DNA of 35,865 nt from a virus. The stretch lies in IMG/VR virus record IMGVR_UViG_3300024999_000248, positions 1-35,865 of that record; one strand, given 5' to 3'. Both the position numbers and the translations under genes were made by a program. How positions within the stretch are numbered: the stretch's first letter is position 1; every line of letters starts with the position of its first letter. Below the pieces are notes generated by a model. That model did no database searches and was not told where the DNA came from. It saw nothing but the letters and a program-made list of their open reading frames with translations. Shown here one piece after another: positions 1 to 35,865 of this stretch.

Positions 1-142
1 TATCATAAGTGCAAGATCCCCAGTAAGTTCTGTCATTGTGGATAACCTTTTCGCTATTCATTTCTAATAATCCATTTTTTGGTTGACATCCAGGAGAAGG
101 AGGTCTAAGTCTGTAATAATATGTAAATGTTTTATTTTCCAT
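1..142 (-). CDS. Hypothetical protein, partial (N-terminal part only)
   Basis: An open frame starts with ATG at 142 on the minus strand and runs off the left edge of the window, so only about 47 residues are visible. It begins MENKTFTYYYRLRPPSPGCQ and stays open throughout. The start is supported by a GGAGGT ribosome site at 152-157 and by a TAATG overlap with the stop of the upstream gene, which implies translational coupling. The N-terminus is rich in Tyr, Pro and Arg. I do not recognise the family. It looks like one of the short accessory proteins common in Gram-positive phages and plasmids. Confidence 0.7.
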   Translation of the reverse strand, partial: MENKTFTYYYRLRPPSPGCQPKNGLLEMNSEKVIHNDRTYWGSCTYD

Positions 143-435
143 TAGTGTATTACCTCCAATATTTTAAAATCTGAATGAATTAATTCTTCTGCAATTTCTT
201 CCAGTGTTTTGCGTTGGATATCGCTGCATGGTTCACCTTTGTAAAAATACGTTAGTTGGAAATAATTAGGTTTTTTAGATGATGGATGAAAGATAAATGT
301 TTGGTTATTTTGTGTTTCAGCCTCAAATGCTTTGTGAGAGGATAATTGATTGATTATGTATTGTTTGCGCTCTTTGCGTAGGATGAAGAATTCTTCAGGA
401 TTTTTAAAGGGATTGACTGTTAGCCATTTAGACAT
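142..435 (-). CDS. Small hypothetical protein (97 aa)
   Basis: Encodes a 97-residue protein with no membrane segment, signal peptide or recognised motif. It is mixed basic and aromatic, with a short C-terminal alpha/beta-looking segment (LEEIAEELIHSDFKILEVIH). The ATG at 435 has an AAAGGAGG site eight bases upstream, and a good promoter sits at 480-508. Its stop overlaps the start of the next minus-strand gene by one base, so the two form a small operon. Function unknown. It is probably a phage or plasmid accessory protein; the coding call is firm because of the ribosome site, the promoter and the coupling. Confidence 0.75.
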   Translation of the reverse strand: MSKWLTVNPFKNPEEFFILRKERKQYIINQLSSHKAFEAETQNNQTFIFHPSSKKPNYFQLTYFYKGEPCSDIQRKTLEEIAEELIHSDFKILEVIH

Positions 436-479
436 TTAGTTGGCCTCCTTTTGGATATTTGAATAGATTTGATATTGAT

Positions 480-508
480 AGTTTAGCATGATTCTTTAGG
501 GATGTAAA
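480..508 (-). promoter_or_regulatory. Sigma-A-type promoter for the leftmost minus-strand operon
   Basis: On the minus strand TTTACA (508-503) and TAAACT (485-480) are separated by 17 bases. TGC directly before the -10 box gives an extended -10. It lies about 45 bases upstream of the ATG at 435. Confidence 0.55.
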
Positions 509-773
509 GATTTTATATTTTGATTCAATTGTTCCACATAGAACATTTTATATTAGGATTTATAAATTTTATAAAGAAAAAGATTATTAGAAGTATAAAT
601 TCAGTCATTGAGCGAATAGCGAAATGCTGACATGCGGTCTCGGATCACTGTATTTTATGAGGATAGAAAAAGAAAAGTTAACAAGTCCTATTTTGAGCTT
701 GTCTCAAAATTGAAAAGGCGCTGCAAGTTGGTGTTAGTTGATTTTACTCTTAATTTGTAATATTTTAGATTCG
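509..773. other. Noncoding stretch with hairpins
   Basis: I see no gene here. It contains TGTTC/GAACA arms near 529-545, a bulged hairpin at 601-630 (TCAG-CATT paired with AATG-CTGA) and a 7-bp perfect hairpin at 691-709 (TTTTGAG/CTCAAAA). It lies between the end of the helicase-like gene's terminator and the next promoter. The GC-richer part at 600-720 could be the 3' end of an RNA or simply spacer. Confidence 0.4.
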
Positions 774-825
774 TAATTAGTCAAAAAGACTATATAAGAT
801 TATATATAGTATAATTGACTAATTA
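774..825 (-). terminator. Double hairpin terminator after the helicase-like gene
   Basis: Outer arms TAATTAGTCAA (774-784) and TTGACTAATTA (815-825) are an 11-bp perfect inverted repeat. An inner stem ACTATATA (789-796) pairs with TATATAGT (803-810). On the minus strand the inner stem is followed by CTTTTT. It starts 11 bases after the stop codon at 836, so it most likely ends that operon. Confidence 0.65.
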
Positions 826-835
826 CATTTATTTA

Positions 836-2563
836 TTACTTTTCACTTTTAACTACTACATGATTTATACGATTTATTTTGATTAATTCAATATTCAATT
901 CCTTGATTACCTTTTGGACATTTTCTTCTTTCCATAATCTATTAAAATTATCAACCCTATAATTTATTTGTTCTAATAAGTCTTTAACAAGATATTCCTT
1001 ATCTTTTTCTAATGTTTTAAGTAAAGTTATAAATTCATTATATGAACCTTTTACCTTCTTCACTTTCTCTTCATGCAGTTTAAAATTAACTACATTAACA
1101 TCTTTTAGTTGTTGAATAATGACATTTACAATCTCAGTGTCTCCATTAATTAAATAAACGTCTGCTTTATCTTCTATGTGACCAGTTCCCCTATTAATTC
1201 TTTTAATCCCTTGATATATACTAGATATAATATCAGTTTTTCTTAAACTTTCCAATGTTTCATTATATTTAAATCCCATGTTTTTATTTATTTTCTGAAA
1301 TTTAAACTCCTCTTCAGTTGGGATTTCATTTGTATAAAGCATATACATAAAAATGTAGTAGGGTGCTGGCATTACTGGAGTGTGAATAATAAAGCATTTG
1401 TTAAAATCTTTCCAATCATTCTTTCCGCGCATATTCTGAAAATTACTATATTTGATATTTTCAAGGTGTATGAGTTTATCACTGTAATTATTATTTATAT
1501 TTGCAATATCCTCCTCCAGTCCTAACACTAGAATATTATCTGTATCGGTGCATTCCTTGATAATTAAGGCCACAATATCCTTATAAAAATTATCATCGTT
1601 ATGCTTTGCAGTTTTGGTTGAATTTGTATTAGAAATATGGATAGTCCAATTATTATGAGGGAAAATGCGCTCTGCTTCATTCAGTTTGAATTGATTTCCT
1701 AGTTTGTATAGTTCGTGGAATTTTGCTGAAGCGTCCAATAAGATATTATTGTCTAGGAAGAAATACTTTAAGTCATCATCAAAAGTATATAATGTTTTAT
1801 TAGATACTAATACTTTAGGATTGTTAAAGTATTTCTTTAATATTTCAAGTTTATCTAATAATTTAAGTTTATTTGTGAATATATTCTGGCTATAACCCAA
1901 ATGGAATTCATAATTATTAGTAAATGGAGTCTCATTCACCATTAATTTTAACATATCAATTGCTTTTTCAATTTTAGTGCTAGTAAATTCAAAATATCTT
2001 AATGTTTTGTCGTGGCATTGATCTTTCTTTTCAACTAATTCAGATATGATTCTATTAAATGCTACTTCAAGATCAATATACATATTTTCTTCAGCATCTT
2101 GATATTTTAAACCTCTAAGGGTTCGCCTTAATATGTCAATGTCTGTATCTCCTAGTGAGTCCATTTCAACCATATTTAATTCCTCATCAATGATTAAATT
2201 AGTTCTTTCTGCTATGTAATATTTGCGTTTATGATAAGGATCTTTACAGAGTTTTTTATACATTGCATGGGTAATTATTAATACTTCATACTTTTTAAGG
2301 TCTTTTTCATATCTTTCTTTGTTTTCTGAATTCTCATCTTTAGCCATATTAGATTTGAATTTATTTAATTCACTTGCAATTAGTTTACCCTCATCAATAA
2401 ATTTTGTAACAATTAAAGTTTTTACAGGTTTATTATTTAATGCTTTAGTTGTTGCTGAAAGTTCTTTTAATGTTTCAATAATTGTATGAGTTTTCCCGAT
2501 TGCTGCTTCACACATAAAGACATTAAATAGTTCTTCTATTTTAGTAAATATACTATTATTCAT
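836..2563 (-). CDS. Divergent SF2 helicase-like ATPase (575 aa)
   Basis: Predicted nucleic-acid-dependent ATPase with the layout of superfamily 2 helicases. From the chosen start, residues 19-27 read EAAIGKTHT, a degenerate Walker A. Residues 124-128 read IIDEE, a DExx-like Walker B. Near the C-terminus QGIKRINRG matches motif VI (QxxGRxxR type). The frame is open upstream to 2665, but ATG at 2563 is preferred: it has a perfect AAGGAG site seven bases upstream and follows the stop of the upstream gene by four bases. It forms an operon with the DUF5659-like gene and ends at a strong hairpin. The P-loop lacks the usual GxGKT glycine pattern (AIGKT), as in some phage helicases. Its substrate is unknown; unwinding, strand remodelling or primase loading are all possible. 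A second SF2 protein of similar size lies at 31.2 kb. Confidence 0.7.
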   Translation of the reverse strand: MNNSIFTKIEELFNVFMCEAAIGKTHTIIETLKELSATTKALNNKPVKTLIVTKFIDEGKLIASELNKFKSNMAKDENSENKERYEKDLKKYEVLIITHAMYKKLCKDPYHKRKYYIAERTNLIIDEELNMVEMDSLGDTDIDILRRTLRGLKYQDAEENMYIDLEVAFNRIISELVEKKDQCHDKTLRYFEFTSTKIEKAIDMLKLMVNETPFTNNYEFHLGYSQNIFTNKLKLLDKLEILKKYFNNPKVLVSNKTLYTFDDDLKYFFLDNNILLDASAKFHELYKLGNQFKLNEAERIFPHNNWTIHISNTNSTKTAKHNDDNFYKDIVALIIKECTDTDNILVLGLEEDIANINNNYSDKLIHLENIKYSNFQNMRGKNDWKDFNKCFIIHTPVMPAPYYIFMYMLYTNEIPTEEEFKFQKINKNMGFKYNETLESLRKTDIISSIYQGIKRINRGTGHIEDKADVYLINGDTEIVNVIIQQLKDVNVVNFKLHEEKVKKVKGSYNEFITLLKTLEKDKEYLVKDLLEQINYRVDNFNRLWKEENVQKVIKELNIELIKINRINHVVVKSEK

Positions 2564-2567
2564 TATC

Positions 2568-2852
2568 CTACTCCTTAAAGGTATTAGTTGTTCGTGGGCT
2601 TGTTGGTTTAGTGTTTGCAATATTGATTTTGTAGACATCATTAAAAGTATTATTCCTCCAATCATGAAATTCTTTTATGGTTTTTTGTAATTCCGGACTA
2701 TTAGAAAATATGAATACATTTAAATTTGGATTATCCCTTGATTGCTCCATATTATGTAGTTTAAACCCTTTGAGCATAAAGAACCCACATAATTGCTGTG
2801 ATTTGCAAACAAAAACTGGTGAATATGGTTTTGAATAATTAACGTTATTCAT
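2568..2852 (-). CDS. DUF5659-like small protein (94 aa)
   Basis: The protein reads PVFVCKSQQLCGFFMLKGFK, then a spacer, then NPNLNVFIFSNSPELQKTIK. This is the pattern of the small DUF5659-type family: a tyrosine- or cysteine-rich start, a glycine turn, then an aromatic beta strand and a helix ending in a D/N-W or HD-W motif. The family is common in phages of Firmicutes and has no known function. The ATG at 2852 has AAAGGAG ten bases upstream and a near-perfect promoter at 2994-3022. The last codons (AAG GAG TAG) form the ribosome site of the downstream helicase-like gene, so the two are translationally linked. A likely paralogue sits at 9224-9427. Confidence 0.7.
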   Translation of the reverse strand: MNNVNYSKPYSPVFVCKSQQLCGFFMLKGFKLHNMEQSRDNPNLNVFIFSNSPELQKTIKEFHDWRNNTFNDVYKINIANTKPTSPRTTNTFKE

Positions 2853-2993
2853 TAATAATTAACTCCTTTTAATTATATTTGATTTTGTTACTTGTATTAG
2901 GATTAGATAATAATTGATATGTAATTTTCTGCTCCTTTCAATTTATTTGGTAAATATTGTCTAGGAAATAAATTTGAATATCCCTAGAAGTTC

Positions 2994-3022
2994 ATTATAG
3001 CATTTGTATGAATGGTTGTCAA
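2994..3022 (-). promoter_or_regulatory. Consensus sigma-A promoter for the DUF5659-helicase operon
   Basis: On the minus strand TTGACA (3022-3017), a 17-base spacer ending in TGC, then TATAAT (2999-2994): a perfect consensus with an extended -10. The leader to the ATG at 2852 is about 135 bases. The flanking 3023-3189 holds no gene that I can see. Confidence 0.8.
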
Positions 3023-3189
3023 TTATTTATTTTTGGTTTGTTTTTGTTGTGGCCGGAATATGGGAATTGATAAGGATAATAGATAATTATTAGGATTTTA
3101 GGATTTGAGATTGTATAGAATGTGGTCTGATATGCGCTAGGATTGATTGTAAGAGGGCTTATGTGTTTAGATAATGGATTATAAGGGGA

Positions 3190-3219
3190 AATAGAAAAGA
3201 GACTCGTTAAGAGCCTCTT
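3190..3219 (-). terminator. Intrinsic terminator of the amidotransferase operon
   Basis: On the minus strand AAGAGGCTC, a TTAAC loop and GAGTCTCTT form a 9-bp stem with one G-U pair (3197-3219), followed by TTTTC. It begins three bases after the stop of the 80-aa gene. Confidence 0.8.
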
Positions 3220-3221
3220 AA

Positions 3222-3464
3222 TTAAACGATTTGATATGATTTCCAGTTATGATCCCATGGTTTAATTTCCTCTTGCAAGAAATCACGTTCGCTATTATTA
3301 AAGATTAGAGGATTATTTAATGTAACCTCTAAAGCTTTAAAATTGCCTTTGAATTGCCCGAAGAATCTAATCATAGTTGGTGCAATTATAAAAAATCTTT
3401 CTGCTGTGAAGTCTCCTTCAGGTAGAGAAAATATTTGGGTTCCTTCTATTCCATACGTTGCCAT
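3222..3464 (-). CDS. Small hypothetical protein coupled to the amidotransferase (80 aa)
   Basis: An 80-residue soluble protein with a hydrophobic central stretch (FFIIAPTMIRFFGQF). Its ATG lies inside the last codons of the amidotransferase gene, 19 bases of overlap in another frame. An AAAGGAGG site lies 12 bases upstream, so translation is probably coupled. A terminator follows directly after the stop. No family is recognised. The operon position suggests a partner or specificity factor of the amidotransferase, but the sequence itself gives no function. Confidence 0.6.
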   Translation of the reverse strand: MATYGIEGTQIFSLPEGDFTAERFFIIAPTMIRFFGQFKGNFKALEVTLNNPLIFNNSERDFLQEEIKPWDHNWKSYQIV

Positions 3465-4216
3465 AATTCCATTAATTCCTCCTTTGTGTAATCATTATAA
3501 TAATAATTTTGTTCTTCGTCAATGTAAGAATCGTTGCTGTTATAACCCCATGCTGTTATAGCATATTTGTTATTGGACGTACCACGTTTTATATATGGCT
3601 TGCTGTTATAAGAATTCCTGTTATACAGATATTCATATGGGACATAAGAATCATTTGAGTAGAATATACCATTGTCTTCTAGGAAATTACCTATTAAGGA
3701 AAACCCTTCTTTGTCTAGTATGGCGAACTTAGAATAAGTTTTTTCATAGGCGAAATTGTCTTTGAGTTGATCTTGTGGCACTTGAGATAGAATATCTTTA
3801 ATAAATATTTGGGTGTCAGATAGATCATGTTTGTTTGGATTGCTACAAAAGGATATAACTCCGTTATGGGCAATACCTGTATTTGTTGTAAAGTTTAGAG
3901 CTTGCAAATCTTTTATTTTTTTAGATACAGGAAATGGGTGACAATTTTTAGAACTAATTGAACCTTGTGTAGCGTAACGAAAATGTATTACTAGGTCGCT
4001 GTTATAGAGATTATCGGCTGTTATAGAGGTTATAGCAGAATAGAATGATTCGAAGTCCATGAAACCTTTGGCAATGGTTATAGTGTCGCTGTTATACTCA
4101 TTTTGAGGATTGTTATACATAAATCCTGCTCCATGAGGATTAGAACTGAAACATTTAGATAGGATTTGTTTGGAAGGTAATCGTTTACCGGATGGTTTGA
4201 CTACAATAATACACAT
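3446..4216 (-). CDS. Class II (Ntn-type) glutamine amidotransferase (256 aa)
   Basis: Predicted glutaminase of the N-terminal-nucleophile type, which releases ammonia from glutamine for a partner synthase. The protein starts Met-Cys2, so Cys2 becomes the nucleophile after Met removal. Residues 27-32 (NPHGAG), 78-83 (HFRYAT, with the arginine that binds the glutamine carboxylate) and 114-119 (GIAHNG, the Asn-Gly of the oxyanion site) match the family. No synthase domain is fused, unlike GlmS, PurF or AsnB, so it must act with another protein. The amidoligase-like gene about 0.9 kb upstream on the same strand is the obvious candidate. The C-terminal 70 residues are Tyr/Asn/Ser-rich and low complexity. 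They contain copies of a 9-bp DNA repeat (see 3536-4425) read in more than one frame. The ATG at 4216 has an AGGAGG site 8-10 bases upstream. Confidence 0.85.
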   Translation of the reverse strand: MCIIVVKPSGKRLPSKQILSKCFSSNPHGAGFMYNNPQNEYNSDTITIAKGFMDFESFYSAITSITADNLYNSDLVIHFRYATQGSISSKNCHPFPVSKKIKDLQALNFTTNTGIAHNGVISFCSNPNKHDLSDTQIFIKDILSQVPQDQLKDNFAYEKTYSKFAILDKEGFSLIGNFLEDNGIFYSNDSYVPYEYLYNRNSYNSKPYIKRGTSNNKYAITAWGYNSNDSYIDEEQNYYYNDYTKEELMELWQRME

Positions 4217-4425
4217 AATAAATTCCTCCTAATATTTTAATAATTATTTTAATTTTTTAGATGGTTAGACCTTCATGAACAAAATATGCGTTGCTGTTAT
4301 AGAATATTTCAGATATATATAAATAAATTAAGTATTCCATGATAGTGTATACCTATGCTGTTATACTCGTTTTGTTATGGTGAAATTGGGAATTCCTTGT
4401 CAACTATAGGTGGCTTGCTGTTATA
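3536..4425 (-). repeat. Nine copies of the 9-mer TATAACAGC, within and upstream of the amidotransferase gene
   Basis: Exact copies (plus-strand form GCTGTTATA) start at 3536, 3552, 3602, 3998, 4017, 4088, 4293, 4357 and 4417. Six lie inside the coding region and three lie upstream. Within the gene the frame differs: TAT-AAC-AGC (Tyr-Asn-Ser) in some copies, ATA-ACA-GC (Ile-Thr-Ala) in others, so the conservation is at the DNA level. Several copies share longer context, for example TGGCTTGCTGTTATA at both 3597-3610 and 4411-4425. Another exact copy in reverse sense is at 8124-8132. The role could be protein binding, recombination or a spreading short repeat. Confidence 0.75.
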
Positions 4426-4925
4426 GGAAAAATGAGATTTTAAGAATGTGGTATTGATTTGTAGAATTTTATTTGTAATTATTTTGATAGGGAAATGGTA
4501 TTGAATTTATATAATAATTACGATGAATATAGATAACTTGCAAGGTTTGAGAGTGTAGAGTATAGCGTGTGGCATCGTGCAGGTTATTGACTAATAGCAT
4601 AGGTCATAGAATAACTTATAAGAGGTTAGGATTGAATATGTGTATACCTGTATAATTATTATATTTGAAGGTCTAAAAATGCCATTGTAGAATCAATTGT
4701 AAGACAATTTAAGAGGTATTTGAGAAGGTTATAATAATAGGTGTGGTAGTATAGCATGAATGGTTTATAGTGTCTTATGTGGCATTATAGAAGGTATGAA
4801 AGGTATATGGTGTATATGTGGCTTGCATTGTGCCGAATGATAAGAAGAATGAAGGTTATTTATAATTATTATTTGTTTTTAGGTATTTCAAAATTTTTTA
4901 TAAGGTCTGGCGAACTTTGAACAAA
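4217..4925. other. Intergenic region, G/T-rich on the plus strand, no gene seen
   Basis: About 700 bases without a convincing gene on either strand. The plus strand is T- and G-rich and poor in C. It holds three TATAACAGC copies. A weak minus-strand promoter candidate is TTGACA at 4403-4398 with CATAAC 18 bases downstream, about 160 bases upstream of the amidotransferase. TGTGGC recurs near 4570, 4780 and 4815. No clear terminator or RNA fold was seen in 4450-4920. Confidence 0.4.
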
Positions 4926-4957
4926 ATAAAAGACTACACCTTTTTATAGGTATAGTC
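4926..4957 (-). terminator. Intrinsic terminator after the amidoligase operon
   Basis: On the minus strand GACTATACC, an 8-base loop and GGTGTAGTC pair over 9 bp with one G-U. The stem is followed by TTTTATTTTG. Confidence 0.75.
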
Positions 4958-4989
4958 GTATTTGACTAGGTTATCGGGTAACGCATTTG

Positions 4990-5121
4990 TTACTCGTTTA
5001 TATTAATTTTAGTCTGCTCCTTGACTATTAGCTGATTTTTTGATGGTTGATAAGAGATAACAAGTGTTTTGCCTTGAAGTAATAGTGCTATGATTTTTTT
5101 GAGTAAAGAAGGTGTTATCAT
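4990..5121 (-). CDS. Small hypothetical protein after the amidoligase (43 aa)
   Basis: A 43-residue frame starting MITPSLLKKIIALLLQGKTL. Its ATG overlaps the TGA stop of the amidoligase-like gene (ATGA), a typical coupling arrangement, with AAGAAGGT just upstream. It stops 33 bases before the terminator at 4926-4957, so it fits as the last gene of the operon. The first half is an amphipathic or hydrophobic helix and the second half is polar. No family is recognised. Its short length makes chance possible. Confidence 0.45.
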   Translation of the reverse strand: MITPSLLKKIIALLLQGKTLVISYQPSKNQLIVKEQTKININE

Positions 5122-6317
5122 ACTGCTACACCTTCTTTACTTTCAATGATTTCCCGAATGATGCAATAATCCTTTAAATATGTATAAGATGTACTATTTT
5201 CAATTAGGGTTGACAGGTGTGAAGTGTAGAGTTCATTGATAGAGATATTAACTGAGGATTTGACAAGAAGGTCTACTAATTCAATTGTGGCATATAGTGT
5301 TTCTAGTTTGAGCGTTCCACGGAATAATCTAAATTCGACTGTATTGCTATTCTGCAAATTTACTGCCATATATCGTCCTGCTTGTTTTCCTTCTTCTAAT
5401 AATTCAATAGCAGTATTCTTCTCTGAATATCTCTTAGCCCATCGTGATAATTGACTCTCAGTTCTACGAGAGAATTTTACCATATCATTCCAATTATTAT
5501 TGACTAAGAATAGAAGTTTTGCAATGTTCTTTTCTTGCTCATCATAGTCAAGGCCGAAAGCTTTACGTGATACATGGATATGTAGTCCACAAGTGTCTGC
5601 ATCGTGTGATTGAAAGTCGTTATTTTTTGCAGTTTGAAGGATATCAGACCACGGAAAATTATTTAAGTGATAATCTAAGGAGCATGGATGTGTAACTATT
5701 TCTACACCTTCGTTTAAGCTGCCATCTTCTTTTAAGTAAAATATGTCCTCATCGTTGGAAAGGTCGTGAAGTTCTTCAGCATAGTCTGACATGTTGTTTC
5801 CTTTGTCTGTTTCAAGTTCTAATCCATATTGCACAAGTGAGTGACCATGGAAGATAGGTGATGGCTTAAATGAATAGTCGTGTATATGTTCACTTCCTCC
5901 ATGATTGTGGTTAGAATAGCAAGACTCACAATACGTTTCTCCTGTTTCCTCAGAATAACACATATAATCACTGTTTACCCATTCACCGCAATCAGAACAA
6001 ATGTAAAAGTTTTCTGAGCAGGAATCACAATAAGAAGTATTATTTGAATCAGTGTGTATGCTCTCAAAATATTCACCGCAATCATCACATTTAGTTAAAC
6101 GTCTATCGGCACAATCACTGCAACAATACTCTGTATAGTTTCTATCTGATGTGTAAGAGATTGTTTCATCGTTTGGAGTGTATTCTCCGCAGAACTCACA
6201 AGAGATAAAGAGTTCGCTTGTGCAGTCTTCGCAGTAACATTCATTGTCGATAGTGTTAGAGTCTTCTAATTCGATTTCGCAATCACAATTGCAGCAGGTA
6301 ACTAGTTCTTCGTTCAT
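5118..6317 (-). CDS. Amidoligase-type enzyme with N-terminal zinc knuckles (399 aa)
   Basis: The N-terminal 135 residues contain at least eight Cys-pair knuckles (CYCEDC, CEFC, CCSDC, CDDC, CDSC, CSDC, CESC and the start), probably four zinc sites. The rest matches the putative amidoligase family related to glutamine synthetase. Residues 164-171 are YGLELETD (metal-binding ExE), 196-201 KEDGSL, 206-211 EIVTHP, 241-251 DTCGLHIHVSR, and near 328 VEFRLFRGTL. The family is predicted to join an amine or ammonia to a carboxylate using ATP. It is known to co-occur with glutamine amidotransferases, and a class II one lies downstream here. The zinc part may bind a protein or nucleic-acid substrate (inference). 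The start at 6317 has AAGGA eight bases upstream and a TGCTATAAT -10 at 6365-6360. Its stop overlaps a 43-aa frame. Confidence 0.8.
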   Translation of the reverse strand: MNEELVTCCNCDCEIELEDSNTIDNECYCEDCTSELFISCEFCGEYTPNDETISYTSDRNYTEYCCSDCADRRLTKCDDCGEYFESIHTDSNNTSYCDSCSENFYICSDCGEWVNSDYMCYSEETGETYCESCYSNHNHGGSEHIHDYSFKPSPIFHGHSLVQYGLELETDKGNNMSDYAEELHDLSNDEDIFYLKEDGSLNEGVEIVTHPCSLDYHLNNFPWSDILQTAKNNDFQSHDADTCGLHIHVSRKAFGLDYDEQEKNIAKLLFLVNNNWNDMVKFSRRTESQLSRWAKRYSEKNTAIELLEEGKQAGRYMAVNLQNSNTVEFRLFRGTLKLETLYATIELVDLLVKSSVNISINELYTSHLSTLIENSTSYTYLKDYCIIREIIESKEGVAV

Positions 6318-6359
6318 ATGTGTATTCCTTCTTTCTTAAATATAATAGACTACACTAAT

Positions 6360-6390
6360 ATTATAGCATTTATATAGTAGGAAGTATATT
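6360..6390 (-). promoter_or_regulatory. Extended -10 promoter for the amidoligase gene
   Basis: On the minus strand TGC-TATAAT (-10 at 6365-6360) lies about 43 bases upstream of the ATG at 6317. The -35 region is poor (TATACT), so the extended -10 probably carries the activity. Confidence 0.5.
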
Positions 6391-6713
6391 TATTTATGTA
6401 TTTATAGCGTGTTTTTAGCTTGTATTTATTGTTTGTAGATATTTTATTTTATTATTGTATTATATTGTTTTGGATATGATATGATCGTATGATATAGAGT
6501 TATCTGTATTAGTACAGTATGTTAATTTATAGACCTGTTGTAGTGTAGCAAATTGTATGCCAATGTAAAATATGAGTAAGTTGGGATTATAAATGTAAAA
6601 ATAAAATTATGTGATTAGAGCGACAGAACGGGGCTTTTAAGACGTCTGGAGTTTAGAGGTATATGTAAGTATAGGGAATTTTATTTTAGGGTTATTACGA
6701 TATGTGGAATATT

Positions 6714-6767
6714 ATACCCTACGTGGGTATAGTAGATTTTGGATGGGAGGATACCCCTTGAGGGTAT
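6714..6767. repeat. Two operator-like inverted repeats ATACCC-N5-GGGTAT
   Basis: ATACCC-TACGT-GGGTAT (6714-6730) and ATACCC-CTTGA-GGGTAT (6751-6767) have identical 6-bp arms, identical 5-base spacers and the same following AGTA. They are 37 bp apart, about 3.5 helical turns. This looks like a pair of sites for a dimeric DNA-binding protein. Confidence 0.6.
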
Positions 6768-6842
6768 AGTAATATATAACAGTGTATTATTTTTATGTTG
6801 TGTGCTAATTTATTATAGTGTAGTGGAATGGTATGGATTTAT

Positions 6843-6999
6843 ATCATAGTGGTTTAGTTGGTATTAATGTATAGTGGAATGATAGGATATGAATACCAAG
6901 TGATATAATAGGTATTAAATCATAGTAGTTTAGTATAGATTAATGTTGAGTAAGATAGTATAGATTATAGTGCAGTTAAATAGTTGGTATTAATACCAA
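6843..6999. repeat. Imperfect direct repeats and a 16-bp perfect palindrome
   Basis: 6843-6869 and 6919-6945 agree at about 21 of 27 positions. GGTATTAA occurs at 6860, 6911 and 6986. The last copy is part of TTGGTATTAATACCAA (6984-6999), a perfect 16-bp palindrome. These look like binding sites in a control or origin region. Confidence 0.55.
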
Positions 7000-7168
7000 T
7001 TTAATTAGTAGGATATAAATTAATTTATATTATAGCATTTTAGTAGGATATAATTCCGACTGTTTTGGTAAGTTATATTAACTATGTGCATGTTGCATAT
7101 AGATGTATAGTGTTTGTAGTAATACTTCAAAGATTGCGCCTATGTTATAGCCCTCGATTTTTATACGT

Positions 7169-7216
7169 ATAAACGTATATAATCATAAACGTATATAATC
7201 ATAAACGTATATAATC
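7169..7216. repeat. Iteron-like array: three perfect 16-bp tandem repeats
   Basis: ATAAACGTATATAATC occurs three times head to tail without a mismatch. The array is flanked by TGCGCC (7135-7140) and GGCGCA (7226-7231), an inverted pair. It sits where the plus strand changes from G-rich to C-rich and where gene direction diverges. A putative replication initiator lies 2.2 kb to the right. Together these suggest an origin or partition site. Confidence 0.7.
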
Positions 7217-7334
7217 AGCATCATTGGCGCATTACGATTCATTCCATTTTATCCCGATCAAATCAATTCGACAAATCATTACCGAGTGCAGTCGATCATA
7301 AAAGCCAGGACATTATCCTATTATCATTCTCTTA

Positions 7335-7540
7335 TCATTTCTCACTCAAAAACACCCTTCTAACCTCTTCAAATTCATTCCGAGTATAAATATAAGGCCC
7401 AATATTCGTCCAATGTAACTCGTTCCCATTGTGTCACATTCGGGAAATAGCAGAAATCCTTTATTCATGCGGATTGTAGGGTTAGGCAGGTAATCGGCCC
7501 ATGTTGTTTTCGGTTTGTCATAAGTAAAACTGATAGACAA
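7335..7540 (-). pseudogene. Probable frameshifted gene remnant
   Basis: On the minus strand one frame (from 7540, TTG-led) reads TTWADYLPNPTIRMNKGFLL and then FPEC. Just downstream another frame reads HNGNELHWTNIGPYIYTRNE, continuing FEEVRRVFLSEK, with its stop at 7335. Joining the two after PEC by removing two bases gives one natural-looking protein segment. No ribosome site or promoter is visible and the upstream frame is closed by stops. Local base use differs from neighbouring noncoding DNA. I read it as a decayed C-terminal fragment of a gene that once crossed this region. The family is unknown, and chance cannot be excluded. Confidence 0.35.
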
Positions 7541-8348
7541 AACTGATTAATTATAACAATTACTTTTAGATAAACCCTGTAACCCTAGTGGTGGGCGTAC
7601 TTTTACAAATTCCAGTTATTTCCATTCGACAGGATTCGACACAGTACATCTATCCATACCCTCATGCCACTATCGAACACGACTCAATCACAAATTTTAT
7701 AAAATGTCAATAGTTATTTAAAATAAATTTTATAAAATTATAAATCATACTTCCATAAATTTGTCAATACTAAAATTACAAAAATCCAAAATAATTTTCA
7801 TCTCATAAAATTTCTATCCAAAATCCATCACAATTTCCCCTTCGTTCTCACATCGCAAAAACATAATCACCACAACAATTTCCAACCCAATTATTCCTAA
7901 AAACTAATTCACAAAACTTCTCAAAAGTCAAATAAATTTAACAAAATACATCATAAAATATATCCATTCTATCTAATAATCCCACAATAATTACCAATAA
8001 TAAAATGAACAATTTCCAAAATCTATTTCAATCCAATCGAACAAATTATAAAAACAATAATCACAATAAATGTATCTATAAAAATCAAAATATCCATCTA
8101 ATAAAACCTCCATAAAATCCTTATATAACAGCACTTATATCCATTATACAATATCTATTCCTATATACGGCGGGTACAGTTTACATTATAACTCGAATCA
8201 ATTATACCTCATATACGACCATCTAAAAATTGGTGAAAATATTTTTGACAGTCTCAATCCATATCAAATTAATCCATTCCCTAAAAATTTACCAAACAAC
8301 ACAAATCTAATAATCCCTCTATCCTTACTCTAACAACCATTACACCAA
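7541..8348. other. Gene-free, extremely G-poor and C/A-rich region
   Basis: About 800 bases with almost no G on the plus strand between 7680 and 8150, the mirror image of the G/T-rich DNA left of the iterons. No gene is seen. Short repeats include AAATTTTATAAAAT-like words near 7700-7740 and one TATAACAGC at 8124. A plus-strand transcript would be A/C-rich and nearly unstructured. A weak TTGACA at about 8250 has no good -10. Confidence 0.45.
7571..7590. repeat. 20-mer shared with 10761-10780
   Basis: TAAACCCTGTAACCCTAGTG here and TAAACCCTGTAACACTAGTG at 10761-10780 differ at one base. A partial copy, CTGTAACACTA, lies at 8400-8410. The copies flank the putative rep gene, in otherwise unrelated noncoding DNA. 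Confidence 0.6.
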
Positions 8349-8410
8349 TTCACTCGGACAAAGTGTATATAGTATAATACACTTCATCCGTACAAATCTC
8401 TGTAACACTA
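8349..8410 (+). promoter_or_regulatory. Promoter-operator region with 8-bp inverted repeat
   Basis: AAGTGTAT (8361-8368) and ATACACTT (8377-8384) form perfect arms around an 8-base spacer, and a TATAAT (8373-8378) lies within the repeat. A poor -35 (TTCACT) is 18 bases upstream. A GTACAAATC copy at 8390-8398 and CTGTAACACTA at 8400 follow, as at the next promoter. The arrangement suggests repressor control of leftmost plus-strand transcription. Confidence 0.5.
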
Positions 8411-8509
8411 CTCTAACAATACTTTCAAGGATTTAAGAAATAATTCCTCTGGTAAATTTTTATTATTGTGCAGTTTCTCATAATATTATTAATACTAAAA
8501 TAAAATTTG

Positions 8510-8565
8510 TTGACATAATTAATATATTGTGTTACAATATTCACAGGTACAAATCTGTACAAATC
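8510..8565 (+). promoter_or_regulatory. Strong promoter with paired GTACAAATC operator
   Basis: TTGACA (8510-8515), 17 bases, TACAAT (8533-8538). At the expected start and just downstream, GTACAAATC occurs twice (8547-8555, 8557-8565), ten bp apart, and creates a GTACA-N4-TGTAC inverted repeat. A third copy follows the promoter at 8373. It drives the 107-aa gene. Confidence 0.75.
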
Positions 8566-8592
8566 AGTATCTAGAAAGGAGTAAAAAAACAT

Positions 8593-8916
8593 ATGAATAA
8601 ATCTAAACAAAATAATCTTAACCAATTCTCTAACTATAAATCACAATTAAAATCCATATCCAATGTCTATTCCATTGTCTCAGACTTAAACCAAATCCTA
8701 AACAACATATTCTGTACATATTCATTCAATAAAGGTAAAACAAAATACAAACAAATCAGTTCAACAATTCCTAACCCATTCAGACAAAACATATCCTTAG
8801 AAATATATCATGTAGAATCAGGTCATGGAATTGATCAAGCAAGATTAGCAGTTAAAAGTGAGATGGAAAAGTATATTGAGTATTTGATTAATAATGGTTT
8901 AGATGATACTGAATAA
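8593..8916 (+). CDS. Hypothetical early protein (107 aa)
   Basis: The first gene of the plus-strand block. The protein is basic and Asn/Ser/Gln-rich in its first 60 residues, then becomes a more regular alpha/beta segment (SLEIYHVESGHGIDQARLAV, then an acidic helix). The ATG at 8593 has AAAGGAG 11 bases upstream and a strong regulated promoter 55 bases upstream. No known family is recognised. Position and promoter suggest an early-expressed regulator or host-takeover factor (inference). The first codons share the G-poor, C/A-rich composition of the leader. Confidence 0.7.
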   Translation: MNKSKQNNLNQFSNYKSQLKSISNVYSIVSDLNQILNNIFCTYSFNKGKTKYKQISSTIPNPFRQNISLEIYHVESGHGIDQARLAVKSEMEKYIEYLINNGLDDTE

Positions 8917-8945
8917 ATTCTTTAGTGATATATAAATAAAATATG

Positions 8946-8974
8946 TTGACATGAATATTATACTGTGGTATACT
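8946..8974 (+). promoter_or_regulatory. Consensus promoter before the leader ORF and DUF5659-like gene
   Basis: TTGACA (8946-8951), 17 bases, TATACT (8969-8974), with TGTGG before the -10. It lies about 50 bases upstream of a 21-codon leader frame. Confidence 0.75.
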
Positions 8975-9020
8975 TATCTAAGGGGCAAATACGAAATAAA
9001 TTCGGAAAGGAGGAAAGATA

Positions 9021-9086
9021 TTGATGATTCTATTGCATATGCCATTACAATTACAAATTAATATTATTGCCAGTGGTTTTACATAA
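9021..9086 (+). CDS. Possible leader peptide (21 aa)
   Basis: TTG at 9021 (or the adjacent ATG at 9024) opens a frame encoding MMILLHMPLQLQINIIASGF plus Thr. It follows a near-ideal AAAGGAGG site (9006-9013). The peptide is hydrophobic. The frame lies between a consensus promoter and a 12-bp hairpin at 9121-9162, which precedes the DUF5659-like gene. That is the layout of a translation-controlled attenuator. No further evidence of coding is available at this length. Confidence 0.4.
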   Translation: MMILLHMPLQLQINIIASGFT

Positions 9087-9120
9087 GTATAAAAATAAAA
9101 TTATTATTCTGCATAGCACA

Positions 9121-9162
9121 AAATATTAATTGAGATGAACTTGTGAAGAACAATTAATATTT
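9121..9162 (+). terminator. 12-bp perfect inverted repeat, possible attenuator
   Basis: AAATATTAATTG (9121-9132) and CAATTAATATTT (9151-9162) are perfect arms around an 18-base loop, followed by TCGTTCCC. The T-run is only that of the arm, so termination would be weak. Attenuation or mRNA processing is possible. Confidence 0.5.
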
Positions 9163-9223
9163 TCGTTCCCTTATATCCAATTAAATCAAATTATAAATAT
9201 CAAATATATTGGAGGAATTAAAA

Positions 9224-9427
9224 ATGAATTTGAATGTGAATACTCCAAATAATAATTTAAACAATAATCCATATTACTTTTGCTACAGTATTAATCTTTT
9301 ACGCTTCATTAGAGATAATAATATAGAAAACATAGCAAAAGGAATAAATCCAAAAACAAATAGAACTTATTGGATGTTTCTAAGAAATAATAAACTAGAT
9401 ACAATACTAAATCAATGGAGTAAATAA
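9224..9427 (+). CDS. DUF5659-like small protein (67 aa)
   Basis: The sequence shows YYFCYSINLLRFIRDNNIEN, then IAKGINPKTNRTYWMFLRNN and a C-terminal helix ending NQWSK. This is the compact pattern of the DUF5659-type family found in phages of Bacilli and Clostridia, whose role is unknown. A frame is open from a TTG at 9209, but ATG at 9224 is chosen because GGAGG lies 8-9 bases upstream. It is preceded by a promoter, a leader frame and a hairpin, so its level is probably controlled. It resembles the 94-aa protein at 2568-2852 in layout, though not closely in sequence. Confidence 0.75.
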   Translation: MNLNVNTPNNNLNNNPYYFCYSINLLRFIRDNNIENIAKGINPKTNRTYWMFLRNNKLDTILNQWSK

Positions 9428-9461
9428 ATGACTACATAATAAGGAAGGAATTAAGTAAAAT

Positions 9462-10514
9462 ATGAATAAAGTAGAATCTCTAAAGGACTTGTCTCAATTC
9501 TATAACTCAACCGATTCCAGATACATATACTTTGACAAAACATTTGATATAAGGGGTATAGACTATACTAGATTTATTAAATTACAATATCAATCAATTA
9601 ATGAATCTCACATCAAAGACAAATATACAATAGATGGATGGTACATTCTATGGTATCTAATGTCCAGAGCAATAAAGAGTGAATATTTAACAACTAGTAT
9701 TACAATAATTTCCGAAGAAACACAATTAAAACCTATTAAAATAAAAGAAGCAATACAAAAACTAATAGACTATGATGTAATAATATGTAATAAAGATATA
9801 TCAAAAATAAATAATACTGAATTGCTTTATATTTACATAGGATATAATAATAAATTAGGCGATAACATAACTAAAAATGGATACTCCCCTATACCATATG
9901 ATTTTGTATATAAAGTAATAACAACTTTAACACCTACAGAATGGGCAATATACTGTGTAATATTAACTAAGTATAATTATTATCTATCTTTTGCAAAAAC
10001 AAACAAATCAACTAATCAAATTATTCCTATATATTATAGAACTCATTATGCTTTTCCAGACAGAAGTGAAATATCTAAATACATAGGATTATATGAAGAT
10101 ACAATAAGTAAGTTTGCTAAAAAATTATCAAGTAATAACAATAAATATAAATTAATAGAAATGTATAAATCAAAACCAATAAGTTATATTGATGAAGATG
10201 ACCATCAAAGAAAATTTAAAGGGGGAAACAATAGATATGAAATAAAATTGTATGAAAGGCCAGAATATATTTATTATTACTTAAATCCTATTTTTACAAA
10301 AGAAGAACAAAAAGAGTTTAACTATCTAAAAACAAAAGGATTTGAAAAAGTAGCATTATCTGATGAATGGGAAAAGAAAACTAAAGGAAAGAAAATGTTT
10401 TACATAAGATATTATTATGAAAATGTAATACAACAATATGATAAATGTTTAACGGAAGAAGATCATCAATTATATGAATACATAAGGAGTAATAATATGA
10501 TTAAAATTTATTAA
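9462..10514 (+). CDS. Putative replication initiator with two winged-helix domains (350 aa)
   Basis: Predicted DNA-binding replication protein. Two segments look like winged helices: residues about 60-110 (ITIISEETQLKPIKIKEAIQ followed by a wing) and about 165-245 (a hydrophobic helix with LTPTEWAIYCVILT, then RSEISKYIGLYEDTISKFAK). This two-winged-helix layout is typical of plasmid and phage initiators (RepA_N, DnaD-like or O-type). No catalytic motif is seen. The context supports the role: iteron-like repeats 2.2 kb upstream, and repeated TAGGCAT sites directly downstream. The next gene encodes a similar C-terminal architecture with an added nuclease domain, and its leader (AATTAAGTAAAATATGA-like) is nearly the same. 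The ATG at 9462 has AAGGAAGGAA upstream. The family is assigned from layout only. Confidence 0.55.
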   Translation: MNKVESLKDLSQFYNSTDSRYIYFDKTFDIRGIDYTRFIKLQYQSINESHIKDKYTIDGWYILWYLMSRAIKSEYLTTSITIISEETQLKPIKIKEAIQKLIDYDVIICNKDISKINNTELLYIYIGYNNKLGDNITKNGYSPIPYDFVYKVITTLTPTEWAIYCVILTKYNYYLSFAKTNKSTNQIIPIYYRTHYAFPDRSEISKYIGLYEDTISKFAKKLSSNNNKYKLIEMYKSKPISYIDEDDHQRKFKGGNNRYEIKLYERPEYIYYYLNPIFTKEEQKEFNYLKTKGFEKVALSDEWEKKTKGKKMFYIRYYYENVIQQYDKCLTEEDHQLYEYIRSNNMIKIY

Positions 10515-10939
10515 ATTGGGTGTTAAAATTGCGTTAGCAATTGTACGCCCTAAAAATTGTAGCATTTAATCTATAATGATTTTGTAGAATTATATCTCTA
10601 ATAGTAATGTAGAATTAACTCTCTAATTAGATGCCTATAAAAATGACAAAAAGGCTCAAAATTTAGGCATACGTAATGCCACCCTAATAATCACTTTTGT
10701 TCATTTCTTAGGCATACATGAAAACCTATGTATGAGATTATAGGGTATATTATAACATTTTAAACCCTGTAACACTAGTGAATACTATGTTCTATCGTAT
10801 GCCTATAAAAACGCTCAAAGTGGTCATTAGGGTCTAGGTGTTGTAAATCTATATATTGGGTAAATGGCTGAAACGCATATAGATGTAAAAGGGAGTTAAA
10901 ATAAAATAAATTTTAGAATAAGAAGGAGTTAAGTAAAAT
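10515..10939. other. Repeat-bearing intergenic region downstream of the rep-like gene
   Basis: No gene is seen. A hairpin at 10518-10550 pairs GGGTGT with ACGCCC (one G-U) outside an AATTGC/GCAATT stem; it lacks a T-run. The heptamer TAGGCAT or its reverse occurs at 10631, 10664, 10709 and 10799: two copies inverted as ATGCCTATAAAAA, two direct as TTAGGCATAC. The 20-mer shared with 7571 is at 10761-10780. At 10868-10893 CTGAAACG, then TATAG and AAGGG, resembles the element upstream of two other endonuclease genes. Confidence 0.5.
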
Positions 10940-12259
10940 ATGATTAAATTAAATAAATTGGTTGGAGTATATAAAATAACTAATAAAGAAAATGGAAAAG
11001 TATATATTGGTAAGAGTAACGATATAGATAATCGTTGGAAAGAACATGTTAGAGCATTAAATTCAAATTCTCATCATAGTTATAAATTGCAAGAGGATTG
11101 GAATGAATTTGGTGAAGAATATTTTGTATTTGAAATATTAGAAGAAATTAAACCTCTAGATACTAAAGAGAAAACAATTATGGAGTTACTTTGTATAGAG
11201 GGGAAATATATAGATGAATATGATTCTATAAATAACGGGTATAACATTGAGAATACTATAGAGGAGGTGATTAGTGGTAGAAAAACACTCATAAAACAAG
11301 ATAAAAAACTAATAATAGGTGAAAGTTTTGTGAAATTACAAAATAATATATATGACAATCCAAATATTTCGAATGAAGAAATCACAGTATTAGTTTTATT
11401 ATTGAGAAATTATATAATAAGTAAATCTTCTACAATATGCTCCATAGATATGATTGCACAATTTATGAAAATAGAAACATCAAGAAATAGAAAAATAATT
11501 GGAACAATAAAAGAAGCAATAACTGGACTAGTTGAGAAAGGATATATCACAAAATTATATGATATACATTGTAATGAAATTAACGTAAGTAAATTGAATA
11601 AAGATTATATATTTTATGCAGAGTTTCCTGACATTCCAGATAGTGGTTATTTTATTGTTCATGACAAAGACATAAATAAAATATTTAGTCATTTAGAATC
11701 ATTGAACGTTGGTAAATTTAATTTGATTAGATATTTTATAGCGTGTAGAAGAGTATCTAGTAATAAATATAATTTTGGATATTTATCACAAACTAAACTA
11801 AAGGGGTTAGTCACCGATTCAAGATCAATTAGGAAATATAATAATATTCTCCAAGATGAATTAGAATTAATCAGATACAATAATAACTACTTAACAAAAA
11901 ATAATAAATATTGTGTTACATACATAGGTAAATTTGACGATAAAGCAAATTTTAATAGATTAGTAAAAGAAGAAGTTGCTACAAAAGGATTAATATACAC
12001 AAATAAGATCAAATCAAACGAGAGAAGGAGTGTCCAAGCAAAAATAAATAGTATTGAAAAATCAATTGATGATTTTAGCATAGAGGAACTTGAAGCATTA
12101 TTGTTGAAAAAGAAAGAATTAGAATATCAACCACAAATTACAATTGAAGAACAGAAAGCATTGCAAGAGATAGAAGATTTAAACCATGCACAAATACCTA
12201 TTGATGTTTTGCAACAGATTGAGAATGAATTGAATGAAAGAAAAGAGGATGAAGAATAA
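10940..12259 (+). CDS. GIY-YIG nuclease domain fused to a Rep-like winged-helix protein (439 aa)
   Basis: Residues 8-110 are a GIY-YIG endonuclease module: GVYKITNKENGKVYIGKSND, then the catalytic-type Arg in DIDNRWKEHVR and an ELLCIEGKYIDEYDS region with the metal-binding Glu. Residues about 130-330 look like a replication-type DNA-binding protein with two winged helices (EEITVLVLLLRNYI with an HTH; then KFNLIRYFIACRRV with an HTH and wing), as in the preceding 350-aa gene. The last 75 residues form a charged coiled coil. The ribosome leader is almost identical to that of the preceding gene, which suggests duplication followed by capture of the nuclease domain. It may be an origin-specific nicking protein or a homing enzyme that borrowed a Rep DNA-binding region. 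The ATG has AAGGAG upstream. Confidence 0.7.
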   Translation: MIKLNKLVGVYKITNKENGKVYIGKSNDIDNRWKEHVRALNSNSHHSYKLQEDWNEFGEEYFVFEILEEIKPLDTKEKTIMELLCIEGKYIDEYDSINNGYNIENTIEEVISGRKTLIKQDKKLIIGESFVKLQNNIYDNPNISNEEITVLVLLLRNYIISKSSTICSIDMIAQFMKIETSRNRKIIGTIKEAITGLVEKGYITKLYDIHCNEINVSKLNKDYIFYAEFPDIPDSGYFIVHDKDINKIFSHLESLNVGKFNLIRYFIACRRVSSNKYNFGYLSQTKLKGLVTDSRSIRKYNNILQDELELIRYNNNYLTKNNKYCVTYIGKFDDKANFNRLVKEEVATKGLIYTNKIKSNERRSVQAKINSIEKSIDDFSIEELEALLLKKKELEYQPQITIEEQKALQEIEDLNHAQIPIDVLQQIENELNERKEDEE

Positions 12260-12649
12260 ATGTTATATTACACTAAATTTAATGAAATTAAATCTGTATC
12301 TAAGTTTGTTAAAATTATGAAGTCTGATGAAGACATTACTTTAGCAGTAGAAACAAAAGATGGAATGTTTGCTATGATATTAAAACCTAAATCTTGGAGA
12401 TTTGATGATTGCTATAGTGTATCAATGGTTGCAAGAGATAAGAATAATGCAAATAAAGGACTAACTATGATACATAAAAGTGTTCTTACAACTGATGAGA
12501 TTACAGAGTTACATTGTGAAAAAAGCGGTGCAGATTTTAAGAATATGTTTAACAAAAACATTAAGGAATTGTTTAAGTGTAATGTGTATGAGATTGATAA
12601 ACCAATGAATATAATTATAGTAAATAATCTAGAAAATGAGGATTATTAG
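12260..12649 (+). CDS. Hypothetical protein (129 aa)
   Basis: Begins directly after the stop of the GIY-YIG gene; its ribosome site (GAGGATGAAG) is inside the last codons of that gene. The soluble alpha/beta protein has an N-terminal half with alternating strands (DITLAVETKDGMFAMILKPK) and a C-terminal basic helix. Its end overlaps the upstream signals of the helicase gene, whose start lies two bases after this stop. No family is recognised. The tight packing suggests it acts in replication with its neighbours. Confidence 0.7.
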   Translation: MLYYTKFNEIKSVSKFVKIMKSDEDITLAVETKDGMFAMILKPKSWRFDDCYSVSMVARDKNNANKGLTMIHKSVLTTDEITELHCEKSGADFKNMFNKNIKELFKCNVYEIDKPMNIIIVNNLENEDY

Positions 12650-12650
12650 A

Positions 12651-15326
12651 ATGTCATATGAATTAAGACCATATCAATTAGAATCTGTAGAAGCAGTTAA
12701 TAATCTTAAAGAAGGAGAAAGCGGAATCATATCCTTGCCAACAGGTTGCCATGCTAAAGGAACTAAAATATTAATGTATGACGGATCTATAAAAAATGTA
12801 GAAGAAATAGTAATAAATGATTTGCTCATGGGAGTAGATTCAACTCCTAGAAAAGTTTTAGAATTACATACTGGTAAAGATCAGATGTATAAAATACTCC
12901 CAAGAAAAGGAGAAAGCTTTACTGTAAACAAAGGTCATATATTAAGTCTTAAGAAAACAAATCAAGTAGGTAAAAACTCAAAAAAGAAAATATATCCTTC
13001 AATGCTAGGTGGCAGTATAGTAAATATTTCAGTAGAAGAATATTTAACTAAAAGTAATACTTTTAAACATATACATAAACTTTATAGAACTGGAGTAGAA
13101 TTTGAAAAAGCAAATGAACCAATATTAGATCCTTATTTATTAGGGTTAATTTTAGGAGATGGTTGCACTTGCAATAATCAATTAAGTATATGCACCCCTG
13201 ACATTGAAATTGAAGAATCAATATATAATTATGCTGAACAATATGAATTGGAGGTTAGAAAGGAAGAACAAGTTGATAATTTATCTTATAATTATCATTT
13301 TGTAACTCATGAAAGAAAGCGATGTAAAAATTATAGTAATCATATAAGAGAATCATTACGTTCAATGGGATTATTGGCAAAGAAAAGTGGAGATAAATTT
13401 ATACCACAAGAATATAAAACCTCTTCAAGAATACATAGATTAGAAATATTGGCTGGATTATTAGATACAGACGGATATTTAAGCACAAGTGGTTTTGAAT
13501 ATTGCACAAAATCAGCATTACTTAAAGATGATGTCCTATATTTATCTAGGAGTCTTGGATTAGCATCCTATAGTTCTATAAAAATGGTCAATGGTAGAGT
13601 ATATTATAGAATTTATATTAGTGGAGATTGTTCTATTATACCTACAAGAATAAAAAGAAAACAAGCAAAGAAAAGAGAACAAATAAAAGATGTTTTAGTA
13701 ACTGGATTTTCTGTGATTAAAGAAGATATAAATAATTATTATGGATTTACAGTGGATAAGGATAATTTATATTTAATGGGTGATTTTACTGCAACTCATA
13801 ATTCAGGGAAAACTATCATAATGTCTGCAATAGCAAATAATACTGTTGGTAGAGTTTTGATTATAGTCCAATCTTCTGAGCTTCGTGATCAGACAAAAGA
13901 GAAATTACTTAATACTAATCCTGAATTAGATGTTGGTATTGTTCAAGCTTCATTAGACCAAATCGCATCAAAAGTTGTTATTGGAACAAGGCAGTCACTC
14001 ACACATTCCAAATCAACTAGGTTAGAAAGAATGTCTGAGCATGGAGATTTTGAATTAGCAATCTTCGATGAATCGCATGTAGCGTGTGGACAGATAAAGA
14101 AAATCATAGATAAATTAAATCCTAATATAAAGATTATTGGTTTAAGTGGTACTCCTTGGAACTTAGAAATGAAAAAAGTATTCAATGGAATTATTTATGA
14201 GAAACCTATATTAGAAATGATTAACAATAAGTATTTATGTGAACCTAAAGCAATATATGTACATTCAGATGTTGACTTGTCAAATGTTAAAACTATTGCT
14301 GGAGAGTTCAATCAAAGACAACTTGAAGATGCTGTAAATACAAATCCTAGAAATGACTTGATTGTGGAATCTTATCTTAAATACGCTAGTGATAGAAAGT
14401 CTACAATTGTATTTGCATCAGGGATAGCACATGCCAGAGACATCTGCCAAACATTTAAAGATAACAATATTGTTTGTGATTATGTAGATTCTACTATTGA
14501 AGACACTCAAAGAGATTTAGTAATCAGTAATTTTAAGTCCGGTAAATTACCTGTAATTGTAAACGTAGGTATTTTAACTTTGGGGTTTGACCATCCTGAG
14601 ACATCATGTTTAATAGTAGCCAGACCAACAAAGTCAAAAATACTCTACACTCAAATTATTGGAAGAGGACTTAGAACATCAGAAGGCAAATCTAATTGCT
14701 TAATCATTGATGTAGTTGATATTGTGCGTAAACATGACTTAATGACAATGACAGATATATTTGGTGTAGAAATTAAAGATCAAGAAACTTTAACTGAGGC
14801 AATTGAACGTGAAGAAAAGAATAAAGCAGAGAAATTAGAAAGAGAAGAATTAGCAAAGCAAAAAGAAATTGAAAGATTGGCATTAATTGCAGAAGAATTA
14901 AAACTATTCAAGACAAATATGAGTGAATATTTCTCAGAATCATATTATGATTGGTATAAGTGTGATAGAGATACGTTCGCATTATCTATAACATCTGATT
15001 TACATTATACAATCTATAAGAATTTACAAGAGAATATATTTGAATTGTACATGGTAAATACCACTAATAGAATCAACACTAAGGATTACATATCTGAGGA
15101 TGACAATTTAATTAATCTTATTGAAGAAGCAGAGAAATATGCATCACGAAAATATTCTACATTCCTAGATCGTAAAGCAAAGTGGAAATATGAACCTGCA
15201 ACTCAGAAACAATTGGATTGGTTAAAATCTCAATGGTGGGCTAATGGTAAGGTTTTGAGAACTAAGTTTGATGTTCATACTTGTGTGAAATCAAATAAGA
15301 TCAGTTGGATTATTAAGAAGAGATAG
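12651..15326 (+). CDS. SF2 DEAD/DEAH-type helicase precursor with intein (891 aa)
   Basis: ATP-dependent helicase of the UvsW/type-III-restriction-like SF2 group. The N-extein MSYELRPYQLESVEAVNNLK is a Q-motif-like start ending LPTG. A 352-residue intein follows, then the C-extein begins SGKT, so the mature Walker A is PTGSGKT. DESH (Walker B), LSGTPW (motif III), VFASGIAHA (motif IV) and QIIGRGLRT (motif VI) follow. The last 200 residues are a charged helical region (EREEKNKAEKLEREELAKQK) and a Trp-rich tail. After splicing about 539 residues remain. ATG at 12651 is chosen over one at 12636 because GAGG lies nine bases upstream. It likely unwinds DNA at the origin or at recombination intermediates. 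Confidence 0.9.
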   Translation: MSYELRPYQLESVEAVNNLKEGESGIISLPTGCHAKGTKILMYDGSIKNVEEIVINDLLMGVDSTPRKVLELHTGKDQMYKILPRKGESFTVNKGHILSLKKTNQVGKNSKKKIYPSMLGGSIVNISVEEYLTKSNTFKHIHKLYRTGVEFEKANEPILDPYLLGLILGDGCTCNNQLSICTPDIEIEESIYNYAEQYELEVRKEEQVDNLSYNYHFVTHERKRCKNYSNHIRESLRSMGLLAKKSGDKFIPQEYKTSSRIHRLEILAGLLDTDGYLSTSGFEYCTKSALLKDDVLYLSRSLGLASYSSIKMVNGRVYYRIYISGDCSIIPTRIKRKQAKKREQIKDVLVTGFSVIKEDINNYYGFTVDKDNLYLMGDFTATHNSGKTIIMSAIANNTVGRVLIIVQSSELRDQTKEKLLNTNPELDVGIVQASLDQIASKVVIGTRQSLTHSKSTRLERMSEHGDFELAIFDESHVACGQIKKIIDKLNPNIKIIGLSGTPWNLEMKKVFNGIIYEKPILEMINNKYLCEPKAIYVHSDVDLSNVKTIAGEFNQRQLEDAVNTNPRNDLIVESYLKYASDRKSTIVFASGIAHARDICQTFKDNNIVCDYVDSTIEDTQRDLVISNFKSGKLPVIVNVGILTLGFDHPETSCLIVARPTKSKILYTQIIGRGLRTSEGKSNCLIIDVVDIVRKHDLMTMTDIFGVEIKDQETLTEAIEREEKNKAEKLEREELAKQKEIERLALIAEELKLFKTNMSEYFSESYYDWYKCDRDTFALSITSDLHYTIYKNLQENIFELYMVNTTNRINTKDYISEDDNLINLIEEAEKYASRKYSTFLDRKAKWKYEPATQKQLDWLKSQWWANGKVLRTKFDVHTCVKSNKISWIIKKR
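12747..13802 (+). mobile_element. LAGLIDADG intein in the helicase P-loop (352 aa)
   Basis: The intein starts at Cys1 (CHAKGTKILMYDG, block A), has a block-B His in TVNKGH (residues 59-64), and ends LMGDFTATHN, followed by Ser as +1 residue. Two dodecapeptides, LLGLILGDG (131-139) and ILAGLLDTDG (234-243), each keep the acidic residue, so the homing endonuclease may be active. The insertion splits PTG|SGKT, the most conserved point of the ATPase, where loss would kill the enzyme. Base composition matches the host gene, so it is not an obvious recent arrival. Confidence 0.95.
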
Positions 15327-15367
15327 ATATTATAATAATCTCCTAAACACTAAAATAATATTAATAC

Positions 15368-15396
15368 TTGACACCAAAATCAATCCATGCTATAAT
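15368..15396 (+). promoter_or_regulatory. Perfect sigma-A promoter
   Basis: TTGACA (15368-15373), 17 bases ending TGC, TATAAT (15391-15396). The leader of about 100 bases to the next gene is C- and A-rich. It drives the small genes at 15.5-16.0 kb. Confidence 0.85.
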
Positions 15397-15508
15397 TATC
15401 ACATAGGCAAGGGGCGGTATGGTTTACATATTCATCATCACAATACTCACCAACCTACCCCCTTCCTCAAAATACAACAATAAAATAAACACAAAGGAGG
15501 TGAAATAA

Positions 15509-15766
15509 ATTAGTATACTAACCACAAATCAACTAACAAAACTAAAAGAATTAATATTTTTTGCAAAAGAGGATGAAGATAATCCAAATAAATGCATGGA
15601 ATGTAATCAAATGGAATGTAATCAAAATGATCCAAATTATTGTGAATTTTCTGATATATGTAATAAATATGGTTATATTTCGGTTAATACAGAGAAGGGA
15701 AATATATTAGAGGATTTATTTGATACTATTGATTATTTGGATAAATTACTTAGAGAAGGAAGGTAA
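15509..15766 (+). CDS. Cys-containing small protein, apparent AUU start (85 aa)
   Basis: The frame opens after TAA at 15506 and has no ATG, GTG or TTG until deep inside, yet a perfect AAAGGAGG site (15493-15500) lies eight bases before ATT at 15509. From there it reads SILTTNQLTKLKELIFFAKE, an acidic stretch, and a Cys cluster (CMECNQMECNQN, then YCEFSDIC) with an acidic C-terminus (ILEDLFDTIDYLDKLLREGR). The Cys pattern suggests metal binding. A perfect promoter lies 113 bases upstream, and the next gene starts eight bases after its stop. AUU is the best-placed start, and two nearby genes show the same feature. Function unknown. Confidence 0.65.
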   Translation: MSILTTNQLTKLKELIFFAKEDEDNPNKCMECNQMECNQNDPNYCEFSDICNKYGYISVNTEKGNILEDLFDTIDYLDKLLREGR

Positions 15767-15774
15767 ATAAATAA

Positions 15775-15984
15775 ATGGAATATCTAATCATAGATAATCT
15801 TATAAAAGTAACTATTGGACTATCCTTAATTGTCACCAGTGGAGTCCTACTAATTGCTCTATTAAAAGTATGGGAGAAAGTATTTGATTTAGGTTTGCAA
15901 ATGTTTAATATGAAAAAGGAGTTTCTTGATTTTATAATTAAGAAATATCGTGATAAGAGAGGTGTTACAAAGAAGATTCAATAG
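15775..15984 (+). CDS. Small single-span membrane protein (69 aa)
   Basis: Residues 1-32 contain one hydrophobic segment (VTIGLSLIVTSGVLLIALLK). An amphipathic stretch and a basic tail (IIKKYRDKRGVTKKIQ) follow, so a single membrane helix with the tail in the cytoplasm is likely. The ATG has GAAGGAAGG upstream, at the end of the previous gene. It shares the promoter at 15368. It resembles small phage membrane proteins of unknown role; holin-like function is possible but it has only one span and no lysis gene nearby. Confidence 0.65.
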   Translation: MEYLIIDNLIKVTIGLSLIVTSGVLLIALLKVWEKVFDLGLQMFNMKKEFLDFIIKKYRDKRGVTKKIQ

Positions 15985-16017
15985 AATATATAGGTTTATA
16001 AAGTAATAAATAATTAT

Positions 16018-16046
16018 TTGACATATTATAAAAATAATGTTATAAT
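16018..16046 (+). promoter_or_regulatory. Perfect sigma-A promoter
   Basis: TTGACA (16018-16023), 17 bases, TATAAT (16041-16046), only 28 bases before the ATG of the zinc-ribbon frame at 16075. Confidence 0.85.
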
Positions 16047-16074
16047 GATTAAGTAGCAAAGGAGGTGAATAAAC

Positions 16075-16256
16075 ATGACAATAGCAAAACTCCCAGAAGA
16101 TTTCATTATTATATGTCAAAAATGTGGAAGTGTAAATACTTCTATTAAACATACTGAGAAATTTAATGATTTTTACGATGATAGTTACACAGAGCATTGG
16201 GGGTTCATTTAGTTTGTGAAGAATGTGATAATAAGAAATTAATGTATAGTTTATAA
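16075..16256 (+). pseudogene. Zinc-ribbon protein interrupted by a frameshift at GGGGG
   Basis: ATG at 16075 with an AAAGGAGGTGA site encodes a 45-aa frame with CQKC, ending at TAG 16210-16212. A -1 shift at the G5 run (16199-16203) continues as VHLVCEECDNKKLMYSL to TAA at 16254-16256. This supplies the second Cys pair of a four-Cys zinc ribbon and gives a 60-aa product. The second half is clearly coding-like. Explanations are programmed -1 frameshifting on T-TGG-GGG-T, a one-base deletion, phase variation or a sequencing error. The strong promoter and ribosome site argue that the gene is expressed. Confidence 0.55.
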
Positions 16257-16322
16257 TACATATTAAGTTATTGATTGTTTATTGAATAGTAAAATAATAT
16301 TATATAAAGGAGGTGAAAAAGA

Positions 16323-16730
16323 ATTCTAAAATATCTTAATCAATATTATATATCTGTTCCTATAAATATAACAACTGGAAGAAATACATCTAATAAAAAT
16401 GATACATATCTAAAAGGAGTCTCTGGGACTGAGACATATAGGGAAAATGATAATACTCTAGCTATTTACATGCCAAAAGGTAAATCTACATCTAATTCCA
16501 TTATACCAAAACTAGATGCACTAGGAGTAACATTAACGCCAAAATTATTACATGAAGAAGAAGTATGGTTATTCAATGAGGATCAAATACATATAGCACA
16601 TAAGGTTCTAAAGTTTGGTATCAATGGTAAGAATGAACAAGTTATTAATCCTAAAAATGGCTTAGTAATTACAAAAGAGAAACTAAAGAAAATTTTAGAT
16701 AGAATTGCTGATAAAGAAATCAAGAAATAA
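16323..16730 (+). CDS. Hypothetical protein, apparent AUU start (135 aa)
   Basis: An ATG exists at 16470, but the frame continues upstream to a TGA at 16314 with coding-like sequence (LKYLNQYYISVPINITTGRN) and no ATG, GTG or TTG. AAAGGAGG (16306-16313) is nine bases before ATT at 16323, so AUU is the likely start and the protein has 135 residues rather than 86. The C-terminal part (LHEEEVWLFNEDQIHIAHKV, then a lysine-rich helix) is soluble and looks like a small alpha/beta domain. No family is recognised. It follows the frameshifted zinc ribbon and has no separate promoter that I can see. Confidence 0.65.
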   Translation: MLKYLNQYYISVPINITTGRNTSNKNDTYLKGVSGTETYRENDNTLAIYMPKGKSTSNSIIPKLDALGVTLTPKLLHEEEVWLFNEDQIHIAHKVLKFGINGKNEQVINPKNGLVITKEKLKKILDRIADKEIKK

Positions 16731-16836
16731 AAATAATAAAATATGATGAATATTTGACGTTATAAGCGTTGCAAATTAAAGACCCTGGCAATCTTACTAC
16801 TTCATATTTTAAATTGATTTACGCTATATCTTGGGT

Positions 16837-16868
16837 TCTGAAAGTCGCTTATAGCAAGGGTTTTAAAA
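16837..16868 (+). repeat. Element shared with 24834-24865, upstream of an endonuclease gene
   Basis: TCTGAAA, three variable bases, GCTTATAGCAAGGGTTT, then AAAA. The sequence at 24834 agrees at about 25 of 32 positions and also precedes an endonuclease gene. One frame reads LKVAYSKGF here and LKRACSKGL there. It lies 59 bases upstream of the TTG at 16927. It may be a residue of a shared coding tail, an RNA element, or the junction of a mobile cassette. Confidence 0.6.
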
Positions 16869-16926
16869 GTAAAAAATCTAGATATAAGACTAAGTATATG
16901 TATAAATTAATAAAGGAGATAATTTA

Positions 16927-17871
16927 TTGAGTAAAGTTAAAAGAAAGAAAAAGAAAATAAAACACAAGAAAGAAAATAATTGTTTGAATTGTGGAGAAAA
17001 ATCTTTTAATAAATTTTGTACAAAATTATGCAAAACAATGTATCCTGAAAAAATACCTATTGAAAAATTAAAAAATTGTATAGTTTGCTTCAATAGATAT
17101 ATAGAATATCAAGAAAATAATTATGAAATAGAAGGCAATTTTTGTTCTCAAAAATGTTATGAAAGACTAATAAAAGATATCAATAGTAGATTAACTAAAC
17201 CAGAAAAATTAGAAACAAGACCCAAATGTATAACATGTGGTAGGAGATATGAACCGCTAAACGAAGATGATTTAACTTGTAAAGAATGTAAGGATTTCGA
17301 AAAAGTTTGTATTATTATAAATTGCGGAAATTGTGGAAAAGAAATAAAAACAACAGACTCACGCAAAAGATTTTGTAGTACACAATGTAAAAAAGAGTCT
17401 CAGAGAAATAAATATATGAATAAGAAAGAACCAAGTAATAATATAGATGTAATCCCACATTCTAAATATTTAGGAGAACAAAAATTATCTGAATTAGTTA
17501 GTTATATATTTTATGACCAAGAAATATTTTTTAGAAAAAGATATGAATGGTTAAGATATATAACTAATCCTCTTGAACTAGATATTTATCTACCAAATAT
17601 TAATTTAGCATTTGAGTATGATGGCGGTCAGCATGATAAATTTACTCCTTGGTTTCATAAAACAAAACAGGATTTTTTAGATCAACAGGACAGAGATAGA
17701 TTTAAAGACAAAAGATGTGAAGAGGAAGGAGTTACACTCATAAGGTTTAAAGATCAAATTGAATACATAACAAATTGGTCGTTAATTAATAAGTTAAAAG
17801 AATACGGTAGAAGTGATATATTACATTCTAAATATTTTGATGGTATAGTAATATCACAAATACAAAAATAA
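16927..17871 (+). CDS. Zinc-finger homing endonuclease, PD-(D/E)XK/Vsr-like (314 aa)
   Basis: Residues 1-160 carry four Cys-rich modules (CLNCGEKSFNKFCTKLC; CIVC with CSQKC; CITC with CKEC; CGNC with CSTQC), likely DNA-binding zinc knuckles. The C-terminal half holds a very-short-patch-repair-like nuclease: NPLELDIYLPNINLAFEYDG (Glu217, Asp219, Glu230, Asp232), GGQHD, and then RDRFKDKRCEEEGVTLIRF. This matches DUF559/EDxHD-type homing enzymes known from Bacillus phages. It starts at TTG with AAAGGAG nine bases upstream. A free-standing gene between unrelated genes fits a mobile endonuclease. No flanking group I intron was recognised. Confidence 0.8.
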   Translation: MSKVKRKKKKIKHKKENNCLNCGEKSFNKFCTKLCKTMYPEKIPIEKLKNCIVCFNRYIEYQENNYEIEGNFCSQKCYERLIKDINSRLTKPEKLETRPKCITCGRRYEPLNEDDLTCKECKDFEKVCIIINCGNCGKEIKTTDSRKRFCSTQCKKESQRNKYMNKKEPSNNIDVIPHSKYLGEQKLSELVSYIFYDQEIFFRKRYEWLRYITNPLELDIYLPNINLAFEYDGGQHDKFTPWFHKTKQDFLDQQDRDRFKDKRCEEEGVTLIRFKDQIEYITNWSLINKLKEYGRSDILHSKYFDGIVISQIQK

Positions 17872-17917
17872 TATAAAACTATTAAATCTAAAAAATATAT
17901 AGAAAGAGGTAATTAAA

Positions 17918-18358
17918 ATGCAACAAATCTTACTCAATGGAAAAATATATTTAGATGAGAATGATCAATCAAGAATGAATTATATTATCCAAAATACCGA
18001 ATCACTTAAACAAACATCACTAACAGATATTCTAGATACAATACATAATTCTAAAAATGCAATTAAAAAACTAATTAGAGTAGTTGGCAAGGTGTATAGT
18101 GGCAATAGCAATAATAATGAAAATGTAATATGTGAATCATTTCATTGTTTTGAAGGATTATATATAAAAGAAGAAACAAAATATATTAAATCATATTATG
18201 TAGGTAATTTTCCATTAGAACAAAAATTATATAAATGGGCAGAGAATAATGTAAATTTAGAGATATTGATACAGGATTATACAGATTCTATTGGTGAATT
18301 TATTAATAATAGTGGTACTATGGAGGATTTATACAATGACACAGCAAGAGCGATGTAA
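17918..18358 (+). CDS. Hypothetical protein (146 aa)
   Basis: Soluble mostly helical protein with an acidic C-terminus. No Cys pairs, membrane span or known motif. The ATG has AAAGAGGT upstream. Its final codons include the ribosome site (GGAGG) and start of the next gene, which overlaps it by 23 bases in another frame, so the genes are coupled. Function unknown. Confidence 0.65.
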   Translation: MQQILLNGKIYLDENDQSRMNYIIQNTESLKQTSLTDILDTIHNSKNAIKKLIRVVGKVYSGNSNNNENVICESFHCFEGLYIKEETKYIKSYYVGNFPLEQKLYKWAENNVNLEILIQDYTDSIGEFINNSGTMEDLYNDTARAM

Positions 18359-18539
18359 AGATAAGGAGGATAGTAATGATTTAGATTATATTTCAGAAAA
18401 CTGTGTAATATGTGGAGAAGAATTAGTTAGAATTGAAGATATACGGACAGATTTAGATAGTGGAAATTATTGTTGTGAAGATTGTGTGAAGTATCATAAA
18501 TTAAACGCTGTAGAATGTAAGGAGATGGAAATAAATTAA
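18336..18539 (+). CDS. Small zinc-ribbon protein (67 aa)
   Basis: A four-Cys zinc ribbon: CVIC near residue 26, CCEDC near residue 50, in an acidic context. The frame is open from 18291, but ATG at 18336 is chosen because GGAGG lies ten bases upstream. It overlaps the end of the 146-aa gene and its own last codons (TGT AAG GAG ATG GAA ATA AAT TAA) form the ribosome site for the next gene. Small phage zinc ribbons of this kind bind nucleic acid or host proteins, but no partner can be named. Confidence 0.7.
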   Translation: MTQQERCKDKEDSNDLDYISENCVICGEELVRIEDIRTDLDSGNYCCEDCVKYHKLNAVECKEMEIN

Positions 18540-18801
18540 ACTTATAGAAAAAGTATTAGAGATAGAAAATTATAATAGAAATCTTGATATGATTATTTCT
18601 GGTTCGTGTCCAAAAGAATATGGTATATCTAATGGTAATTTAATTTCTTGTAAAGAAAATTCAAGTTGTGAAGAATGTTGGCATAGAGAGTGGACTACTA
18701 CATTAACTGAAGAAGAATATTATAATTATCTCAAAGAAATCAGCCCATTGTCAAATGAAGATTTTGATAAGTTTTACTATAAAAATAATATAATAGTTTA
18801 A
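18535..18801 (+). CDS. Cys-rich small protein, apparent AUU start (88 aa)
   Basis: An internal ATG at 18589 would give 70 residues, but the frame extends 18 codons upstream (KLIEKVLEIENYNRNLD) to ATT at 18535, overlapping the previous stop. AAGGAG lies ten bases before it and no ATG, GTG or TTG intervenes. The protein has SGSCPKEY, LISCKENSSCEECWHREW and an acidic helix. The CxxxxxCxxCW cluster resembles small phage zinc or iron-site proteins. An inverted repeat follows at 18830-18870. Function unknown. Confidence 0.6.
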   Translation: MKLIEKVLEIENYNRNLDMIISGSCPKEYGISNGNLISCKENSSCEECWHREWTTTLTEEEYYNYLKEISPLSNEDFDKFYYKNNIIV

Positions 18802-18829
18802 AAGGTGAGTTTTAACGTGTTTTATAAAA

Positions 18830-18870
18830 CCAACCAACGTGACTAAATGGCGATATGATACGTTGGTTGG
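18830..18870. repeat. 11-bp perfect inverted repeat with palindrome
   Basis: CCAACCAACGT (18830-18840) and ACGTTGGTTGG (18860-18870) are perfect arms around a 19-base loop. GTTTTATAAAAC (18819-18830) directly before is a perfect 12-bp palindrome. The arms are GC-richer than the surroundings. No T-run follows, so it is more likely a binding site or an mRNA stem than a terminator. Confidence 0.6.
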
Positions 18871-18894
18871 AAATAATAAATAGGAGGAATTATA

Positions 18895-19332
18895 GTGCTT
18901 TTATGTTTGAATTGCTATAAGGTTTACAATCAGAAAACGATAAAGAACAATATATGTAAGGTTAAAGAGTGCTATGGTGATGTAGTAGAAATTGATGAAT
19001 TATTTGTACCAGTGATTGCTGAGTTGAATAGGAAGGGTTATATTACGCAATACTGCTGTAGCGGTCATGTTGCTGGAAATAGTGGTTTGCACAGTTACAT
19101 ATATTTCGAAGATTATACTTTTCTTCCTTCTTTACCAGAAGGATATAAACATGATCAAGATATATACCCTCATATTAAATTTGATGAAGGTAAAGTTTCA
19201 ATTCTAAGATACTTTGATAAAAAATTAAATCTTGTGGAATTAAGTAAACAACTTTATAAAAATGCTATTAGTTTATTGGAATGGGTAGATGGTTTACCTG
19301 ATTTAAATGAAAAAGATGGAGGAATAAAATAA
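18895..19332 (+). CDS. Zinc-ribbon protein of unknown function (145 aa)
   Basis: GTG start with GGAGG seven bases upstream. The first 30 residues have CLNC and CKVKECYG, a zinc ribbon. Residues about 32-60 (VEIDELFVPVIAELNRKGYI, then TQYCCSGH) are a motif I have seen in uncharacterised Firmicutes and phage proteins. An aromatic beta region (SYIYFEDYTFLPSLPEGYKH) follows. The CCSGH signature suggests a metal or catalytic site. Its stop is two bases before the CoiA-like gene and the last codons supply the GGAGG site, so the two are co-translated. No enzyme activity can be assigned. Confidence 0.7.
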   Translation: MLLCLNCYKVYNQKTIKNNICKVKECYGDVVEIDELFVPVIAELNRKGYITQYCCSGHVAGNSGLHSYIYFEDYTFLPSLPEGYKHDQDIYPHIKFDEGKVSILRYFDKKLNLVELSKQLYKNAISLLEWVDGLPDLNEKDGGIK

Positions 19333-19334
19333 TA

Positions 19335-21182
19335 ATGAACTTTGAAAATATACAAATGGTTGTAGTTAGAAAAAGAAGTGATGGAAGTAAGATAAATATT
19401 AGTCAAATTGATGAGGAAAACAGATATGAGAAATATGAATGTATTGTGTGTGGTTCAGATGTAATTCCTGTAGCTGTAAAAGGTAAAATTATTGGTGGAG
19501 ACAATGCAAAAGTAACTCCTCATTTTAAACATTTGAATGCTGATAAATGCGGAACAGAGTCATTTACCCATTTTTGGATGAAAACAGAGTTTATTAAAAT
19601 TGGTGATTGTTTTAAAGTAATCACAGATAAGGAAAATGAATACATTTGTAATCAAATATTCTTTGAAAAAACTATAGTAATAAATGGTAGAAGATATACC
19701 CCAGATGCAACCGTTTTAACATCTTGTGGCAACACAATTCATTTTGAGTATAATTATAGTAATAAGAAAAAAGTTAAGGATTATATTGATATTTGGAAAG
19801 AATTAAATAACATTATTATTGAAGCAGATATGAATTCTATATTGAGTGTATTTTCAGATTCAGTTCCAACTTTTAAAGCATTATACTATGAAGGCAAATG
19901 TTTTAATTTAAATGATGAAGATAATTTTTATTATAAAACTATAGGAGAATATAAATTAACAAAACGTGATGAAAATTATTTAGAATCAAGAAAAGTTGAA
20001 ATGGAAAATTTAGATTATCTATGGGAAGAGATAAGAAAGATAAAATATGAAAATAAAGATTATAGTGAGATTGGAAATTTTATTAGATCAATAACTTCTG
20101 ACGAAGGTAGAAAAGTGGCTATTGCTATTTTATCAAGAGCAAGATGTGGCAATAGTATTTTAGGAAATTACGTGACATTTATAAAAACTAATATTGATAA
20201 GCACTTTAAACTTTTGAACTTAAAGTATAACGGGTATCTGATTAAGTATGAAACTGAAGTACCTAGACTTATCTATGATAGAATTTTCAATGGAGTAACT
20301 ATTAAGTTTTATATTCCAGACAGTGGTTATAATTCAGACGTTCCAGAAATTCACCAAACTTATAATTATAACTTTAAAGATGAAATACTGAGTGGCACAT
20401 TTAAAAGTAGAATAGATACGACTGTCGAAAAGTTGTTGTCCACTCATAATTTATTACTAAAAGTTTTAGATGTATTTCAAAAGAACGATAAGATAGTCAA
20501 TTACAAATTAAATTACAAAGAAAATACTGATTACATTAATGCAATATATTTTGTAGATTATAGAAATAAATGTTTTGTTTTAAGCAAAGGTTATTATAGT
20601 AAAGAAACATTTCAAGAGCATCATACAAATGTATTTAATAATTTAATTGATGATAATACTTTGTTTATTGGCTTACATTACTTATCTTATAATTTTTATA
20701 TTCAAGAGACAAAAGATTCTTATGATTTTAATTTTGTTAATTCTACAGATAAGTTTATTCAATATAGATTTGATAAATTTATTAAGCAAAAGACTTTAAA
20801 CTTATCATATTATTTTGTAGACAAATCGTTACCTAGATATAACTTTGTAAAAGTTACTTCTGAATTAAATGATTTACTAGATAAAATTGAAGAGAATATA
20901 AAAGACATTAAACGTAATTTTTCTAACACTGAATATTCTACAAAAATATATAAAAACGGAGAAAGTATTAAAATCTCTGATTGCGATATAGACAAAAAAC
21001 TTACTCAATTACTATATCCAATCACTTACTTATCAAATAAATGTGATTATGAAGAATTGAATATACAACTTAATAAAGATTTTACAAAAGGTCTATTGGG
21101 TGATTTTAGATTATGGTTAATAAAAGATTTTATTAATGAATTGAATCGTATAGGGGTAGTTGAAATTAATAATATTAAATAA
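19335..21182 (+). CDS. CoiA-like protein with predicted nuclease domain (615 aa)
   Basis: The first 85 residues match the CoiA-family head: a zinc pair CIVC, then KVTPHFKH and ESFTHFWMKTEF (CxxC ... HFxH ... ExxxH). A PD-(D/E)XK-like core follows at about 125-160 (RRYTPDATVL, IHFEYNYSNKKKVKDYIDIW, ending IIIEAD), with possible Asp/Glu/Lys active residues. Competence protein CoiA acts in recombination during DNA uptake; phage and mobile-element relatives are poorly known. Residues 200-615 are AT-rich helical sequence with no known motif. It lies directly before the RNA polymerase gene, 13 bases from its start, which suggests shared expression. The ATG has GGAGG 13 bases upstream. Confidence 0.6.
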   Translation: MNFENIQMVVVRKRSDGSKINISQIDEENRYEKYECIVCGSDVIPVAVKGKIIGGDNAKVTPHFKHLNADKCGTESFTHFWMKTEFIKIGDCFKVITDKENEYICNQIFFEKTIVINGRRYTPDATVLTSCGNTIHFEYNYSNKKKVKDYIDIWKELNNIIIEADMNSILSVFSDSVPTFKALYYEGKCFNLNDEDNFYYKTIGEYKLTKRDENYLESRKVEMENLDYLWEEIRKIKYENKDYSEIGNFIRSITSDEGRKVAIAILSRARCGNSILGNYVTFIKTNIDKHFKLLNLKYNGYLIKYETEVPRLIYDRIFNGVTIKFYIPDSGYNSDVPEIHQTYNYNFKDEILSGTFKSRIDTTVEKLLSTHNLLLKVLDVFQKNDKIVNYKLNYKENTDYINAIYFVDYRNKCFVLSKGYYSKETFQEHHTNVFNNLIDDNTLFIGLHYLSYNFYIQETKDSYDFNFVNSTDKFIQYRFDKFIKQKTLNLSYYFVDKSLPRYNFVKVTSELNDLLDKIEENIKDIKRNFSNTEYSTKIYKNGESIKISDCDIDKKLTQLLYPITYLSNKCDYEELNIQLNKDFTKGLLGDFRLWLIKDFINELNRIGVVEINNIK

Positions 21183-21195
21183 GGAGGTTTTATCA

Positions 21196-24021
21196 TTGAT
21201 TAATAGACAATTTTATACATATAAATTTAAATCTTCTAGGCTGAAAGCATATAATTATAACATTGATATTACATTTGATAAAGCCAAGGAGGTAAAGGAG
21301 GTAATTGCTTTAGCAGATAATCAAATATTAAGAAGTATAAGAGACATAAGAAAGAGAATAATCAAGCATGAAAAACTAGAGAGATTATTTAAAGAGAGAA
21401 ATGTTAGAAAGAAAAGAAACAATAGAAAAAACTCAAAAGAGAATTCAGATAGAATTTTCCAAATACAGAATAAAATAAATAGAACTATGTTTATTCCAGA
21501 TTATATTACAATAGTCATAGAACATCCTTCTCATTATAAGAAACTATTTAAAGATGGATTATTTATCAATGGTAAGTTATATAGGAGGGCCAGTTGCTCT
21601 GCTGGTCAAGCAAGAGTTTCTACTGTTGTTTTTTGTTGTGTAGATATATTAGATGAGTTAAAAGAAAGATTAAATAATGGTAGAGATTTAAATAAAGAAA
21701 ATGCTCCGAGCAAATTTAATTCATATTTTGGACTCGCTGGATCTTCTACATATTTAGTTAGTGAGCCAAAATTTATTGTTGTAAAGGATTTTATTAATAC
21801 GGATAAATTTAAAACTAATTATGTAATAGAAAAGGAGTGGAATATTGATGATGATATAGAAATTCGTGAAATTGAAATGGAAATGAATAGAACGGACGGA
21901 ATGGGCATAATTAGTCCTAAGCAAGCATTAGCATGGTCTCAAGAATTAGGGTTAGATTGGGTTCCATCTCAGTGGTGTGTGAGACAGAATTTTTTGAAAG
22001 GGATGCTCTGCGTATTTGATATACATACCTTTTGCCAAGAAGTCAACGATGGAAACTATATAGTTAATACTATATATGAAGATAGTGATGGAAACTATAT
22101 AAAAGCAGACCTGAGAGATTACGAAGTAATAATAACTGAATCACAATTTAAATTGTGGGATAGTTTCCCAGATATAAATACATATATTAATAATTGTCAT
22201 AAGAATAAGTTGTTTTGGGGTATATCACAATATACTCCAAAACACGCAAAAGATATTCTTAAACTCAATTATCAATTTATCCAAACATTGAATTTAAATC
22301 AAGAAAGTATTGAGAAATTAGCACAACAATTTGTTGATTGGATATCAGGAGTTTCTTACGATAATGTCTATTATATGCTATTATTTTTACTTGGTGTAAA
22401 TAATAATGAGTATAGTATTAAGGAATATCTAAAAAGCAGTGATAATTATTGGATTAAAAGTCTAATCATTAATCATGACATGAAAAATGATAAATTTATT
22501 CTTACAAAAATAAAAGAATTAATCAAGATTAGGATTAAGAACGGGTGCATGGGGGATATATTTACAAATGGAAACTTTCAAGTATTGGTATATGATCCTT
22601 ACGGATTTATGCAACATGTTTGTGGATTAGAGGTTACTGGTTTACTTAAAAAAGGAGAATTTTATTCTAATTATTGGAATGAACGAAATGTAAAACAAGT
22701 AAATGGAATGAGATCACCTTTAACATATAGAAGTGAGCATGTAATTTTAGATTTAAAAAAAGATAAAGAAACAGAAAAATGGTACAAACATTGTAAGTTA
22801 GGTATAATTTTGAATTATCATGGTCATGAAGTGGTAAATTTTGGTGGGGCAGATGTAGATTATGATATTTTGGCCACCACTTCAAGTCAAGAAATGATCA
22901 ATGGGGTTTTTAAAGATGAGTTACCTGTAGTATATTCCCCTCCAAAACCTAAAAAAACACTACTTACGGATAATGACTTGTATCTTGCTGATACTTTTTC
23001 ATTTGGATCAATAATTGGGTCAATTACTAATAAAAGTAGTAATGGATATGCCTTGTTGCCAAGTATAGAAAAGAAATACGGCATAGAAAGTGAAGAATAT
23101 AAATTAATATTATCTAGATTGAAGCAATGTTGTAAGGCACAATCGGCTCAAATTGATAAAGCTAAGATAGGTAGAGATGTTAAGGGAATACCTAAACTAT
23201 GGATACATAAACAAGAAATAGAAAAGGACGAAGCAGGAAATATTATAGATTCTGAAGAAATTATAAAGCAAAAAGAGTTATATAATAATACTTTATTAAG
23301 TAAATATCCATATTTCTTTAAATATCTATATAAGAATACACATCGTAGATATAGAAAATATTGTGATGAGAATGAAATTACTTGTCATCAAAAATTCAAA
23401 ATGTCTTTCAGTAAGTTGAAAGAATTGAAAAGAGTATCTATTGATCAAAAACAGTATATAAGTAATTTTTATAATTATATGCCATTAACTTATAGTGATA
23501 GTCCTATGAATTTATTGTGCAAATACATTGAAGGTATTAATTTTGAAATAAATTCTAAAATAAAGGTAATAAGTTTAGATGATATAACAACCAACTATAA
23601 AAATGAGGATCATCCTTATTCCGATGAGCAATATAATACAATTATAGAAGTTTTAAAGGAGCATATTGTTGGAGTTAAATATGATAAATTAAATCAAGTA
23701 GATGACGTAAATAATGACAATGATTACAGCGAAGATGAAATTAGAGAATTTAAAGTAGATAATGATACTTTAGAAAATAAAATCAATAATGTATGTAGTG
23801 ACGTATATTTAGTTACTAATGTTTTGTTAGATTATTTTTATGTAGAAAAACCAAGTTCAAACAAAGATATTTTATGGGGAACATATGGTAAATATATATA
23901 TCAAAATGTTAAAGAGAAATGTTCTGGTAAAATATTATTCCCCTTCCCCAAAAAAGATGGAGATATTAAATACTTGGAAATCAATTATTCATTAAAGGAG
24001 ATTGATGTCAATGGACTATAA
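21196..24021 (+). CDS. Single-chain two-barrel RNA polymerase, YonO/QDE-1-like (941 aa)
   Basis: Predicted RNA polymerase of the double-psi beta-barrel superfamily. Residues 550-557 read GGADVDYD, matching the metal-binding motif DxDGD of cellular RNA-dependent RNA polymerases and NADFDGD of bacterial beta-prime. Asp553, Asp555 and Asp557 would bind the catalytic metal. Upstream NGMRSPLTYRSEH (Arg506) matches the R-x-P segment that precedes this site. Downstream QSAQIDKAKIG (654-658) matches the AxDxxKxG helix of that family. Length is close to YonO of SPbeta (about 900 aa), a DNA-dependent enzyme. TTG at 21196 is chosen because AAGGAGG lies eight bases upstream. It probably transcribes phage genes independently of the host. 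The DYD in place of DGD is notable. Confidence 0.75.
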   Translation: MINRQFYTYKFKSSRLKAYNYNIDITFDKAKEVKEVIALADNQILRSIRDIRKRIIKHEKLERLFKERNVRKKRNNRKNSKENSDRIFQIQNKINRTMFIPDYITIVIEHPSHYKKLFKDGLFINGKLYRRASCSAGQARVSTVVFCCVDILDELKERLNNGRDLNKENAPSKFNSYFGLAGSSTYLVSEPKFIVVKDFINTDKFKTNYVIEKEWNIDDDIEIREIEMEMNRTDGMGIISPKQALAWSQELGLDWVPSQWCVRQNFLKGMLCVFDIHTFCQEVNDGNYIVNTIYEDSDGNYIKADLRDYEVIITESQFKLWDSFPDINTYINNCHKNKLFWGISQYTPKHAKDILKLNYQFIQTLNLNQESIEKLAQQFVDWISGVSYDNVYYMLLFLLGVNNNEYSIKEYLKSSDNYWIKSLIINHDMKNDKFILTKIKELIKIRIKNGCMGDIFTNGNFQVLVYDPYGFMQHVCGLEVTGLLKKGEFYSNYWNERNVKQVNGMRSPLTYRSEHVILDLKKDKETEKWYKHCKLGIILNYHGHEVVNFGGADVDYDILATTSSQEMINGVFKDELPVVYSPPKPKKTLLTDNDLYLADTFSFGSIIGSITNKSSNGYALLPSIEKKYGIESEEYKLILSRLKQCCKAQSAQIDKAKIGRDVKGIPKLWIHKQEIEKDEAGNIIDSEEIIKQKELYNNTLLSKYPYFFKYLYKNTHRRYRKYCDENEITCHQKFKMSFSKLKELKRVSIDQKQYISNFYNYMPLTYSDSPMNLLCKYIEGINFEINSKIKVISLDDITTNYKNEDHPYSDEQYNTIIEVLKEHIVGVKYDKLNQVDDVNNDNDYSEDEIREFKVDNDTLENKINNVCSDVYLVTNVLLDYFYVEKPSSNKDILWGTYGKYIYQNVKEKCSGKILFPFPKKDGDIKYLEINYSLKEIDVNGL

Positions 24022-24838
24022 ATATAACGAATTGTCTTATGCAGAAGAAGTGTATAAGAAGGGGTTCTTAACAAAATATTTTGCCACAGAATTAAGATTA
24101 TTAGTTTTATATTATAGAGATGTATTAGAATTGAAACCTAAAGAACGTGAATTTAAAATATATGAGTTTTGTAGAAAATATATTCCTAATTTCAGAAAAG
24201 AAAAGTTCTATAAAACAATAAATAGGGCATTAAATAATGGAGGGAAAAAAGATCAAAAACTAATTTCTATATCTAAAATAGATATTTACAAATTAGAACT
24301 TGATTATATTAATTCTTTAGATATCAATCAGGAATACAAAAAGGTAATGTTTACTTTTTTAGTTCAGTTAAGATTAAATAAAATGATTTTTGAATATAGA
24401 CATGACGGAGAGGAATATAATATGTCATATTTTAAAGGAGGTGTAAAGAAATATAATAACATAAAAAAGATATCAAATATACCAGTTAAAATGCTTTTAA
24501 ATGATGAAGTAATAAATACTCTGGAGAAGTTAGAATTAGTTACAATAGTACATAAAGGAACTATTCTTTTGGATTATATTAAGAATTGTAAACAAGAAGG
24601 AGATGTTGCATTTTCTATAAGTGATTTTGATAATATTGGTTATTATTTGGATTATTATAATAAGGAAAATGGTGTGATAAAATGTGAAAATCAAGGGTGT
24701 GAAAAATTAGTCAAGAAAAAAAGTAATAACCAAAAATTTTGTATTGATTGTGCCAAAAAAGTTGAAAAGGAAAATTCAGTAGAAAGAAAGCGTAAACAAA
24801 GAAATAATGAGAAATGTCACGAAGTCGAAAATCTCTGA
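24011..24838 (+). CDS. Hypothetical protein with C-terminal zinc ribbon (275 aa)
   Basis: Mostly helical, with an N-terminal half of about 180 residues resembling a winged-helix or helical-bundle protein and a C-terminal zinc ribbon (CENQGCEKLV, then QKFCIDCAKKVEKENSVERK). The tail ends in a basic segment, as in many phage and plasmid DNA-binding proteins. ATG at 24011 is favoured over 24005 because the GGAG spacing is then ten bases. It overlaps the polymerase stop. Its last codons lie in a sequence that also reads MSRSRKSLKRACSKGLEIF in the +1 frame, and the shared 32-base element begins there. It may assist the polymerase, but this is only inferred from linkage. Confidence 0.65.
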   Translation: MDYKYNELSYAEEVYKKGFLTKYFATELRLLVLYYRDVLELKPKEREFKIYEFCRKYIPNFRKEKFYKTINRALNNGGKKDQKLISISKIDIYKLELDYINSLDINQEYKKVMFTFLVQLRLNKMIFEYRHDGEEYNMSYFKGGVKKYNNIKKISNIPVKMLLNDEVINTLEKLELVTIVHKGTILLDYIKNCKQEGDVAFSISDFDNIGYYLDYYNKENGVIKCENQGCEKLVKKKSNNQKFCIDCAKKVEKENSVERKRKQRNNEKCHEVENL

Positions 24839-24865
24839 AACGTGCTTGTAGCAAGGGTTTAGAAA
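24834..24865 (+). repeat. Element shared with 16837-16868, overlapping a gene end
   Basis: TCTGAAA, three bases, GCTTGTAGCAAGGGTTT, then AGAAA. It begins at the stop codon of the 275-aa gene and ends 51 bases before the GIY-YIG gene at 24916. Confidence 0.6.
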
Positions 24866-24915
24866 TTTTTTATGTTTCTTTAACTAATGATATATAATAC
24901 TATATTGAAAGTTAG

Positions 24916-25479
24916 GTGCTAAAGCTTATCGTAGGAGTATATAAAATTGTTTGTTTAATTAATAATAAACTATATATAGGGTCTAGTTATAATATAAAAA
25001 ATAGGATTAGTATACATAAATATAAATTAAGAGCAAATAAACATGAGAATATACATCTCCAGAGAGCTTGGAATAAGTATGGAGAAGATAATTTTAAGTT
25101 TGAGGAAATGGAAGAATGTTCAATAGAAGTTTTACGTACAAGGGAACAATATTGGATAGACTCACTAAAAGTATGTGATATAAATATAGGATATAATATT
25201 TGTAATATAGTTGGAAAACCAGGAGCAAAAATTGACGTAGATACTGTAATTAAAATAAAATATAATATTTTATCAAGGACAGCATTAAATATACGTAATT
25301 TAATAGATTGGCGAGAGTGTTTATTTGAATTGAATGAAAAGATTACAAGTTTCAGAACAGATATAGGAAAGAATAAAACTTTAAAAATGCTTAAAATGAG
25401 ATCGCATTGTGAAAAGTGTGGTGAGGTAATTTATAAAACAAACAATAAGCAAAAATTTTGTAGTAAATGTAGAAAATAA
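24916..25479 (+). CDS. GIY-YIG homing endonuclease with C-terminal zinc ribbon (187 aa)
   Basis: Residues 5-25 give VGVYKIVCLINNKLYIGSSY (GIY-YIG motifs as GVY and YIG), followed by NIKNRISIHKYKLR with the catalytic-type Arg, and a TREQYWIDSLK segment that supplies the Glu. The middle is a helical DNA-binding region. The end is a zinc ribbon (CEKCGEVIYKTNNKQKFCSKC) like that of the neighbouring 275-aa protein, so the tail may have been copied from it. It starts at GTG with a weak ribosome site, unlike its neighbours, which suggests low expression. The following 490 bases are a folded noncoding stretch, so the gene may sit beside or within a mobile RNA element. Confidence 0.8.
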   Translation: MLKLIVGVYKIVCLINNKLYIGSSYNIKNRISIHKYKLRANKHENIHLQRAWNKYGEDNFKFEEMEECSIEVLRTREQYWIDSLKVCDINIGYNICNIVGKPGAKIDVDTVIKIKYNILSRTALNIRNLIDWRECLFELNEKITSFRTDIGKNKTLKMLKMRSHCEKCGEVIYKTNNKQKFCSKCRK

Positions 25480-25500
25480 TAAATGAATTCCAACTTTCCT

Positions 25501-25908
25501 TACTAACTAAATCATACACAATTGGCTATGTTAGTAGAAAACTTTGCTTAAAATTATCTATGAGTTTTGCCAATAGGACTTGAAGATAATTTAGCATGTA
25601 TTATCGAAGTTTCGCTGAAAAATGCATTAAATGGTTATAGATAATACAATTAGATTGACATCTTAGTTTCTGCATAATTATTGCTTTAGTCGAATATGAG
25701 TAGTCTTTGGTCGGATGAAAGTAATGAGACAAATATGCTGTTAGCACATGAAAAAATTGCCAAAACCTACGACTTACAGTAGTGAGGACTTGTGCTTGAC
25801 CACAGCATATTCTGAACTAAACAGAGGGTAAAAGAGTAGGTTTTAAATTTATTACTTACTCTTCCCTACTAAAATTGTTATTAAACTGTATGGTCGATTG
25901 CAGTTTAA
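25501..25908 (+). ncRNA. Candidate structured RNA with pseudoknot
   Basis: No gene is seen in 25480-25968. Perfect stems are TACTAAC/GTTAGTA (25501, 25530), AAATTATCT/AGATAATTT (25551, 25584), TGTATTATC/GATAATACA (25597, 25640), ATATGCTGT/ACAGCATAT (25733, 25802), AAAACCTAC/GTAGGTTTT (25762, 25836) and TTAAACTG/CAGTTTAA (25881, 25901). The fourth and fifth cross, forming an H-type pseudoknot. AAGAGTA/TACTCTT (25832, 25857) competes with the pseudoknot arm, so two exclusive folds are possible. Nothing known is matched. It may be a trans-acting phage RNA, a large ornate RNA, or a cis element for the 148-aa gene. Confidence 0.6.
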
Positions 25909-25968
25909 ATATAAAGTAACAAAAACAAAATAAAACTCCAAACTAAAAGGAGCATCAATAACAAAACA

Positions 25969-26415
25969 TTGGAAAAAATCACAAAACAAGAAATGTTATA
26001 CCTAATTTCTAAAAACATAATCCATCAAAAACATGGAAATTATGGAGAATCCCTAGTCGTAATAGGAAAATTTAGTAGTGGTAGGCGTAAACAACGCTAT
26101 TGTACACCACCTGTATATAATCTACTCTTAAAACTAAAGAAAAAAGATAGATTAGAGCAATATTTTAATCTAAAAAATACTATATTCTCTCAAAACTACA
26201 GATTAGAAGGTATTGATAAAATCTATTATATCTTTGATTATGCAGTATTTGAAGATGAATCAAGAACTAAATTAAAATATTTAATAGAGTTTTACAATGG
26301 TGATTATTATGACAAATTTAAAGTTGGTTCTTGTAACAATAATGGAATTAAGCTACTGAGAATCAAGTATGATGAATTTGTTAATATTGAAGAAGTTGTA
26401 AATTGCGTCTTATGA
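25969..26415 (+). CDS. Hypothetical protein (148 aa)
   Basis: A basic, soluble alpha/beta protein (SLVVIGKFSSGRRKQRYCTP near the N-terminus, then LEGIDKIYYIFDYAVFEDES). The start is TTG at 25969; the only strong ribosome site, AAAAGGAG, lies about 16 bases upstream, which is long, so expression may be low or regulated by the folded leader at 25501-25908. No family is recognised. The next gene, PIN-PhoH, follows after 39 bases. Confidence 0.65.
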   Translation: MEKITKQEMLYLISKNIIHQKHGNYGESLVVIGKFSSGRRKQRYCTPPVYNLLLKLKKKDRLEQYFNLKNTIFSQNYRLEGIDKIYYIFDYAVFEDESRTKLKYLIEFYNGDYYDKFKVGSCNNNGIKLLRIKYDEFVNIEEVVNCVL

Positions 26416-26454
26416 TAATAAGTAGTAAAATAAACAGCAGAGGATTGGTTTATA

Positions 26455-27711
26455 TTGCCCAATAAACCATATGTAAATTCAGAGCATCAACAATATATAG
26501 ATTCGTGTGTATTAATGGATCATCCAAAAGAAGTTTTTGAGAAGTTTGATCATATCTTTCTTAGTGGTTATGTCGCAGGAGAGATGGATAATTTAAGAAA
26601 GTACGGTAAAACAGAAGAAACAAAATTTCAGGCCAGACGAGCATGTAGATACATAGACGAGAACGAGGACAAAATTACATATCTTATTCGTGAGACTGAT
26701 TATGATCTTCCAGAAGACTTTGATAAAGATAATATGGATAATAAGATCATCTCTATATTATATAAGATGTGGAAAAATGACAATACATTCATTGCTTATA
26801 GTAACGATATTTTGTTTAGACAGAAGTGTAAAAAATTAGGTATTCCTTATAGTAAGTTTGAACCTGCAGAATTTGATGGTGAAAAGTATACTGGTTATAA
26901 AATATTAGAAATGTCAGAATATGAATTAGCTAATTGGTATGAATCAGAAACCAAAGCAAATCTATGGAATCTAAATATCAATGAATACCTATTACTCAAA
27001 GTTAATAATTCAATTGTAGATAAACAAAGATGGACACAACAAGGATTTAAAGGAATTGTAAAAAAAGATTTTAAGAGCATGATGTTTGGAAATCTAAAAC
27101 CAAAAGATATATTCCAAGAACTATGTATTGATAGTTTGCATAATAATCAATTTACTGCTATTACAGGAAAACCAGGAAGTGGAAAAAGTCTTTGTAGTTT
27201 AATGTATATTATGTGGGCATTACAATATCAAAAATATGACACTTGTGTAGTAATGTATAACCCAACAAAAGTACGTGGTGCAGTTGATATGGGATTTTAT
27301 TCAGGAAATTCCATCGAGAAGGGTCTCCAAAATTTCATAGGTAACATGCTTATTACTAAATTTGGTGATAAAAGCATTGTAGATAATTTAATTACACAAG
27401 ATAAGATTAGATTAATACCTATGGCAGACAGTCGAGGAATGGAAATAACTGATAATCAAATTCTATATATCACTGAAGCACAAAATACAACACCTGATTT
27501 AATGAAACTTGCTTTATCCAGATGTAGTAAGGATGCAAAAATCATAATTGAAGGTGATCCATATCAGCAGGTAGACAAGATTGAATATGTTGGTAAAAAT
27601 AATGGGTTGCTCAAAGCAATAGAAGTGTTTAAAAATGAGGATATGTTTGGTTGTATACATCTTCCCAATGTTTGGAGAAGTAGAATGGCAGATATATCTG
27701 ATAAGATGTAA
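26455..27711 (+). CDS. PIN-PhoH fusion ATPase (418 aa)
   Basis: Residues 1-140 form a PIN-like RNase region (YIDSCVLMDHP near 15-24, acidic residues about 43, and SNDILFRQKC at 116-125). The C-terminal half is a PhoH ATPase: Walker A GKPGSGKS (238-245), Walker-B-like TEAQN (DEAQN in most homologues), then EGDPYQQVD and HLPNVWRS. PIN-PhoH (PhoH2) proteins unwind and cleave RNA. Phages often carry PhoH, with unproven roles. The start is TTG at 26455 with GAGG about 11 bases upstream. It precedes HU and a folded noncoding stretch and may tune RNA turnover during infection. Confidence 0.85.
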   Translation: MPNKPYVNSEHQQYIDSCVLMDHPKEVFEKFDHIFLSGYVAGEMDNLRKYGKTEETKFQARRACRYIDENEDKITYLIRETDYDLPEDFDKDNMDNKIISILYKMWKNDNTFIAYSNDILFRQKCKKLGIPYSKFEPAEFDGEKYTGYKILEMSEYELANWYESETKANLWNLNINEYLLLKVNNSIVDKQRWTQQGFKGIVKKDFKSMMFGNLKPKDIFQELCIDSLHNNQFTAITGKPGSGKSLCSLMYIMWALQYQKYDTCVVMYNPTKVRGAVDMGFYSGNSIEKGLQNFIGNMLITKFGDKSIVDNLITQDKIRLIPMADSRGMEITDNQILYITEAQNTTPDLMKLALSRCSKDAKIIIEGDPYQQVDKIEYVGKNNGLLKAIEVFKNEDMFGCIHLPNVWRSRMADISDKM

Positions 27712-28011
27712 TAAATAAAGTTATAAAATAAACTCCTTCAGACTGTTTTTCTGTGTGGAGTTTGGAATAGTATGTTTCACTATTTCTTCTTTAAATATTA
27801 ATTCAAGGAGGGAAGTCATTATATTAATGGATTTTGGTTAGGTAGAAAAGTCAAATTATCGAAGATAGGTCTTTGTGCTTAATAAAACAGTACAATGCAC
27901 CAATAATAATCACATAATCTGACACTCACAAGGTTTTAGATTAGAATAAAATATTTAATAATCAATAGCAGAAATAAATAAAAAATTTAAAATAAAAGGG
28001 GATTAAAATAA
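27712..28011 (+). other. Intergenic region with hairpins between PhoH and HU
   Basis: No gene is seen. Stems: AAACTCC/GGAGTTT (27730, 27757) with an inner CAGA/TCTG, and AATAGT/ACTATT (27766, 27779). A stranded AAGGAGGGA ribosome-like site at 27807 is followed only by a few codons. The first stem has a run of T in its loop but not after it. The hairpins may be a processed leader or a partial RNA. The HU gene's own ribosome site is AAAAGGGG just before 28012. Confidence 0.4.
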
Positions 28012-28287
28012 ATGAACAAGCAAGACGTAATTAACAACATGCAAACACTGGTAGAAGGTAGCACAAAGAAAGACTGTGAAAAATATCTAACTGCATTTCT
28101 TCAAACATTAGAAACTGCTGTTAAAAATAGGGATGAAGTTAAATTGTCTGGATATTTTGGAATGGAAGTCGTAAATCGTGCTCAAAGATCGGGAGTTAAC
28201 CCCAAAACGAAGGAAAAGATTATAATTCCTGCAAAGACTGCAATTAAAACAACTATTTATAAAGTTCTTAAAGAATTAGCACTGTAA
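28012..28287 (+). CDS. HU-family nucleoid DNA-binding protein (91 aa)
   Basis: Full-length match to the HU/IHF fold: helix pair MNKQDVINNMQTLVEGSTKK and CEKYLTAFLQTLETAV, the LSGYFGMEVVNRAQRSGVNP turn (F/G and the conserved RxxRxGxNPxTGE-like segment) and the beta arms (KIIIPAKTAIK). It lacks the second Gly of the usual NPxTGE, reading NPKTKEKI. It bends and packages DNA, and phage HU homologues often help replication or origin melting. ATG with a weak AAAAGGGG site. A nested hairpin follows at 28304-28366. Confidence 0.9.
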   Translation: MNKQDVINNMQTLVEGSTKKDCEKYLTAFLQTLETAVKNRDEVKLSGYFGMEVVNRAQRSGVNPKTKEKIIIPAKTAIKTTIYKVLKELAL

Positions 28288-28303
28288 TTTAAAATCATCA
28301 ATC

Positions 28304-28366
28304 TTGTATCGCACAGTAAGTCCTTATATTTGATAGGTATCTTCAAATATAAGGCAAAGCGATACA
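28304..28366 (+). ncRNA. Nested hairpin RNA downstream of HU
   Basis: TGTATCGC (28305-28312) pairs perfectly with GCGATACA (28359-28366). Inside, CCTTATATTTGA (28322-28333) pairs perfectly with TCAAATATAAGG (28343-28354), with asymmetric internal loops of 9 and 4 bases and a 9-base apical loop. Twenty base pairs in about 62 nt is strong. No T-run follows, so it is not a classical terminator; a processed sRNA or mRNA-stabilising end is possible. Confidence 0.55.
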
Positions 28367-28453
28367 TTACAATATTTGAGCGTAAGGCAAATTCTTTAAT
28401 ACAAATGATATACTCATAATATTAAATAAAATAAAAAGGTGGAATAAAAATAT

Positions 28454-28663
28454 ATGTCAATAATCAACAATAAAAATTTCTGTCCAATTTGTGTAAAACG
28501 TGGAACCTGTATGTGGGAAGATAAATTATCTAAACTAGAAGGAACAAAGAACAATTATATTGGTCTTGATGTTACTGTAAATGGATGTGAAGCGTTTTTA
28601 TTGGATGAAAATGTTGAGATTGAGGATTTAACTGGTAAAGAAGAAACTGAAGACGAAGAATAG
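28454..28663 (+). CDS. Small Cys-containing acidic protein (69 aa)
   Basis: Reads NFCPICVKRGTCMWEDKLSK, then NNYIGLDVTVNGCEAFLLDE and an acidic tail (EDLTGKEETEDEE). The CPIC...C...C arrangement suggests a small metal site. The ATG at 28454 has AAGGTGGAA upstream, which fits. No family is recognised. Small acidic phage proteins of this type may bind host proteins, but nothing in the sequence shows it. Confidence 0.7.
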   Translation: MSIINNKNFCPICVKRGTCMWEDKLSKLEGTKNNYIGLDVTVNGCEAFLLDENVEIEDLTGKEETEDEE

Positions 28664-28692
28664 TAGAATAAACATGAATGGAGTTGATATTT

Positions 28693-29490
28693 ATGTTTTA
28701 TGAAGATGAAAGAGGTAAATATCTTGAATCTAGTAGGGGCTAATCGTTCATTCAGCTAGGTCTATGAAGACGCTAGTGTTTTATAATCAATACTTCCCTC
28801 TATAAATTGTTGTGGTGATGATTTTTTGGAAATTGCATAAGCCAAGACAACAACAATAAAAACTTATTTTAGGGTTTGATAAAATTAGGTCAACGCTAGT
28901 GCAATTGCGAACCTTCCCTAAAATCATGTGCATAAGTTAGTAAGACCTTGAAAGACAGGCATTGCTCTGACAAAGAGTATGAGGTTTATAGACGCACAAA
29001 TTATTAGATTTCCCCTCATCACTCATTGTTTGTTCTCTATGGCGTTAATCACAGTTTATTTAAACTTAGTGATAGAGACAAATGGCATACTGCAATGAGA
29101 TTGATGATATATGAGTATGCCAAATTACAAATAAGGTGAGTTTATAGGGGTAGACTCACCTTTATATTAAAACCATTGTTAAGTCAATGGTCGGTATGAT
29201 ATTGCCGAATAGTCCTCCATAGTGCATGGTTTGTCAGATTCCTTTAATATAACTGCATGGTAAAGCATGTAAAAACTTAGAGTGCAAGGTTTAGAGGAAA
29301 AGCCTTCCAAAATATCATTTAGGGCAATGTACTTGATTATTAAGACTTAATAAGATGTAATAATACACATCTTAAAGACATGAGAACAAAGACTGAGTTA
29401 GACTACGGTTAATAACTCAGTCTCTCATGGATACAAACTAAATAAGTTTGCCGGATAACTTAAATAAAACGGCATTAATAATTTAAAAAC
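28693..29490 (+). ncRNA. Large ornate structured RNA candidate beside tRNA genes
   Basis: About 800 bases with no gene longer than 16 codons but dense perfect stems: ATTGTTGT/ACAACAAT (28806, 28850), ATTTTAGGG/CCCTAAAAT (28866, 28916), GGCATACT/AGTATGCC (29084, 29114), GGTGAGTTTA/TAGACTCACC (29135, 29151), CCATTG/CAATGG (29173, 29185), TAAGATGT/ACATCTTA (29351, 29367), and CATGAG + AGACTGAGTTA paired with TAACTCAGTCT + CTCATG (29379-29429). TGTGC near 28927 and GCACA near 28994 enclose a branch. Base use is GC-richer and less skewed than coding DNA. Size, folding and position next to phage tRNAs match the GOLLD/ROOL class; I cannot assign which. The start is approximate, and a 16-codon frame at 28693 with GGAG may be coincidental. 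Confidence 0.65.
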
Positions 29491-29512
29491 TGCATTTTAA
29501 TTGAATAAATAT

Positions 29513-29597
29513 GGAGAGTAGGCGAGTGGTTAGCAAACTGTCTTGAAAACAGTCGTGGGTTTTGCCCTGTGGAGTTCGATTCTCCAACTCTCTTCCA
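29513..29597 (+). tRNA. tRNA-Ser (anticodon TGA)
   Basis: Acceptor arms GGAGAGT and ACTCTCT (one G-U) end in T-CCA encoded. Anticodon stem ACTGT/ACAGT frames CTTGAAA (anticodon TGA, reads UCA). A long variable arm and T arm TGGAG-TTCGATT-CTCCA fit Ser. Position 8 is A instead of the usual T, and the discriminator is T where bacterial tRNA-Ser usually has G. Confidence 0.85.
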
Positions 29598-29615
29598 AAA
29601 ATAATTAACATATAA

Positions 29616-29701
29616 GGATAGTTGTCAGAGTGGTCTATTGAGATTGTTTGCTAAACAATTGAACTTCGGTTCCGTGTGTTCGAATCACACACTATCCTCC
29701 A
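29616..29701 (+). tRNA. tRNA-Ser (anticodon GCT)
   Basis: Acceptor GGATAGT/ACTATCC, anticodon loop TTGCTAA (GCT, reads AGC/AGU) on an ATTGT/ACAAT stem, a long variable arm (GAACTTCGGTTC) and T arm GTGTG-TTCGAAT-CACAC. Encoded CCA follows a T discriminator. Confidence 0.9.
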
Positions 29702-29718
29702 ATTAAATCTTATCATAT

Positions 29719-29792
29719 GCCGAAATAGTTTAATGGTAAAACAACTGATTTGTAACCAGTTAATCACAGTTCGATTCTGTGTTTTGGCTCCA
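29719..29792 (+). tRNA. tRNA-Thr (anticodon TGT)
   Basis: Acceptor GCCGAAA/TTTTGGC (one G-U), D arm AGTTTAATGGTAAAAC, anticodon loop TTTGTAA (TGT, reads ACA), T arm CACAG-TTCGATT-CTGTG and encoded CCA. The last anticodon-stem pair is an A-C mismatch. Confidence 0.9.
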
Positions 29793-29828
29793 TAATTAAT
29801 ATCCATATCCTTTAAGGAGATGATTGCA

Positions 29829-29960
29829 ATGGAAAAATTAAATATTGAAGAGCAAATATGTTGCCCTAACTGTGGTAAAATGCGATATTGGGTTAAATAT
29901 TTTGTAAATAAAGATATAATGTTTTGTATGGATTGCGGGTATTATCAGGATATAAAATAG
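29829..29960 (+). CDS. Small zinc-ribbon protein (43 aa)
   Basis: MEKLNIEEQICCPNCGKMRY, then WVKYFVNKDIMFCMDCGYYQ: a four-Cys zinc ribbon (CPNCGK and CMDCGY) in 43 residues. The ATG has AAGGAG nine bases upstream, directly after the tRNA cluster. Such minimal zinc ribbons are common in phages of Firmicutes and may bind nucleic acid or host factors. Confidence 0.7.
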   Translation: MEKLNIEEQICCPNCGKMRYWVKYFVNKDIMFCMDCGYYQDIK

Positions 29961-30009
29961 TAAATAAATTATAACTAAACATTATTCTATCAGGAAATGG
30001 AGGAATCTA

Positions 30010-30798
30010 ATGCTAGAAATAAATCAAGTATATAATTCTGATTGCATTGGTGATAATGGAATGTGTTTGATTGAAGACAAATCAGTAGACCTAATTCTTT
30101 GTGACCTTCCTTACGGAACTACTGCCTGTAAATGGGATTCAATTATACCTTTTGATAAACTTTGGGAACAATATGAGAGGATTATTAAAGATAATGGAGC
30201 AATAGTATTATTTGGCATTCAGCCATTCACTAGTGCATTAATTATGAGTAATATAAAATTATTTAAGTATTGTTGGGAATGGAAAAAGTCAAAAGGAAGT
30301 AATTTCCCTCATGCACCTAACATGCCATTAAAAATCATTGAAGATATTAACGTATTCTCAAAAGGGGTTATTGGACATTTTAAACAAGTTGGAGAAAAAA
30401 GAATGGTTTATAATCCACAAGGTATTAGAGAGGGAACCACTGTTGTTAAACAAAATCAAAATACAAGTGAATTAAAGTATCATAGAGAATCACAAACTAA
30501 CCATACAACAGGGTATAAATGTAAATCTGAAGGATATCCTAATACATTATTAGACTTTAAGAGTGAAGGCAAAACAATTCATCCTACACAAAAACCTGTA
30601 GCATTATTTGAATACTTAATAAATACATACACAAATGAAAATGATTTAGTATTAGATAATTGCATGGGAAGTTTTACTACTGCTGTAGCATGTGAAAATA
30701 CGGGTAGGAATTACATAGGTTTTGAGAATGATGATAAGTATTATGAATTGGGAATGAAGAGGTTAGAGGAATTGAGGAATTCAAGGGAAAGTAAATAA
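30010..30798 (+). CDS. DNA methyltransferase, probable N6-adenine type (262 aa)
   Basis: Transfers methyl groups from S-adenosylmethionine to adenine or cytosine N4 in DNA. The catalytic motif is DLPYG at 32-36 (DPPY class), early in the protein. The SAM-binding motif DNCMGSFTTAVACENTGRNY lies near the C-terminus, followed by GFE. The order DPPY before the SAM motif is that of the beta class; HPTQKPVALF is also typical. No endonuclease partner is present, so it is likely an orphan protecting phage DNA from restriction. ATG with ATGGAGGAA upstream. Confidence 0.9.
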   Translation: MLEINQVYNSDCIGDNGMCLIEDKSVDLILCDLPYGTTACKWDSIIPFDKLWEQYERIIKDNGAIVLFGIQPFTSALIMSNIKLFKYCWEWKKSKGSNFPHAPNMPLKIIEDINVFSKGVIGHFKQVGEKRMVYNPQGIREGTTVVKQNQNTSELKYHRESQTNHTTGYKCKSEGYPNTLLDFKSEGKTIHPTQKPVALFEYLINTYTNENDLVLDNCMGSFTTAVACENTGRNYIGFENDDKYYELGMKRLEELRNSRESK

Positions 30799-30819
30799 TA
30801 TAAATTAATAAATAATTAT

Positions 30820-30848
30820 TTGCATTATTATAACAAGTATGATATCAT
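30820..30848 (+). promoter_or_regulatory. Weak sigma-A promoter
   Basis: TTGCAT (30820-30825), 17 bases, TATCAT (30843-30848). The surrounding ATTATTTG and ATTAAGTA context resembles the perfect promoter at 16018. It lies 39 bases upstream of the start at 30887. Confidence 0.45.
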
Positions 30849-30886
30849 TAAGTAAATAAATAATATGATTAAAGGAGTTGATAATT

Positions 30887-31102
30887 ATGCAAGAAATGCT
30901 TAATAAAATAGATGACCAAAGATATAAATACATATATGATATAAAAAGAGCGAGTACATATATCAATGAATTTAATTGCAAGGTATTAGACATTGGGAGA
31001 CATCCACAGACAGGAAATGTATGGGTTAAGTTTGATTTCTATGAAACAAAAGATGCCTATGAAGAATGGCGAAAAAGAAGTGACACATTAAGAAATCAAT
31101 AA
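30887..31102 (+). CDS. Hypothetical protein (71 aa)
   Basis: A small alpha/beta protein (MQEMLNKIDDQRYKYIYDIK; later LDIGRHPQTGNVWVKFDFYE). The frame is open from a TTG at 30878, but ATG at 30887 is chosen because AAAGGAG lies nine bases upstream. It has its own promoter and terminator, so it is a single-gene unit. No family is recognised. Confidence 0.65.
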   Translation: MQEMLNKIDDQRYKYIYDIKRASTYINEFNCKVLDIGRHPQTGNVWVKFDFYETKDAYEEWRKRSDTLRNQ

Positions 31103-31120
31103 TTAAATAAGAAAAACATG

Positions 31121-31153
31121 AAAAATCTAGATTAAGAATATCTAGATTTTTTT
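31121..31153 (+). terminator. Intrinsic terminator after the 71-aa gene
   Basis: AAAAATCTAGAT (31121-31132), a 7-base loop and ATCTAGATTTTT (31140-31151) form a perfect 12-bp stem ending in a T-run. The strong fold and the run of T make this one of the clearest terminators in the window. Confidence 0.9.
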
Positions 31154-31187
31154 ATTGCCAATTAACGAATAAGGATGGTAAAAATAT

Positions 31188-32798
31188 ATGAAATTAAATC
31201 TACAATACATATCAAATATTATAGGAGAATCTTATAAAACATGGAAACCAAGTGACATTATAATTATGGATTCTCAGACAGGTACAGGTAAAAATCATTT
31301 TATTGAGAATGTATTAATACCTTGGATCGGTAATAAGAAAATGTTATTCATAAGCAATAGAACAAATCTCAAACGCGAAGTAAAATCAAGATTATTATTA
31401 CAATATGGATTAAAAGTTCCTGAAGCATTGGAAGAATTGGATAAAGTAACAACGATTAAGAACATAACAATTTCATCATATCATTCATTACAACACTCTG
31501 CAAAAGAGGAATTATATAAAGGTAAAAAGTTCGATTTGTCTTATTATGATTATCTCGTAATGGACGAGTGTCATTTCATTATGGCAGATGGAGGATTCAA
31601 TAATTTAAACAGATTATCTTTTGATAAATTAGTTAAAACACAATATAGGAATATAATTAAAATATTTATGTCTGGTACTATGGATGAAATTAAACCACCA
31701 ATTATTAAATGTGTAGAAAAAGGATTAGGGGTAATCCCTAAGATTCATGAATATAGTACCGGTAAAGATTATTCATATGTTAATGTGAAATACTTTAAAC
31801 ACAATAAATATACTGAAACAATCACTAACATGATACTTAATGATACGACTGATAATAAATGGTTAATATTTATTTCTGACATTGAAGATGGAGAAAAGAT
31901 TCTTAAAGTATTAGGTAATGATAAATGTTCAATAATTAAATCTGGAACAAAAGATAATAAGGAATTAAATTCTATTATTAATGATTCATGTTTTACTAAA
32001 AAAGTACTAATTACCACAAAATCACTCGATAACGGTATTAATATTAAAGATGATCTTCTTACTAATATTGTAATTATGGCATGGGATAAAACAACTTTTT
32101 GTCAATCAATAGGAAGAAAAAGAATTGATATTACAAATGCACAAGAAATAAATCTTTATATTTCAATGAGATATTCTAAATCATTTCTTGGATTATCTAG
32201 AAGTTATGATATTAAACAAAAAGGAATTGATTTATTGTTTCTGGAAGGGGATAATAAAAATCAATTTAATAAGAAGTATGATAACAATTTCAAAGAATTA
32301 GTATTATTAGGTGATGTTGTGTATAAGAGTCATTATAATAATGAATTTATGTATAATTTAATTGGAGGAGCAAGATTATTTAAAGACAAAGTATTTGCAA
32401 ATGAAATGATAGAAAAATTTAAATATGATAAATATGCTTTCATTAAAGAACAATTATTATGGATTGGAAAAGAAGATACTTTTGATGAATGTAATATAAT
32501 TGGAGATATAATTTTGGATACAGAAATTGAGACTTTGGAGAGTTATTTAGAAAGTATTGAAGGCAAAAAATTATTCTCGGATGACCAACAAATAATATCA
32601 GATTTAGTTGTTAAAGAATTAATTACAATAGATACAAAAACTGATTATAGGACAAAAAAGATAAAACCAACTACATTAGAAACAATATTAAGAGATCAAT
32701 TAAGTTTACCATATGCAGTATCTAAATCTAAAAAAGAGTCTATTGGGGATATGAGAGGTAAACGATATATTATAATTACAAAAGTAATAGAAGAGTAA
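31188..32798 (+). CDS. SF2 DEAD-like helicase (536 aa)
   Basis: ATP-dependent helicase of superfamily 2. Walker A is DSQTGTGKN (28-36), motif Ia LFISNRTN (53-60), Walker B VMDECHF (124-130), motif III MSGT (161-164), motif V-like KSLDNGINI (278-286), and motif VI FCQSIGRKR (304-312). It is divergent, with a helical C-terminal third. The layout resembles the 575-aa minus-strand protein (DEE and QGIKRINRG), so the two may be distant paralogues. The ATG at 31188 has AAGGATGG upstream. It follows a strong terminator, so it probably depends on a promoter in 31150-31185 that I cannot identify. Confidence 0.8.
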   Translation: MKLNLQYISNIIGESYKTWKPSDIIIMDSQTGTGKNHFIENVLIPWIGNKKMLFISNRTNLKREVKSRLLLQYGLKVPEALEELDKVTTIKNITISSYHSLQHSAKEELYKGKKFDLSYYDYLVMDECHFIMADGGFNNLNRLSFDKLVKTQYRNIIKIFMSGTMDEIKPPIIKCVEKGLGVIPKIHEYSTGKDYSYVNVKYFKHNKYTETITNMILNDTTDNKWLIFISDIEDGEKILKVLGNDKCSIIKSGTKDNKELNSIINDSCFTKKVLITTKSLDNGINIKDDLLTNIVIMAWDKTTFCQSIGRKRIDITNAQEINLYISMRYSKSFLGLSRSYDIKQKGIDLLFLEGDNKNQFNKKYDNNFKELVLLGDVVYKSHYNNEFMYNLIGGARLFKDKVFANEMIEKFKYDKYAFIKEQLLWIGKEDTFDECNIIGDIILDTEIETLESYLESIEGKKLFSDDQQIISDLVVKELITIDTKTDYRTKKIKPTTLETILRDQLSLPYAVSKSKKESIGDMRGKRYIIITKVIEE

Positions 32799-32813
32799 TA
32801 AATAATATATTTA

Positions 32814-33201
32814 TTGTTCCAGTTTTGCTATAATATCTATTTTAATATAGATTAATTAGTAGAATTGGAACAAATTATAATTATGTGTATCCTTTTTAAT
32901 ATCATAAATAGAGCGAGTATCCCTTTATCAAATTTCATAAATAGAGTAAATCACAGTTTATGATAATAATATAACAATAATAAATCATATTCATTTAAGT
33001 AATTTTGAAGCTCTGCTGAAAAATTGCGTAATGATGGCCTCCCGCAAAGGGACTAATATCAAAATGATAATCTAGCAAATTAATAATACAGTGATTAAGG
33101 AACGCTTGCATAATTTCTAGCTATCGCGTCGAAATTCTGGTTATATTCTTTTAATTAATTTTTTGTTTGTATGGTGATAAGTCCTTAGTCGATGAAGGAC
33201 T
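32814..33201 (+). ncRNA. Structured intergenic region upstream of the phosphoesterase
   Basis: No gene is seen in 32799-33233. TTGTTCCA (32814-32821) pairs with TGGAACAA (32866-32873), with an inner ATCTAT/ATAGAT stem. TCATAAATAGAG occurs at 32902 and 32935 within an imperfect 33-base tandem repeat (GTATCC...). AATTTC/GAAATT flank 33112-33138, and AGTCCTT/AAGGACT (33180, 33195) is a hairpin near the ribosome site of the phosphoesterase. GAAG, then GCTGAAAAAT at about 33006, recurs at about 25606. It may be a regulatory leader or a phage RNA. Confidence 0.45.
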
Positions 33202-33233
33202 ATAAGTGAAATAAATATTAATGAGGTTATAGA

Positions 33234-34631
33234 TTGTCAAAATCAAAAGATGAACTTTATATTATTGGTGTAGATTTTAAAAACAATAGAGATAAATATA
33301 AGAAAATACTTAATACTAAAAATCCTTCTTGGAATGATTTAAATGAGTCTCAGGGATTTCAGTTTAAATCTGGAGAACATTATCGTCAGTTTATCAAGAA
33401 AAGACAGGATCGCGATGGGACTTTAAAGAAGTTGGGTGTTAATAAGGAGATTATTAATAATATTGTTCTGGGTGCGTATTTTCCAGAAGAAGATAATATT
33501 ACGAAATCTATTGAAAGAGCAAGACTAAAAGATAAAGAAACATTACCTAATTATAAAGAATCTGTAGAAATTAAGCAAGATAATTCTCAAGTTTCTGATA
33601 AAGTTATTCCATTATCTGATGAAGAATTAAAAGATGTAAATTTTATTCTTAAATCACATAATTATGATCCTGAAGCATGGACTTTGATAAGTGCTAAACA
33701 TAGTATTTGGAATGTAAATACTAAGGTAGATGGAGTGAAGAAATTATTTAGTTCAAAGGTGAGTGTAAAGCCCTATGTTAAATCTTTTGATACCAATTGG
33801 ATTAAATCTGCTTTAGAAGACTTAGATTTAGACAGTCCAGTAATAGAGCAAAAACCTTATCATATAAAAGGTAAAACTTTAGAAATTAATTTAGCAGATG
33901 TACATATTGATAAACTTTGCTGTATTGATGAAACTAGAAATGAATATTCGACAGAAATTGGTATTCAAAGATTATGGCAAGTAATTAATGATATTATTGA
34001 AAAGGTAAAACATTATAATATCAAGAAAATAATATTCCCATTTGGTCAAGATTTCGGAAATATCGACAATATTTTTAATTCCACAACAAAAAATACGCCA
34101 CAAGACACAGACGTAAAATATGATGTAATGTATAAATTACTACTCAAAAATATAATTCAAATTATACATAAATTATCTGATATTGCTCCAGTTTTAGTAA
34201 TATATGTTGGAGGAAATCATGATAAAGTAACATCGTTTACAATGACTGAAGCAATGTATTGGTATTTCTTAAATAATGATAATGTAGAAGTTGATTCTGT
34301 ATTTAATAATCGTAAATATATATTGATAGGAAAAAATCTTTTGGGGTTAGCTCACGGTGCTGATGAGCGAAAAAACATAGTTTATTGTATGCAAAATGAT
34401 GTTCCTGAATTATGGGGAAAAGCAAAATATAGAGAATTTCATTTATCACATTTTCATAAAGAGAAAATGACAGATGAGCAGAATGGAATTATCTTTAGAT
34501 GGATTAGTGCAATTTGTGGTACTGATGCGTGGACTTATAATAGCGGATATGTTGGTGCTCAAAAGAAAGCACAGTCATTTATATGGGATGATGATAAAGG
34601 ATTGGAAATGATTATTAATAGTTATGTTTAG
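33234..34631 (+). CDS. Calcineurin-like phosphoesterase, SbcD-like (465 aa)
   Basis: Predicted metallophosphoesterase. The catalytic domain starts about residue 215 with LADVHIDKL (D-x-H), then FPFGQDFGNIDN (GxD), YVGGNHDK (GNHD) and LAHGADE, and near the end HLSHFHKEK (GHxH-like). The first 210 residues are helical and basic, probably DNA-binding. Relatives in Firmicutes phages are annotated as DNA repair exonuclease or as recombination-related phosphoesterases. The start is TTG with GAGG eight bases upstream. The nearby SF2 helicase suggests joint work on DNA ends or repair intermediates. Nuclease activity is inferred. Confidence 0.8.
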   Translation: MSKSKDELYIIGVDFKNNRDKYKKILNTKNPSWNDLNESQGFQFKSGEHYRQFIKKRQDRDGTLKKLGVNKEIINNIVLGAYFPEEDNITKSIERARLKDKETLPNYKESVEIKQDNSQVSDKVIPLSDEELKDVNFILKSHNYDPEAWTLISAKHSIWNVNTKVDGVKKLFSSKVSVKPYVKSFDTNWIKSALEDLDLDSPVIEQKPYHIKGKTLEINLADVHIDKLCCIDETRNEYSTEIGIQRLWQVINDIIEKVKHYNIKKIIFPFGQDFGNIDNIFNSTTKNTPQDTDVKYDVMYKLLLKNIIQIIHKLSDIAPVLVIYVGGNHDKVTSFTMTEAMYWYFLNNDNVEVDSVFNNRKYILIGKNLLGLAHGADERKNIVYCMQNDVPELWGKAKYREFHLSHFHKEKMTDEQNGIIFRWISAICGTDAWTYNSGYVGAQKKAQSFIWDDDKGLEMIINSYV

Positions 34632-34669
34632 AAAATAAAACAACAAGAAAGGTTTATGAGGTATATTCT

Positions 34670-35125
34670 ATGAGTTTTCAGAAAATCAAGTTCAAAGAAA
34701 TTATCAATGGTAATGAAATTTCATATCAAATCAACGATAAATATGTAACTTCTGAAGTCTATAATGCAATGTTAAATGACGAAGATTTGTTTGTTCTACC
34801 TCCATTACCTAAAATGAATGGAAGTCCTGAAAATAGTTGTAAAGTTATTGACATTAACAAAAATAGAGATAATAATGATTCTGAATTTTGCCAATGTGAT
34901 CAATGTCAAGAATTACTTCAAATTATTGATGATATTAGAGAAATGGATGATAACGAAGCACTTGAGGGATTACAAAACTATATTGAATCAATCAAAATAA
35001 AAGCTCATTTGGAAACGGCATCTCAAATATATAATGAGATTGGAAATAATATGATAAAGGTTTCTGGCAAATTAGAAGATCAATTAGATGAGTTTTTGAA
35101 GCAGTTTGAAGTTGTGGAAGAGTAA
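34670..35125 (+). CDS. Acidic hypothetical protein (151 aa)
   Basis: N-terminal segment GNEISYQINDKYVTSEVYNA matches that of the next gene product (YTINGKHVSEEVYHEQ), so the two are related. A central FCQCDQCQELL cluster is a potential metal site. The C-terminal half is an acidic coiled coil. The gene ends 62 bases before the next start. No family is recognised. The shared motif is common to small phage proteins of unknown role. Confidence 0.7.
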   Translation: MSFQKIKFKEIINGNEISYQINDKYVTSEVYNAMLNDEDLFVLPPLPKMNGSPENSCKVIDINKNRDNNDSEFCQCDQCQELLQIIDDIREMDDNEALEGLQNYIESIKIKAHLETASQIYNEIGNNMIKVSGKLEDQLDEFLKQFEVVEE

Positions 35126-35187
35126 AATAATATTAATAATTGTATTATAAAACAATAAAAATAAAAAATAAAGGCAGGAATAATATA

Positions 35188-35709
35188 ATGCGTATTTTTA
35201 ACAATGAATCAATGTGGGATGCAGAGAATCAACAATGGTATGATACATACACTATCAATGGAAAACATGTATCTGAAGAAGTATATCATGAACAATTGGA
35301 AGTTGAAATGTTAGTCGCAGATGATGAAATGGAATTAGAAGAAGAAGAATCATATCTTTGTAAGTGCTGTTCTTGCGATAATGATGATTGTGATGAATTT
35401 GAGTGTACATGTAAATTGGAAGAAGACTCAGAAGAAGATTATATTGATAATGATTTAGTTATCCAATGTGATTGTCCTGATTGTGTTGCAATGAGAGAAG
35501 AGCAGGAATTAGAATCAGATGATGATGAATGTGATTGTTTAGAATGCAGAGAAGAGAAATTTATTACTATGGCACATGATTTTATTATGGGTTCAGGTGG
35601 TTGTCCTGACTGCATTTTAGAATGTCTTATAGATTTTGCTGATGATATGAAAAATATTGGTTGGGAGAGTCATAAGGAGTTTATTAGTGAGATGAATGAG
35701 GATAGTTAG
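35188..35709 (+). CDS. Acidic Cys-rich hypothetical protein (173 aa)
   Basis: The start is MRIFNNES at 35188, because the preceding GGCAGGAA site fits; the open frame from 35140 adds an AT-rich basic stretch without a good ribosome site. An N-terminal Tyr/Ile-Asn-Gly/Val-Ser-Glu-Glu-Val-Tyr motif is shared with the previous gene product. The rest is very acidic and holds many Cys pairs (CKCCSC, CDCPDC, CDCLEC, CPDC), suggesting several metal sites. Function unknown. A hairpin pair lies about 80 bases beyond the stop. Confidence 0.7.
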   Translation: MRIFNNESMWDAENQQWYDTYTINGKHVSEEVYHEQLEVEMLVADDEMELEEEESYLCKCCSCDNDDCDEFECTCKLEEDSEEDYIDNDLVIQCDCPDCVAMREEQELESDDDECDCLECREEKFITMAHDFIMGSGGCPDCILECLIDFADDMKNIGWESHKEFISEMNEDS

Positions 35710-35790
35710 AATAAATGTGTAGTTATTATCTAATAAATTCTAAGTTTTAAATTAGATTTGGTAAGTTAAATTAATATTTTTACAGTAGAT

Positions 35791-35843
35791 AAATCTCATC
35801 AAGAAATTGGTGGGATTTCTTGTATTGTAAAGGTACAATACAA
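35791..35843 (+). terminator. Tandem hairpins at the window end
   Basis: AAATCTCATCAA (35791-35802) and TTGGTGGGATTT (35807-35818) pair over 12 bp with two G-U. TTGTATTG (35820-35827) and CAATACAA (35836-35843) form a second perfect stem. T-runs are short, so termination strength is uncertain. The 80 bases between 35710 and 35790 show no gene. Confidence 0.55.
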
Positions 35844-35865
35844 ATAAAAATTACTGACTTTAATA

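Follow-up and report, generated by a model that had tools for sequence, protein, structure and literature searches.

What kind of polymerase, if any, does a reading frame of 941 codons encode, which genes would such an enzyme transcribe, and does it act alone? These questions are raised by positions 21196-24021 (+) of a 35,865-nucleotide stretch of viral DNA, here called the window, in which an earlier note had proposed a divergent single-chain two-barrel RNA polymerase (RNAP) akin to YonO of phage SPbeta. YonO is a proven DNA-dependent RNAP that is essential for the late genes of SPbeta and is inactivated by a 3D>3N change (PMC5467207).

The polymerase gene and its fold

The reading frame is real, as are the three motifs on which the proposal had been based, NGMRSPLTYR, GGADVDYD, and AQIDKAKIG, which follow one another in the order claimed. 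Translation starts at a TTG codon, as in close relatives, and an AAGGAGG ribosome-binding site (21181-21187, +) lies just 5' of this start and overlaps the upstream gene's stop codon. The 941-residue product matched Pfam family PF05183 (RdRP) with an E value of 6.6e-11 and 42 bits, which passes the curated cutoff of 23.8, and it matched phrog_8308 (PHROG 8308, function unknown) at 3.6e-147 with nearly the whole protein covered. By tblastn, it was 49% identical to a protein of phage BUCT082 across 99% of its length, 26 to 32% identical to proteins of Enterocloster phages, and about 25% identical to YonO and YonO-type proteins of SPbeta relatives over residues 115-612 (E, ~1e-13); phmmer against PDB sequences returned nothing useful. 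Scans of viral and genome contigs yielded 86 related RNAP loci. Since the cellular matches in these scans fell in Lachnospiraceae, Clostridiales, Bacillus, Robertmurraya, Cytobacillus, Metabacillus, and Heyndrickxia, a Firmicute is the probable host of the window phage. The gene is under purifying selection, with dN/dS values of 0.05 to 0.14 against five relatives and of 0.05 to 0.07 in the barrel region.

An AlphaFold model built from 45 sequences (pLDDT, 89.2; pTM, 0.86) was matched by Foldseek, with a probability of 1.00 each, to plant RDR2 (2.3e-17) and QDE-1 (~1e-15) and then to the virion RNAP gp66 of the crAss-like phage phi14:2 (PDB 6vr4). Global TM-scores were modest (~0.4), which fits relatives that have mainly the catalytic core in common. 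Judged by these matches, the model would place two double-psi barrels in one chain, and Pfam, tblastn, and the AlphaFold/Foldseek comparison agree on a two-barrel polymerase of the YonO/QDE-1 kind. QDE-1 and RDR2 (PF05183) resemble the window protein in the two-barrel fold and the Asp triad, but they are cellular RNA-silencing enzymes, unlike a phage RNAP, and only 11 to 14% identical to it in structural alignment. Likewise, gp66 is a phage two-barrel RNAP that lacks the usual Gly of the catalytic motif (DFDID), but it is a 2181-aa virion protein, unlike the window RNAP, and the fold match is weak (6.6e-5). The description "single-chain" holds for the core, which is contained in one chain, but is incomplete in that an overlapping partner gene, here called gene C, is nearly universal among the loci (91 of 97).

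A labile position between the catalytic aspartates

The motif GGADVDYD (22843-22866, +) starts at residue 550 and contains the catalytic residues Asp553, Asp555, and Asp557, with Tyr556 at the usual Gly position. Upstream lies NGMRSPLTYR (22702-22731, +; residues 503-512), of which R506 and P508 are invariant in 45 homologues, and downstream AQIDKAKIG (23146-23172, +; residues 651-659), in which D654 is invariant and K657 nearly so. Lack of the three Asp in homologues had been named as an observation that would speak against the proposal; D553, D555, and D557 are kept in all homologues with an uninterrupted motif.

The position flanked by the second and third Asp is variable. Among 53 representatives it is occupied by G in 18, Y in 16, M in 9, F in 8, and V and L in 1 each. 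On the RNAP tree, in which long branches leave the deep joins unsure, this position underwent fifteen changes overall, including at least five between G and non-G, and the two states alternate inside clades; YonO and most of the basal members retain Gly. The window RNAP, having Tyr, does not conform to DxDGD, but given that the Gly is labile in the family, we do not take it as defining. Judging from sequence comparison, the family can accommodate a Tyr at this site, where it interchanges freely with F, M, V, L, and G. The superfamily already includes a member without the Gly, gp66 (DFDID), but the looseness within one family is striking, and it is relevant to the question of which features of the oldest RNA polymerase active site are truly fixed.

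The earlier note had read DYD, together with low overall similarity, as the sign of a new branch. The branch is indeed distinct from YonO, large, and little described, and it carries bulky residues in place of the usually fixed Gly (DxD[Y/F/M]D, against DNDGD in YonO); within it, the window RNAP groups with loci L006-L008, with support in the tree. DYD itself, however, is a clade-wide labile trait that is also present in the cultured phage BUCT082.

Several lineages (L011, L013, L065/L066/L068, L070/L084, L087, L091, and L096) carry an interruption in the RNAP gene, located at or inside the codons of the Asp triad; for L070, the end of a group I intron model coincides with the exon edge (E = 6e-7, below the Rfam cutoff). 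On the basis of these gene sequences, the RNAP active site looks like a favored intron site.

Late-gene context and a natural polymerase swap

YonO (SPbeta, NC_001884; Forrest et al. 2017, PMC5467207) resembles the window RNAP in its two-barrel single-chain core, in the order of its motifs, and in being located before HU and the late module, at an identity of about 25% over half its length. Across our set the recurrent gene order is RNAP, gene C, HU, a noncoding stretch, yonK/exonuclease, terminase, and portal. In the window, an HU-family protein (28012-28287, +) occupies the position of SPbeta yonN, and an exonuclease (phrog_704; 33234-34631, +), located 3' of the RNAP cassette and in relatives ahead of the late module, that of yonJ; the window ends before the terminase, and the late module lies beyond its end. 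Directly 5' of the RNAP gene, here and in about a dozen other loci, is gene A (19335-21182, +; 615 aa), CoiA-like by its homologues. Further upstream, an inverted repeat with 11-base arms, CCAACCAACGT...ACGTTGGTTGG (18830-18870), precedes the gene at 18895; it was not seen at the equivalent place in L002.

A late-gene role for the window RNAP can be argued by analogy with BUCT082, a B. subtilis phage from soil. Its protein UAW07825 (hypothetical; MZ969646; PHROG 8308) belongs to the same branch, carries DFDYD, and is followed by gene C, whereas the gene 5' of it is unmatched by the gene A profile, unlike in the window. BUCT082 and SPbeta have 1555 bp at 94.1% identity in common across the HU-yonK interval. 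The mapped 5' end of YonO, B. subtilis 168 position 2225998 (Forrest et al. 2017, PMC5467207), which we located through 1496 bp that are matched identically in a genome using B. subtilis 168 coordinates, corresponds to L014:7029, inside this common interval. Because the late-control DNA is common to both phages, the polymerases have diverged (28% identity over the matched part), the only two-barrel RNAP found in BUCT082 is of the window type, and the YonO 5' end falls in the interval, a window-type RNAP very likely took over the job of YonO in BUCT082. Two RNAPs that are only 28% identical probably serve the same late unit, and between the two phages the RNAP has been exchanged naturally while the late-control DNA is nearly identical. 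Gene order and the BUCT082 late-control DNA agree in suggesting, by analogy, a late-operon role with transcription from upstream of yonK. The interval common to SPbeta and BUCT082 also contains a DUF3800-VIII RNA (Rfam RF03075), at L014:8006-8071 and L009:8632-8697.

We are fairly sure that the window gene encodes a phage DNA-dependent RNAP of the YonO kind that is made in a cassette with gene C and transcribes late genes beyond that cassette. The two double-psi beta-barrels of the one chain would meet at the active site, where Asp553, Asp555, and Asp557 would hold the catalytic magnesium; the enzyme, made from the cassette together with the product of the overlapping downstream gene, would then transcribe the late genes that follow. 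Both the DNA template and the late-gene target are what we infer. In kind, such an RNAP is ordinary, YonO being known; the novelty lies in how large the branch is, in the variability at the Gly position, in the exchange of one RNAP for another, and in the near-universal gene C.

Could the protein instead be an RNA-dependent RNA polymerase acting on phage or host RNA? Its best family is the RdRP family PF05183, the nearest solved folds, RDR2 and QDE-1, belong to mostly RNA-dependent enzymes, and several phage records are annotated as RNA-dependent RNA polymerase. Yet YonO, the nearest relative that has been tested, strictly prefers DNA templates (PMC5467207), and late transcription would account for both the place of the gene ahead of the late module and the exchange of YonO for this RNAP type in BUCT082, so that we regard an RNA template as improbable. 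Even less probable, in our estimation, is that the bulky-residue branch is catalytically inactive and serves a regulatory function. Tyr or Met between two metal ligands is unusual, and retention of the DxDGD Gly in YonO and most basal members might be taken to point that way, but the three invariant Asp, the low dN/dS of the barrel region, and the alternation of G and non-G within clades argue for an active enzyme, as do the presence in BUCT082 of a bulky-type RNAP as the only two-barrel one found there and the Ile at this position in gp66.

The earlier note had also expected dedicated phage promoters that differ from a host consensus in the window. None were found there, and the host promoters could not be called either: sigma-70-like sites (113) were no commoner than in shuffled sequences (mean, 136), so neither kind is callable from the window. 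In Bacillus phages, at L014:6835-7115 and equivalent places, two tandem units occur of a hairpin, TCGG, and a long stem; pairing in the first hairpin is kept through several unrelated sequences, and the mapped YonO 5' end coincides with the beginning of the second long stem. We considered an N4-type hairpin promoter, with the 5' end after an inverted repeat of conserved pairing, but on folding the start was inside the stem of the second long hairpin, and an array of structured RNAs explains the region at least as well. A candidate equivalent in the window, CCATTG-TTAAGT-CAATGG-TCGG (29173-29194), was set aside, as such matches outside the SPbeta group are at about chance level. Just ahead of it, a noncoding block that ends in a hairpin (28793-29165) is 91 to 96% identical to L005 and L045, despite RNAPs that are 91% and 51% identical, respectively, to that of the window. 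This block had no Rfam match and is probably better read as a separate noncoding RNA than as a promoter. Three tRNA genes, Ser (tga), Ser (gct), and Thr (tgt), follow at 29513-29792.

Gene C, a candidate partner

Above all, it is the near-universal partner gene that makes the finding interesting. In the window, gene C (24005-24838, +; ~277 aa, with an ATG start at 24005 or 24011) overlaps the RNAP stop. It adjoins the RNAP gene downstream in 88 of the 97 loci and is slightly further off in 3 more, and in 83 of these 91 its frame opens ahead of the RNAP stop. It is missing from SPbeta, Perkons, two divergent loci, a contig that stops inside the RNAP gene, and MT836002, in which a stretch that matches gene C but contains stops lies downstream of the RNAP. 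Gene C is tightly coinherited with the polymerase: its inter-locus distances correlate with those of RNAP at r = 0.90, compared with 0.19 for the exonuclease, 0.39 for the terminase, and 0.60 for HU.

The gene C model (pLDDT, 94.3) consists of a helical body, a C-terminal Zn-ribbon, and a basic helix, the ribbon-like part containing four Cys near the C terminus, three of them invariant. A fold search in the PDB gave no match, and the model resembles only uncharacterized siphovirus proteins, one of which is labeled RNA polymerase subunit; the open-license literature searched contained no account of gene C. When a gene C profile was run against the whole SPbeta and Perkons genomes, only the RNAP C terminus was matched (1.3e-5 and 2.2e-4), and in the reverse search YonO matched gene C in two Bacillus phages. 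The plain HMM score between gene C and YonO was weak and composition-biased (18 bits), and a 58-bit YonO match from an iterated profile was discarded in favor of a clean profile, the iterated one having absorbed YonO. Because the similarity is short and confined to the ribbon and its flank, we take the resemblance between the gene C Zn-ribbon and the YonO C terminus as suggestive. In this respect YonO, with the ribbon on its own C terminus and no separate gene C, differs from the window.

Most likely, the gene C product works with the polymerase, and it would probably do so at initiation, which makes it a direct candidate for the question, left open by Forrest et al. 2017 (PMC5467207), of how YonO finds its promoter and whether a factor is needed. 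More tentatively, and with somewhat less than even confidence, we suggest that most YonO-like phage RNAPs are two-gene enzymes, gene C being a new type of initiation factor without a known fold that has a reduced form on the YonO C terminus and lets RNAPs with only a quarter of their residues in common use one late promoter region. Alternatively, gene C might be no more than a hitchhiker in tight linkage, encoding, for example, a protein that binds or packages DNA, while the RNAP works alone as reported for YonO elongation. Overlapping genes recombine less readily, an effect that would by itself increase the correlation; Zn-ribbons with a basic tail are frequent; and YonO alone elongates in vitro (PMC5467207). 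We nevertheless think this rather unlikely, considering that gene C persists across deeply diverged loci in which HU, exonuclease, and terminase are swapped, and that phages without it, SPbeta and Perkons, have a similar ribbon on the RNAP.

Genes for homing endonucleases of the GIY-YIG and HNH types are located at 10940-12259, 16927-17871, and 24916-25479, one of them directly after gene C, and a helicase gene (12636-15326) with Hint and LAGLIDADG homing-endonuclease domains apparently contains an intein.

Follow-up and report, generated by a model that had tools for sequence, protein, structure and literature searches.

A stretch of about 800 nucleotides between an HU-like gene and three tRNA genes in a phage genome appears to be a chain of separable structured RNA modules, recombined differently among distantly related phages. 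Sequence comparison supports the modularity, and compensatory base changes are seen in three of the modules, A, B and D, none of which matches an Rfam family. We refer to the whole DNA that was analysed, 35,865 nucleotides of a viral sequence, as the window.

RESULTS

A highly structured stretch upstream of phage tRNA genes

Positions 28693 to 29490 had been singled out as a gene-free, stem-rich stretch of about 800 bases upstream of three tRNA genes, and its structure proved to be as described. We counted 17 maximal perfect stems of 7 bp or longer with a loop of up to about 60, where dinucleotide shuffles have 5.1 ± 2.0; 4 reach 9 bp or more, where shuffles have 0.25, and the longest spans 11 bp (29390-29400/29413-29423). 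Folding gives -217 kcal/mol for the plus strand (z = -7.4), a value as good as which was reached by 0 of 20 shuffles, and a z of -4.9 for the minus strand. In a scan of the whole window, 200-nt tiles of 29001-29500 rank among the most structured on the plus strand; three of them have z-scores of -4.5 to -5.0, and about 4% of all window tiles reach -3. Other structured plus-strand tiles are intergenic, at 25701-26000 and 32701-33000 (z of -3.6 to -4.7, no Rfam match). The three tRNA genes lie directly downstream on the plus strand: tRNA-Ser(tga) at 29513-29597, tRNA-Ser(gct) at 29616-29701 and tRNA-Thr(tgt) at 29719-29792. ARAGORN detected all three, and the Rfam tRNA model the last two.

The claim that the stretch is gene free stood for ORFs of at least 60 amino acids, none of which was found between 28663 and 29513, but not for the very start, where a 16-codon ORF is located (MFYEDERGKYLESSRG plus stop, 28693-28743, plus strand). 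Its ATG is the exact first base of the stretch, and it may encode a leader peptide. The equivalent in relative L004, MFYEDERGKSLESSRG plus stop, differs in 6 codons, 5 of them synonymously; judging from these codons, the peptide seems to be maintained in this one relative. A coding reading of the modules themselves was rejected: the longest plus-strand ORFs inside them have 37-39 amino acids, and their alignments contain 1-, 2- and 4-nt indels. No promoter or processing site stands out in the array region.

The stretch is a mosaic of modules

We retrieved the loci of relatives through the neighbouring HU-like protein and a methylase. In a first alignment of these loci, the stretch aligned piecewise, with different pieces common to different phages. 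The module names are our own, and the boundaries are approximate. The order in the window is Z0-A-B-C-D-F-tRNAs, all on the plus strand. Z0 (28689-28788), in what we call the 5' slot, contains the 16-codon ORF and a CTAG../..CTAG hairpin; it is 86% identical in L004 and partially matched in L014. Module A (28794-29000), of about 205 nt, has a predicted pseudoknot and covaries. Module B (29008-29167), of about 160 nt, has predicted pseudoknots and is represented by 14 distinct sequences. Module C (29168-29331), with the stem ACCATTG/CAATGGT, is specific to the window, with no match in any other retrieved contig compared. Module D (about 29332-29436) consists of two hairpins with a conserved GACT..GTTAA loop and has 5 distinct sequences. 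Module F (29437-29512) is directly 5' of the first tRNA and is 76-88% identical in L005, L010, L011, L014, L096 and L125. Further upstream on the same strand are U1 (28306-28385), a structured element in the gap between the HU gene and a 69-aa gene (81-94% in L098, L123, L011 and L103; tile z of -4.06), and U0 (27856-27957), which is non-coding and upstream of HU (84-90% in L098, L123 and L119). In the L119 counterpart of U1, the hairpin arms differ and the AGTCCTTAT motif is identical.

A survey in which 15 module sequences were scored over the retrieved loci revealed a collinear order: HU, U1, the 69-aa gene, the 5' slot, A, B or G, D, E, K, F, and then tRNAs or the next gene. The 5' slot is occupied by Z0, H, I, J or skipping-rope RNA. 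Module A stands without B in L006, L108 and L110, module B without A in L121, L123, L125, L126 and L015, and L119 and L014 have neither. None of the 15 modules is universal to the loci surveyed. Since the modules occur in different combinations and none is present in all relatives, the single RNA of about 800 bases envisaged in the original prediction is not supported.

Modules A, B and D carry compensatory changes

A motif scan of IMG/VR detected module A in 20 other contigs, giving 12 distinct sequences with that of the window included, and module B in 20 contigs; the contigs from the two scans include some of 146-230 kb. A refined module A pattern returned the same 20 contigs and no further sequence type, and matches of the first-motif pattern in L097, L106 and L112 were discarded as chance. 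Module A is present in one copy per record, on the same strand as the flanking genes. When the window region and the cassette regions of two relatives were compared with named phage records, no match exceeded chance. By blastn against plasmids, we found a remote module A in pSC2, a 510-kb replicon of Paenibacillus polymyxa (74.8% identity, E = 1e-7), ending about 130 nt 5' of a tRNA-Leu. The only plasmid matches were pSC2 and a P. polymyxa replicon of identical length. Elsewhere in pSC2 (L127, 7107-7980) is a second gene-free stretch rich in inverted repeats, with a tRNA-Ser at its end. The window itself has a 24-nt, 92% match to module A on the minus strand at 7858-7881, possibly by chance, within a region of about 2.2 kb (6317-8580) with few ORFs and odd composition.

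Module A is predicted to form a hairpin, P1 (ATTGTTGT/ACAACAAT), a long arm, P2a/P2b (AACTT.ATTTTAGGG/CCCTAAAAT..AAGTT), capped by P3 (AGGT..CGC/GCG..ACCT), and a helix, P4 (TGTGC/GCACA). The 5' strand of P4 falls inside P2a, which makes P4 a pseudoknot. Over 13 sequences, 94.2% of cells are paired, compared with 34.7-48.1% when the partners are slid. Both sides changed in 5 pairs (13 cells); shuffles gave 1.9 and 3.7, and 0 of 500 reached the observed values. When pSC2 was aligned by hand, the helices were retained with different sequences, adding changes in P1 (3), P2b (2) and P3a (1). P4 is wholly replaced there with pairing kept, from TGTGC/GCACA to the 7-bp TCTCACC/GGTGAGA.

In module B, predicted helix 1 pairs CATCACTCATTG with CAATGAGATTGATG, another pairs TTTG.TCTCTAT with ATAGAGACAAA, and a helix of TGGCATACT with AGTATGCCA crosses helix 1 to give a pseudoknot. 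At the 3' end is a hairpin with the stem AAGGTGAGT/ACTCACCTT and a constant loop, TATAGGGG, which is predicted to be able to pair with a constant 5' CCCCT. This stem is compensated as GGTGAGT/ACTCACC, GGAGAAT/ATTCTCC and GGAAACTG/CGGTTTCC over the unchanged loop. Among 13 sequences, with 98.6% paired, the both-side changes (13 cells) fall mainly in three base pairs of the 3' hairpin. Most B helices show little variation and are supported by conservation. The crossing helices do not covary in the aligned set but are conserved, and the predicted B pseudoknots contribute little covariation themselves. A divergent, shortened B copy in L096, absent from the B model, was recovered at E = 1e-12, a rough value like all those from models built in this analysis. 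Visual inspection of its TGGCATACT helix shows two compensatory changes, giving GAGCATACT/AGTATGCTC.

The upper stem of module D has both-side changes in 7 of its 10 pairs with 100% of cells paired among 5 distinct sequences, while its base stem and GACT..GTTAA loop are constant. The covariation alignments are modest in size, at 13, 13 and 5 sequences for A, B and D, and the shuffle control keeps shared ancestry in. Covariation of the stems across related phages had been proposed as a check and is seen in all three modules; on these alignments, the reading of A, B and D as real covarying RNA holds. The plus strand is favoured as the RNA strand because of G-U pairs on it, such as GGTGAGT/ATTCACC in module B.

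The modules match no described RNA family

We searched 28600-29850 against Rfam 15, both at the gathering score and at E ≤ 10, and obtained only tRNA and noise. The region had been put forward as a GOLLD or ROOL candidate; neither covariance model matched at either threshold, and we rejected membership in both families. What is supported of the original prediction is a structured, non-coding phage RNA next to tRNA genes, covarying in related phages and belonging to no described family. GOLLD resembles the window in phage origin, tRNA neighbours (29513-29792) and total length, but it has a universally conserved 3' region (PMC12286853) next to a variable 5' part, whereas the array has separable modules, no covariance-model match and no module common to all members of the locus. 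ROOL shares the phage origin, the tRNA neighbours and an elaborate structure, but it is one fold, and the window is a modular mosaic without a match to its model.

Two known families do occur at this locus in other phages. Skipping-rope RNA (RF02924), a small pseudoknotted phage RNA, fills the 5' slot in L099, L126, L010 and L108; its covariance model matches only in these relatives and not in the window, and A, B and D differ from it in sequence and structure. DUF3800-VIII RNA (RF03075) is found just 5' of yonK in the syntenic gap of SPbeta and BUCT082, with no match in the window. In L006, an int-alpA RNA (RF02996, 8475-8542) lies downstream of the array, shortly 5' of a large gene. By these comparisons, A, B and D are new RNA families of a known kind, that of structured phage RNAs near tRNAs.

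The array occupies an SPbeta-type yonN-yonK locus

The genes around the array, all on the plus strand, are those of an SPbeta-type yonN-yonK locus: a YonO-like polymerase and an HU gene upstream, an exonuclease downstream and a gene-free RNA region between. The YonO-like single-chain RNA polymerase (21160-24021) is 49% identical to that of BUCT082 and 25% to SPBc2 YonO. The HU-like DNA-binding protein, in the yonN position (28012-28287), matches Pfam PF00216 at E = 2e-19 and is 34% identical to SPBc2 YonN. It is followed, in the gap before the array, by a 69-aa cysteine-containing protein (28454-28663) with relatives in L003, L006, L010 and L011. The YonJ-like exonuclease (33234-34631) matches PHROG 704 at E = 1e-60 and SPBc2 YonJ weakly (E = 4e-4).

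SPbeta has a yonN-yonK gap of 1.68 kb with no genes (L129, 4279-5961), placed like the array after the HU gene and ahead of the exonuclease gene. Immediately downstream of yonN it has a skipping-rope-like RNA, which with 29.6 bits (E = 2e-4) falls short of the cut-off of 36.7, and ahead of yonK a DUF3800-VIII RNA that, at 47.5 bits, exceeds its cut-off. No A or B module was detectable in SPbeta, and ARAGORN found no tRNA genes in the homologous region of BUCT082. A published YonO start site of the SPbeta late operon precedes an "unannotated non-coding RNA" (Forrest et al., PMC5467207), so a region syntenic to the array is reported to be transcribed. None of the literature searched mentions both yonN and yonK.

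The RNA does not follow the polymerase

We then compared RNA and polymerase identities between phages. Contig G007 has a YonO only 28% identical to that of the window and a module A that is 96% identical; in G011 the values are 29% for YonO and 95% for module B, and in G002 they are 91% for YonO and 91% for A plus B. The gaps of SPbeta and BUCT082 (L129, 4279-5961; L128, 7243-8961) are 94.9% identical over 1516 nt, while the proteins are 25% (YonO), 41% (YonK), 24% (YonJ) and 78% (HU) identical, and the yonO, yonK and yonJ genes have no DNA similarity. RNA identity of 95-97% where the polymerases are 25-29% identical indicates that the cassettes pass from phage to phage and are not adapted to the polymerase. 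The metagenome accessions of the close relatives span a narrow range, probably a single site or project judging by their numbers, and the high RNA identity could therefore partly reflect recent ancestry. In Psychrobacillus phage Perkons, the annotated polymerase, taken as YonO-like from its place and size, is next to HU, and only 100 bp precede the next gene. This near absence of a gap, together with the mismatch between RNA and protein identity, points to RNA cassettes that are optional and mobile. We found no YonO match in the A- or B-containing contigs G001, G003, G009, G012 and pSC2, some of which are short fragments, and a tie to YonO transcription is therefore not necessarily universal.

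DISCUSSION

Sequence evidence shows RNA structure on the plus strand, through covariation and G-U pairs, as well as modularity, synteny and exchange. We infer from it co-transcription, processing and a host target. With a probability of about 55%, we favour the reading that Z0, A, B, C, D and F are separate structured RNAs that, together with the tRNAs, occupy the locus between HU and the late genes, are cut apart, act in trans and are exchanged. The modules and the tRNAs would probably be transcribed jointly from the plus strand, forming the beginning of a long transcript at the onset of the late programme, and this transcript would probably be cut into individual stable RNAs in the manner of tRNA precursors. 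The RNAs would then act in trans, probably on a host component common to many phages, and the phages probably swap them as cassettes. Their persistence over very different phage polymerases is what argues for a host partner.

The modules could instead be a structured 5' leader of the late transcript with a cis effect on the phage polymerase or on genes downstream; possible roles would be antitermination, as in put-like RNAs, or shielding of the 5' end. A leader would fit the location of the array, which follows HU on the coding strand and precedes the late genes, the fixed order of the modules, and the YonO start site ahead of the SPbeta non-coding RNA. We nevertheless find it rather unlikely, since the RNA does not track YonO, the downstream gene varies among phages, the pSC2 record with module A lacks a YonO match, and Perkons, with only 100 bp 5' of its next gene, appears to dispense with a leader altogether. 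We give a lower chance still to a single large, ornate RNA like GOLLD or ROOL, in which the modules would be domains of a molecule of 700-850 nt that may form multimers. Its size, phage origin and tRNA neighbours are suggestive, the A-B order is conserved in many members, and, read from the sequence, a 5' segment of A (CCTCTATAAA) could pair with a loop of B (TTTATAGGGG). Yet the helices of A and of B close within each module, either module is also found alone, Rfam gave no match, and there is nothing like the universal 3' region of GOLLD.

The inverted repeats could also be a DNA site for recombination, packaging or replication, with the RNA incidental. Such a site would suit a recombination-prone mosaic, and SPbeta pac sites have been mapped near yonR-yonP (PMC8270828). 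The reading is made very improbable by G-U compensations specific to one strand, by loops that stay constant while their stems change, and by the location alongside tRNAs and Rfam RNA families.

A broader picture can be proposed, tentatively and at less than even odds: pseudoknotted RNA cassettes may form a library in SPbeta-like phages that recombines and serves as a non-coding accessory island, expressed at late onset and traded to target or evade host factors. Protein accessory islands would be the analogue of such RNA cassettes traded between lineages against host factors. With the same reserve, this library would include A, B and D as three new families, and the SPbeta gap would be its laboratory-accessible example. 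In the literature searched, the mosaic array and the link to the SPbeta late-operon RNA are new; a 2017 motif paper may describe similar tandem arrangements.

With this array, the orphan families skipping-rope and DUF3800-VIII and the three new ones become parts of one exchangeable locus, tied to the late-operon start of SPbeta. The mismatch between RNA and polymerase identity directs the search for a partner to the host and not the phage polymerase. SPbeta is a prophage of the standard laboratory strain of B. subtilis, and the function of ornate phage RNAs, an old question, would therefore be testable by deletion in this strain.
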